Of a DNA stretch of 40,152 nucleotides, positions 1 through 40,152 are shown piece after piece. Every line of letters starts with the position of its first letter. Positions within the stretch are counted from its first letter, which is position 1. A model generated the notes under the pieces. That model was not told the origin of the DNA, did not search any database, and saw nothing but the letters and a program-made list of their open reading frames with translations. The position numbers and the translations under genes are program-made. Source of the stretch: Bacteroidota bacterium (GTDB lineage Bacteria > Bacteroidota > Bacteroidia > Flavobacteriales > Flavobacteriaceae); contig JAQCJC010000010.1 of assembly GCA_027593245.1 (NCBI GenBank), positions 1 through 40,152 of the forward strand, in the 5' to 3' direction.

Positions 1-22
1 ATATATTTTTGTCTAATCAATT

Positions 23-46
23 GATTATTAGATTATTAGATTATTA
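23..46. repeat. three tandem copies of GATTATTA
   Basis: Three perfect, directly abutting copies of the 8-mer GATTATTA lie in the AT-rich leader upstream of the first gene. No function is apparent. It may be simple-sequence slippage in AT-rich DNA. Confidence 0.6.
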
Positions 47-76
47 AATCAAATATAGATATACGAAAGTTATAAG

Positions 77-104
77 TTGTGAAGGTGTTCAATTGCTATA
101 TTTA
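77..104 (+). promoter_or_regulatory. candidate Bacteroidota promoter of the lipoprotein gene
   Basis: TTG at 77-79 is followed after 17 bp by TATATTTA at 97-104, a one-base variant of the Bacteroidota -7 box TAnnTTTG. The start codon is at 137, which leaves a short leader. The match is by eye only. Confidence 0.45.
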
Positions 105-136
105 CGCAAGAGTAAAATCATGAAAAACCTACCCAA

Positions 137-826
137 ATGAAAAAAATAATATTTATACTAAGCTCTTTTACATTGTTAATGGGGTGTTACTCAACTCAAA
201 ATACTGCAAAAATTAAACAAGATATAACAGCAGCTTATATTGCTCCTAAAGGATTTAGTGAACCTGTTCGATCTGCAAATAGTGGAATTAAGAGAATAAA
301 CTTATCTAGTGGAGCCTATTTTTATGACGGAAGCATTAGAATGGGAGTTTCTAATATAATCAAAAGATCTAATGGACAGAATGACTATGATGTAAAGTAT
401 TTAGCTGAGGAACAACCAGACGTCGCACGAGAGTTTGTTAAAACCCTAACTACAAAAGCTGGAATGAAAATTGGCAATAAAAGTGAAGAAAGCATAAAGG
501 CAGAAGCTGAATTATTAACATCTTTGACCAATAATATTCAAAAACTAGCAACAGAATCAGCAACTCTAAATTTATCAAGAAGTATTCTTTACAGATTAAA
601 TGAAAGTTTATATAACAACGTATCTAAAGAACAAATAGAGCTGTTTCAAATGGTAGCCAACAAATTAATAGAGCTTCAAGAGAAGGAGTTTGAAGCTAAG
701 CTAATGAGTGAAAAATCAAAAATTTTAGCTGATTTGAATTCAGCAATTTCTGAACTGCAAGAATTAGGGTTCGAAAAAAATAAAATTATTGGTCTTATCG
801 ACAAAACTGTAGGCACAACCAAATAA
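137..826 (+). CDS. putative lipoprotein of unknown function
   Basis: A 229-aa protein. The N-terminus MKKIIFILSSFTLLMGC is a lipoprotein signal peptide with a lipobox (LMGC), so the mature protein should begin at Cys17 and be anchored in the inner or outer membrane. The rest is hydrophilic. The C-terminal half is rich in Glu, Lys and Leu with heptad-like spacing (roughly residues 130-215) and probably forms long helices. I do not recognise a family. It is monocistronic as seen here: it has its own candidate promoter, and the next gene has another. I am sure that it is a secreted lipoprotein and cannot say what it does. Confidence 0.8.
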   Translation: MKKIIFILSSFTLLMGCYSTQNTAKIKQDITAAYIAPKGFSEPVRSANSGIKRINLSSGAYFYDGSIRMGVSNIIKRSNGQNDYDVKYLAEEQPDVAREFVKTLTTKAGMKIGNKSEESIKAEAELLTSLTNNIQKLATESATLNLSRSILYRLNESLYNNVSKEQIELFQMVANKLIELQEKEFEAKLMSEKSKILADLNSAISELQELGFEKNKIIGLIDKTVGTTK

Positions 827-890
827 TTAAAATTAATGGTTTTAATTGTAAATCTTCGTTAAACAAAATCGGTTAAATCTAGATAATTGT

Positions 891-898
891 TACTTTTG
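891..898 (+). promoter_or_regulatory. -7 box TACTTTTG of the acyl-CoA carboxylase gene
   Basis: TACTTTTG is a perfect TAnnTTTG match 16 bp before the ATG at 915, implying a very short leader. The -33 element is not clear. Confidence 0.55.
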
Positions 899-914
899 TT
901 TTAAAGATTATTAG

Positions 915-2543
915 ATGGACCTCAATTTTAATAAAAACGAAGATCAAAATAAACTTCTTTTATCAGATCTTAGAAAACGATTTATAAAAGTTAAACAAGG
1001 CGGCGGAAAAAATAAAATTCAAAAACAGCACGCTAAAGGGAAAATGAGTGCCCGTGAACGAATAGACTATCTTTTGGATGTAAAATCAAAGGCTATAGAA
1101 ATCGGTGCATTTGCTGGGGAAGACATGTATGAAAAGCACGGAGGATGTCCTTCTGCTGGGGTCGTTGTAAAAATCGGATATATTTCAGGAAGACAATGTG
1201 TTGTTGTAGCAAATGATGCCACAGTAAAAGCTGGAGCATGGTTTCCTATAACAGCCAAGAAGAATTTACGTGCACAAGAAATTTCCATCGAAAACAAACT
1301 TCCAATAATTTATTTAGTAGACTCAGCTGGTGTATACCTACCCTTGCAAGATAAAATATTTCCCGATAAAGAACATTTTGGCCGTATTTTTAGAAATAAT
1401 GCGGTTATGAGTAGTATGGGAATCACTCAAATTTCGGCCATAATGGGCAGTTGTGTGGCTGGTGGTGCCTACCTCCCAATTATGAGTGATGAAGCAATTA
1501 TTGTAGACAAAACAGCGAGTATTTTCTTGGCTGGAAGTTACTTGGTAAAAGCAGCAATTGGTGAAAGCATTGACAATGAAACTCTTGGTGGAGCAACTAC
1601 GCATTGTGAAATCAGTGGGGTTACAGATTATAAAGCCACTGATGACAAAGATGCTTTAGACAAAATTAAAGCCATAATAAATAAAATTGGAGCTACCGAA
1701 AATGCAGGTTTTAACCGAATAAAAGCTATAAAGCCAAAAGAAAATCCGGAAGATATTTTTGGGATTTTACCTCATTCACGAACCGAGCAGTATGACACTT
1801 ATGAAATCATTAAAAGATTGGTTGACCATTCAGAGTTTGAGGAATATAAAGCTGGCTATGGAAAAACACTAATAACAGCCTACGCCCGTATTGACGGTTG
1901 GGCTGTTGGCGTTGTAGCAAATCAACGAAAATTGGTTAAAACCAAAAAAGGGGAAATGCAATTTGGAGGTGTAATTTATAACGACAGTGCCGATAAAGCC
2001 ACACGCTTTATCGCTAACTGTAATCAGAAAAAAATACCGCTAGTATTTCTTCAGGATGTTACTGGATTTATGGTTGGAAGCAAAAGCGAGCACAGCGGAA
2101 TCATAAAAGATGGCGCCAAAATGGTAAATGCGGTCAGCAATAGCGTTGTACCAAAATTTACTGTAATCATAGGGAATAGCTATGGCGCTGGAAATTATGC
2201 CATGTGCGGTAAAGCCTATGATCCAAGATTGATTGTTGCTTGGCCAAGTGCTGAATTGGCAGTAATGAGTGGGTCTAGCGCCTCAAAGGTACTGCTTCAA
2301 ATAGAAAAGGCATCGCTTGAAAAGCAAGGACAAAAAATATCCGATCAAAAAGAGGCCGAGTTGCTATCAAGTATTAAGCAAAAATATGACGAACAGGTAT
2401 CGCCTTATTATGCTGCAGCAAGACTTTGGACAGATGCAGTTATTGACCCCTTAGAAACACGTACGTGGATTAGTATGGGAATTGAGGCCGCTAACCATGC
2501 TCCTATTGATAAAGAATTCAATCTAGGAGTGATCCAAGTTTAG
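915..2543 (+). CDS. acyl-CoA carboxylase, carboxyltransferase beta subunit (methylcrotonyl/propionyl-CoA type)
   Basis: A 542-aa biotin-dependent carboxyltransferase of the usual family length. It transfers CO2 from carboxybiotin to an acyl-CoA in the cytoplasm. The N-terminal crotonase-fold half carries KMSARERIDYLLD and the acyl-CoA-site segment GSCVAGGAYLPIMSDE. The C-terminal half carries the biotin-site region DVTGFMVG and GNSYGAGNYAMCG. Phrases such as IYLVDSAGVYLPLQDKIFP and FPDKEHFGRIF are closer to methylcrotonyl-CoA carboxylase beta (leucine breakdown) than to propionyl-CoA carboxylase, but the substrate is inferred. No biotin carboxylase or carrier-protein gene is adjacent, so the partner subunit must be elsewhere. 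Its last 21 bases overlap the 3' end of the convergent menE. Confidence 0.9.
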   Translation: MDLNFNKNEDQNKLLLSDLRKRFIKVKQGGGKNKIQKQHAKGKMSARERIDYLLDVKSKAIEIGAFAGEDMYEKHGGCPSAGVVVKIGYISGRQCVVVANDATVKAGAWFPITAKKNLRAQEISIENKLPIIYLVDSAGVYLPLQDKIFPDKEHFGRIFRNNAVMSSMGITQISAIMGSCVAGGAYLPIMSDEAIIVDKTASIFLAGSYLVKAAIGESIDNETLGGATTHCEISGVTDYKATDDKDALDKIKAIINKIGATENAGFNRIKAIKPKENPEDIFGILPHSRTEQYDTYEIIKRLVDHSEFEEYKAGYGKTLITAYARIDGWAVGVVANQRKLVKTKKGEMQFGGVIYNDSADKATRFIANCNQKKIPLVFLQDVTGFMVGSKSEHSGIIKDGAKMVNAVSNSVVPKFTVIIGNSYGAGNYAMCGKAYDPRLIVAWPSAELAVMSGSSASKVLLQIEKASLEKQGQKISDQKEAELLSSIKQKYDEQVSPYYAAARLWTDAVIDPLETRTWISMGIEAANHAPIDKEFNLGVIQV

Positions 2544-3590
2544 TGTTTCAACTGTTTTTTGTCGTTGAACTTTACCTGAATTTGTTGTGCAAAACTTATC
2601 TATAAAATAAGTGTTTTTAGGATGCTTTTGTGGTTCAATAGCGCTAAAATCTAAATGTAATATTTTAGGTTTTCCTTCAATTATTAACACCACTTTTTGC
2701 CCCAATACAATATCTGGCATTGAAGTAACAAAAAATCGACGTTTAATCTGATTTTGTATGATTTTTTCTAACTGCTCAGGATAAATTTTTAGACCACCAG
2801 AGTTGATGACATTATCGTAACGACCTAACCAAACAAAAGAGTTCTTGGACGTTAACGAAACCACATCTTTTGTGTGCAAAACTCTTGAGCTCAATTTTGG
2901 TGCGTTTATTATTAGGCAACCATTGTCATTTGTGGCAACAGAAATTTCTGGTAAAACTATGAAATGCTCTTCCCCATTAGTCAAATTTTTAACTGCAATA
3001 TGACTGACTGTTTCGGTCATTCCAAAAGTTTCAAAAACAGCAGAACTATGATCCTTCAATTTATTAGCTAAGGAATCTGAAACATGTGCACCACCAATAA
3101 GAAGCGTTTTAATCTTGTTTATTTTTGAAAAACAGTTGTGGACCTGTAATGGTACCATAGCTGAAAAATCATAAACCTTAGTGAGATACTGCAAAGGGTG
3201 AGATGAAGGTTCAATAAAGTCTAATTTCAAGCCTAAAACCCAAGCACGTACAAACATCATTTTTGCAGCAACGTATGAGAATGGTAAGCAGCATAAGGCA
3301 GAGTCTCCTGGGCTTAAATTAAAAAAACTTCCTGTTGACTTTGCAGAATTTACAAAAGCAGTTTTAGAAATAGTAATGACTTTTGGTTCAGAAGTTGTCC
3401 CGGAAGTTTGAAGATCTATGTGTTCATTTTCATCAACCCAGTTAAGAATAAATAAACCTAAATTACATTCGTTCTCAGTACCTGTTTTTATGAGATTTTG
3501 AGCATAGGCTGAAATTGTTTCAAATGAATAATTTTTGTTATTCAACTGAAAAAAATCGTGAGGGATAATATGTTTAGCCGTGGTGCTCAA
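2523..3590 (-). CDS. menE: o-succinylbenzoate-CoA ligase MenE (short form)
   Basis: A 355-aa AMP-forming ligase that activates o-succinylbenzoate with CoA in menaquinone synthesis. The ANL-family P-loop appears as TSGTTSEPK, followed by ETFGMTET and the hinge/C-terminal region VWLGRYDNVINSGGLKIYP with the Asp and Gly that bind AMP. At 355 aa it is about 100 residues shorter than E. coli or Bacillus MenE, the loss lying in the N-terminal domain. Identity is supported by position as last gene of a cvfB-menB-menA-menC-CPBP operon. The start is TTG (revcomp at 3588-3590): no in-frame ATG lies between the in-frame stop of the CPBP gene and the P-loop. It converges on and overlaps the carboxyltransferase gene by 21 bp. 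Confidence 0.9.
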   Translation of the reverse strand: MSTTAKHIIPHDFFQLNNKNYSFETISAYAQNLIKTGTENECNLGLFILNWVDENEHIDLQTSGTTSEPKVITISKTAFVNSAKSTGSFFNLSPGDSALCCLPFSYVAAKMMFVRAWVLGLKLDFIEPSSHPLQYLTKVYDFSAMVPLQVHNCFSKINKIKTLLIGGAHVSDSLANKLKDHSSAVFETFGMTETVSHIAVKNLTNGEEHFIVLPEISVATNDNGCLIINAPKLSSRVLHTKDVVSLTSKNSFVWLGRYDNVINSGGLKIYPEQLEKIIQNQIKRRFFVTSMPDIVLGQKVVLIIEGKPKILHLDFSAIEPQKHPKNTYFIDKFCTTNSGKVQRQKTVETLNLDHS

Positions 3591-3605
3591 CGTATTTAAA
3601 AAGAA

Positions 3606-4532
3606 TTAATCAGCAGTAACGCTGCCAAAAAGCTTTTCTTTCCAATCTGTCCATTGGTATTTTTTAGAAAAAACAATCAAAATCAGCGGGTAAATAACGA
3701 ACACTGGAAAAAAGACTTCTAGATTTGACATTTCGGGTACCGAAATATCTTTTAAAATAGAATTAGTTTGAAAAGCTGTCCAATCGGCAGTAAGAAGAAG
3801 GGCTGCAATTAGGTTATTTGCGGCATGAAAACCAAGTGCCAATTCCAAACCTTCATCCATGAGCGTCATAATACCCAATAAAAAACCTGTTCCGATGTAA
3901 TAAACCATCAACATATACCCCAATTTTCCGATTTCTGGATTAGCAATATGCATCAATCCAAATAATGTTGAAGTGAAAATAAGTGGCAGCCATCGGTTTT
4001 TAGCCAATACGCCAAGACCTTGCATTAAATATCCTCTAAAGAAATATTCTTCAAAACTTGTTTGTAATGGAATAAAAACAATTGAAATTAAGACAAGAAT
4101 CAAAAAAGGAATCGGCTTGAAATTAAAACTATAGTCTTCTGGTGACGAAAAATATTCTAATAAAATAAAGCAAAAGGTTGTTGCACCCCAAGCTAAAAAA
4201 GCAAACCAAAAACGACTCCAATCTATGGAGCTTCTTGAAGTTGTAATGCTCTTTAAAGATTGCTTGTGAAGGAATTTAACCACAATGAAAAGAAAAGCTA
4301 AGCCAACCGCAAATGACAACAGCATTAGAAATAAATTCAAATTCGAGTCTAATAGTGACATAATTGAATTTGTATCCATTTTTGACAAATCATCTCCATT
4401 AGCAATGGCTTTTGCGAAAGCTGCAATGGTCAAAGGGATTTGCCCAATAATGACACCAATAAAAATCAAAATCACCCCAACAAGGTATAACCACCAATCA
4501 TGTTCAACTTTAAATGCTTGTTTAATATACAT
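3606..4532 (-). CDS. CPBP-family intramembrane metalloprotease
   Basis: A 308-aa polytopic membrane protein from the ATG at 4532, with about seven or eight hydrophobic segments. The CPBP (CAAX protease and bacteriocin processing) signature is complete: EEYFFRGYL (EExxxR), then GLMHIANPE (FxxxH type) and FHAANN (HxxxN/B type), the glutamate and histidine residues that form the metal site. The ORF track starts 13 codons earlier inside menC; MYIKQAFKVEHDWW is preferred because its ATG follows the menC stop by 4 bp. It lies between menC and menE, so it is co-transcribed with quinone biosynthesis. Its substrate is unknown. Some relatives are annotated as abortive-infection proteins, but nothing here supports that role. 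Confidence 0.88.
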   Translation of the reverse strand: MYIKQAFKVEHDWWLYLVGVILIFIGVIIGQIPLTIAAFAKAIANGDDLSKMDTNSIMSLLDSNLNLFLMLLSFAVGLAFLFIVVKFLHKQSLKSITTSRSSIDWSRFWFAFLAWGATTFCFILLEYFSSPEDYSFNFKPIPFLILVLISIVFIPLQTSFEEYFFRGYLMQGLGVLAKNRWLPLIFTSTLFGLMHIANPEIGKLGYMLMVYYIGTGFLLGIMTLMDEGLELALGFHAANNLIAALLLTADWTAFQTNSILKDISVPEMSNLEVFFPVFVIYPLILIVFSKKYQWTDWKEKLFGSVTAD

Positions 4533-4536
4533 ATCT

Positions 4537-5571
4537 CTAAAAATTAATTGTCCAGTTTTCTGAGGGCGCATAAATTAAACGCCCATTATCTATTCTCAAT
4601 GGTGCCTCAATATTGTTCGTGTATAAGGCACCGGTACCCAAACCTTGAGGGCGATTAACATTCAGTTGATAAGTCCATTGTGCAATTGCATTTAGCCCAA
4701 TATTGCTTTCTAAAGCACTAGTAATCCACCAATCTACTGAATGTTTTTCGGCTAAATCAATCCATGATTGACTGCCAGAAAAACCACCTACAAGAGTAGG
4801 TTTTATAATAATGTATTGGGGGTTTATTGTTTGTAGCAAAAGACTTCGTTTTGTTACATCGTGAATTCCAATTAGCTCCTCATCTAAAGCAATTGGTAAA
4901 GGTGTATGTGCACAAAGTTCTACCATTGCATCATACTGCCCTTGTCGAATAGGCTGTTCTATTGAGTGTAAATTAAACTCTGACAAGCGTTTGAGTTTTT
5001 CCATCGCTTCTAAAGGGGAAAACGCGCCATTAGCATCAACTCTAAGTTCTATTGTCTCGACATCATACTCTTTTCTGATGGCTTTAATTAAAGATAGTTC
5101 AGTATCAAAATCAATAGCGCCTATTTTAATTTTCAAACAATCAAAACCCGCGTCAATTTTAGATCGAATCTGGGATTTCATAAATTGCTCATCGCCCATC
5201 CATATAAGTCCGTTTATGGGAATAGATGCCTTACCAGATGTAAATTTTGAAGGAAACAAAACATTAGAGGAATCTGATAGTAAATCTAAAAAAGCCATTT
5301 CTATTCCAAACTGAATCGATGGGAAATCGACCAAATCTATCAAAAGCTGTTCAATACCCAAGTCAATATGATGGCAAACCCATTTTAATTTTGACTCAAA
5401 ATCAGGGCGATCATCACAACTTAACCCGCGAAACATCCCACATTCTCCAAAACCCGTCGCATGTTCATCTTCAATTTTGATAAACCAAGTTTCTTTGGTT
5501 TTTAATATACCCCGGGACGTCCCACTAGCTTGTTTGAATTCTAATCGGTATGGAAAAAATGATGCCTTCAT
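4537..5571 (-). CDS. menC: o-succinylbenzoate synthase MenC
   Basis: A 344-aa enolase-superfamily enzyme that dehydrates SHCHC to o-succinylbenzoate. The barrel-domain catalytic residues are visible in order: KIKIG (general base Lys), LRVDANGAF (metal Asp), SIEQPI (metal Glu), ALDEELIG (metal Asp/Glu) and IIIKPTLVGG (second Lys). The N-terminal capping domain begins FFPYRLEFKQASGTSRG. Length is normal for Bacteroidota MenC. It starts at ATG 5571, 18 bp after menA, and is followed within 4 bp by the CPBP protease gene, so it sits in the middle of the cvfB-menB-menA-menC-CPBP-menE operon. Confidence 0.93.
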   Translation of the reverse strand: MKASFFPYRLEFKQASGTSRGILKTKETWFIKIEDEHATGFGECGMFRGLSCDDRPDFESKLKWVCHHIDLGIEQLLIDLVDFPSIQFGIEMAFLDLLSDSSNVLFPSKFTSGKASIPINGLIWMGDEQFMKSQIRSKIDAGFDCLKIKIGAIDFDTELSLIKAIRKEYDVETIELRVDANGAFSPLEAMEKLKRLSEFNLHSIEQPIRQGQYDAMVELCAHTPLPIALDEELIGIHDVTKRSLLLQTINPQYIIIKPTLVGGFSGSQSWIDLAEKHSVDWWITSALESNIGLNAIAQWTYQLNVNRPQGLGTGALYTNNIEAPLRIDNGRLIYAPSENWTINF

Positions 5572-5589
5572 TAAAATTAAAGAATTTTG

Positions 5590-6498
5590 TTACTGTCCAA
5601 GAATTAACCCCAAAGCAAATAATAGCGCTAGAGTAAAGGTTGAAAGTGCAACTGTTTTTAAATGTGGGTCATATTCTTTTGGATTGCTAATGTAATAGAC
5701 CGACTTAAGATGGAATAACAATGGAATAAATGCCAAACAACTAAAAAATACCGTATATGAAAAGGGCATGGCAAGTACAAAAACAAGCATAAAAATGATA
5801 GCGAGAAGAACAATGGAGAAATGGTATATCTTGGAATTATTCGGTCCCAAATAACCAGCCAAAGTATTCTTTTTTGATTTTCGGTCAGATTCTAAATCAC
5901 GCATATTATTCAAATTAAGTACAGCTGCACTTAGTAACCCAACAGATGAAGCTGGAAGTAATAGCCAAGGATCAATGTGCTTAGTGAATAAGAAAAAAGT
6001 GCCTAAAACACTGAGAAAGCCAAAAAACAAAAACACAATTAAATCTCCAAGGGCATTATAGCCATAAGCAGATTTTCCGACTGTGTAAGTTATCGCGGCA
6101 TAAATTGAAAGACCTCCTAAGCAGACAAAAACTGCGGCGGAAAATAACTGATTTAATCCAAAAACAACAAGAATGAGAGCAATATACAAAATTGAACTGA
6201 TTAGAGCATTAATTGCTACAGCAGTACGCATTTGACCGGGACTAATTCCACCACTCTGTAGTGCGCGCGTGGGTCCAATTCTACTTTCATTATCTGTGCC
6301 CTTTATACCATCTCCATAATCATTAGCAAAATTTGAGAGAATCTGAAAACTTAGGGTTGTCAAAATGATAAGTGAAAATATTTGGGTGTTAAAAAACCCA
6401 AGATGAAAAGCGTAAGCTGATCCTACTAATGCCCCAGAAATAGAAAGTGGTAATGTACGCAGGCGAGCAGCCGATATCCAAGCTTTTAGGTTAGCCAT
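5590..6498 (-). CDS. menA: 1,4-dihydroxy-2-naphthoate polyprenyltransferase MenA
   Basis: A 302-aa UbiA-superfamily membrane prenyltransferase with about eight or nine transmembrane helices. It attaches the polyprenyl chain to DHNA, giving demethylmenaquinone. The two Asp-rich motifs are visible: NDYGDGIKGTD, followed by GPTRALQSGGIS, and in the second half NMRDLESDRKSKKNTLA. The ORF track begins 25 codons upstream inside menB. The start MANLKAWISAARLRTLPLS at 6498 is preferred because it matches family starts and lies one base after the menB stop (TGATATG), an arrangement suited to translational coupling. Confidence 0.94.
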   Translation of the reverse strand: MANLKAWISAARLRTLPLSISGALVGSAYAFHLGFFNTQIFSLIILTTLSFQILSNFANDYGDGIKGTDNESRIGPTRALQSGGISPGQMRTAVAINALISSILYIALILVVFGLNQLFSAAVFVCLGGLSIYAAITYTVGKSAYGYNALGDLIVFLFFGFLSVLGTFFLFTKHIDPWLLLPASSVGLLSAAVLNLNNMRDLESDRKSKKNTLAGYLGPNNSKIYHFSIVLLAIIFMLVFVLAMPFSYTVFFSCLAFIPLLFHLKSVYYISNPKEYDPHLKTVALSTFTLALLFALGLILGQ

Positions 6499-6499
6499 A

Positions 6500-7339
6500 T
6501 CAAGGGATCCACTTTTTGTTAAAGTTTGGAGAGCGTTTTTCAAGAAATGCATCTCGTCCTTCTTTTGCTTCATCAGTCATGTAGGCCAATCGAGTGGCTT
6601 CGCCAGCAAAAACTTGTTGCCCTACCATACCGTCATCAGTTAGGTTCATTGCAAACTTTAGCATTTTGATGGAAATTGGCGATTTTTGCAAAATTTCTTG
6701 TGCCCATTCAAAAGCAGTAGTTTCTAGTTGATCGTGTGGAACAACAGCATTCACCATTCCCATTTCAAAAGCCTCCTGAGCAGAATAATTTCGACCAAGA
6801 AAAAAGATCTCTCGTGCTTTTTTCTGACCAACCATTTTAGCTAAATAAGCAGATCCATAACCACCATCAAAACTAGTAACATCAGCATCAGTTTGTTTAA
6901 AAATTGCATGCTCTTTACTCGCTAATGTCAAATCGCATACAACATGAAGACTGTGGCCACCTCCAACAGCCCAACCTGGAACTACTGCGATTACAGCTTT
7001 TGGCATAAAACGAATAAGCCGTTGAACCTCTAAAATATTTAAACGGTGATAACCATCCTTGCCTATATAACCCTCATCACCTCGCGCTTTTTGGTCCCCT
7101 CCACTACAGAACGAAAATACACCGTCCTTAGATGATGGCCCTTCAGCACTAAACAATACAACTCCAATAGATGTGTCTTCATTTGCGTCGTGAAAAGCTT
7201 TGAGTAATTCTGATGTAGTTTGCGGGCGAAATGCATTACGTACATCTGGACGATTAAAGGCAATGCGGGCAACACCTTTACATTTTTTGTAAGTAATGTC
7301 TTCAAATTCAATCGCTGTTTTCCATTGTATTGAACTCAT
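6500..7339 (-). CDS. menB: 1,4-dihydroxy-2-naphthoyl-CoA synthase MenB
   Basis: A 279-aa crotonase-superfamily enzyme that closes the second ring of o-succinylbenzoyl-CoA to DHNA-CoA. Diagnostic stretches include RIAFNRPDVRNAFRP, FCSGGDQKARG, the oxyanion segment VPGWAVGGGHSLH and DADVTSFDGGYGSAYLA with the MenB-type Asp and Gly residues. The C-terminus RDAFLEKRSPNF is typical of the family. Length is as expected. It starts 5 bp after the cvfB stop and abuts menA. Confidence 0.96.
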   Translation of the reverse strand: MSSIQWKTAIEFEDITYKKCKGVARIAFNRPDVRNAFRPQTTSELLKAFHDANEDTSIGVVLFSAEGPSSKDGVFSFCSGGDQKARGDEGYIGKDGYHRLNILEVQRLIRFMPKAVIAVVPGWAVGGGHSLHVVCDLTLASKEHAIFKQTDADVTSFDGGYGSAYLAKMVGQKKAREIFFLGRNYSAQEAFEMGMVNAVVPHDQLETTAFEWAQEILQKSPISIKMLKFAMNLTDDGMVGQQVFAGEATRLAYMTDEAKEGRDAFLEKRSPNFNKKWIP

Positions 7340-7344
7340 AATTA

Positions 7345-8184
7345 TTAGTTTTTACTTGATAAATATATACCGTTTGATTCCAAGCGAATCAATCGTTGTT
7401 TGTATAACGAACCAATTGCTTTTTTAAAGCTTTTTTTACTCATTTGTGCTACGGACTTTATGGTTTCAGGACTTGATTTGTCTGTTATATCTAAGAACCC
7501 ATTGTGATCTGTTATAAGTTCTAGCAATGCTTGTGCACTTGGTTCAATATTTCTATAACCGATTTGGGCCAAGCTAATGTCTATTTTATTGCCTGGTCGT
7601 ATTTTCTTAACAATGCCTTTCAATTGATCACCAACACTTAGGTCTTTAAAAATATCTCCACTAAAAACAAGCCCTAGATGTTGTTTATTAATAATAACGT
7701 TCATACCGATATCAGATGGATGCGAAACAATCAAATCAACTTCATCGTGCAAAGCAACAGAAAGATCACTATTGTCCAAAAAGCGGTTTGTTTTACTGGA
7801 GGCTACAAGTCGGTCTGTCTTCTCATCTAAATAACAGTGTACCAAGTACCAGCCTCCCTTTTTCATTTTATAGGCTTGCTCTTTAAACGGACAAAACAGC
7901 TCTTTAAGCATGCCCCAATCTAAAAATGCACCAAATTCATTTACGGCATTACAACGCAAAAGCGCAAACTCTCCCTTTTGAATATATGGAGTGTCTGTAA
8001 CCGCTACCAGACGTTCTTCATTGTCTAGGTAAACGAAAACATCAATAAAATCATCAATTTGGAAATTAGCAGGTACATACCTGTTAGGTAACAAAACCTC
8101 ATTGTCTTCATTGTCACCCAAGAACAAACCTGGATCTGTGTCCCTTAAAATTCTTAATCTGTTAATTTCCCCTATCTGAATCAT
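7345..8184 (-). CDS. CvfB-family S1-like RNA-binding protein
   Basis: A 279-aa protein with the architecture of CvfB/YitL: tandem S1-like OB folds (roughly residues 1-210; for example GEFALLRCNAVNEFGAFLDWGM and LSVGDQLKGIVKKIRPGNKIDISL) and a C-terminal winged helix ending FKKAIGSLYKQRLIRLES. Family members bind RNA; in Staphylococcus CvfB affects virulence gene expression, but the role in Flavobacteriia is unknown. The ORF-track start is 19 codons too early. ATG 8184 (MIQIGEINRLRILRDTDPG) fits family starts and lies just behind a TACCTTTG promoter box, implying an almost leaderless mRNA. It heads the menB-menA-menC-CPBP-menE operon. Confidence 0.88.
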   Translation of the reverse strand: MIQIGEINRLRILRDTDPGLFLGDNEDNEVLLPNRYVPANFQIDDFIDVFVYLDNEERLVAVTDTPYIQKGEFALLRCNAVNEFGAFLDWGMLKELFCPFKEQAYKMKKGGWYLVHCYLDEKTDRLVASSKTNRFLDNSDLSVALHDEVDLIVSHPSDIGMNVIINKQHLGLVFSGDIFKDLSVGDQLKGIVKKIRPGNKIDISLAQIGYRNIEPSAQALLELITDHNGFLDITDKSSPETIKSVAQMSKKSFKKAIGSLYKQRLIRLESNGIYLSSKN

Positions 8185-8188
8185 GGTA

Positions 8189-8196
8189 CAAAGGTA
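8189..8196 (-). promoter_or_regulatory. -7 box TACCTTTG heading the cvfB-men operon
   Basis: On the minus strand TACCTTTG lies 4 bp before the preferred cvfB ATG at 8184, a perfect TAnnTTTG match. It would give a nearly leaderless transcript that covers cvfB, menB, menA, menC, the CPBP protease and menE. Confidence 0.55.
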
Positions 8197-8254
8197 AGCA
8201 TATTCGAGGTAATAATAACTTGCAAAAAATCTGTTAATCAATTAAAGTTTTTTC

Positions 8255-8262
8255 TAATTTTG
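8255..8262 (+). promoter_or_regulatory. -7 box TAATTTTG of purU
   Basis: TAATTTTG is a perfect TAnnTTTG match 4 bp before the purU ATG at 8267. Together with the cvfB box it makes a compact divergent promoter region with two near-leaderless transcripts. Confidence 0.55.
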
Positions 8263-8266
8263 TTGG

Positions 8267-9121
8267 ATGAAAAAATTTACAATTCTTATTAACTGCAAAG
8301 ATCAATCCGGTATCATCGCAGCTACAACAAATTTTATTTTCAAACAAGAAGGGAATATTACTTATGTTGACCAACATGTTGACCACGAGCAAGAAGTTTT
8401 TTTTATGCGACTTGAATGCAATTTTGAAAACAACTCAATAACAACAAACGAGCTTAAGCAACTTTTTGATGTTTCTGTTGCCCAAATTTTTGCAATGGAT
8501 TGGACTATATTTGATGCCGAATTTTTACCAAAAATGGCTCTTTTTGTGTCAAAGTATGATCATTGTTTATATGATATCTTAGGCAGATTTAAATCTGGTG
8601 AACTCAATATAGAGATTCCATTTATTGCGAGTAACCATACGGATTTAAAGCCCATTGCAGATAGCTTCGGAATTCCGTTTTTTCATATCCCAATTACTCC
8701 AGACACACGTGCTGATGCAGAACGTCAGCATTTAAAGTTACTCAAGGAGCATAGGGTTGATTTTATTGTTTTGGCGCGTTATATGCAAATTATCCCTCAA
8801 AGACTAATTGATGCGTATCCGTCAAAAATTATCAATATTCATCACTCTTTTCTACCAGCATTTGTTGGCGCAAAGCCTTACCATTCTGCCTTTAAACGTG
8901 GGGTGAAAATTATTGGGGCTACTTCGCATTATGTTACCACCGAATTGGACGCGGGTCCTATTATTGAACAAGATGTAGTTCATGTTTCGCATACACATAC
9001 AATCAAAGACTTAATCAATAAAGGCCGTGACTTAGAAAAAATTGTTCTTTCTACAGCTATTAAACACCATATAGACCAAAAAGTAATGGTGTATGGCAAC
9101 AAAACGGTGGTATTTTCTTAA
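8267..9121 (+). CDS. purU: formyltetrahydrofolate deformylase PurU
   Basis: A 284-aa cytoplasmic enzyme that hydrolyses 10-formyl-THF to THF and formate, balancing one-carbon pools. Residues 1-85 form an ACT-type regulatory domain (TILINCKDQSGIIAATTNFIF). Residues 86-284 are the formyltransferase-fold hydrolase, with NIHHSFLPAFVGAKPYHSA (catalytic His region) and GATSHYVTTELDAGPIIEQD (catalytic Asp). Length matches E. coli PurU (about 280). It is a lone plus-strand gene inserted between the two minus-strand men blocks. A second formyl-group enzyme of this fold, fmt, is encoded near the right end. Confidence 0.95.
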   Translation: MKKFTILINCKDQSGIIAATTNFIFKQEGNITYVDQHVDHEQEVFFMRLECNFENNSITTNELKQLFDVSVAQIFAMDWTIFDAEFLPKMALFVSKYDHCLYDILGRFKSGELNIEIPFIASNHTDLKPIADSFGIPFFHIPITPDTRADAERQHLKLLKEHRVDFIVLARYMQIIPQRLIDAYPSKIINIHHSFLPAFVGAKPYHSAFKRGVKIIGATSHYVTTELDAGPIIEQDVVHVSHTHTIKDLINKGRDLEKIVLSTAIKHHIDQKVMVYGNKTVVFS

Positions 9122-9130
9122 AATGAATAT

Positions 9131-9469
9131 TTAAAATATTGATTCTTTCCCAAAATGCTTAGTCAAGAGATAATACACAACAGCGCGGTATTTATTTCGG
9201 TTGGATAGACCATACAGCTCAAACACTTGATTGATGCCCTTATCGAGAAGTGGTGACTCTCTCAACTTTAATTTTTTAATCAAAAAGTTATTGCGGATGG
9301 TGTCTATTTCAGAAGGATCCGATGAAGAAACCATAGATGCATCTTTATTGTATATAGATGGACCACAATTAATTGTCACTTTAGTAAGAAGATTCATATC
9401 AGGATTCATATTGCATTTTATTCTTAAGTCGTTTGCATATTTTTGAATCAATTGCTCTCTTTTGTTCAT
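9131..9469 (-). CDS. DUF2853 family protein
   Basis: A 112-aa small cytoplasmic protein that matches the DUF2853 pattern throughout: KREQLIQKYANDLRIKC, TKVTINCGPSIYNKDASMV, NNFLIKKLKLRESPLLD and NKYRAVVYYLLTKHFGKE. The family is common in Bacteroidota and Alphaproteobacteria and is predicted helical; no function is established. The gene lies 95 bp after menD on the same strand and may be cotranscribed or have its own promoter. The intergenic stretch holds a short inverted repeat, ACTGT-N4-ACAGT (9495-9508). Confidence 0.88.
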   Translation of the reverse strand: MNKREQLIQKYANDLRIKCNMNPDMNLLTKVTINCGPSIYNKDASMVSSSDPSEIDTIRNNFLIKKLKLRESPLLDKGINQVFELYGLSNRNKYRAVVYYLLTKHFGKESIF

Positions 9470-9564
9470 AATAATTTGGGTTTGAATTAATATTACTGTT
9501 TGGACAGTTTCTCAATTACATAGGACACGCAATCACAATAAAAGTCACATTTCAAGAGATTATT

Positions 9565-11250
9565 TTAAGCTATTTGGTCAAAATAAGATAAAAGAATTTT
9601 GTCATTTTGAGAAGATGGTGTGAAAATTTCTAGAAGTTTTGGGCATGATGAACTTTTGAAAAATTCAGCTAAGGCAAGGGCTAAAGTTTGCTCCGAGTTT
9701 GCAGAACTGTAAGCAAAACCAAAATCTGTAGCAAGAGCTTTTGCATTTCGATTGTGCTTTGTTTCAAAATAAGTTTTAAATAGTTCTGAATTATCATTTC
9801 CAGGTAAAATCCTAAAAATCCCTCCCCCGCTATTATTGATTATGATTATTCTAAAGTCTGAAGGGATATAAGTATTCCATAAGCCGTTTATATCATAGAA
9901 AAAGCTTAAATCTCCCGTGATCAAAAGGGTAGGTTTTTTTGAAACAACAGAAGCTCCAACTGCAGTACTAGTGGAACCGTCTATTCCGCTTGTCCCTCTG
10001 TTGCAATACAATGAAATGGATGGGTGAAACTCGAAAAGCTGCAAATAGCGAATAGCGGAGCTATTGCCGGATTGAACCATAAAGTTTTGGGGGATAGCAT
10101 GTGAAATCAATTCAAAAGCCTTGAAATCACTGAAAGGCATAGATTTTAAATACTGGTTATGGGCCTTTTTACGCTGTATTTTTACCCTATTCCAAAAATC
10201 AAAGTAGGAGCTTTTGTTTGAAAGAGTATTCTTAAATAATTGATGAAAAAAATCATTTGGATTTATCTTAAAATGTTTGTTTAGACAAAAATAAGTATCA
10301 TTGGCTTTGTATAGATCAATATGCCAATGGTGTTTTGGGTTATAAGCCCTTAAAAAAGCTTTGATTTTTTTTGATATTATTAATCCTCCAAAAGTAACAA
10401 GCAGATCTGGCTGAAGCGCCTGATAACCCTCCTTGTTTAGTGGTGCAATTAGCTGGTCAATAAAAGGGAAAAAACTACTGTGGTGCAAATTAGATGTTGT
10501 TTCTGTGAGAACTATCACTGAGGGATCATTGGCTAGTTGATCAATTACCTTAGAATCCAATGAATTTGGTGGGTTTACCCCTACCAAAACTAATTTACGC
10601 TTTGCGTTTTGCCATGTTTTTTGGAAGGAAGGACCAAGATAAAAATGTGCTGTCTTTATATCTTTTTTAATGGAGATGTTTAAGCGTAAAGGTTCATGTA
10701 CAGTATCATACAAAGGTTCGTCAAAAGGGACATTAATATGAACAGGGCCCATCAGCTGACTAGCCGTATCGAGCGCTTTATTGATTAATTTTTGTGCTTT
10801 ATCGCGTGCAAACTGAGTGCTATTGAAAAGTGTTTTTATTGGAGGCTTTAAATTGGCTTCAAAAAGAATATGTTCACCAAATGCGTGAGGTTGGATAATC
10901 GTTTGACCATCACCAATATTGATTAAATGTTGTGGTCTGTCGGCAGAAATAACTACTAATGGTAAACCCGAATAATACGCCTCAGCTACAGCTGGGTAAT
11001 AATTCAGCAAAGCACTACCAGAAGTACACACTACGGCTACCGGCTCGGAAGTTAGTTGCGCAATACCTAAAGCAAAGAAACCTGCTGAGCGTTCATCGAC
11101 TACACTGTAGCATTTAAAAAAATCTTGATTTGTAAAACCAATTGTAAGAGGAGCATTTCTACTGCCAGGTGAAATAACAACATGCTTTAGCCCTTTGACT
11201 TTACAAAGCTGAATTATGAACTGCGCTAAATCGTGTTTTGGCCACTTCAT
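9565..11250 (-). CDS. menD: SEPHCHC synthase MenD (2-succinyl-5-enolpyruvyl-6-hydroxy-3-cyclohexene-1-carboxylate synthase)
   Basis: A 561-aa thiamine-diphosphate enzyme that joins isochorismate and 2-oxoglutarate, the first committed step toward menaquinone. The N-terminal Pyr domain has HVVISPGSRNAPLTIGF and the conserved activating Glu in VVDERSAGFFALG, then VCTSGSALLNYYPAVAEA. The C-terminal PP domain has NRGTSGIDGSTSTAVG and the ThDP/metal motif ITGDLSFFYDINGLWN with IIIINNSGGGIF. Length is typical. It has an internal promoter box in the 54-bp gap after menF, preceded by a direct repeat at 11283-11303. Confidence 0.96.
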   Translation of the reverse strand: MKWPKHDLAQFIIQLCKVKGLKHVVISPGSRNAPLTIGFTNQDFFKCYSVVDERSAGFFALGIAQLTSEPVAVVCTSGSALLNYYPAVAEAYYSGLPLVVISADRPQHLINIGDGQTIIQPHAFGEHILFEANLKPPIKTLFNSTQFARDKAQKLINKALDTASQLMGPVHINVPFDEPLYDTVHEPLRLNISIKKDIKTAHFYLGPSFQKTWQNAKRKLVLVGVNPPNSLDSKVIDQLANDPSVIVLTETTSNLHHSSFFPFIDQLIAPLNKEGYQALQPDLLVTFGGLIISKKIKAFLRAYNPKHHWHIDLYKANDTYFCLNKHFKINPNDFFHQLFKNTLSNKSSYFDFWNRVKIQRKKAHNQYLKSMPFSDFKAFELISHAIPQNFMVQSGNSSAIRYLQLFEFHPSISLYCNRGTSGIDGSTSTAVGASVVSKKPTLLITGDLSFFYDINGLWNTYIPSDFRIIIINNSGGGIFRILPGNDNSELFKTYFETKHNRNAKALATDFGFAYSSANSEQTLALALAEFFKSSSCPKLLEIFTPSSQNDKILLSYFDQIA

Positions 11251-11257
11251 CAGTGTG

Positions 11258-11265
11258 CAAAGGTA
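11258..11265 (-). promoter_or_regulatory. -7 box TACCTTTG of menD
   Basis: On the minus strand TACCTTTG (perfect TAnnTTTG, followed by C as is common) ends 7 bp before the menD ATG. It suggests an additional start for menD inside the menI-menF-menD block. Confidence 0.55.
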
Positions 11266-11282
11266 TTGATTTTGGGTGGTTT

Positions 11283-11303
11283 AACATTGTTAAAACATTG
11301 TTA
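11283..11303. repeat. direct repeat AACATTGTTA x2, 11-bp period, upstream of menD
   Basis: Two perfect copies of AACATTGTTA (11283-11292 and 11294-11303) are separated by one base, so the period is about one helical turn. Each copy also has AACA/TGTT dyad symmetry. They lie 17-38 bp upstream of the menD -7 box, covering the -33 region. Candidate regulator-binding site; no regulator is identified. Confidence 0.45.
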
Positions 11304-11304
11304 T

Positions 11305-12369
11305 TTAAGTTGTAAAAACAGAACTTATGGTACGTAACTTAGCTTCTGTTTCCTCCCACTCCTTTTCTGGATCTGACTTTGAAGTTATACCACCACCTGC
11401 AAATAAAGTAGCTTTAAGGCCATTTATATGCATACAACGTAAATTGACGACTAAGTTTGTGACAGTTGAATTATTTTTCAAAACATTTATTTCTCCTAAA
11501 AAACCAGAATAGAAGGCGCGATCAATAGGCTCAAATTTGTTGATGTATAGCATCGCCTCTTTTTTGGGAGTACCACAAACTGCAGGAGTTGGATGAATAC
11601 TTGATATAAGCGCTTTTAAGTCGTTTGGAGCGTCAATTAGTATACCACTCAAGGAAGTTTGTAAATGAAGAAGCTTACCAGCTCTTATGGTTTTTGGAGT
11701 TGATATTTCAATGTCAGAAATATAATCAGAAAGTTTGTTTTTTAAATATGAAGTTACAAAGGTGTGTTCTTCATGATTTTTTAAATCCCATTGAACGTCC
11801 ATAGAGCCATTGTACTCTTGAGTTCCAGCCAAAGCCATTGTTTTTAATTTACGGTCTTGTATTTTTAACAAGGTTTCAGGTGAAGCGCCTAGCCAAAATC
11901 CAGTTTTTGGATGATACCAGCAGTAAGTGTAGGCGTCTGGATAAGCAGATACCAAAGAAAAGAACAATTGAACTATATCCAATTTAATGAAATCCAGCTC
12001 TGCTGTACGCGCTAATACTACTTTTTCTAAGGCTGACCCATCAATCGCTTTTATAGCATCAGAAATCAAGCGCTTGTGTTGATCAGGTGAAATTGTGCCG
12101 TATACTGCGTTAAAAGATGCTGAAAAGGTTGAGGATTCGTTCAACCCAATCTCTTCAGTTTCTTCGTTGGGAATAAGATATACCGCGGACGACAAATCGA
12201 AAGGTGCAAAAACAAATCCTTGCTCTGAAAAATCATTTGTTTTGTAGGTTATCGAATTTGTTTGTAAGCGCGCACTGACTGAATTTTTACCAAAATCTGA
12301 AAACAGTATGAATGGTCTTTCATTTTCAATCTGTATATTGATTCGATCAAGAAAACGATTAGTGGACAT
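11305..12369 (-). CDS. menF: isochorismate synthase (MenF-type chorismate-binding enzyme)
   Basis: A 354-aa enzyme of the chorismate-utilising fold that isomerises chorismate to isochorismate for MenD. Recognisable segments are ALEKVVLARTAEL, GFWLGASPETLLK, TMALAGTQEYNG, SIHPTPAVCGTPKKEA and AFYSGFLGEI, followed by the metal-site region FAGGGITSKSDPEKEWEET. The residue in the AGT segment agrees with the isochorismate synthase rather than the anthranilate synthase pattern; assignment to MenF over EntC also follows from menD next door. The ORF-track start is a TTG at 12372; the adjacent ATG at 12369 is preferred. It starts 7 bp after the upstream thioesterase. Confidence 0.92.
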   Translation of the reverse strand: MSTNRFLDRINIQIENERPFILFSDFGKNSVSARLQTNSITYKTNDFSEQGFVFAPFDLSSAVYLIPNEETEEIGLNESSTFSASFNAVYGTISPDQHKRLISDAIKAIDGSALEKVVLARTAELDFIKLDIVQLFFSLVSAYPDAYTYCWYHPKTGFWLGASPETLLKIQDRKLKTMALAGTQEYNGSMDVQWDLKNHEEHTFVTSYLKNKLSDYISDIEISTPKTIRAGKLLHLQTSLSGILIDAPNDLKALISSIHPTPAVCGTPKKEAMLYINKFEPIDRAFYSGFLGEINVLKNNSTVTNLVVNLRCMHINGLKATLFAGGGITSKSDPEKEWEETEAKLRTISSVFTT

Positions 12370-12376
12370 CAACGAT

Positions 12377-12796
12377 TTATTTTTTTAGGGTAATAGTTGT
12401 TAGCTTACATAAAGATATTAGTTCATTTTCTTCATTTGTTACCTTTATGTCAAATACCTGAGTTGTTCTTCCACTATGAATACATATTGCTTTTGCATAG
12501 ACAAATCCTGATTTGATACTCTTGACGTGCTGTGCAGATATATCGATTCCGCGAACAAAATACGTATCTGTATCCAAGAATATATGAGCCGCAAAGCTCC
12601 CCACAGTTTCAGCAAGAGCTGCAGTAGCCCCCCCATGAAGAACTCCATCAGGTTGATGGACACTTTTTGTAACAGGCATTCGTGCGGTTATGAAATCCTC
12701 GCCAGCATCAACAAATTCTATCTTCAAGGTCTCCATTAAATTGTCTTTACATGCGGCATTAGCGTGCTGTAGAATTACTTCTCTAGATAATTTCAT
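12377..12796 (-). CDS. hotdog-fold PaaI/MenI-type acyl-CoA thioesterase
   Basis: A 139-aa hotdog thioesterase of the PaaI/4HBT class. The active-site helix segment HQPDGVLHGGATAALAETVGS carries the HGG motif and the catalytic acid Glu. As first gene of the block with menF and menD, it is the obvious candidate for the DHNA-CoA hydrolase (MenI role) that feeds MenA. That assignment is contextual, since members of this family also hydrolyse phenylacetyl-CoA. It is separated from the upstream proteorhodopsin gene by two tandem terminator-like hairpins. Confidence 0.85.
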   Translation of the reverse strand: MKLSREVILQHANAACKDNLMETLKIEFVDAGEDFITARMPVTKSVHQPDGVLHGGATAALAETVGSFAAHIFLDTDTYFVRGIDISAQHVKSIKSGFVYAKAICIHSGRTTQVFDIKVTNEENELISLCKLTTITLKK

Positions 12797-12831
12797 TATT
12801 TTAAAATTTTGAGTAAAGTTACAAAAAGTAA

Positions 12832-12851
12832 AAACGGCTTATTAGCCGTTT
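12832..12851 (-). terminator. second terminator-like hairpin downstream of proteorhodopsin
   Basis: A perfect 8-bp stem AAACGGCT with a 4-nt loop and AGCCGTTT. On the minus strand it is followed by the T-rich run TTTTTACTTTTTG. It follows the stronger terminator at 12873-12899 and precedes the thioesterase gene, so it may act as back-up termination. Confidence 0.6.
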
Positions 12852-12872
12852 CACGTTAAAAATAGTGTAAAA

Positions 12873-12899
12873 AAAAGCGCAATTTAAAATTGCGCTTTT
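12873..12899 (-). terminator. rho-independent terminator of the proteorhodopsin gene
   Basis: AAAAGCGCAA is mirrored by TTGCGCTTTT around an AT loop. On the minus strand the stem is followed by an uninterrupted run of T residues and lies about 25 bp after the proteorhodopsin stop codon. It is a strong intrinsic terminator by eye. Confidence 0.85.
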
Positions 12900-12924
12900 A
12901 ATGTTGATATAGTGAATATGTTTA

Positions 12925-13644
12925 TTAAGCAGTCTTCTTAACTGCTAAACTGTAAATCACCAAACCGAAACCGATTTTATTGATAGCATCAGCAATGTTG
13001 TACCATACATCCATAGCTAAGCCTTCAGTTGGAAGTACATCGTACCATCCTTCTGTACCGGCCATGTATCCAATTGGGTAAATTGCCCAACCAACTAAAA
13101 CGAACCAGCAAAGAATTTTGTGCGCGTGTAGAACATCTCCTCCAGCTTCTTTAGCCATTTTAGCAGCTCCACCAAGCCATATTTCGTATACAATTACAAA
13201 ATATGCAAGTCCAGAAATAGTACCCCACATTACAGCGTTGCCCATTGTTTCTCCGAAATACCCAGTTACAAGCATTACGACTGAAAGCCCGATTAGTTTC
13301 CATAAAAGACTTTTAGTTGCACCAGCAACTTTGAGTATAAGATAGAATTCAACACACATTAATGGAACAGTAAGGATCCAATCAACATAACGGAAAGCAG
13401 TTACATTTGATACGTCTCCAGCCATAGATGCGTCACGCATGTACCAATAGTGTACAGCTGCAATAAATGTAATTAAACCAGAGACTAAAACAGAGGTTCT
13501 CCATTTTTTGTCAAACTGATTTAGAGATAAGAAAAAGAAGGCAGAAGCTGCCATCATTGCCATGCATCCAATAAAGAATGTGAAATTTACTGGGTCGTTG
13601 ACGTCTCCGCCGCCAGTAACAAGTGGTAAGAATAAATTTGTCAT
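12925..13644 (-). CDS. proteorhodopsin, light-driven proton pump (green-tuned, Met type)
   Basis: A 239-aa seven-helix retinal protein of the inner membrane that pumps protons outward in light. The Schiff-base lysine is Lys223 in ADAINKIGFG. Helix C reads RYVDWILTVPLMCVEF: Asp88 (acceptor), Thr92 and Glu99 (donor), corresponding to D97/T101/E108 of the reference proteorhodopsin, the DTE proton-pump motif. His65 (VHYWYMR) corresponds to the His that hydrogen-bonds the acceptor. The tuning site (reference 105) is Met96, as in cultured flavobacterial green-absorbing pumps. The gene is monocistronic, with its own promoter and strong terminator, and divergent from blh, which makes its chromophore. 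Carotenoid genes for the precursor are not in the window. Confidence 0.98.
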   Translation of the reverse strand: MTNLFLPLVTGGGDVNDPVNFTFFIGCMAMMAASAFFFLSLNQFDKKWRTSVLVSGLITFIAAVHYWYMRDASMAGDVSNVTAFRYVDWILTVPLMCVEFYLILKVAGATKSLLWKLIGLSVVMLVTGYFGETMGNAVMWGTISGLAYFVIVYEIWLGGAAKMAKEAGGDVLHAHKILCWFVLVGWAIYPIGYMAGTEGWYDVLPTEGLAMDVWYNIADAINKIGFGLVIYSLAVKKTA

Positions 13645-13665
13645 TTTTCTAAAAATTTTGTTAGT

Positions 13666-13679
13666 TTTGTTTAAACAAA
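13666..13679. promoter_or_regulatory. 14-bp perfect palindrome TTTGTTTAAACAAA over the proteorhodopsin start region
   Basis: The palindrome begins (minus-strand reading) on the TTTG of the -7 box and runs over the expected transcription start. A 13/14 match in the same register lies at the promoter of the photolyase operon at 27036-27049. Candidate operator. Confidence 0.5.
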
Positions 13680-13683
13680 TGTA
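13676..13683 (-). promoter_or_regulatory. -7 box TACATTTG of the proteorhodopsin gene
   Basis: On the minus strand TACATTTG is a perfect TAnnTTTG match 31 bp upstream of the ATG. Possible TTG elements lie upstream, but the spacing is somewhat long. Confidence 0.65.
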
Positions 13684-13755
13684 TCAATTTTTTTATATAA
13701 ATCTTTACCAAATCTCTTTTTTTTTGCTATTAAATTGATTATTTAACAGTTTTTT

Positions 13756-14643
13756 ATGAAAATTATTTATAGATTCTCAATCGTTTCAAGCTTCTTAGGA
13801 TTGTGGATTACAACCTTATTCCCCGAAGATTTTGAATTGATTTTAGGTTTTTTTCTGATCTTTACTTTTGGTATGATTCACGGTTCCAATGATATTTTAA
13901 TTATCAACTCATTGACAAATAAATCTAATTTCAACTTTGGTAAAATATTAATGACTTACCTCCTAGTAGTGGTAGGTGCAGTACTTATATTTTATTGGTT
14001 TCCTAGCTTAGCACTTATCCTTTTCATAGTGTTTAGCGCCTATCATTTTGGCGAGCAACATTGGGAAGAAGATCTAAAACTTGTTCATACTAATTACAAA
14101 AGGATTTATTTTTTTATTTATGGCCTGTTTATATTATTCATGGTCTTTTATTTTAATGATGATAATGTAAAAATGATTATCAATGAAATTGCCGGGATCA
14201 AACTTTATGATTTGTACTCAAAAGAAATTTCAATAGCACTGGGCGCTTCAATAGTTGTGTTTCTATTGTTCACGCTGAGGCAAAATAAAATTGAACTCAA
14301 CACAATTATTAAAGAACTTTTCACACTCATCATACTAATGATAATTTTTAAATCCTCTTCATTAATATGGGGGTTTACTATCTACTTCATCATTTGGCAT
14401 AGTATTCCTTCACTGTTGGAGCAAATTAAATTTGCTTATGGCGATCTAAAACGAGTACATATCATGGAGTATACAAAAGCTGCACTCCCTTATTGGATAG
14501 TTTCATTGCTAGGCATGAGTCTATTATATATTGTTTTGAAAGATGAAAAACATTTTTATAGTCTATTTTTTGCATTTATAGCTGCTGTCACATTTCCGCA
14601 CGCTATCGTAATGCTGAGGATGTTTTCAAAAAAAAATAATTAA
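13756..14643 (+). CDS. blh: Brp/Blh-family beta-carotene 15,15'-dioxygenase
   Basis: A 295-aa polytopic membrane protein that cleaves beta-carotene to two retinal molecules, supplying the proteorhodopsin chromophore. The conserved iron-ligand histidines are visible: GMIHGSNDI near the N-terminus, SAYHFGEQHW, IIWHSIPSLLEQ and FPHAIVMLRMF near the C-terminus. Length and the hydrophobic profile (about eight segments) fit the family. It is divergent from the proteorhodopsin gene across 111 bp, the common arrangement in marine Flavobacteriia. No strong TAnnTTTG box is seen in front of it. It ends at a bidirectional terminator shared with dnaK. Confidence 0.96.
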   Translation: MKIIYRFSIVSSFLGLWITTLFPEDFELILGFFLIFTFGMIHGSNDILIINSLTNKSNFNFGKILMTYLLVVVGAVLIFYWFPSLALILFIVFSAYHFGEQHWEEDLKLVHTNYKRIYFFIYGLFILFMVFYFNDDNVKMIINEIAGIKLYDLYSKEISIALGASIVVFLLFTLRQNKIELNTIIKELFTLIILMIIFKSSSLIWGFTIYFIIWHSIPSLLEQIKFAYGDLKRVHIMEYTKAALPYWIVSLLGMSLLYIVLKDEKHFYSLFFAFIAAVTFPHAIVMLRMFSKKNN

Positions 14644-14655
14644 ACTCGCAAAAAC

Positions 14656-14692
14656 AAAAAAAGCATAATCATTTCAGATTATGCTTTTTTTT
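14656..14692. terminator. bidirectional intrinsic terminator between blh and dnaK
   Basis: The stem AGCATAATC / GATTATGCT with a 6-nt loop is flanked by A7 on the left and T8 on the right, so it can end transcripts arriving from blh (plus) and from dnaK (minus). Confidence 0.85.
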
Positions 14693-14706
14693 GTCAAAAT
14701 TTAAAT

Positions 14707-16608
14707 TTACTTTACTTCTTCGAAATCCACATCTTCAACATTATCACCTTCAGCTTGAGCTTCGGAACCTGCTTCAGGACCAGCGTCGCCAGCTGCTTGT
14801 GCATCTTGTTGTGCTTTATACATTTCTTCACTTGCAACTTTCCAAGCCTCGTTGATTTTCTCTAAGGCAGGGTCGATAACAGCAAGATCTTTACTTTTAT
14901 AAGCCTTTTTCAACTCCTCAAGAGCAGCTTCAATTGGCTGTTTTTTATCTTCAGAAAGTTTGTCTCCAAATTCTTTTAGTTGCTTTTCAGTTTGAAAAAT
15001 CATAGCATCAGCACTATTGAGCTTGTCAGCAGTTTCTTTTGCCTTAGCATCTGCATCTGCATTAGCTTCAGCGTCTTGCTTCATTTTTTCAATTTCCTCT
15101 TCTGTCAAACCGGACGAAGCTTCAATTCGAATGTCTTGTGACTTGTTTGTAGCTTTATCTGTTGCAGAAACTTTGATGATTCCATTAGCATCGATATCAA
15201 AAGTAACTTCGATTTGCGGTACTCCTCGCTGTGCGGGTGGAATACCATCCAAATGAAAACGTCCAATTGTTTTGTTGTCCCCTGCCATAGCACGCTCACC
15301 CTGTAAGACATGAATTTCTACAGAAGGTTGGTTATCCGCTGCAGTAGAAAACACTTGTGATTTCTTTGTTGGGATAGTCGTATTAGCTTCAATTAATTTA
15401 GTCATTACATTACCCATGGTTTCAATTCCAAGCGATAGCGGAGTAACATCCAATAACAAAACGTCTTTTACATCTCCTGTAAGTACACCCCCTTGTATTG
15501 CAGCTCCAACAGCAACAACTTCATCAGGATTAACTCCTTTATTTGGTTTTTTTCCAAAGAATTTCTCAACTGCTTCTTGAACAGCTGGAATTCGGGTCGA
15601 ACCACCAACGAGAATAATCTCGTCAATATCACTTTTAGAAAGTCCAGCTGCCTTTAGTGCAGTTTCACAAGGTTTAACTGTTCTTTTCACTAAATCATCA
15701 ATCAACTGCTCGAATTTAGAACGAGATAATGTGCGCACCAAGTGTTTTGGCCCACTTGCAGTTGCAGTAACATAAGGAAGGTTAATTTCTGTTTGTGCAG
15801 AAGAAGAAAGCTCAATTTTAGCTTTTTCAGCAGCTTCTTTTAAACGCTGCAACGCCATTGGATCTTTTCGTAAATCCATGTTTTCGTCGGCTTTAAATTC
15901 TTCAGCTAACCAATTGATGATTTTTTCGTCAACATCGTCACCACCAAGGTGTGTATCTCCATCTGTAGCAAGAACTTCAAAAACTCCGTCACCAAGTTCG
16001 AGTATAGAAACGTCGTGCGTTCCACCACCAAAGTCAAAGACTACTATGGTTTGGTCTTTCCCTTTTTTGTCTAACCCATAGGCTAATGCAGCAGCAGTAG
16101 GCTCATTGATGATTCGGCGCACTTTTAATCCTGCAATCTCTCCAGCTTCTTTTGTTGCTTGACGCTGTGCGTCATTGAAATATGCTGGAACAGTTACAAC
16201 TGCTTCAGTCACTTCTTGATCTAAAAATTCCTCAGCAGTTTTCTTCATTTTTTGAAGTACCATAGCCGAAAGTTCTTGTGGTGTGTACAAGCGCCCGTCG
16301 ATGTCTACTCGAGGAGTGTCGTTATCCCCTTTGACTACTTTGTACGGTACACGACCAACTTCCTGCTTAGATTCAGAAAATTTATTTCCCATAAATCGCT
16401 TGATAGAATAAACCGTTTTTTCAGGGTTAGTTACTGCTTGTCGCTTAGCAGGATCTCCTACTTTAATCTCACCACCCTCTACAAAAGCAATCACAGAAGG
16501 TGTCGTACGACGTCCCTCAGTATTTGTGATAACTACTGGCTCATTACCTTCCATTACGGAAACACATGAGTTGGTTGTTCCTAAATCGATTCCAATTATT
16601 TTACTCAT
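14707..16608 (-). CDS. dnaK: molecular chaperone DnaK (Hsp70)
   Basis: A 633-aa Hsp70 of standard length. The nucleotide-binding domain (about 1-385) begins [19 protein letters not shown] and contains the phosphate loop [14 protein letters not shown] and [11 protein letters not shown]. The linker [16 protein letters not shown] leads into the substrate-binding beta domain and the helical lid, ending in the EEVK-type tail [10 protein letters not shown]. It works with DnaJ and GrpE in cytoplasmic protein folding; neither partner gene is adjacent. No CIRCE element is seen upstream. Instead the 139-bp gap to panB holds a TATGACA-N3-TGTCATA dyad. Confidence 0.99.
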
Positions 16609-16672
16609 AATATATTGTGTTATTTAATTTGTTTCAAAAATTTTATAACATATTATTGTCAATCATTATGCC

Positions 16673-16700
16673 ATGACATAAAATATGACAAGGTGTCATA
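16673..16700. promoter_or_regulatory. ATGACA repeats with perfect dyad TATGACA-AGG-TGTCATA between dnaK and panB
   Basis: ATGACA occurs at 16673-16678 and 16685-16690 (12-bp period), and the second copy forms a perfect 7-bp inverted repeat with TGTCATA at 16694-16700. On the minus strand TTGTCA-N17-TAATGA within this block also resembles a sigma70-type promoter pointing to dnaK. Either reading makes it a regulatory candidate. Confidence 0.5.
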
Positions 16701-16720
16701 ATAAAGCATTTCTTTTTCAC

Positions 16721-16728
16721 TATTTTTA
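16721..16728 (+). promoter_or_regulatory. candidate -7 box TATTTTTA of panB
   Basis: A one-base variant of TAnnTTTG 19 bp before the panB ATG. Weak evidence. Confidence 0.35.
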
Positions 16729-16747
16729 CAAAAAATTATAAGCCACA

Positions 16748-17563
16748 ATGACAAACAAAAAACAATATAAACGCGTAACCGTCAAGTCCTTGGTTGAAAT
16801 GAAAGCAGCAAATGAAAAAATATCAATGCTTACCGCTTACGATTATACTATGGGTAAAATAGTTGATGGCGCAGGGGTTGACGTGATACTTGTTGGAGAC
16901 TCAGCAAGTAATGTAATGGCTGGTCATGAAACAACATTACCTATTACCTTGGACCAAATGATTTATCATGCTTCATCTGTTGTACGTGCTATTGATCGTG
17001 CACTGGTTGTGGTTGATCTGCCTTTTGGAACTTATCAAAGTGACTCCAAAGAGGCATTGCGGTCTGCAATTCGAATCATGAAAGAGAGTGGTGGACATGC
17101 CGTAAAACTAGAAGGAGGAAACGAAATAAAAGATTCTATTAAAAAAATTCTTAACGCTGGTATTCCTGTAATGGGACACCTTGGACTTACTCCTCAATCC
17201 ATATACAAATTTGGTACTTATACAGTCCGTGCCAAAGAGAAAGAAGAAGCGAAACAACTTCTCAAAGACGCAAAAATGTTAGAACGGATTGGGTGCTTTG
17301 CTGTTGTTCTTGAAAAGATTCCAGCAAAATTAGCAAAAGAAGTCGCAGAAAGTATCAGTATTCCAGTCATTGGGATTGGTGCTGGAGCTGATGTAGACGG
17401 GCAAGTTTTGGTCCTCCACGATATGATTGGAATGACACACGAATTCAATCCGCGCTTTTTAAGACGTTACATGAATCTTTACGAAACTATGACTAATAGT
17501 ATTGGGCAATATGTGAGTGATGTAAAATCGTCTGATTTTCCAAATGCTGAAGAGCAATACTAA
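16748..17563 (+). CDS. panB: 3-methyl-2-oxobutanoate hydroxymethyltransferase PanB
   Basis: A 271-aa class II aldolase-like enzyme that makes ketopantoate from 2-oxoisovalerate and methylene-THF, the first step to pantothenate and CoA. Motifs are complete: [48 protein letters not shown], the catalytic region [21 protein letters not shown] and [19 protein letters not shown]. Length is normal. It is the first gene of a tight panB-rluA-aldehyde dehydrogenase operon with 3-4 bp gaps. No panC or panD is nearby. Confidence 0.97.
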
Positions 17564-17566
17564 GCC

Positions 17567-18271
17567 ATGTCTAGAATTGTAACTAATTCATCTAATGTGC
17601 ACGTTTTGTATGAAGACAACCACATTATAGCAATCAACAAGAGAGTTGGTGATATTGTTCAGGGGGATAAAACCAATAACCCTCCGCTATCAGAATTAGT
17701 CAAAATCTATTTAAAGCATAAATACAATAAACCCGGAGCTGTATTTTTAGGAGTCGTACACCGGCTAGATCGGCCAACATCAGGAGTTGTAATTTTTGCA
17801 AAAACTTCAAAAGCACTCAAGCGGATGAATCAATTGTTTCAAGACAAAAAAATTGATAAAACCTATTGGGCTGTAGTAAAAGAAAGACCAATTAATACAA
17901 AAGATAGTTTAACACATTGGTTGAAAAAAAATCCAAAAACCAACACCACAAAAGTTTACCCAAAAGAAGTTCAAGACAGTAAAAAAGCTATTTTGCACTA
18001 CAAAACACTTTTAAAATTGGACAACTATACACTATTGGAAGTGAAATTAGAAACCGGTAGATCTCATCAAATTAGAAGTCAAATGGCGTATATTGGTTGC
18101 CCAATAAAAGGGGATTTAAAGTACGGTTTTCAGCGAAGTAATGCCGATGGAGGAATTCACTTACATGCTAAAGCTATTCAATTTACACACCCGGTATCCA
18201 AAACCCCCATCAATATAAATGCAGTACCACCAGATGATGTTTTATGGAACGAGTGTACTAAAATGATTTAA
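17567..18271 (+). CDS. RluA-family pseudouridine synthase
   Basis: A 234-aa RluA-type enzyme that isomerises specific uridines in rRNA or tRNA. The catalytic motif is VHRLDRPTSGVVIFAKT, with the Asp of HRLDRxTSG as nucleophile. Downstream, LEVKLETGRSHQIRSQMAYIGCPIKGDLKYG is the second conserved family block. The protein lacks an N-terminal S4 RNA-binding domain, so it is shorter than RluC or RluD (about 320) and nearer to RluA or TruC. The exact target base cannot be read from the sequence. It lies 3 bp after panB. Confidence 0.92.
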   Translation: MSRIVTNSSNVHVLYEDNHIIAINKRVGDIVQGDKTNNPPLSELVKIYLKHKYNKPGAVFLGVVHRLDRPTSGVVIFAKTSKALKRMNQLFQDKKIDKTYWAVVKERPINTKDSLTHWLKKNPKTNTTKVYPKEVQDSKKAILHYKTLLKLDNYTLLEVKLETGRSHQIRSQMAYIGCPIKGDLKYGFQRSNADGGIHLHAKAIQFTHPVSKTPININAVPPDDVLWNECTKMI

Positions 18272-18275
18272 AACT

Positions 18276-19652
18276 ATGGAACATATTAAAATTATTAATC
18301 AGCAAAAAACCTTTTTTGACTCTGGAAGAACTAGAGATTTATCCTATATCAAAGACAAACTGAAAGCACTTAAAACTAATATTCTATCTAATGAAGAAGC
18401 GATTTACGAAGCGCTTTATAAAGATTTTAAAAAATCGAGATTTGAAGCTTATTTTAGCGAAATCGGGATTGTTGTTGCTGAAATAGATATGACGCTTAAG
18501 AATCTTAAATCGTGGTCCAAACCAAACAAAGTACGCGCTGCTGCTCTAAACTTTCCTTCAAAAGATTATATTTATTCAGAACCTTACGGAGCTGTACTAA
18601 TTATTGCTCCATGGAATTATCCGTTCCAATTGGCTATTGCACCCGTCATTTCGGCTATTGCAGCAGGAAATACAGTTGTTTTAAAACCGAGTGAGCTTAC
18701 ACCACATACAGCAAAAATTATTGAAACCATACTCTCAGAAGTATTTCAAAATGAGCATTTAAGCATTATTCAGGGTGGGATTCCAGAAACAACTGCTCTT
18801 TTGAATGAACGCTGGGATTATATTTTCTTCACTGGAAGCGTTCCGGTGGGTAAAATTGTCGCAAAAGCCGCTGCGCAGTACATGACACCAGTTACGCTTG
18901 AATTAGGGGGGAAAAACCCATGTATTGTTGATGATAGTGTAAATATAAAATTAGTTGCAAAACGTTTGGTTTGGGGTAAGTTTGTTAATGCTGGGCAAAC
19001 TTGTATTGCACCAGATTATATTTTAGCTGAAAAATCCATAAAGTCTGAGTTAATTCAGCAGCTCAAAATTGAAATCACAAAGGCCTACGGAGAAGAACCT
19101 AAAAAATCAACAGATTATCCACGAATTGTCAATACAAAAAATTTGAAACGGCTTTCGGCCATGCTCAAAGGAGTTGATGTGGTGCATGGAGGAGATGTCG
19201 ATGAAGAGGACGATTATATTGCCCCTACTCTAGTGGACAATCCTAGCTTGAAGAGTAAACTGATGGAGGGCGAAATTTTTGGTCCAATTTTACCTGTTTT
19301 CAGCTATGAAACCATGGAAGATATTGAGTTGATGGTTAGCCGTTATGAAAAACCATTAGGGTTTTATGTCTTTTCCAATAGAAAACAATTCTACAATACA
19401 CTCATTAAAAAATACAGCTTTGGTGGAGGTTCAGTAAACGACACTATGGTTCATTTTGGCAATCCTAGATTGCCGTTTGGTGGAGTTGGCGAAAGTGGTA
19501 TTGGCGCATACCACGGTCGTCTGGGATTCGACACGTTTTCACACAAAAAAGGCATTACTATTAAAGCTAATTGGTTGGATATTCCTTTGCGTTATGCGCC
19601 CTACACAAATAAGCTTAAAAAGATTAAAAAGGCCTTTAAATGGCTGGGGTAA
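18276..19652 (+). CDS. aldehyde dehydrogenase (class 3 / fatty aldehyde type)
   Basis: A 458-aa NAD(P)-dependent aldehyde dehydrogenase, short as in class 3 enzymes. Active-site elements are IIAPWNYPFQLAI (oxyanion Asn), FTGSVPVGKIV (cofactor binding), TLELGGKNP (general base Glu) and NAGQTCIAPDYIL with nucleophile Cys243; the C-terminal block GGVGESGIGAYHGRLGFDTFSH is characteristic of the class 3/ALDH3 group. The hydrophobic end NKLKKIKKAFKWLG is basic rather than a clear membrane anchor. It probably oxidises medium- or long-chain aldehydes from lipid turnover (inference). It is the last gene of the panB operon. Confidence 0.94.
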   Translation: MEHIKIINQQKTFFDSGRTRDLSYIKDKLKALKTNILSNEEAIYEALYKDFKKSRFEAYFSEIGIVVAEIDMTLKNLKSWSKPNKVRAAALNFPSKDYIYSEPYGAVLIIAPWNYPFQLAIAPVISAIAAGNTVVLKPSELTPHTAKIIETILSEVFQNEHLSIIQGGIPETTALLNERWDYIFFTGSVPVGKIVAKAAAQYMTPVTLELGGKNPCIVDDSVNIKLVAKRLVWGKFVNAGQTCIAPDYILAEKSIKSELIQQLKIEITKAYGEEPKKSTDYPRIVNTKNLKRLSAMLKGVDVVHGGDVDEEDDYIAPTLVDNPSLKSKLMEGEIFGPILPVFSYETMEDIELMVSRYEKPLGFYVFSNRKQFYNTLIKKYSFGGGSVNDTMVHFGNPRLPFGGVGESGIGAYHGRLGFDTFSHKKGITIKANWLDIPLRYAPYTNKLKKIKKAFKWLG

Positions 19653-19736
19653 AACAGTAATAGATTTTTCTTATTACATATAATTAAAATATTGATTTTC
19701 AGTAATTTATAAAATTTATATAAAGTATAAATTTAA

Positions 19737-21275
19737 TTAATTAAGCCACCCTTCTCGATCTAAACTTCGGTACTGAATAGCTTCACTAATGTGTTTGCTT
19801 TCTATAGTTTTTGAGGCTTCTAAATCGGCAATTGTTCGGGCAACTTTCAAGATTCTATCATAAGCTCTAGCTGAGAGGTTTAAACGTTCCATAGCGTGCT
19901 TCAAAAGTGATTTGGAATCCTCATACAAAACACAAAATTTCCGTATGTGCTTAGTCTGCATCTGAGCATTGTAATGTACCGAATTTATAGACTCAAAGCG
20001 TAGAGTTTGCAACGCTAGAGCTTTGGTTACTCGTTCTCTAATCACAATAGATGGCTCACCACGACGTTCTACTGTGAGCTTTTCAAAAGGCACAGGCGTT
20101 ACCTCTACATGTATATCAATACGATCCAACAAGGGTCCTGAAATTTTTCCCATATACCGTTGCATTTCGGCTGGTGACGAGGTTACAGGTGATGAGGGAT
20201 CATTAAAAAAACCGCTTGGACTTGGATTCATACTGGCAACCAACATAAAACTACTCGGGTATCTAACTGTAAATTTTGCTCTCGAAATGGTAACCTCTAA
20301 ATCTTCCAAGGGTTGACGCATGACTTCAAGTACTGAGCGCTTAAATTCTGGTAGTTCATCTAAAAACAACACCCCATTGTGCGCCATAGAGATTTCACCC
20401 GGCTGAGGGTACTGCCCTCCGCCTACGAGCGCAACATCTGAAATGGTATGATGAGGTGAACGAAATGGCCGTTGTGTCATCAACCCAGATGAAGCGCGCA
20501 AACGTCCTACCACGGAATGAATTTTTGTGGTTTCCAAAGCCTCATGCAAGGTCATCGGTGGTAAGATGGACGGCAAACGCTTCGCTAACATGGTTTTTCC
20601 GCTTCCTGGTGGCCCAATGAGAATGATATTATGCCATCCAGCGGCGGCGATTTCCATGCAACGCTTGATGCTTTCTTGCCCTTTGACATCGGCAAAATCG
20701 AAATCGGGTTGGTCTAATGCTTTGGCAAATTCTTCTTGAATATCAAATGTCGTAACTTCAATCTCTATATTTTTATCAAAATGATTGATGACCTCTGTAA
20801 TATGACTAGCACCATAAACTTTAAGTCCCTTTACAATTGCTGCTTCTTTGGCGTTTTGTTTTGGAAGTATAAACCCCTTAAATCCCTCTTCTAGCGCTTT
20901 GACCGCAATGGGTAACGCCCCTCTTATAGGGTTTAAACTCCCATCAAGAGACAATTCCCCCATAATGATATATCGTTCTACATTAGGGGGTTTTATTTGC
21001 CCTGAAGCTGTTAAAACCCCAATAGCCAGTGTCAAATCATACGCCGAGCCTTCCTTGCGCATGTCTGCAGGCGACATATTTATGATGATTTTTTTGCCGG
21101 GAATTCGAAAGCCATTGTTTTCTAGCGCTGCTGCAATTCGAAAATTACTCTCTTTAATGGCATTGTCAGGAAGACCCACCAAGTGGTATCCAATCCCATT
21201 ATCGACATTAAATTCTACCGTGATGGTATGGGCCTCCACGCCAAAAACAGCGCTACCATAAACTTTGTTTAGCAT
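19737..21275 (-). CDS. ComM/YifB-family Mg-chelatase-like AAA+ ATPase
   Basis: A 512-aa protein with an N-terminal Lon-protease-like fold domain (residues 1-180, DNGIGYHLVGLPDNAIKE; KIIINMSPADMRKEGSAYDLT), a central AAA+ domain with Walker A IGPPGSGKTML and the Mg-chelatase block GEISMAHNGVLFLDELPEF, and a C-terminal lid domain with LSARAYDRILKVARTIADL. In Vibrio and Haemophilus ComM is a helicase promoting branch migration during natural transformation. In this host the same role is likely but unproven; no other competence genes are near. The gene stands alone, convergent with the aldehyde dehydrogenase. Confidence 0.93.
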   Translation of the reverse strand: MLNKVYGSAVFGVEAHTITVEFNVDNGIGYHLVGLPDNAIKESNFRIAAALENNGFRIPGKKIIINMSPADMRKEGSAYDLTLAIGVLTASGQIKPPNVERYIIMGELSLDGSLNPIRGALPIAVKALEEGFKGFILPKQNAKEAAIVKGLKVYGASHITEVINHFDKNIEIEVTTFDIQEEFAKALDQPDFDFADVKGQESIKRCMEIAAAGWHNIILIGPPGSGKTMLAKRLPSILPPMTLHEALETTKIHSVVGRLRASSGLMTQRPFRSPHHTISDVALVGGGQYPQPGEISMAHNGVLFLDELPEFKRSVLEVMRQPLEDLEVTISRAKFTVRYPSSFMLVASMNPSPSGFFNDPSSPVTSSPAEMQRYMGKISGPLLDRIDIHVEVTPVPFEKLTVERRGEPSIVIRERVTKALALQTLRFESINSVHYNAQMQTKHIRKFCVLYEDSKSLLKHAMERLNLSARAYDRILKVARTIADLEASKTIESKHISEAIQYRSLDREGWLN

Positions 21276-21332
21276 AAAATAGATTTGAGAATATAAAATT
21301 AAAAAAAATTACCAATACTTATTTAGCCTTTC

Positions 21333-21354
21333 AAATGTTAATGTTTGTTTAATT
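21333..21354 (+). promoter_or_regulatory. 22-bp shared upstream element, copy 1 (AAATGTTAATGTTTGTTTAATT)
   Basis: It differs at one base from the element at 26984-27005. In both places it lies exactly 26 bp upstream of a TAnnTTTG box that heads an operon ending in a photolyase. It contains the tandem half-site AATGTT-AATGTT. Candidate activator or light-regulator site. Confidence 0.6.
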
Positions 21355-21366
21355 ATTAAAATAAAA

Positions 21367-21378
21367 ACTTGAACAAGT
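21367..21378. promoter_or_regulatory. inverted repeat ACTTG-AA-CAAGT next to the -7 box
   Basis: Perfect 5-bp arms with a 2-bp centre, ending 2 bp upstream of the -7 box at 21381. The operon at 27060 has a different palindrome at the identical distance. Possible repressor site, perhaps for the TetR-like product of the first gene. Confidence 0.4.
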
Positions 21379-21380
21379 CA

Positions 21381-21388
21381 TATTTTTG
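21381..21388 (+). promoter_or_regulatory. -7 box TATTTTTG of the TetR/ABC1/cryptochrome operon
   Basis: A perfect TAnnTTTG match 17 bp before the ATG at 21406, with no obvious TTG at -33. The absence of a -33 element fits dependence on an activator bound further upstream. Confidence 0.6.
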
Positions 21389-21405
21389 TAAAAATCAATT
21401 TCCCT

Positions 21406-22062
21406 ATGGCAAAAAATACAAAGCTTACCAAAGATATACTTATTGCGTTGTACATGAACAGCGTACTTGAGCACAACGAAACACCAAAAAGCGTATACAC
21501 ATTCGCCAAGATGAACAATTTTGAGGAATCAGAATTCTATGGTTTTTTTGGTTCATTTGAAGCGTTGGAATCTTCAATTTTTGAAACTTTTTTCGATAAC
21601 ACCACCAAAACCCTCGAAAATAGTAAAGACTTCAAAAACTACGATGATCAGAACAAATTATTAAGTTTTTATTTTACATTTTTTGGAAATCTAACTGCAA
21701 ACCGCAGTTATGTTACTCAAGCTTTGCACAGCACTAAAGGCGGTCTAAATCATCTTAAAAAGCTTAAGCCCTTACGTAATAAGTTTTTAGAATTTGTGGA
21801 TGAATTAAATCTGACCGGTATTGAAATAAAAAATAAGCGTATCGACGATATCAAAGATCTTGTCGTAAACGAATCCTATTGGGTGCAAATGCTCGTGACC
21901 TTAAAATTTTGGTTAGACGACGACTCGGCAGATTTTGAGAAAACGGATCTTTTTATAGAAAAATCTATTGCTGCAAGCTTTGAATTGGCACATACAAAAC
22001 CTCTCAAGAGTGTGGTTGACTTTGGTAAATTTTTGTTTAAAGAAAAAATGGGCGCTCATTAA
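21406..22062 (+). CDS. TetR-like transcriptional regulator
   Basis: A 218-aa all-helical protein. Residues 10-60 fit a TetR helix-turn-helix: KDILIALYMNSVLEHN, TPKSVYTFAKMNNFEESEFYGFFGSFEALE, where the YGFFGSFEAL segment aligns with the YxHFxSKEAL block that ends TetR DNA-binding domains. The remainder would be the ligand-binding domain. The HTH is divergent and a non-regulatory role is possible. It overlaps the ABC1 kinase gene by one base (TAATG) and is the first gene of the operon reaching two photolyase/cryptochrome genes, so it may control its own operon. Confidence 0.72.
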   Translation: MAKNTKLTKDILIALYMNSVLEHNETPKSVYTFAKMNNFEESEFYGFFGSFEALESSIFETFFDNTTKTLENSKDFKNYDDQNKLLSFYFTFFGNLTANRSYVTQALHSTKGGLNHLKKLKPLRNKFLEFVDELNLTGIEIKNKRIDDIKDLVVNESYWVQMLVTLKFWLDDDSADFEKTDLFIEKSIAASFELAHTKPLKSVVDFGKFLFKEKMGAH

Positions 22063-23372
22063 TGAAATCCATCGACCGTATTCCTACATCAAAACTACAA
22101 CGGGCTTCAAAAATTGTAACTACTGGCGCTAAAGTTGGTGTTAATTACATCAAGTATTATGGAGAAAAACTAAGCAAATCGGAGAAAATTGCTAAGGACA
22201 ATCTAAACAAAAACAATGCTGAAGATATCTACGGTGGGCTCAAGCAACTTAAAGGCAGCGCGCTAAAGGTAGCGCAAATGCTAAGCATGGAAAAAAATAT
22301 TTTACCTCAGGCTTATGTTGAGAAGTTTTCCTTAGCTCAATTTTCTGTTCCCCCACTTTCCTCACCACTAGTAATAAAAACATTCAAAAAGTATTTTGGC
22401 AAAAATCCAGATGCAATTTTCGATCATTTTGATTCAAATTCTGTTAATGCTGCAAGTATTGGTCAGGTACATAAAGCCAAAAAAAATGGAAAAGAATTAG
22501 CCGTGAAAATTCAATATCCTGGAGTAGCGGATAGTATTAAATCAGATCTTGCAATGGTTAAACCAATAGCATTAAGAATGTTTAATATAAAAGGCAAGGA
22601 TTCCGAGAAATATTTTAAGGAAGTTGAGGACAAGTTAACTGAAGAAACCGATTATTGCCTCGAAATTCAACAAAGTCAAGAAATTTCAAAGGCTTGTGCG
22701 CATATTCCAAATATTCTTTTTCCTAACTACTACAACGAATATTCATCCAAGCGAATTTTGACCATGGATTTCATGAAAGGATTGCATCTTTCTGAGTACG
22801 TGAAGCAAAATGACGACCAAGAAAAGTTCAATCGATTGGGGCAAGCTTTATGGGATTTTTATATGCATCAAATTCACAATCTTAAAAAGGTGCATGCAGA
22901 TCCTCATCCGGGAAACTTTCTAATAAATAACGATGCCCAGTTAATTGCATTGGATTTTGGCTGTATGAAAGTGATTCCGGAAACATTCTATAAACCTTAT
23001 TTTGAATTAGCTGATATTGCAATTATAAATAATAAAAATTGTTTTTCAGAAAAATTATATGAGCTAGAAATACTCACTCCTAAAGACACTAAAGAAGAAG
23101 TTTCATTTTTCACGGACATGTTTCACGATTTACTTAGCGTCTTCACACTACCCTTCCAGAAAGAAATATTTGATTTCTCTGATTCAGATTTTTTTGGAAA
23201 AATCGGAGATCTTGCTGAAAGATATAGTCAAAGTTCAGAGCTGCGAAAGTTTAACAGCAATAGAGGATCAAAGCATTTTATCTATATGAACAGAACCTTT
23301 TTTGGGCTTTACAACCTGATGTTTGACTTGAAGGCTAAGGAAGTTAAGATTAATCAATTTCAACACTACTAA
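22062..23372 (+). CDS. ABC1/UbiB-family atypical kinase
   Basis: A 436-aa protein of the ABC1 (AarF/UbiB/Coq8) family, linked in other organisms to quinone or isoprenoid lipid homeostasis. Visible motifs are the Ala-rich loop NAASIGQVHKA that replaces a P-loop, the ATP-site Lys in LAVKIQYPGV, the ExD-type segment EETDYCLEIQQ, HADPHPGNFLIN and the metal-binding ALDFGCMK. The family-defining KxGQ motif reads KVAQ here (Gly to Ala). No transmembrane tail is evident. It is translationally coupled to the genes on both sides. Location in a light/UV operon suggests a stress role rather than routine quinone synthesis, but that is inference. Confidence 0.9.
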   Translation: MKSIDRIPTSKLQRASKIVTTGAKVGVNYIKYYGEKLSKSEKIAKDNLNKNNAEDIYGGLKQLKGSALKVAQMLSMEKNILPQAYVEKFSLAQFSVPPLSSPLVIKTFKKYFGKNPDAIFDHFDSNSVNAASIGQVHKAKKNGKELAVKIQYPGVADSIKSDLAMVKPIALRMFNIKGKDSEKYFKEVEDKLTEETDYCLEIQQSQEISKACAHIPNILFPNYYNEYSSKRILTMDFMKGLHLSEYVKQNDDQEKFNRLGQALWDFYMHQIHNLKKVHADPHPGNFLINNDAQLIALDFGCMKVIPETFYKPYFELADIAIINNKNCFSEKLYELEILTPKDTKEEVSFFTDMFHDLLSVFTLPFQKEIFDFSDSDFFGKIGDLAERYSQSSELRKFNSNRGSKHFIYMNRTFFGLYNLMFDLKAKEVKINQFQHY

Positions 23373-24010
23373 TGATACATTTAAAACGTCAAGACTTTGA
23401 AGAGTTAGACCATATATTTAGAATCAATTTGATTAACAGCTGCTCTGGTTTCAAATCAGCTAATCTTATAGGTACAAAATCTAATGATGGCACTCCTAAT
23501 GTTGCCGTTTTTAGCTCCGTAACTCATCTGGGCTCTAACCCTCCACTTCTTGGTATAATTTTTAGGCCTGTTACTGATGTGCCAAGAAATACTTACGAAA
23601 ACATAAAAGAAACTGGACAATTCACAATAAACCACATTGACGCTTCAATCATTCAAGATGCGCACCACACTTCAGCAAAATACCCAAAAGAGGTTTCAGA
23701 ATTCAATACCACTGAATTAGAAGAAGAATACAAGAATGGTTGGCATGCGCCATTTGTAAAAAACGCTCCGATTCAGATGGCACTTACCTACTGTGAAGAG
23801 TATGAAATAAAGGCCAACAACACTATACAACTGATAGGCGAAATCAAAGATTTATTCATACGTCCAGAATTATTGGAAGATGATGGATTTATCAATTTAT
23901 CAAAAGGCAACATTGTTGCAATAAACGGATTAGATGGGTATACTATTCCAAAACTTAAAGAGCGAATAGCTTACCAAAGACCAAAAAACAAAATAAACTT
24001 AAAGCGGTAA
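23372..24010 (+). CDS. flavin reductase-like FMN-binding split-barrel protein
   Basis: A 212-aa protein of the flavin-reductase-like/DIM6 group. It has the split-barrel FMN-binding pattern: GTKSNDGTPNVAVFSSVTHLGSNPPLLGIIFRP, then NTYENIKETGQFTINHID. Such proteins bind FMN non-covalently and either reduce free flavin with NAD(P)H or carry an unknown reaction. Between an ABC1 kinase and photolyases, supply of reduced flavin is a tempting idea but untested. It overlaps the kinase stop by one base. Its stop codon is followed, in the same frame, by the TTG of the DUF2256 gene. Confidence 0.87.
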   Translation: MIHLKRQDFEELDHIFRINLINSCSGFKSANLIGTKSNDGTPNVAVFSSVTHLGSNPPLLGIIFRPVTDVPRNTYENIKETGQFTINHIDASIIQDAHHTSAKYPKEVSEFNTTELEEEYKNGWHAPFVKNAPIQMALTYCEEYEIKANNTIQLIGEIKDLFIRPELLEDDGFINLSKGNIVAINGLDGYTIPKLKERIAYQRPKNKINLKR

Positions 24011-24013
24011 GTT

Positions 24014-24151
24014 TTGAAAAAATCACAATTACCAGTCAAAACTTGCGTTGTTTGCACAAGGCCCTTTAATTGGCGTAAAAAGTGGGCCCGGGATTGGGAA
24101 AATGTAAAATATTGTAGCAAAAAATGCAGCAGCACAAAAACACATCAATAG
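24014..24151 (+). CDS. DUF2256 small zinc-ribbon-like protein (missed by ORF track)
   Basis: A 45-aa protein starting at TTG and not in the ORF track. The sequence [20 protein letters not shown], followed by [17 protein letters not shown], matches DUF2256 very well (CxxCxRPFxWRKKW...W..V.YCS..C); the two Cys pairs suggest a zinc site. DUF2256 proteins are commonly encoded beside cryptochrome or photolyase genes, and their function is unknown. The start must be TTG: the only upstream in-frame codon before the flavin reductase TAA is GTT. The last 28 bp overlap the start of the cryptochrome gene in another frame, so translation is probably coupled. Confidence 0.9.
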
Positions 24152-25431
24152 TTTGGTTTAGAAACGATTTGAGATCGCAAGACAATAACGTTCTCAATTC
24201 TGCCCTAATGTCGTCTAATCGTGTTATTGGGGTTTACTTCTTGGACCCTAAATTATCTGAAACCACAAAATACGGGTTCAAAAAAATGGACCGTTACAGA
24301 GCAAGATTTTTATTAGAAACGCTTCACTGCCTCAAGCGGGAGTTAAACAAATTAAACATCAGCCTTCTTGTGTTTAATACTGCTGCTGAACATAAAATGA
24401 GCAGCTTGGTTACATCATTTGACGTCGATTCCATTTTTCTTCAAAAAGAATGGACTTCTGAAGAACAATTAAGCTTAGAAAAAGTTAAAAATGTACTCCC
24501 TAAGGGCATTAAAATACACGAAATTTATGACCAGTTTTTATTTGATCCTGAGGATGTCCCTTTTGGTGCGCATAAAACCCCAGTAGTTTTTACGCAGTTT
24601 AGAAAGTTGCTTGAAAAAAAATCTAAAGTAAAACAATTAGTTGAACTTAAGCCCCAAAACATCGATTCCTTAATAAATCAGCACACTAAAATCCCGAACT
24701 TAATAGATATTGGATTTGATACTTTTGAAAAGGACGACCGTACTGCGTTTCCATTTGAGGGAGGAGAAATATCTGCTGATCTGCGTTTGAATCATTACTT
24801 TTTTGAATCAAAAGCACTTGGGGTTTATAAAAAAACAAGAAATGGACTCTTAGGATTAAATTACAGCTCAAAACTTTCGGCATGGTTAGCAAACGGAAGC
24901 ATATCAGCTCGCCAAATTTACTGGAAAGTTAAGATGTTTGAGAAACAATATTTCTCAAATCAATCCACATATTGGTTGGTATTTGAATTGATTTGGCGTG
25001 ATTTTTTCAAATATACCGCTCTCAAGCATCGTAATTCCATATTCAAATTAGGCGGCATTCTTGAGAAAACTTATGAATGGTCAACAAATCAAAAATTTGT
25101 TCAACAATGGGTGAATGGTGAAACGGCTGATGACTTTGTAAATGCCAATATGATTGAGCTTAAAAAAACGGGGTGGATGAGCAATCGAGGGCGTCAAAAT
25201 GTCGCTTCCTTTTTTGCTAAGTCACAAAAGCTAGATTGGCGGATTGGTGCCGCTTATTTTGAAAGTATGTTAATTGATTACGATGTACACAGCAACTATG
25301 GAAATTGGATGTATGTTTCTGGTGTAGGCAATGACCCTAGAGATCGCGTTTTTAACGTTGATTTGCAGGCTAAGCGATACGATGCAAATAAAAAGTTTAG
25401 AAATCAATGGTTACAAACTAAATTATTTTAA
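24124..25431 (+). CDS. cryptochrome DASH / DASH-type photolyase
   Basis: A 435-aa flavoprotein of the cryptochrome/photolyase family. Residues 1-170 form the Rossmann antenna domain ([28 protein letters not shown]). The FAD-binding helical domain includes [42 protein letters not shown] and the DASH-type [26 protein letters not shown], ending [17 protein letters not shown] proteins repair CPDs mainly in single-stranded DNA and bind MTHF as antenna. The gene overlaps DUF2256 at its start and abuts the Fe-S photolyase (TAAATG). Confidence 0.93.
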
Positions 25432-26964
25432 ATGAAAACTTTACGCCTTATACTGGGAGATCAACTCAACGAAAACCATTCATGGTTTTCGAGTGTTGAC
25501 GATCAAATTTTGTATTGCATTTTTGAAATGCGTCAAGAAACAGATTATGTTCAACACCACATTCAAAAAGTTATTGGTTTCTTTGCTGCCATGCGCGCTT
25601 TTGGAGAACGACTTAAAGACAAAGGGCACAGAGTACATTATTTTAAAATTAATGATGCTAAAAATCATCAAAATTTAGAGAAAAATATAAAATTACTTAT
25701 TGAACAGAACAATATTGGGCACTTTGAATACCAAGCTCCTGACGAGTATCGCTTAGATGAACAAATGAGAACAATTTGTAGTGCTATTAAAATAAGTTAT
25801 AAATGTCATGATTCTGAACATTTTTTAACAACTCGTGGTGAACTAAGCTCTTTTTTTGAAGGTAAGAAGCAACTTCTAATGGAACGATTCTACAGGTATA
25901 TGCGCAAAAAACACCACATTTTAATGGTAGGTGAGCAACCAGAAGGCGGGATTTGGAATTATGACCACAACAATAGAAAAAAATGGAAAGGTTCACCAGA
26001 AATACCAATATATAAAGCATTCAAGAATGAGACCAAAACAATTTGTGATGACATAGTTAAAAGTAAAATAAAAACAATAGGTCATTTTAAAGGACCCTTT
26101 TTCGAATACCCGATAAATCTAAAACAGGCACAACATCAATTATCCTATTTTTGCAAAAACCTTCTCCCCTATTTTGGTGACTATCAAGATGCGCTTCACA
26201 GCGATGAAGTATACCTTTTTCACTCTAGGCTTTCATTTGCCATGAATTTAAAAATAATTAGCCCCAAAGAAGTTATTTATGCTGTTTTAAATGAATATAA
26301 AAAAAATAAGGAAGCCGTAACCATAGCGCAAGTAGAAGGCTTCATTCGCCAAGTTATAGGTTGGCGAGAGTACATGCGCGGTATGTATTGGAAAGAGATG
26401 CCGGTGTATAAAGGATTGAATGAGTTGGAAAATCATGAAAAAATCCCAGATTTCTTTTGGACAGGAAAAACAAAAATGAATTGCCTTGAAAAAACAATTA
26501 AAAATTCTCTTGACCACGCTTATGCACATCACATCCAACGGTTGATGATTACTGGTAATTACCTCTTACTTACACAAACTCATCCTGACGATGTTGACGA
26601 CTGGTATTTAGGAATTTATATCGATGCTTTGCAATGGGTGCAGCTACCAAATACAAGAGGAATGAGTCAATATGCAGATGGTGGTAAAATAGCAACTAAG
26701 CCATATGTTTCATCAGGAAGCTACATAAATAAGATGAGTAATTATTGTAGTTCGTGTCAATACAACGTCAAGGAACGTCTTGGACCAAATGCTTGTCCCT
26801 TCAATAGTTTATATTGGAATTTCTTAGACGACAAAAAACAGAAACTCGCCAAAAACCAGCGTATGCGTATGATGTATTCGGTTTTGAATAAATTTTCGAG
26901 CGAAGAAGTACACAAAATTAAACTTAGAGCAAGTGAGATTATGAGTAATCCTGAAAATTATTAA
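25432..26964 (+). CDS. Fe-S bacterial cryptochrome / (6-4) photolyase (PhrB type)
   Basis: A 510-aa protein of the deoxyribodipyrimidine photolyase-related (FeS-BCP) clade, whose characterised members repair (6-4) photoproducts. The start LRLILGDQLNENHSWF is diagnostic. Four cysteines fit the [4Fe-4S] ligands: Cys351 (MNCL before the AYAHHIQRLM motif), Cys439 and Cys442 (CSSC) and Cys455 (NACPF). These are each one position from C350/C438/C441/C454 of Agrobacterium PhrB. WYLGIYIDALQWVQLPNTRGMSQYADGG is the conserved active-site block. Known members bind dimethyl-ribityl-lumazine as antenna. It is the last gene of operon 1, with 95 bp before the next start. Confidence 0.95.
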   Translation: MKTLRLILGDQLNENHSWFSSVDDQILYCIFEMRQETDYVQHHIQKVIGFFAAMRAFGERLKDKGHRVHYFKINDAKNHQNLEKNIKLLIEQNNIGHFEYQAPDEYRLDEQMRTICSAIKISYKCHDSEHFLTTRGELSSFFEGKKQLLMERFYRYMRKKHHILMVGEQPEGGIWNYDHNNRKKWKGSPEIPIYKAFKNETKTICDDIVKSKIKTIGHFKGPFFEYPINLKQAQHQLSYFCKNLLPYFGDYQDALHSDEVYLFHSRLSFAMNLKIISPKEVIYAVLNEYKKNKEAVTIAQVEGFIRQVIGWREYMRGMYWKEMPVYKGLNELENHEKIPDFFWTGKTKMNCLEKTIKNSLDHAYAHHIQRLMITGNYLLLTQTHPDDVDDWYLGIYIDALQWVQLPNTRGMSQYADGGKIATKPYVSSGSYINKMSNYCSSCQYNVKERLGPNACPFNSLYWNFLDDKKQKLAKNQRMRMMYSVLNKFSSEEVHKIKLRASEIMSNPENY

Positions 26965-26983
26965 GCTGTTAAAGAAAAACTAA

Positions 26984-27005
26984 AAATGTTAATGTTTTTT
27001 TAATT
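26984..27005 (+). promoter_or_regulatory. 22-bp shared upstream element, copy 2 (AAATGTTAATGTTTTTTTAATT)
   Basis: 21 of 22 bases are identical to the element at 21333-21354, and it has the same 26-bp distance to a TAnnTTTG box. It starts 20 bp downstream of the Fe-S photolyase stop, outside coding sequence. Confidence 0.6.
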
Positions 27006-27013
27006 GTAACTAG

Positions 27014-27029
27014 TAATGTTATAACATTA
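27014..27029. promoter_or_regulatory. 16-bp perfect palindrome TAATGTTATAACATTA
   Basis: Perfect dyad ending 2 bp upstream of the -7 box at 27032, where the -33 element would be. Its half-site AATGTT repeats the core of the adjacent 22-bp element, suggesting the same protein could bind both. Confidence 0.5.
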
Positions 27030-27031
27030 AT

Positions 27032-27039
27032 TAAGTTTG
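27032..27039 (+). promoter_or_regulatory. -7 box TAAGTTTG of the photolyase operon 2
   Basis: A perfect TAnnTTTG match 20 bp before the TTG start codon at 27060. Its last bases begin an inverted repeat AGTTTG-N6-CAAACT (27034-27051) that resembles the palindrome at the proteorhodopsin promoter. Confidence 0.55.
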
Positions 27040-27059
27040 ATTAAACAAACTCAAATATT

Positions 27060-27485
27060 TTGGTTCTAGATACAACAAATTACAACAAGGAGCACAAGTC
27101 AATTATCGATCAGTTTGTTGGTGAATCATACAATCTATGGGAAGCTATAAGACGTGGTGGTGTGGGTTCAAAACGGATGATTGTAGAAAAATTGAGTCCA
27201 AATTTAGGCCACATTACCAACACCACTTCTGACATCAATTATGCTAATATTGAACTAAGAAAAAGAGGCGTTCTAATTCACATTACAAAAGGTTTAAAAA
27301 ACTACACTTGGGCAATAACATTTTACCAGCTTGTTTTTTATAAAACAAACTTCACTAGCATCCACGCACAAGGAAAATTTATTCATTTTAAAAATTCCAA
27401 AATGTTTAAAGAAAATAAATCCTTTTTTAAGAATTTAATGAACGAAAAAATTGAGTTTGATCAACAATATATACTTCCTCATTAA
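27060..27485 (+). CDS. conserved-looking 141-aa protein of unknown function, first gene of photolyase operon 2
   Basis: A 141-aa cytoplasmic protein that I cannot assign to a named family. It has a helical start (SIIDQFVGESYNLWEAIRRG) and a central block GSKRMIVEKLSPNLGHITNT, then DINYANIELRKRGVLIHITK. An aromatic stretch (YTWAITFYQLVFYKT) could be a beta-rich core rather than a membrane helix. The start is TTG, agreeing with a -7 box 20 bp upstream; no in-frame ATG occurs before residue 40. It ends on TAATG, coupling it to the TIGR03643 gene. As promoter-proximal gene of a photolyase operon it merits attention. Confidence 0.8.
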   Translation: MVLDTTNYNKEHKSIIDQFVGESYNLWEAIRRGGVGSKRMIVEKLSPNLGHITNTTSDINYANIELRKRGVLIHITKGLKNYTWAITFYQLVFYKTNFTSIHAQGKFIHFKNSKMFKENKSFFKNLMNEKIEFDQQYILPH

Positions 27486-27757
27486 TGAAACTAACAGCAA
27501 TTGATATCGACAGAATTATTGAAATGGCTTGGGAGGATCGTACAACTTTTGAGTCAATTAAATTTCAATTTAACTTAACAGAACAGCAAGTGATTGAGCT
27601 CATGCGTAGCCAAATGAAACCAAAAAGTTTTAGGCTTTGGCGGGCAAGAGTTCAAGGCAGAAAAACAAAACATCAGATGCTCCGCTCTTTTGAATCGGGT
27701 CGATTCAAATGCAGTAGACAAAAAACAATTTCAAATAATAAAATTTCAAAACGCTGA
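27485..27757 (+). CDS. TIGR03643/DUF2805 family protein
   Basis: A 90-aa basic protein that matches TIGR03643 (DUF2805): IDRIIEMAWEDRTTFESIKF, LTEQQVIELMRSQMKPKSF, RLWRARVQGRKTKHQ. The AWEDRTTFESI and EQQVIELMR segments look like a helix-turn-helix, and the C-terminal tail is strongly basic with a single Cys, so nucleic-acid binding is plausible. Members are repeatedly encoded next to cryptochromes and DUF2256; function is unknown. It overlaps the preceding gene by one base and is followed after 4 bp by folE. Confidence 0.9.
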   Translation: MKLTAIDIDRIIEMAWEDRTTFESIKFQFNLTEQQVIELMRSQMKPKSFRLWRARVQGRKTKHQMLRSFESGRFKCSRQKTISNNKISKR

Positions 27758-27761
27758 AGAC

Positions 27762-28445
27762 ATGAACACTAACTCCACAGAAAAAAATTCACTAAATGAG
27801 TTTTCTCATTACGCAATTGGAGACGACCACCTATATACTGGATTAGAAACGCCAATAAAAAAAGATGCTTTTTTGTTAAGTGATGAAGATAAAAAGAAAA
27901 AAATTTCAATTCTATTTGAAGAGATAATGAATGTCATGGGCCTAGATTTAGAAGATGACTCTCTTAGAGGTACACCAGATCGAGTGGCTAAAATGTATAT
28001 TGATGAAATTTTTTCAGGCTTAAACCCCAAAAACAAGCCTAAGATAGCATTGTTTGATAACAAATACCAATACAATCAGATGTTGGTTGAAAAGAACATT
28101 ACATTTTATTCCAACTGTGAACATCACTTTGTTCCTATAGTAGGCAAGGCCCATGTGGCATATATTTCATCTGGAAAAGTTATTGGCTTATCCAAACTGA
28201 ACAGAATTGTACAATATTTCTCAAAGCGTCCACAAGTTCAGGAACGCTTGACAAATCAGATTGGTGAAGAACTAAAAAAAATCTTAGGAACTGATGACGT
28301 TGCTGTAATTATTGATGCCAAACACTTGTGTGTTTCATCTAGGGGGATTAAAGACGAATCCTCAGCTACTGTTACTGCTTACTACAGCGGAGCGTTTAAT
28401 AGCTCAGCCAAAATAGCTGAGCTAAATAATTATATAAAATCATAA
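27762..28445 (+). CDS. folE: GTP cyclohydrolase I FolE
   Basis: A 227-aa enzyme converting GTP to 7,8-dihydroneopterin triphosphate, the entry to folate and other pterins. Zn ligands and catalytic residues are visible in YSNCEHHFVPIVGKAHVAYI and in AKHLCVSSRGIKDESS; the core also has RGTPDRVAKMY and GLSKLNRIVQYFSKRPQVQERL. The ORF-track start lies inside the upstream gene; ATG 27762 (MNTNSTEKN) follows the TIGR03643 stop by 4 bp. DASH and CPD photolyases use methenyl-THF as antenna, so folE here may raise pterin supply in light (inference); it could also be the only housekeeping copy. Confidence 0.96.
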   Translation: MNTNSTEKNSLNEFSHYAIGDDHLYTGLETPIKKDAFLLSDEDKKKKISILFEEIMNVMGLDLEDDSLRGTPDRVAKMYIDEIFSGLNPKNKPKIALFDNKYQYNQMLVEKNITFYSNCEHHFVPIVGKAHVAYISSGKVIGLSKLNRIVQYFSKRPQVQERLTNQIGEELKKILGTDDVAVIIDAKHLCVSSRGIKDESSATVTAYYSGAFNSSAKIAELNNYIKS

Positions 28446-28447
28446 TA

Positions 28448-28672
28448 ATGAGTACGATAAAACAAGGAGAAGAATTTTTAAACAAGAGTTTAAAATTTAA
28501 AAACACAAGCGAACGAATTGAAGCTTCAAGAGAGGTTAAGTCGTTAATTCTGGGTATAAATGAGATTTACAAGACCAACAAGGATCAGAAATTGATGGAT
28601 CTAATGAAGGACCTCACAGTTGTCAAACAAAAAATTGAAAAGCGATTAAAAGGAAGGCCATTAAAGTCATGA
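28448..28672 (+). CDS. 74-aa helical protein of unknown function
   Basis: A 74-aa, highly charged, probably all-helical protein with no Cys, no Trp and a basic C-terminus (KQKIEKRLKGRPLKS). No family is recognised. It is real rather than a chance ORF because its start follows the folE stop by 2 bp, its stop overlaps the SDR start (ATGA), and no other frame explains the interval. It may act as a small adaptor or nucleic-acid-associated factor, but no motif supports a specific role. Confidence 0.72.
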   Translation: MSTIKQGEEFLNKSLKFKNTSERIEASREVKSLILGINEIYKTNKDQKLMDLMKDLTVVKQKIEKRLKGRPLKS

Positions 28673-29352
28673 AAACTATCATTATTATTGGCGGAAGCAA
28701 AGGAATTGGAGAAGCAATTATTGAAAAGCTTATTCCAAACTACCTAATTATCAATCTAAGTAGATCGAAACCCCATATTGAACACCAGAATTTAACACAT
28801 TACAATTGTGATGTTTTGAGTGATGAACTCCCAGCTATTGAGCGTGCTGATGGCCTTATATATTGTCCTGGAAGTATAAATCTAAAGCCGTTTAAAAGAC
28901 TAAGTTTGGACGACTTCAGAACAGATTTTGAAATTAATGTCATTGGTGCCGTAAGGAGCATACAGGCTTATGCACCAGCACTTGTTCAATCAGAAAATGG
29001 ATCAATTGTACTTTTCAGTTCGGTTGCTACATCTATGGGTATGCCTTTCCATGCGAGTGTTTCTACTGCAAAGTCTGCTGTAGAGGGCCTCATGAAGTCT
29101 GTTGCAGCTGACTTGGCACCCAAAGTCAGGGTTAATGCTATTGCACCAACAATCACCCAGACAGATCTTGCAGCAAAGTTACTGCGCAATGAACGCATGA
29201 TCGAAAATACAATACAAAGGCACCCACTAAAGAAATTTTTAGACCCGAGCGAAGTTGCTGCAATGGCTGAATATTTGATTTCAGATGTGTCAAAATCATT
29301 ATCTGGCCAAGTGTTTAAACTCGATTGTGGAATTGTTTCTTTAAAGGTTTAA
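28669..29352 (+). CDS. SDR-family oxidoreductase with non-canonical active site
   Basis: A 227-aa Rossmann-fold protein of the classical SDR family. The cofactor loop is IIGGSKGIGEAI, followed by YCPGS (the NAG-like segment), the structural Asn in FEINVIGAV, the catalytic Ser in IVLFSSVAT and the catalytic Lys in STAKSAVEGL. The Tyr expected four residues before that Lys (YxxxK) is Val (HASVSTAK), so the usual proton donor is missing. The C-terminal RVNAIAPTITQTDLA and SGQVFKLDCGI are typical. The substrate is unknown and it may have a different mechanism or a binding role. It overlaps the 74-aa gene and abuts the peroxidase gene. Confidence 0.9.
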   Translation: MKTIIIIGGSKGIGEAIIEKLIPNYLIINLSRSKPHIEHQNLTHYNCDVLSDELPAIERADGLIYCPGSINLKPFKRLSLDDFRTDFEINVIGAVRSIQAYAPALVQSENGSIVLFSSVATSMGMPFHASVSTAKSAVEGLMKSVAADLAPKVRVNAIAPTITQTDLAAKLLRNERMIENTIQRHPLKKFLDPSEVAAMAEYLISDVSKSLSGQVFKLDCGIVSLKV

Positions 29353-29353
29353 C

Positions 29354-29905
29354 ATGATCCACTCAAGACTTCTTACGTTAATTTTATTTTTTTTTATTAC
29401 TTCAAATAATACAAATGCACAAAACAGTAAACCCATGAACATATACGATATCAATATTAATGCTCTTGGTGGGACTCCAATAAAACTCAAGGATTACAAA
29501 GGAAAGTACATTCTGTTTGTTAATGTCGCATCTGAGTGTGGGTTTACAAATCAATACGCAGGACTTGAAAAACTTTACAATACGTACAAAGAAAGACTGA
29601 TGGTGATCGGAGTTCCTTGTAATCAATTCGGACAACAAGAGCCTGGAGACCCAACTCAGATAGAAAACTTTTGCAAAAAAAATTATGGGGTATCCTTTGT
29701 GATGACCGAAAAAATAATTGTTAAAGGCAAAGATAAACACCAGTTGTACAACTGGTTAACTGACAAGAAATTGAATGGTAAAAACAATACTTCTGTTAAA
29801 TGGAACTTTCAAAAATATATTGTTGGACCCGATGGTGAATACATAGATTATTTCTATTCAATGACAAAACCAATGAGTAGCAAAATCACGAAACTAATTA
29901 AATAG
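29354..29905 (+). CDS. exported glutathione peroxidase-like thiol peroxidase
   Basis: A 183-aa GPx-family peroxidase, 23 or so residues longer than cytosolic forms because of a signal peptide (LLTLILFFFITSNNTNAQ), so probably periplasmic. Peroxidatic Cys lies in NVASECGFTNQY, with the partner residues in VPCNQFGQQEPG and VKWNFQKY. A further Cys in NFCKKNYGVSF is where thioredoxin-dependent GPx enzymes have the resolving Cys. The peroxidatic codon is TGT, so this is not a selenoprotein. It removes hydrogen or lipid peroxides, which fits an operon for light damage. Confidence 0.92.
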   Translation: MIHSRLLTLILFFFITSNNTNAQNSKPMNIYDININALGGTPIKLKDYKGKYILFVNVASECGFTNQYAGLEKLYNTYKERLMVIGVPCNQFGQQEPGDPTQIENFCKKNYGVSFVMTEKIIVKGKDKHQLYNWLTDKKLNGKNNTSVKWNFQKYIVGPDGEYIDYFYSMTKPMSSKITKLIK

Positions 29906-29907
29906 AT

Positions 29908-30075
29908 ATGTTTGGATTATTTAAACGAAAAACTGAGACTGAAAAGTTACAAGACCGCTACAAAAAACTTATGGCTGAATGGCATGACTTGTCGTCTATC
30001 GACAGATCGGCAAGTGATGCTAAATATGCCGAGGCACAAAAAGTATTGGACCAACTTGACGAATTAACGCTTTAG
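29908..30075 (+). CDS. Lacal_2735-type small protein (missed by ORF track)
   Basis: A 55-aa protein not in the ORF track (below its length limit). The sequence MFGLFKRKTETEKLQDRYKK, then LMAEWHDLSSIDRSASDAKY and AEAQKVLDQLDEL, fits the Lacal_2735 family of small, charged, helical proteins found in Flavobacteriia near photolyase and TspO genes. The N-terminal MFGLFKR could make peripheral contact with the membrane. Function is unknown. It starts 3 bp after the peroxidase stop, and its TAG directly abuts the tspO ATG. Confidence 0.88.
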   Translation: MFGLFKRKTETEKLQDRYKKLMAEWHDLSSIDRSASDAKYAEAQKVLDQLDELTL

Positions 30076-30537
30076 ATGAAATTCACAGTTGTTCTTATTG
30101 TATTCTTAGCGCTAAATTTTGGCGCTCTTGCTCTTGGTACAATACTAATGGCTAATGGACCTGAAACGCTTTGGTATTCATCTCTAAATAAAGCGCCATG
30201 GACTCCTGCAGGTTGGGTTTTTGGTGCTGCATGGACCTGCGTAATGGTTTTTTTCTCCGTATTTATGACCTTTCTTATTCAAAACGAAAACCTCAATAAA
30301 GTTCTTAAGCTTTACATTATACAATTTATACTGAATGTATCTTGGAATTATATATTTTTTAACCAACAGCTCACAACGCTTGGTCTAATGAGTATAATTA
30401 CACTCACGATTCTTGTATTGTATTTCCTAGTTGCTTTTAAGGAGAGTCTAAAACAAAACCGGTTTTTTATACTGCCTTATTTTATTTGGCTAATAGTGGC
30501 CACTTCACTCAATGCCTATATTGTACTCTATAACTAA
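30076..30537 (+). CDS. TspO/MBR family protein (tryptophan-rich sensory protein)
   Basis: A 153-aa five-helix membrane protein of the TspO/translocator family. Loop 1 has WYSSLNKAPWTPAGWVFGAAW, the cholesterol/porphyrin-pocket signature, and later helices include NVSWNYIFFNQQ and ATSLNAYIVLYN, with the aromatic and Asn residues common in the family. Bacterial TspO binds and helps degrade porphyrins in light and affects stress responses. In this operon it is likely part of photo-oxidative protection. It directly abuts the gene before it and the SRPBCC gene after it. Confidence 0.94.
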   Translation: MKFTVVLIVFLALNFGALALGTILMANGPETLWYSSLNKAPWTPAGWVFGAAWTCVMVFFSVFMTFLIQNENLNKVLKLYIIQFILNVSWNYIFFNQQLTTLGLMSIITLTILVLYFLVAFKESLKQNRFFILPYFIWLIVATSLNAYIVLYN

Positions 30538-31005
30538 ATGAAATTATACACTTTACATACAAAACAAAATCTTCCAATATCTTTGGATGAAGCTTGGGCA
30601 TTTTTATCAAGCCCAGAAAACTTAAAGACAATAACTCCTGATTATATGGGATTTCATATTTTATCTGGTGCAGATCGAGAGATGTATCCTGGACAGATTA
30701 TTCAATATATTGTAACTCCTGTATTGGGCATCAAAACAAAATGGGTCACAGAAATAACCCATGTTCAGGACAAATCATACTTTGTAGACGAGCAACGTTT
30801 TGGTCCCTATGCACTTTGGCATCATAAGCATTTTATTAAACCAATAAAAGGAGGTGTTGAAATGGAAGACATAGTGGACTACAAACTTCCTTTTGGAATG
30901 CTTGGACAATTGGCACATCCCATACTAGTTAAACCAAAACTAAAAGAGATCTTTGAGTATAGACAAAAAAAACTTATTGAGCTCTTTGGCCCTTTCAAAT
31001 CATGA
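30538..31005 (+). CDS. SRPBCC-family ligand-binding protein
   Basis: A 155-aa START/Bet v1-like (SRPBCC) fold: LPISLDEAWAFLSSPENLKTITPDYMGF at the N-terminus, GIKTKWVTEITHVQDKSYFVDEQ and FGPYALWHHKHFIKPIKGG in the strands, and a C-terminal helix. These small proteins bind hydrophobic ligands and are commonly encoded beside photolyases in Bacteroidota and cyanobacteria; some are labelled cell division inhibitors without direct evidence. The ligand is unknown. It overlaps the photolyase gene by 4 bp (ATGA), so the two products are probably made together. Confidence 0.88.
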   Translation: MKLYTLHTKQNLPISLDEAWAFLSSPENLKTITPDYMGFHILSGADREMYPGQIIQYIVTPVLGIKTKWVTEITHVQDKSYFVDEQRFGPYALWHHKHFIKPIKGGVEMEDIVDYKLPFGMLGQLAHPILVKPKLKEIFEYRQKKLIELFGPFKS

Positions 31006-32303
31006 GTCCTACAGCTATTTTTTGGTATAGAAGAGATCTAAGACTTAATGATGTTCATGGCTTATATCAAGCGCTAAAACAGCACGAGAGTGTTCTTCTT
31101 ATATTTATATTTGACCCTGAAATTTTAGGTTGTTTGCCAAAGGATGATGCCCGTGTTGATTTTATATACCATCGACTAAAAGACCTAAATATTGCGCTTA
31201 GTAAACATCGAACAGCAATTCATACATTTTATGCAAGCCCAAAGGAAGTATTTACTTCAATAATAAAACAACACAACATCAAGGCGGTGTATACCAATCA
31301 CGACTACGAGCCTTATGCCATTAAAAGAGATGCGGATATTGAAGCACTGTTAAATGATCAAAAAATCACATTTACATCATACAAAGACCAAGTTATTTTT
31401 GAAAAGAATGAAGTCACAAAAGATGACGGTTTACCCTATAAAGTTTATACTCCCTATTCAAAGAAATGGTTGAGTTTATTTGATGAAAAGCAAACACAAG
31501 CTTATCCATCTGAGGAATTTTTAGACAATGCGGCAAAATTAGAAGTACCTCAATGGGTAGAAAAGAAAGATATGGGCTTTGTTTCATCAAAAACAAAAAT
31601 TGAACCGTACAAAATTGAAGATGAATTAATAGATGCATACGAAGAGAAAAGAAATACACCCTCAGTAGATGGAACATCCCGACTGGGCCCCCATTTGCGC
31701 TTTGGAACGGTAAGTATAAGAAGTATTGTGAAAAAATCGAGAAATAGCCAAAACATTACATTTTTAAAAGAGCTTATTTGGCGTGAGTTTTTTATGCAAA
31801 TCTTATGGCATTTTCCCGATACTATAGCAAAAAGTTTTAAGCCGCAATACGAAGCAATAAAATGGCGTAACAATAAAGAAGAGTTTCAAATGTGGTGCCA
31901 GGGTAAAACAGGTTATCCGCTAGTTGATGCTGGGATGCGCGAATTGAATCAAACAGGATTTATGCACAACAGAGTTCGCATGCTTGTCGGTAGTTTTTTA
32001 TGCAAACACTTACTCATAGATTGGCGATGGGGTGAAGCTTACTTTGCTGAGAAGTTACATGATTTTGAGCTATCCAGCAATGTGAGCAATTGGCAATGGG
32101 TAGCGGGTTGTGGAGTTGATGCAGCACCCTATTTTAGAATATTTAATCCTACAACACAAATCACAAAATTTGATAAAGATCACCTTTACATCAAAAAATG
32201 GGTTCCTGAATATCAAGAATTTTCGTATCCTAAACCTACAGTCGATCATAAATTTGCTCGAGAACGTTGTTTGGAAACCTACAAAAAAGCATTGAACAGA
32301 TAA
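31002..32303 (+). CDS. phrB: deoxyribodipyrimidine photolyase, class I CPD type
   Basis: A 433-aa light-driven DNA repair flavoprotein. The antenna domain starts AIFWYRRDLRLNDVHGLYQAL. The FAD domain shows TSRLGPHLRFGTVSIRS, LIWREFFMQILWHFP, TGYPLVDAGMRELNQTGFMHNR and SNWQWVAGCGVDAAPYFRIFNP, the class I signature. Length is slightly below E. coli PhrB (472). Repair of cyclobutane dimers is the likely activity. It differs in clade from the DASH and Fe-S proteins of operon 1, so the block covers CPD and (6-4) lesions. It is the last gene of operon 2 and converges on murA with 8 bp between stops. Confidence 0.94.
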   Translation: MSPTAIFWYRRDLRLNDVHGLYQALKQHESVLLIFIFDPEILGCLPKDDARVDFIYHRLKDLNIALSKHRTAIHTFYASPKEVFTSIIKQHNIKAVYTNHDYEPYAIKRDADIEALLNDQKITFTSYKDQVIFEKNEVTKDDGLPYKVYTPYSKKWLSLFDEKQTQAYPSEEFLDNAAKLEVPQWVEKKDMGFVSSKTKIEPYKIEDELIDAYEEKRNTPSVDGTSRLGPHLRFGTVSIRSIVKKSRNSQNITFLKELIWREFFMQILWHFPDTIAKSFKPQYEAIKWRNNKEEFQMWCQGKTGYPLVDAGMRELNQTGFMHNRVRMLVGSFLCKHLLIDWRWGEAYFAEKLHDFELSSNVSNWQWVAGCGVDAAPYFRIFNPTTQITKFDKDHLYIKKWVPEYQEFSYPKPTVDHKFARERCLETYKKALNR

Positions 32304-32311
32304 GCTTGAGG

Positions 32312-33625
32312 CTATGTTTCGATGCGTTCGATTTTTGCACCAATGGCTTTTAGTCGTTCATCAATATTTTGGTAACCTCGATCGATTTGTTCAATGTTGT
32401 GAATTGTAGAAGTGCCTTTGGCAGATAAGGCGGCAATCAGTAGTGAAACCCCTGCTCTGATATCTGGTGAAGTCATTGTCGTTGCTTTTAGTGTTGATTT
32501 AAAATCATGGCCAATTACAGAAGCTCTGTGTGGATCACATAAAATAACTTTAGCGCCCATATCGATGAGTTTATCCACAAAAAACAATCGACTTTCAAAC
32601 ATTTTTTGATGAATAAGCACACTTCCACGAGCTTGTGTAGCGACAACTAAAATAATACTCAAAAGATCAGGAGTAAACCCAGGCCATGGAGCATCAGAAA
32701 TGGTCAGAATAGATCCGTCTATATAATTTTGAACTTCATAACCATCTTTGTGAGCTGGAATAAAAATATCATCATTTTTACGTTCGATTGTTATCCCTAA
32801 TTTTCTAAATACATTAGGAATAACTCCTAGATCATCCCAACTTACGTTCTTAATTGTTAACTCACTTCTAGTCATGGCTGCTAGACCAATCCAACTGCCA
32901 ATTTCTATCATGTCAGGAAGCATGGTATGTTCTGTACCTGCCAACGAATCTACCCCTTCAATGGTCAATAAATTAGAACCTATTCCGCTTATTTTGGCAC
33001 CCATTCTATTAAGCATTTTACAAAGCTGCTGCAGATAGGGCTCGCATGCGGCATTATAAATTGATGTCGTACCATTTGCTAAAACAGCAGCCATTACGAT
33101 ATTAGCTGTTCCAGTTACCGAAGCTTCATCTAACAGCATGTATGTCCCTTGAAGTTGATCCGATTCAACTCCGTAAAAATGATCTTCTTTGTTGTATCTA
33201 AACTCCGCACCAAGCTTGATAAATCCTTCAAAATGTGTATCCAATCGTCTTCGCCCAATCTTATCCCCTCCGGGTTTGGGGATGTACCCTTTTCCGAAGC
33301 GAGAAAGCAATGGCCCTACAATCATTATAGAACCTCTTAGTCCTGCTCCATCAACTTTAAATTCTGCTGACTCAAGGTAATCTAGGTTAATCGAATCGGC
33401 TTGAAAAGTATAACTATTCTCAGATAATTTTTCTACAACAACCCCTAGCTTCTGTAACAAATGAATCAGTTTATTAACATCAATTATATTTGGAATATTA
33501 TGAATGGTAACCTTTTCTGGGGTCAACAAAACCGCACACAAGATTTGTAATGCTTCATTTTTGGCTCCCTGAGGTTGTATAGAACCCTTTAATTGCTGTC
33601 CTCCTTCTATTCTAAATGACTTCAA
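32312..33625 (-). CDS. murA: UDP-N-acetylglucosamine 1-carboxyvinyltransferase MurA (Asp type)
   Basis: A 437-aa EPSP-synthase-fold enzyme that commits UDP-GlcNAc to peptidoglycan synthesis. The start FRIEGGQQLKGSIQPQGAKN and the core GAGLRGSIMIVGPLLSRFGK are typical. The active-site loop reads PKPGGDKIGRRRLDTHF: Asp121 stands where E. coli has Cys115, the residue alkylated by fosfomycin. Asp at this position is known to keep activity and to give fosfomycin insensitivity. The start codon is TTG (revcomp at 33623-33625), since no ATG precedes the conserved N-terminus. It lies 43 bp after the DUF4290 gene. Confidence 0.96.
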   Translation of the reverse strand: MKSFRIEGGQQLKGSIQPQGAKNEALQILCAVLLTPEKVTIHNIPNIIDVNKLIHLLQKLGVVVEKLSENSYTFQADSINLDYLESAEFKVDGAGLRGSIMIVGPLLSRFGKGYIPKPGGDKIGRRRLDTHFEGFIKLGAEFRYNKEDHFYGVESDQLQGTYMLLDEASVTGTANIVMAAVLANGTTSIYNAACEPYLQQLCKMLNRMGAKISGIGSNLLTIEGVDSLAGTEHTMLPDMIEIGSWIGLAAMTRSELTIKNVSWDDLGVIPNVFRKLGITIERKNDDIFIPAHKDGYEVQNYIDGSILTISDAPWPGFTPDLLSIILVVATQARGSVLIHQKMFESRLFFVDKLIDMGAKVILCDPHRASVIGHDFKSTLKATTMTSPDIRAGVSLLIAALSAKGTSTIHNIEQIDRGYQNIDERLKAIGAKIERIET

Positions 33626-33668
33626 ATGATAAAATTTTGAATTGGTACTTGAAAAAATTTAAACTCTG

Positions 33669-34319
33669 TTAATAACGCTTTCGATTACGGGTATTTTTTT
33701 TGGATTTATTTGATTTTTTATAATTATTGTCCTTGCGCTGCATTTTTATCAAGATTGCTGAATCGGTTAATTTTTCTTCCGTATTTCTGATGTCGATTTG
33801 TCCATTGGAGAGTTCAAAAAGATGGTTTAGAATTACGCTATCTTCAACAGTGTCTTTATTCCAGTTCAAAAACGATTTTTTCATATGATTAGCAATAGTA
33901 ATAATCAATGCGTTTTTCATTTCACCTGTATCCCACGATGAGGCAACGTCAATCATTGTTTTTATATTATTCCCATAAAAACGGTATTTAGGATAGTTTT
34001 GAGGGTAATGTAGTGGCTCTGGAGTTGCATTTAAAATCTCTTCAGAAGGCTTTTCAAAGGGTGAATCTGCATCTAGCTTAAACCCAGACATAATGAAAAG
34101 TTGGTCCCAAAGTTTATGCTGGAAATCTGGTACATCACGCAAGTGGGGTTGCATGTTGCCCATAACAGAAATAATAGCCTTTGCCAATCTGTTGCGTTCC
34201 TCTTTTGAATCTTGGGCCATGGCATGGTTGATCATTTTTTGAATATGTCTTCCATATTCTGGGATAATCAAGTGTTCACGTTCGGTATTATATTCGAGTT
34301 GGTCTGGTAAAGCTGTCAT
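33669..34319 (-). CDS. DUF4290 family protein
   Basis: A 216-aa Bacteroidota protein. The N-terminal part, LEYNTEREHLIIPEYGRHIQKMI, is the DUF4290 start, followed by ERNRLAKAIISVMGNMQPHLRD and, in the second half, NYPKYRFYGNNIKTMID. It is predicted helical and cytoplasmic. The C-terminal 20 residues are a low-complexity basic tail (KKSNKSKKNTRNRKRY) that could bind nucleic acid. Function is unknown. Its location directly upstream of murA is often conserved in Flavobacteriia as far as I recall, which suggests cotranscription. Confidence 0.85.
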   Translation of the reverse strand: MTALPDQLEYNTEREHLIIPEYGRHIQKMINHAMAQDSKEERNRLAKAIISVMGNMQPHLRDVPDFQHKLWDQLFIMSGFKLDADSPFEKPSEEILNATPEPLHYPQNYPKYRFYGNNIKTMIDVASSWDTGEMKNALIITIANHMKKSFLNWNKDTVEDSVILNHLFELSNGQIDIRNTEEKLTDSAILIKMQRKDNNYKKSNKSKKNTRNRKRY

Positions 34320-34392
34320 GCGCTGAGTTTAAATTTATTGGTTTGCAAAGTACAAAAATTAAACAAAAAAAATTAAATATATAAGAAAAGGA

Positions 34393-34686
34393 TTACAATG
34401 AAATTACACCCTCTACTTGGCTAGCAACTAGCTGATACTTTCCTATTACTGTTTCAGGACTTTGCATCACTACATTAATAGAAATACTCATATAAGTTCC
34501 CTTTTTGGACGGTGTGCTTGTAATAACTGCACCCATGTTATCAAAAATTGATTCAATTTTATCAATTTTATGTTGTTCCGAAGTAACTATAAATTTAAAA
34601 AGATAAGCTGTCGGCCAAGATGAAGTTTCATAAAGTTGTGCCTTAAGCTTGCTGTAAAATTCTTCAGAATTAGTTGAGCTTTGCAT
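34393..34686 (-). CDS. DUF493 (YbeD-like) family protein
   Basis: A 97-aa protein with the small alpha/beta ferredoxin-like fold of DUF493: SWPTAYLFKFIVTSEQHK, then GAVITSTPSKKGTYMSISI and VIGKYQLVASQVEGVISL. E. coli YbeD is a member of the family, and its role is not settled; an allosteric or adaptor role is sometimes suggested by its resemblance to ACT-like domains. It is preceded by a good TATATTTG promoter box and is divergent from the ATPase gene. Confidence 0.86.
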   Translation of the reverse strand: MQSSTNSEEFYSKLKAQLYETSSWPTAYLFKFIVTSEQHKIDKIESIFDNMGAVITSTPSKKGTYMSISINVVMQSPETVIGKYQLVASQVEGVISL

Positions 34687-34705
34687 TGTTAATTAAGTTG
34701 TTGTG

Positions 34706-34713
34706 CAAATATA
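34706..34713 (-). promoter_or_regulatory. -7 box TATATTTG of the DUF493 gene
   Basis: On the minus strand TATATTTGC is a perfect TAnnTTTG match, ending 19 bp before the ATG at 34686. Confidence 0.6.
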
Positions 34714-34777
34714 CACGAACTCATATTTTTTATTTAACTTTTAAATCACGAATTTTACACAATTAAGACTTAACAGA

Positions 34778-35311
34778 TTGAAACCAAAAAAAATCGTTCT
34801 TATTGGAGGACCTGCAACAGGTAAAACTACCTTGATCGAAGCGCTGAAAGCACGTGGATATCAATGTATGGAGGAAATTTCTCGACAAATTACGATTGAT
34901 GCCCAAAAAAATGGTGTTAAGCAATTATTTCTAGAGGACCCCATATGGTTTAGTCAGCAATTATTAGACAAACGTAAAAAACAGTTTTTTGAGTCTGAAG
35001 CACTAGATGAAGATGTTGTATTTTTTGACCGTGGACTTCCCGATATTGTCGCATATCTTGACTACATCAAGACTGATTTTGGGAAACCATTTATAGCTGC
35101 ATGCGAAAACCACAAATACGACCAAGTTTTTATTCTTCCTCCATGGAAAAAAATACATAAAACAGACAATGAGCGCTATGAATCCTTTAAACAATTAATG
35201 ATAATTCATGAGTATCTTGAAAAATGGTACCATAGGTTTGGATACAATATAATTGAAGTTGCACCAGGTGCTGTAGAAGACCGTATAGAGTTTATTCTAA
35301 ATTCGCTTTAG
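34778..35311 (+). CDS. AAA ATPase, NadR/Ttd14-like P-loop protein
   Basis: A 177-aa single-domain P-loop NTPase. Walker A is VLIGGPATGKTTLIEAL at residues 7-23, followed by MEEISRQI, the Walker B-like VVFFDRGLPDIVAYL and a lid segment ILPPWKKIHKTDNERYESF. This pattern is that of the AAA_28 (NadR/Ttd14) group of small nucleoside-kinase-like ATPases. The substrate is unknown. The start is TTG (34778), 27 bases before the Walker A coding region and agreeing with family starts. It precedes recQ by 6 bp and probably shares its transcript. Confidence 0.87.
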   Translation: MKPKKIVLIGGPATGKTTLIEALKARGYQCMEEISRQITIDAQKNGVKQLFLEDPIWFSQQLLDKRKKQFFESEALDEDVVFFDRGLPDIVAYLDYIKTDFGKPFIAACENHKYDQVFILPPWKKIHKTDNERYESFKQLMIIHEYLEKWYHRFGYNIIEVAPGAVEDRIEFILNSL

Positions 35312-35317
35312 TAGCGT

Positions 35318-37222
35318 ATGAGTATACCACATCAAATATTGAAACGTTATTGGAAATTCTCTGAATTCAGGCCACATCAATTAGAAATTATTGAGGCTGT
35401 TTTGGACCAACAAGACTGTATAGCGTTGTTACCGACTGCGGGAGGCAAATCTATCTGTTTTCAAATTCCTGCACTTATAAAAGAAGGAATATGTATTGTA
35501 ATATCGCCTCTTATCGCACTTATGCAAGATCAAGTAAAAGGGTTAAATGCCAAGGGCATAAAAGCGACAGCTTTAACCAACCTAGATCAGTTGGGTGATC
35601 TAGAGCGTATTCTAGACAATTGTATTTTTGGAAATTATAAATTCTTGTACCTATCGCCCGAGAGGCTTCAAAATGCGCTTGTTCAGGAACGAATCAAATC
35701 GATGGATGTGCATTTGATTGCAGTAGACGAAGCCCATTGCATCAGTCAATGGGGTCATGACTTTAGACCTGCCTATCGATCGATAAAAGATATTCGTAGT
35801 TTGTGTCCAAAAGCAACTGTTCTAGCTCTTACTGCGACTGCTACAAAAAAAGTAATCTGTGAGATAGATGAACAATTAGCACTCAAACAATCAAAACTCT
35901 TTAAGGGTTCTTTTTTTAGAAAAAATTTGAGCTACAAAACAATTATTTTTGAAGACAAAAACTTTAAAATCAAAGCACTTTTGAAGAATAATAAACAAAG
36001 TGCTATTGTGTATACTTCTAGTAGACGGGCAACACAACAACTGGCACAAATGCTCAACTTAAATGGCATTTCCAGTGGATATTACCATGGTGGTCTTAGC
36101 AATAAAGAAAAAGAACATCAATATAATCAGTGGATTTCTGACAAAACTAATGTGATAGTGGCAACAAATGCTTTTGGAATGGGTATTGATAAAGCTAATG
36201 TATCTTTGGTGGTTCATACTGACATACCTGAGAGTTTAGAACATTATTTTCAAGAAGCAGGAAGAGCAGGTCGAAATCAGGAGAAAGCTGAGGCTGTTCT
36301 TTTAATCGGAACAAATGACATACAGAACACTCAGAAATGGCGGATAGAGCAAATTGTAGATGTTCCTTATATAAAGTTAATTTACAAAAAACTGTGTGCA
36401 TATTTTCAGATAGCTTATGGAGAACTCAGCGAAGAAAAGCACGGATTTAATTTTGATTCGTTCTGCACCTCATACGGATTAGCTAAACGAAAAACATACG
36501 ATAGTTTAAAAGTTTTGGAACGGCATGGACTGATTGTTTTCGAAGAATATTTCAAAAAGAAGGCTACAATTTTCTTTTTGGTAAATCATAACACACTGCA
36601 AAAATCATTCGAACACAATGATAAGTTAAGGCTTATAGTCACATGTATTCTACGAACTTACGAAGGTGTTAACTCTCAAGAAACAAACATCGATATCGGA
36701 AAAGTTGCAAAGACATTGCATCTCAATGAAGATGAGATTATAGAAAACCTAAATGCCCTACACGCTAAAGAGATTGTACGGTTCAAATGCAAAAACAGTG
36801 ATGCACAGATTACTTTTGTACAACCCCGCGAGGACGACAGGGCTATACACCGCATTTCAAAAGTGGTGTCGACCCAAAACAAGAATAAACTTAAAAAAAT
36901 TAAAGCCGTAATCCACTACATTGAAAACAATTCGGTGTGTAAAAGTCAGCAGCTGTTAACGTATTTTGATGAACCTGAGTCAATGCCATGTGGAACATGT
37001 AATGTATGCACAGAAAATAAAGGCCATTCGCACAATAATTTTGAAAAAGATAATGTAGATTTGATTTTAAAAGCTCTTAAAGTTAAGCCTATGACCTCTA
37101 GAGAATTAGTATCTAATTTATCAATTTCATCAAATGAAGTTATAGCGATTTTGAGGCATTTACTTGAAGTGGAACAAATCCAACAATCGCAAATAAATGA
37201 ATTTCAAATAAAATGTCCATAA
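35318..37222 (+). CDS. recQ: RecQ-family ATP-dependent DNA helicase
   Basis: A 634-aa superfamily 2 helicase that unwinds DNA 3' to 5' in recombination and repair. Helicase motifs: FRPHQLEIIEAVL (motif 0), LLPTAGGKSICFQIPAL (I), VISPLIALMQDQV (Ia), AVDEAHCISQWGHDFRPAY (II plus the aromatic-rich loop), ALTATATKK (III), VATNAFGMGIDKANV (V) and QEAGRAGRNQ (VI). A zinc cysteine set (Cys541, then CGTCNVC at 558-564) lies about 190 residues after the helicase core, later than in E. coli RecQ. A winged-helix-like C-terminus follows and no HRDC domain is seen. It overlaps fmt by 10 bp. Confidence 0.95.
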   Translation: MSIPHQILKRYWKFSEFRPHQLEIIEAVLDQQDCIALLPTAGGKSICFQIPALIKEGICIVISPLIALMQDQVKGLNAKGIKATALTNLDQLGDLERILDNCIFGNYKFLYLSPERLQNALVQERIKSMDVHLIAVDEAHCISQWGHDFRPAYRSIKDIRSLCPKATVLALTATATKKVICEIDEQLALKQSKLFKGSFFRKNLSYKTIIFEDKNFKIKALLKNNKQSAIVYTSSRRATQQLAQMLNLNGISSGYYHGGLSNKEKEHQYNQWISDKTNVIVATNAFGMGIDKANVSLVVHTDIPESLEHYFQEAGRAGRNQEKAEAVLLIGTNDIQNTQKWRIEQIVDVPYIKLIYKKLCAYFQIAYGELSEEKHGFNFDSFCTSYGLAKRKTYDSLKVLERHGLIVFEEYFKKKATIFFLVNHNTLQKSFEHNDKLRLIVTCILRTYEGVNSQETNIDIGKVAKTLHLNEDEIIENLNALHAKEIVRFKCKNSDAQITFVQPREDDRAIHRISKVVSTQNKNKLKKIKAVIHYIENNSVCKSQQLLTYFDEPESMPCGTCNVCTENKGHSHNNFEKDNVDLILKALKVKPMTSRELVSNLSISSNEVIAILRHLLEVEQIQQSQINEFQIKCP

Positions 37223-38172
37223 ACAAAGGGAAATTACGTATCGTTTTTATGGGTACTCCGGCATTTGCGGTTCATATTCTTGATGGATTAGTTCAAAAAG
37301 AATATAACATAGTAGGCGTAGTCACAGCCCCTGATCGCCCAGCTGGACGTGGACAAAAAATTAAACAATCGGCGGTAAAAGTTTATGCGAATAAACATCA
37401 ATTGAAAGTGTTTCAACCTGAAAATTTAAAGGACCGGGAGTTTTTACAACAACTTCAAAATGTTGAAGCAGATGTTCAGGTTGTGGTTGCATTCAGGATG
37501 TTGCCAAAGGTAGTTTGGCAAATGCCGAAAAAAGGAACTTTTAACCTACACGCCTCCTTACTGCCACAATACAGAGGAGCGGCGCCGATAAATTGGGCCA
37601 TTATCAATGGAGAAAAAGAGACAGGGGTTAGCACCTTTTTTATTGACGAAAAAATTGATACTGGGGCACTGATTTTTCAAAGCAAAATAAGTATCTCAGC
37701 TGCGGATAACGCGGGGACACTTCACGACAAGCTGATGATAGAAGGGCTGTTGTTGACGCTCAGAACTTTAAATGCCATAGGAGATAATCAATTTGAAACC
37801 ACACAACAAAAAGCCGTTTCAAACCTAAAAACAGCACATAAACTAAATAAGGAAAATTGTAAGATAGATTGGTCTAAAAGTGGGTGCCAAATAATAAACC
37901 ATGTACGCGGACTAAACCCCTACCCCAGCGCTTGGACATTGTTACAGAACGGAAATGACCTAATTAACTTAAAACTTTATGAAGTTCAATTTGAAAAAAT
38001 TACGCATCAACTTGAAATTGGTAAAGTTGTTATTGACAAATCTTCAATAAAAGTAGCTACTAGAGATGGTTTTATTGATCTAACATCATTTAAATTTCCG
38101 GGGAAAAAACAAATGGATGTGAAATCTTTTTTAAATGGTTTTTCATTTGATACAGAGGCGAAAATGGTATAA
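37213..38172 (+). CDS. fmt: methionyl-tRNA formyltransferase Fmt
   Basis: A 319-aa enzyme that formylates initiator Met-tRNA with 10-formyl-THF. The N-terminal formyltransferase domain has RIVFMGTPAFAVHILDGL, VTAPDRPAGRGQKIKQS, the catalytic FNLHASLLPQYRGAAPINWA (Asn and His) and the Asp of FFIDEKIDTGALIFQ. The C-terminal OB-like tRNA-binding domain includes IINHVRGLNPYPSAWT and TRDGFIDLTSF. Length is standard. It overlaps the end of recQ by 10 bp, so it is in that transcript. It uses the same folate pool that PurU depletes. Confidence 0.97.
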   Translation: MSINKGKLRIVFMGTPAFAVHILDGLVQKEYNIVGVVTAPDRPAGRGQKIKQSAVKVYANKHQLKVFQPENLKDREFLQQLQNVEADVQVVVAFRMLPKVVWQMPKKGTFNLHASLLPQYRGAAPINWAIINGEKETGVSTFFIDEKIDTGALIFQSKISISAADNAGTLHDKLMIEGLLLTLRTLNAIGDNQFETTQQKAVSNLKTAHKLNKENCKIDWSKSGCQIINHVRGLNPYPSAWTLLQNGNDLINLKLYEVQFEKITHQLEIGKVVIDKSSIKVATRDGFIDLTSFKFPGKKQMDVKSFLNGFSFDTEAKMV

Positions 38173-38189
38173 AAAATAGTCGTTTTGTG

Positions 38190-38219
38190 TTGGTAAATAA
38201 AATTTAATTGGTACATTTA
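38190..38219 (+). promoter_or_regulatory. promoter of the YqgE/AlgH gene
   Basis: TTG at 38190-38192, then 19 bp, then TACATTTA at 38212-38219. The spacing is ideal for the Bacteroidota promoter and the -7 box has one deviation. An inverted repeat TTGTG-ATAA-CACAA (38221-38234) covers the expected transcription start. Confidence 0.55.
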
Positions 38220-38248
38220 TTTGTGATAACACAAGTTTTTACTCCATT

Positions 38249-38800
38249 GTGACCATTAAGAAAGGTAAAATATTAATCGCTGAACCCTCTATTATCGGAG
38301 ATATTTCCTTTAATAGATCTATTATACTTTTGGCAGATCATAATAATGAAGGGTCTATTGGTTTTATCCTTAATAAACCCCTAGACTACTGTCTTGGAGA
38401 CCTGATTCCAGAAATTGAATCTAATCTTCCTATTTACAATGGTGGGCCTGTACAACAAGATAATCTATACTTTATACATAAAGTTGCTGAATTAATCCCT
38501 GAAAGTATAGAGATTTCAGAAGGATTGTTCTGGAGTGGTAACTTTGAACACGTTTCAAAGCTTGTTGCCGAAGAAAAAATAAATGAGAATGATATTCGAT
38601 TTTTCTTAGGATACTCTGGTTGGGAGGCTAATCAATTGAATTCAGAATTGAAAGGAAATACATGGATTCTTTCTGAAAATACACACCGTAATAATATTAT
38701 CAAAGTTGTAGATACTGCCTTTTGGAAAAATAAAATGTTAGCCCTTGGCGGAGAATACAGCATTTGGTCTAATGCACCCGAACACCCATCGCACAACTAA
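38249..38800 (+). CDS. YqgE/AlgH family protein
   Basis: A 183-aa protein of the YqgE/AlgH (UPF0301) family. Conserved blocks are KKGKILIAEPSIIGDISFNR, SIILLADHNNEGSIGFILNKP, IYNGGPVQQDNLYFIH and RFFLGYSGWEANQLNSEL. E. coli and Pseudomonas members have been linked to regulation or fluoroquinolone phenotypes, but no biochemical function is firm. Start is GTG at 38249, because family proteins begin just before the KGKxLIAxP block and no ATG is available. Its stop overlaps the end of the convergent aminotransferase gene by 4 bp. Confidence 0.92.
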   Translation: MTIKKGKILIAEPSIIGDISFNRSIILLADHNNEGSIGFILNKPLDYCLGDLIPEIESNLPIYNGGPVQQDNLYFIHKVAELIPESIEISEGLFWSGNFEHVSKLVAEEKINENDIRFFLGYSGWEANQLNSELKGNTWILSENTHRNNIIKVVDTAFWKNKMLALGGEYSIWSNAPEHPSHN

Positions 38801-39648
38801 TCCAGACGAAGTTTTGTATTTAATAGAACCAAGAGTTTTGAACAGATTTCAGCGCTAAATTCTTTTTTTCTAAATTTTGTAATGGGTACTATTCCCTGAA
38901 TTACGTTTGTAATAAATAACTCATCAGCTTTTTGGAGTTCGAAAGGTGAAATAGACGATTCACTTAATTCAAAATCTGGAGATTTTGAGATAATTTCAAT
39001 CAACTTTTCACGCACAATTCCCTTTAAACATCCATCGTCCAATGGTGGTGTTTTCACAGTATTCCCTTTAATTAGAAAAATATTACCATTAAGAGCTTCT
39101 ATAATGCTTTTATCGGTGTTAAGTAACAAACAATTATTGTAATTATTTTCTTTGGCAAAAATACTACCTACTACATTCACCGCTTTGTTATTTGTTTTCA
39201 ATGTCGATAGCAGATTTGGTGAGATTAAATAATCCTTAAAAAGTTCAATTTCATAATGTCCTTTGTTTATTTCATAGAGATCAGAACTAAGTTCTTGTGC
39301 AGAAATAATATATGAAACATTGTTGGATGTTGGTGTGTAAAAGCCCTCTGAATCTCTATAGACAGTGATTTTGACCCTATAGGAAATAGCGTTGTTAGGA
39401 AGCGATTGAACCAAATTTACTATTTCATTTTCCAAAAACTCTGGCGTAAAATGCATTGGAATCTCCATGCGCAATATGCGCATTGAGGCCATTAATCTAA
39501 AATAATGAGCCTCCCAAAAAACAGGCTTATTGTTGTTAAATTTGATAGTTTCAAAAACAGAGTCACCATAAGCAAGTCCCCTGTTGTTAGTGGGTATATT
39601 AGCTTCGAAATCTTGATAGAGTGTTCCGTTGATATTGACCATAAACAT
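38797..39648 (-). CDS. class IV (branched-chain/ADC lyase type) PLP enzyme
   Basis: A 283-aa fold-type IV PLP enzyme, family of branched-chain aminotransferase, D-amino-acid aminotransferase and aminodeoxychorismate lyase (PabC). It shows NNRGLAYGDSVFETIKF, where the GxxxGDSVFETI block is typical, the PLP-lysine region STLKTNNKAVNVV, and EALNGNIFLIKG, which fits the E-x-x-x-x-N-h-F block. Length and the divergent sequence fit PabC-like enzymes of folate synthesis better than IlvE, but the reaction cannot be fixed from sequence alone. An ATG at 39642 (MVNINGTLY) is an equally good start. A TATATTTG box lies just upstream. Confidence 0.85.
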   Translation of the reverse strand: MFMVNINGTLYQDFEANIPTNNRGLAYGDSVFETIKFNNNKPVFWEAHYFRLMASMRILRMEIPMHFTPEFLENEIVNLVQSLPNNAISYRVKITVYRDSEGFYTPTSNNVSYIISAQELSSDLYEINKGHYEIELFKDYLISPNLLSTLKTNNKAVNVVGSIFAKENNYNNCLLLNTDKSIIEALNGNIFLIKGNTVKTPPLDDGCLKGIVREKLIEIISKSPDFELSESSISPFELQKADELFITNVIQGIVPITKFRKKEFSAEICSKLLVLLNTKLRLD

Positions 39649-39663
39649 TCAAAAATAGAAATG

Positions 39664-39671
39664 CAAATATA
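39664..39671 (-). promoter_or_regulatory. -7 box TATATTTG of the class IV aminotransferase gene
   Basis: On the minus strand TATATTTGC is a perfect TAnnTTTG match 15 bp before the ATG at 39648. Immediately upstream is the inverted repeat TTAAGC-N4-GCTTAA (39679-39694), which overlaps the stop codon of the preceding gene. Confidence 0.55.
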
Positions 39672-39678
39672 CACTAAA

Positions 39679-39694
39679 TTAAGCTTTTGCTTAA
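39679..39694. promoter_or_regulatory. inverted repeat TTAAGC-TTTT-GCTTAA
   Basis: Perfect 6-bp arms with a 4-nt centre, between the START-like gene (whose stop codon it includes) and the -7 box of the aminotransferase gene. It could be an operator or a weak transcription-pausing hairpin; there is no U-tract on either side. Confidence 0.35.
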
Positions 39695-40077
39695 CGTGAC
39701 CCCAAAACCTGCTTTAAGCTAGAAATTTGATTTTCCCAAAGCATTTTGGCTTCCTCTTCCTCATCATCGTCTGAAAAATCAGTAACAATTAAGGAAACGT
39801 CTTTAGTTATACCATCTACTTGTATACGAAGTTCAAAATAACAGCTTTCATCATCATTTTCAAGCCATTTAAACTTGATTCGTTCAGGGCTTTTCTTTGT
39901 AATGAGTTTGGCTTGTTCTTCAGAGTCGTCCCAAATAAAGGTAAACAACTCGCCTCTTGAATTCACATTATCGGCAAACCATTCTGAAAGTCCAGATGGG
40001 GTTGAAATATAATTGTATAGTAATTGCGGTGAAGCTTGTATAGGAAATTCAATTTCAAATTTTACTTTGGCACTCAT
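39691..40077 (-). CDS. START-like (SRPBCC/AHSA1-type) domain protein
   Basis: A 128-aa protein with the SRPBCC/AHSA1-like fold in the form common in Bacteroidota: KFEIEFPIQASPQLLYNYIS, TPSGLSEWFADNVNSRG, FTFIWDDSEEQAKL and KFKWLENDDESCYFELRI. An acidic stretch (DFSDDDEEEEAK) precedes the C-terminal helix LWENQISSLKQVLGS. Ligand and function are unknown. The gene has its own upstream region up to the window edge, in which I see only AT-rich sequence and no perfect TAnnTTTG box. Confidence 0.88.
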   Translation of the reverse strand: MSAKVKFEIEFPIQASPQLLYNYISTPSGLSEWFADNVNSRGELFTFIWDDSEEQAKLITKKSPERIKFKWLENDDESCYFELRIQVDGITKDVSLIVTDFSDDDEEEEAKMLWENQISSLKQVLGSR

Positions 40078-40152
40078 GGTTGTATAATTAGATTTCCAAT
40101 ATATACATTAATTTGTTAGTTTTAAAAGAAAAAAAAATATTTTTTACAGAGT

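Follow-up and report, generated by a model that had tools for sequence, protein, structure and literature searches.

An inverted repeat at two photolyase operons as the putative operator of a light-released CarH/LitR-type repressor in Flavobacteriaceae

The promoters of two photolyase operons in a stretch of Flavobacteriaceae DNA (the window; 40,152 nucleotides, the entire contig C37 of a 2.02-Mb assembly with 142 contigs, 91% complete) both carry the putative operator of a light-released, MerR-family, B12-binding repressor of the CarH/LitR type, a reading to which we assign a probability of roughly 0.75. This putative operator is conserved and keeps its register to the -7 box; it precedes a particular gene set and co-occurs with the regulator gene, whose product has the B12-binding signature. 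From these sequence features we infer binding by a CarH-like protein, repression, AdoCbl as the chromophore and release by light. The wider proposition, that this one inverted-repeat operator and His132-independent CarH-like proteins form a light regulon of photorepair, carotenoid and proteorhodopsin genes across Flavobacteriaceae, stands at even odds. If true, it would name the regulator, the operator and the targets behind the light response in a family abundant in sunlit waters. A single protein and a single DNA site would then suffice to test light control of photolyases, carotenoids and proteorhodopsin, and proteorhodopsin light control in Flavobacteriaceae would gain a defined regulator and binding site. 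It would also describe a CarH-type system with another operator geometry, and a light state reached without the Thermus bis-histidine switch.

The original prediction had singled out two 22-mers that differ by one mismatch, each followed after exactly 26 bp by a TAnnTTTG box. All of this holds: AAATGTTAATGTTTGTTTAATT lies at 21333-21354 and AAATGTTAATGTTTTTTTAATT at 26984-27005, both on the + strand, with a 26-bp gap at each promoter (boxes in Table 1). Allowing up to three mismatches brings up no further match in the 40-kb window (shuffles average 0.07), and the whole assembly adds a single A/T-rich site with three mismatches. When the pattern is extended to include AACA-N5-TAnnTTTG, the assembly matches are these two places only, with 0 in the control. 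Genome-wide, the 22-mer is rare, with two good copies in the assembly, both tied to TAnnTTTG boxes. A position-weight matrix built from other genomes, the window's genus excluded, ranked the operon 1 promoter first (21.8) and the operon 2 promoter second (-2.5) among distinct places in the window. The best scores in 60 simulated windows had a mean of -18.1 (sd 5.0) and a maximum of 0.1, so that operon 1 exceeds all 60 simulations and operon 2 nearly all.

Table 1. Operons, promoter elements and candidate operators in the window
Feature	Position	Strand	Basis or remark
Operon 1: TetR_C_23, ABC1 kinase, flavin reductase, DUF2256, CRY-DASH, DPRP (FeS-type) photolyase	21406..26964	+	Pfam, NCBIfam
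Operon 2, first part: 141-aa protein, DUF2805/TIGR03643, GTP cyclohydrolase I, 74-aa protein, SDR	27060..32303 (whole operon)	+	Pfam, NCBIfam
Operon 2, second part: GPx, 55-aa protein, TspO, 155-aa protein, class-I photolyase	within 27060..32303	+	
Third box TGTTAA, operon 1	21336..21341	+	in 52/188 related sites a TGTnnA box precedes the distal arm by exactly 10 bp
Distal arm TGTTTAA, operon 1	21346..21352	+	register as in relatives
Proximal arm TTGAACA (consensus TTAAACA), operon 1	21369..21375	+	one mismatch to consensus
-7 box TATTTTTG, operon 1	21381..21388	+	Bacteroidetes TAnnTTTG consensus; TATCTTTR conserved in relatives
Third box TGTTAA, operon 2	26987..26992	+	as operon 1 third box
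Distal arm TTTTTAA, degenerate, operon 2	26997..27003	+	TGTTTAA in nearest relative G047
Proximal arm TATAACA, degenerate, operon 2	27020..27026	+	within perfect 16-bp palindrome TAATGTTATAACATTA, 27014-27029
-7 box TAAGTTTG, operon 2	27032..27039	+	TAnnTTTG match
Probable degenerate operator, proteorhodopsin promoter (tentative)	13668..13699	-	-7 box TACATTTG (13676-13683) inside

Comparison with relatives redefined the element. There the same promoters share an inverted repeat of 30 bp, TGTTTAA-N16-TTAAACA, with 5 bp between its end and the -7 box; aligned regions ahead of the TetR-like gene read TTTTGTTTAAC-N14-GTTAAACA, then 5 bp, then TATCTTTA/G. Over 71 sites, nearly all conservation lies in the -7 box and the pair of arms. 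Seen in this register, the 22-mer combines the distal arm with an additional TGTTAA box that stands exactly 10 bp further upstream, and we dropped it as the unit because conservation covers only part of it. The putative binding unit is rather the inverted repeat, whose second arm, 5 bp before the -7 box, had been overlooked; this proximal arm stands at equal distance from the -7 box in operons 1 and 2. Among the related sites, the third box prefers offset -10, other offsets having 0-7 occurrences each. The arms are about 24 bp apart from centre to centre. Most relatives conserve the repeat at the TetR-gene promoter, some of them with compensated arms, TGTCTAA..TTAGACA. The operon 2, crtI and proteorhodopsin sites of the window's genome are degenerate; the nearest relative has the better operon 2 distal arm, so that the window's copy has decayed. 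A search of the window's own genome for degenerate copies with 3 mismatches gave no excess over control. A CRP/FNR-type site was rejected, as its spacing differs from that of the observed repeat.

The repeat recurs at the same genes across the family. The pattern TGTYTAA-N15-17-TTARACA-N4-5-TAnnTTT occurs at 110 sites in 73 of 121 Flavobacteriaceae genomes; the reversed pattern, our control, occurs at 1. Of the 110 sites, 53 immediately precede operon 1's TetR-like gene (itself found in 77 of the 121 genomes), 22 precede the 141-aa gene and 2 fall at MerR-crtI. The other 33 comprise 15 that stand before additional light-cluster genes, 10 before htpG and 3 beside fasciclin genes, with 5 unexplained. 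In a scan of named species, a light-cluster gene was the nearest, or nearly the nearest, recognised downstream gene at 72 of 80 loci among the matches listed, which come from Polaribacter, Winogradskyella, Algibacter, Zobellia, Cellulophaga, Flavobacterium and other genera and nearly all sit beside the same cluster. Arms, spacing and gene context are conserved over more than 70 genera. The element is thus present upstream of orthologous operons in Flavobacteriaceae relatives, and its position before photolyase-cluster genes supports the earlier proposal that it marks a light/UV gene set. The photolyase gene cluster has been described as enriched in proteorhodopsin-bearing marine Flavobacteriia (PMC5932025), the same lineage and the same cluster type; the passages of that paper that we searched treat gene content and mention neither MerR nor an operator. 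The searched passages of the open-access literature contain no earlier description of this operator, and a prior description may exist.

The candidate regulator is a 299-aa MerR protein encoded in the window's genome beside crtI on contig G000:C141 (L035 820-1719, - strand). Pfam assigns MerR_1 (57.3 bits, cut-off 21.6) and the B12-binding_2 helical domain, and the protein matches the CarH structures 3whp and 5c8d at 5e-12; the C-terminal B12 Rossmann domain was not detected by Pfam, and this part aligns to CarH by sequence only. Across 97 such regulators, W131, E141 and H177 never vary (97/97), and 84/97 have H142; these four residues have been named as a light-responsive signature (PMC11796333). 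The His132 position is Gln in 83/97, the window's genome included, and His in 3. The motif is present in 73 of the 97 genomes with the regulator (again including the window's) versus 1 of the 24 without (Fisher p 9e-11, ancestry not corrected for), a co-occurrence that may derive partly from shared ancestry. One genome, G080 (81% complete), has motifs and no regulator that we could find. On these counts, a MerR/LitR-type regulator encoded elsewhere, as had been guessed, is the best-supported candidate. Operator and regulator may also covary: TGTCTAA arms occur in G038, G040 and G067, all three with a divergent MerR. We take this as a hint only, because normal arms accompany a divergent MerR in G025, and G047 shows a single changed arm.

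The proposed system would work like a CarH/LitR regulon, yet as a variant. CarH, the AdoCbl photoreceptor-repressor of carotenoid genes in Thermus thermophilus, Bacillus megaterium and Myxococcus, shares with the regulator here a MerR N-terminal DNA-binding domain, a B12-binding region with W131, E141, H142 and H177 kept, a gene beside crtI with a linked operator (44/97), an operator overlapping the promoter, and a TnnACA half-site (PMC9304148), found here in each arm (TTAAACA). Tandem 11-bp direct repeats, three to four of them in CarH operators (PMC9304148), and His132 were both looked for and not found; the arms here are instead inverted, with the third box at 10 bp. His132 completes light release in Thermus CarH, whereas the position is mostly Gln here; the H132A variant of CarH remains mostly tetrameric once illuminated (PMC10442372). 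If release does occur, the bis-His state of Thermus CarH is ruled out as its means because His132 is missing. Light-responsive B12 domains without His132 exist, with Arg in CtMerR and Gln in the photocobilin SasPcob (PMC11796333), although the domain architecture of SasPcob differs. The proposed target set is also larger than that of CarH, including photolyases and probably proteorhodopsin. In this it resembles that of class II LitR (PplR/PmlR2 of Pseudomonas), likewise a MerR-type light-response repressor, whose targets are phrB, cryB, folE, SDR and similar genes (PMC9758184).

The same comparison raises a different possibility, that another regulator travels with the CarH-like gene or that the CarH-like protein acts through a separate sensor without B12. 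The missing His132 speaks for it, as does class II LitR, which lacks a complete B12 domain and works through short LOV proteins (PMC9758184). Class II LitR sites, however, read TGTACA-N12-TGTACA, and class II lacks one of the two B12 domains, whereas the regulator here strongly keeps its B12-contact residues and has the repeat at its own junction with crtI in 44 genomes. We consider this possibility doubtful.

At the crtI and proteorhodopsin promoters the repeat takes another position. In 44 of 97 genomes it occupies the junction of the MerR gene with crtI and has the TAnnTTTG box inside it; in about 14 it is found upstream of the MerR gene itself, a layout that would be typical of autoregulation. 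The -7 box at this junction stands about 8-12 bp before the crtI ATG (L070, L072, L073 and others), which suggests a crtI transcript that is leaderless or nearly so. The site of the window's genome is decayed (TGTATAG..ATACACA), that of G047 less so. Of 24 rhodopsin-gene upstream regions from the family, 14 have a repeat with a score of 12/14 or more, versus 1/480 shuffles; these repeats mostly enclose the -7 box, and one of the 14 (G056, without MerR) lies away from the usual position. The window's own rhodopsin gene (12925-13644, - strand) diverges from Blh, a beta-carotene dioxygenase gene (13756-14643, + strand), and its promoter repeat is weak at 11/14; G047 has TGTCTAA-N17-TTAAACA there. 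A crtI/proteorhodopsin-type matrix found no match above null in the 40-kb window, and therefore the window's proteorhodopsin site draws on relatives only.

These positions favour repression over activation, because the -7 box falls within the repeat at crtI and proteorhodopsin, whereas at the two photolyase operons the repeat stands upstream of the box: a repressor accounts for both, while an activator would require a fixed upstream place. An activator had been proposed on the grounds that the promoters have no -33 TTG and would need a protein bound upstream. The absence is real and conserved. Neither window promoter has a TTG at -33 spacing, 17 of 188 related sites have one with a 19-20 bp spacer, and 71 counted sites show a T-rich stretch without TTG at the expected place; the absence need not mean activator dependence. 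The fixed distance from repeat to -7 box at the TetR and 141-aa promoters would also suit an activator, but a protein bound over the -7 box at crtI and rhodopsin should block polymerase, and the known proteins of the CarH and class II LitR types are repressors (PMC9304148, PMC9758184). An activator is in our judgement unlikely.

Because of this position argument, and because the known relatives of the regulator act as dark repressors (PMC9304148, PMC9758184), we propose dark repression with light release. Without light the regulator, probably as an AdoCbl-bound oligomer, would sit on the boxes and block RNA polymerase; in light the Co-C bond would break and the protein leave the DNA. Photolyases, cryptochrome and folate/pterin and membrane-protection genes would then be expressed, with crtI and proteorhodopsin as probable further targets in relatives.

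The first gene of operon 1 offers another binder, a TetR-like protein that would autoregulate both operons through the repeat. Its gene adjoins the commonest site, its predicted TetR fold has an N-terminal helix-turn-helix-like region, and autoregulation is frequent among TetR proteins. Yet when the two candidate regulator genes are compared for co-occurrence, motif presence tracks the CarH-like MerR gene and not the TetR-like gene. The motif is kept in 12 of 22 genomes that have MerR and no TetR-like gene, while G060, a complete genome with the TetR-like gene and no MerR, has lost the repeat upstream of that gene and kept TATCTTTG. The MerR-crtI and rhodopsin sites, moreover, lie away from the TetR gene, and the 24 bp that separate the arm centres are more than a TetR dimer usually spans, all of which leaves TetR autoregulation very unlikely. 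Coincidence, or the copying of an A/T-rich promoter stretch that has no regulatory role, might be suspected in an A/T-rich genome with imperfect copies but is refuted by the 110-to-1 excess over control, the context shared by more than 70 genera and the top rank of both promoters under a matrix trained elsewhere.

The CarH/LitR-type reading leaves several observations on the genes themselves. The end genes of both operons had been named before; those labels were incomplete, and full gene lists are now assigned (Table 1). The pairing of a TetR_C_23 TetR-fold protein with an ABC1 kinase in a light operon (21406-23372) is one observation. A COQ9-like role for the TetR-like protein beside this kinase was not supported by a PDB fold search, which returned ordinary TetR regulators (best E 4.5e-3), COQ9 being absent among the matches listed. 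The 141-aa protein (27060-27485) belongs to no family; its predicted model has a pLDDT of 90 and a weak PH-like match (best E 0.06). The 155-aa protein of operon 2 has no Pfam match, and we read it as SRPBCC-like.

Across 295 Bacteroidia genomes the pattern is rarer, with 25 sites in 20 genomes against 9 in the control. Neighbours there include rhodopsin, Blh, ECF sigma factor, crtI, MerR and fasciclin genes, some outside Flavobacteriaceae. An ECF-linked regulator had also been suggested; we saw no sign of an ECF factor acting at the two window promoters, and ECF genes are instead possible targets in other families, where they follow the repeat (L407, L409, L410) and might relay a light response. 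Several genomes have fasciclin-domain genes next to the repeat (L151, L156, L157, L416, L420, L429). An unexpected target would be htpG, at 10 loci (L131, L137, L139, L141, L143, L144, L145, L148, L153, L155), and at 8 of these 10 a KAS III gene lies on the other side of the repeat.
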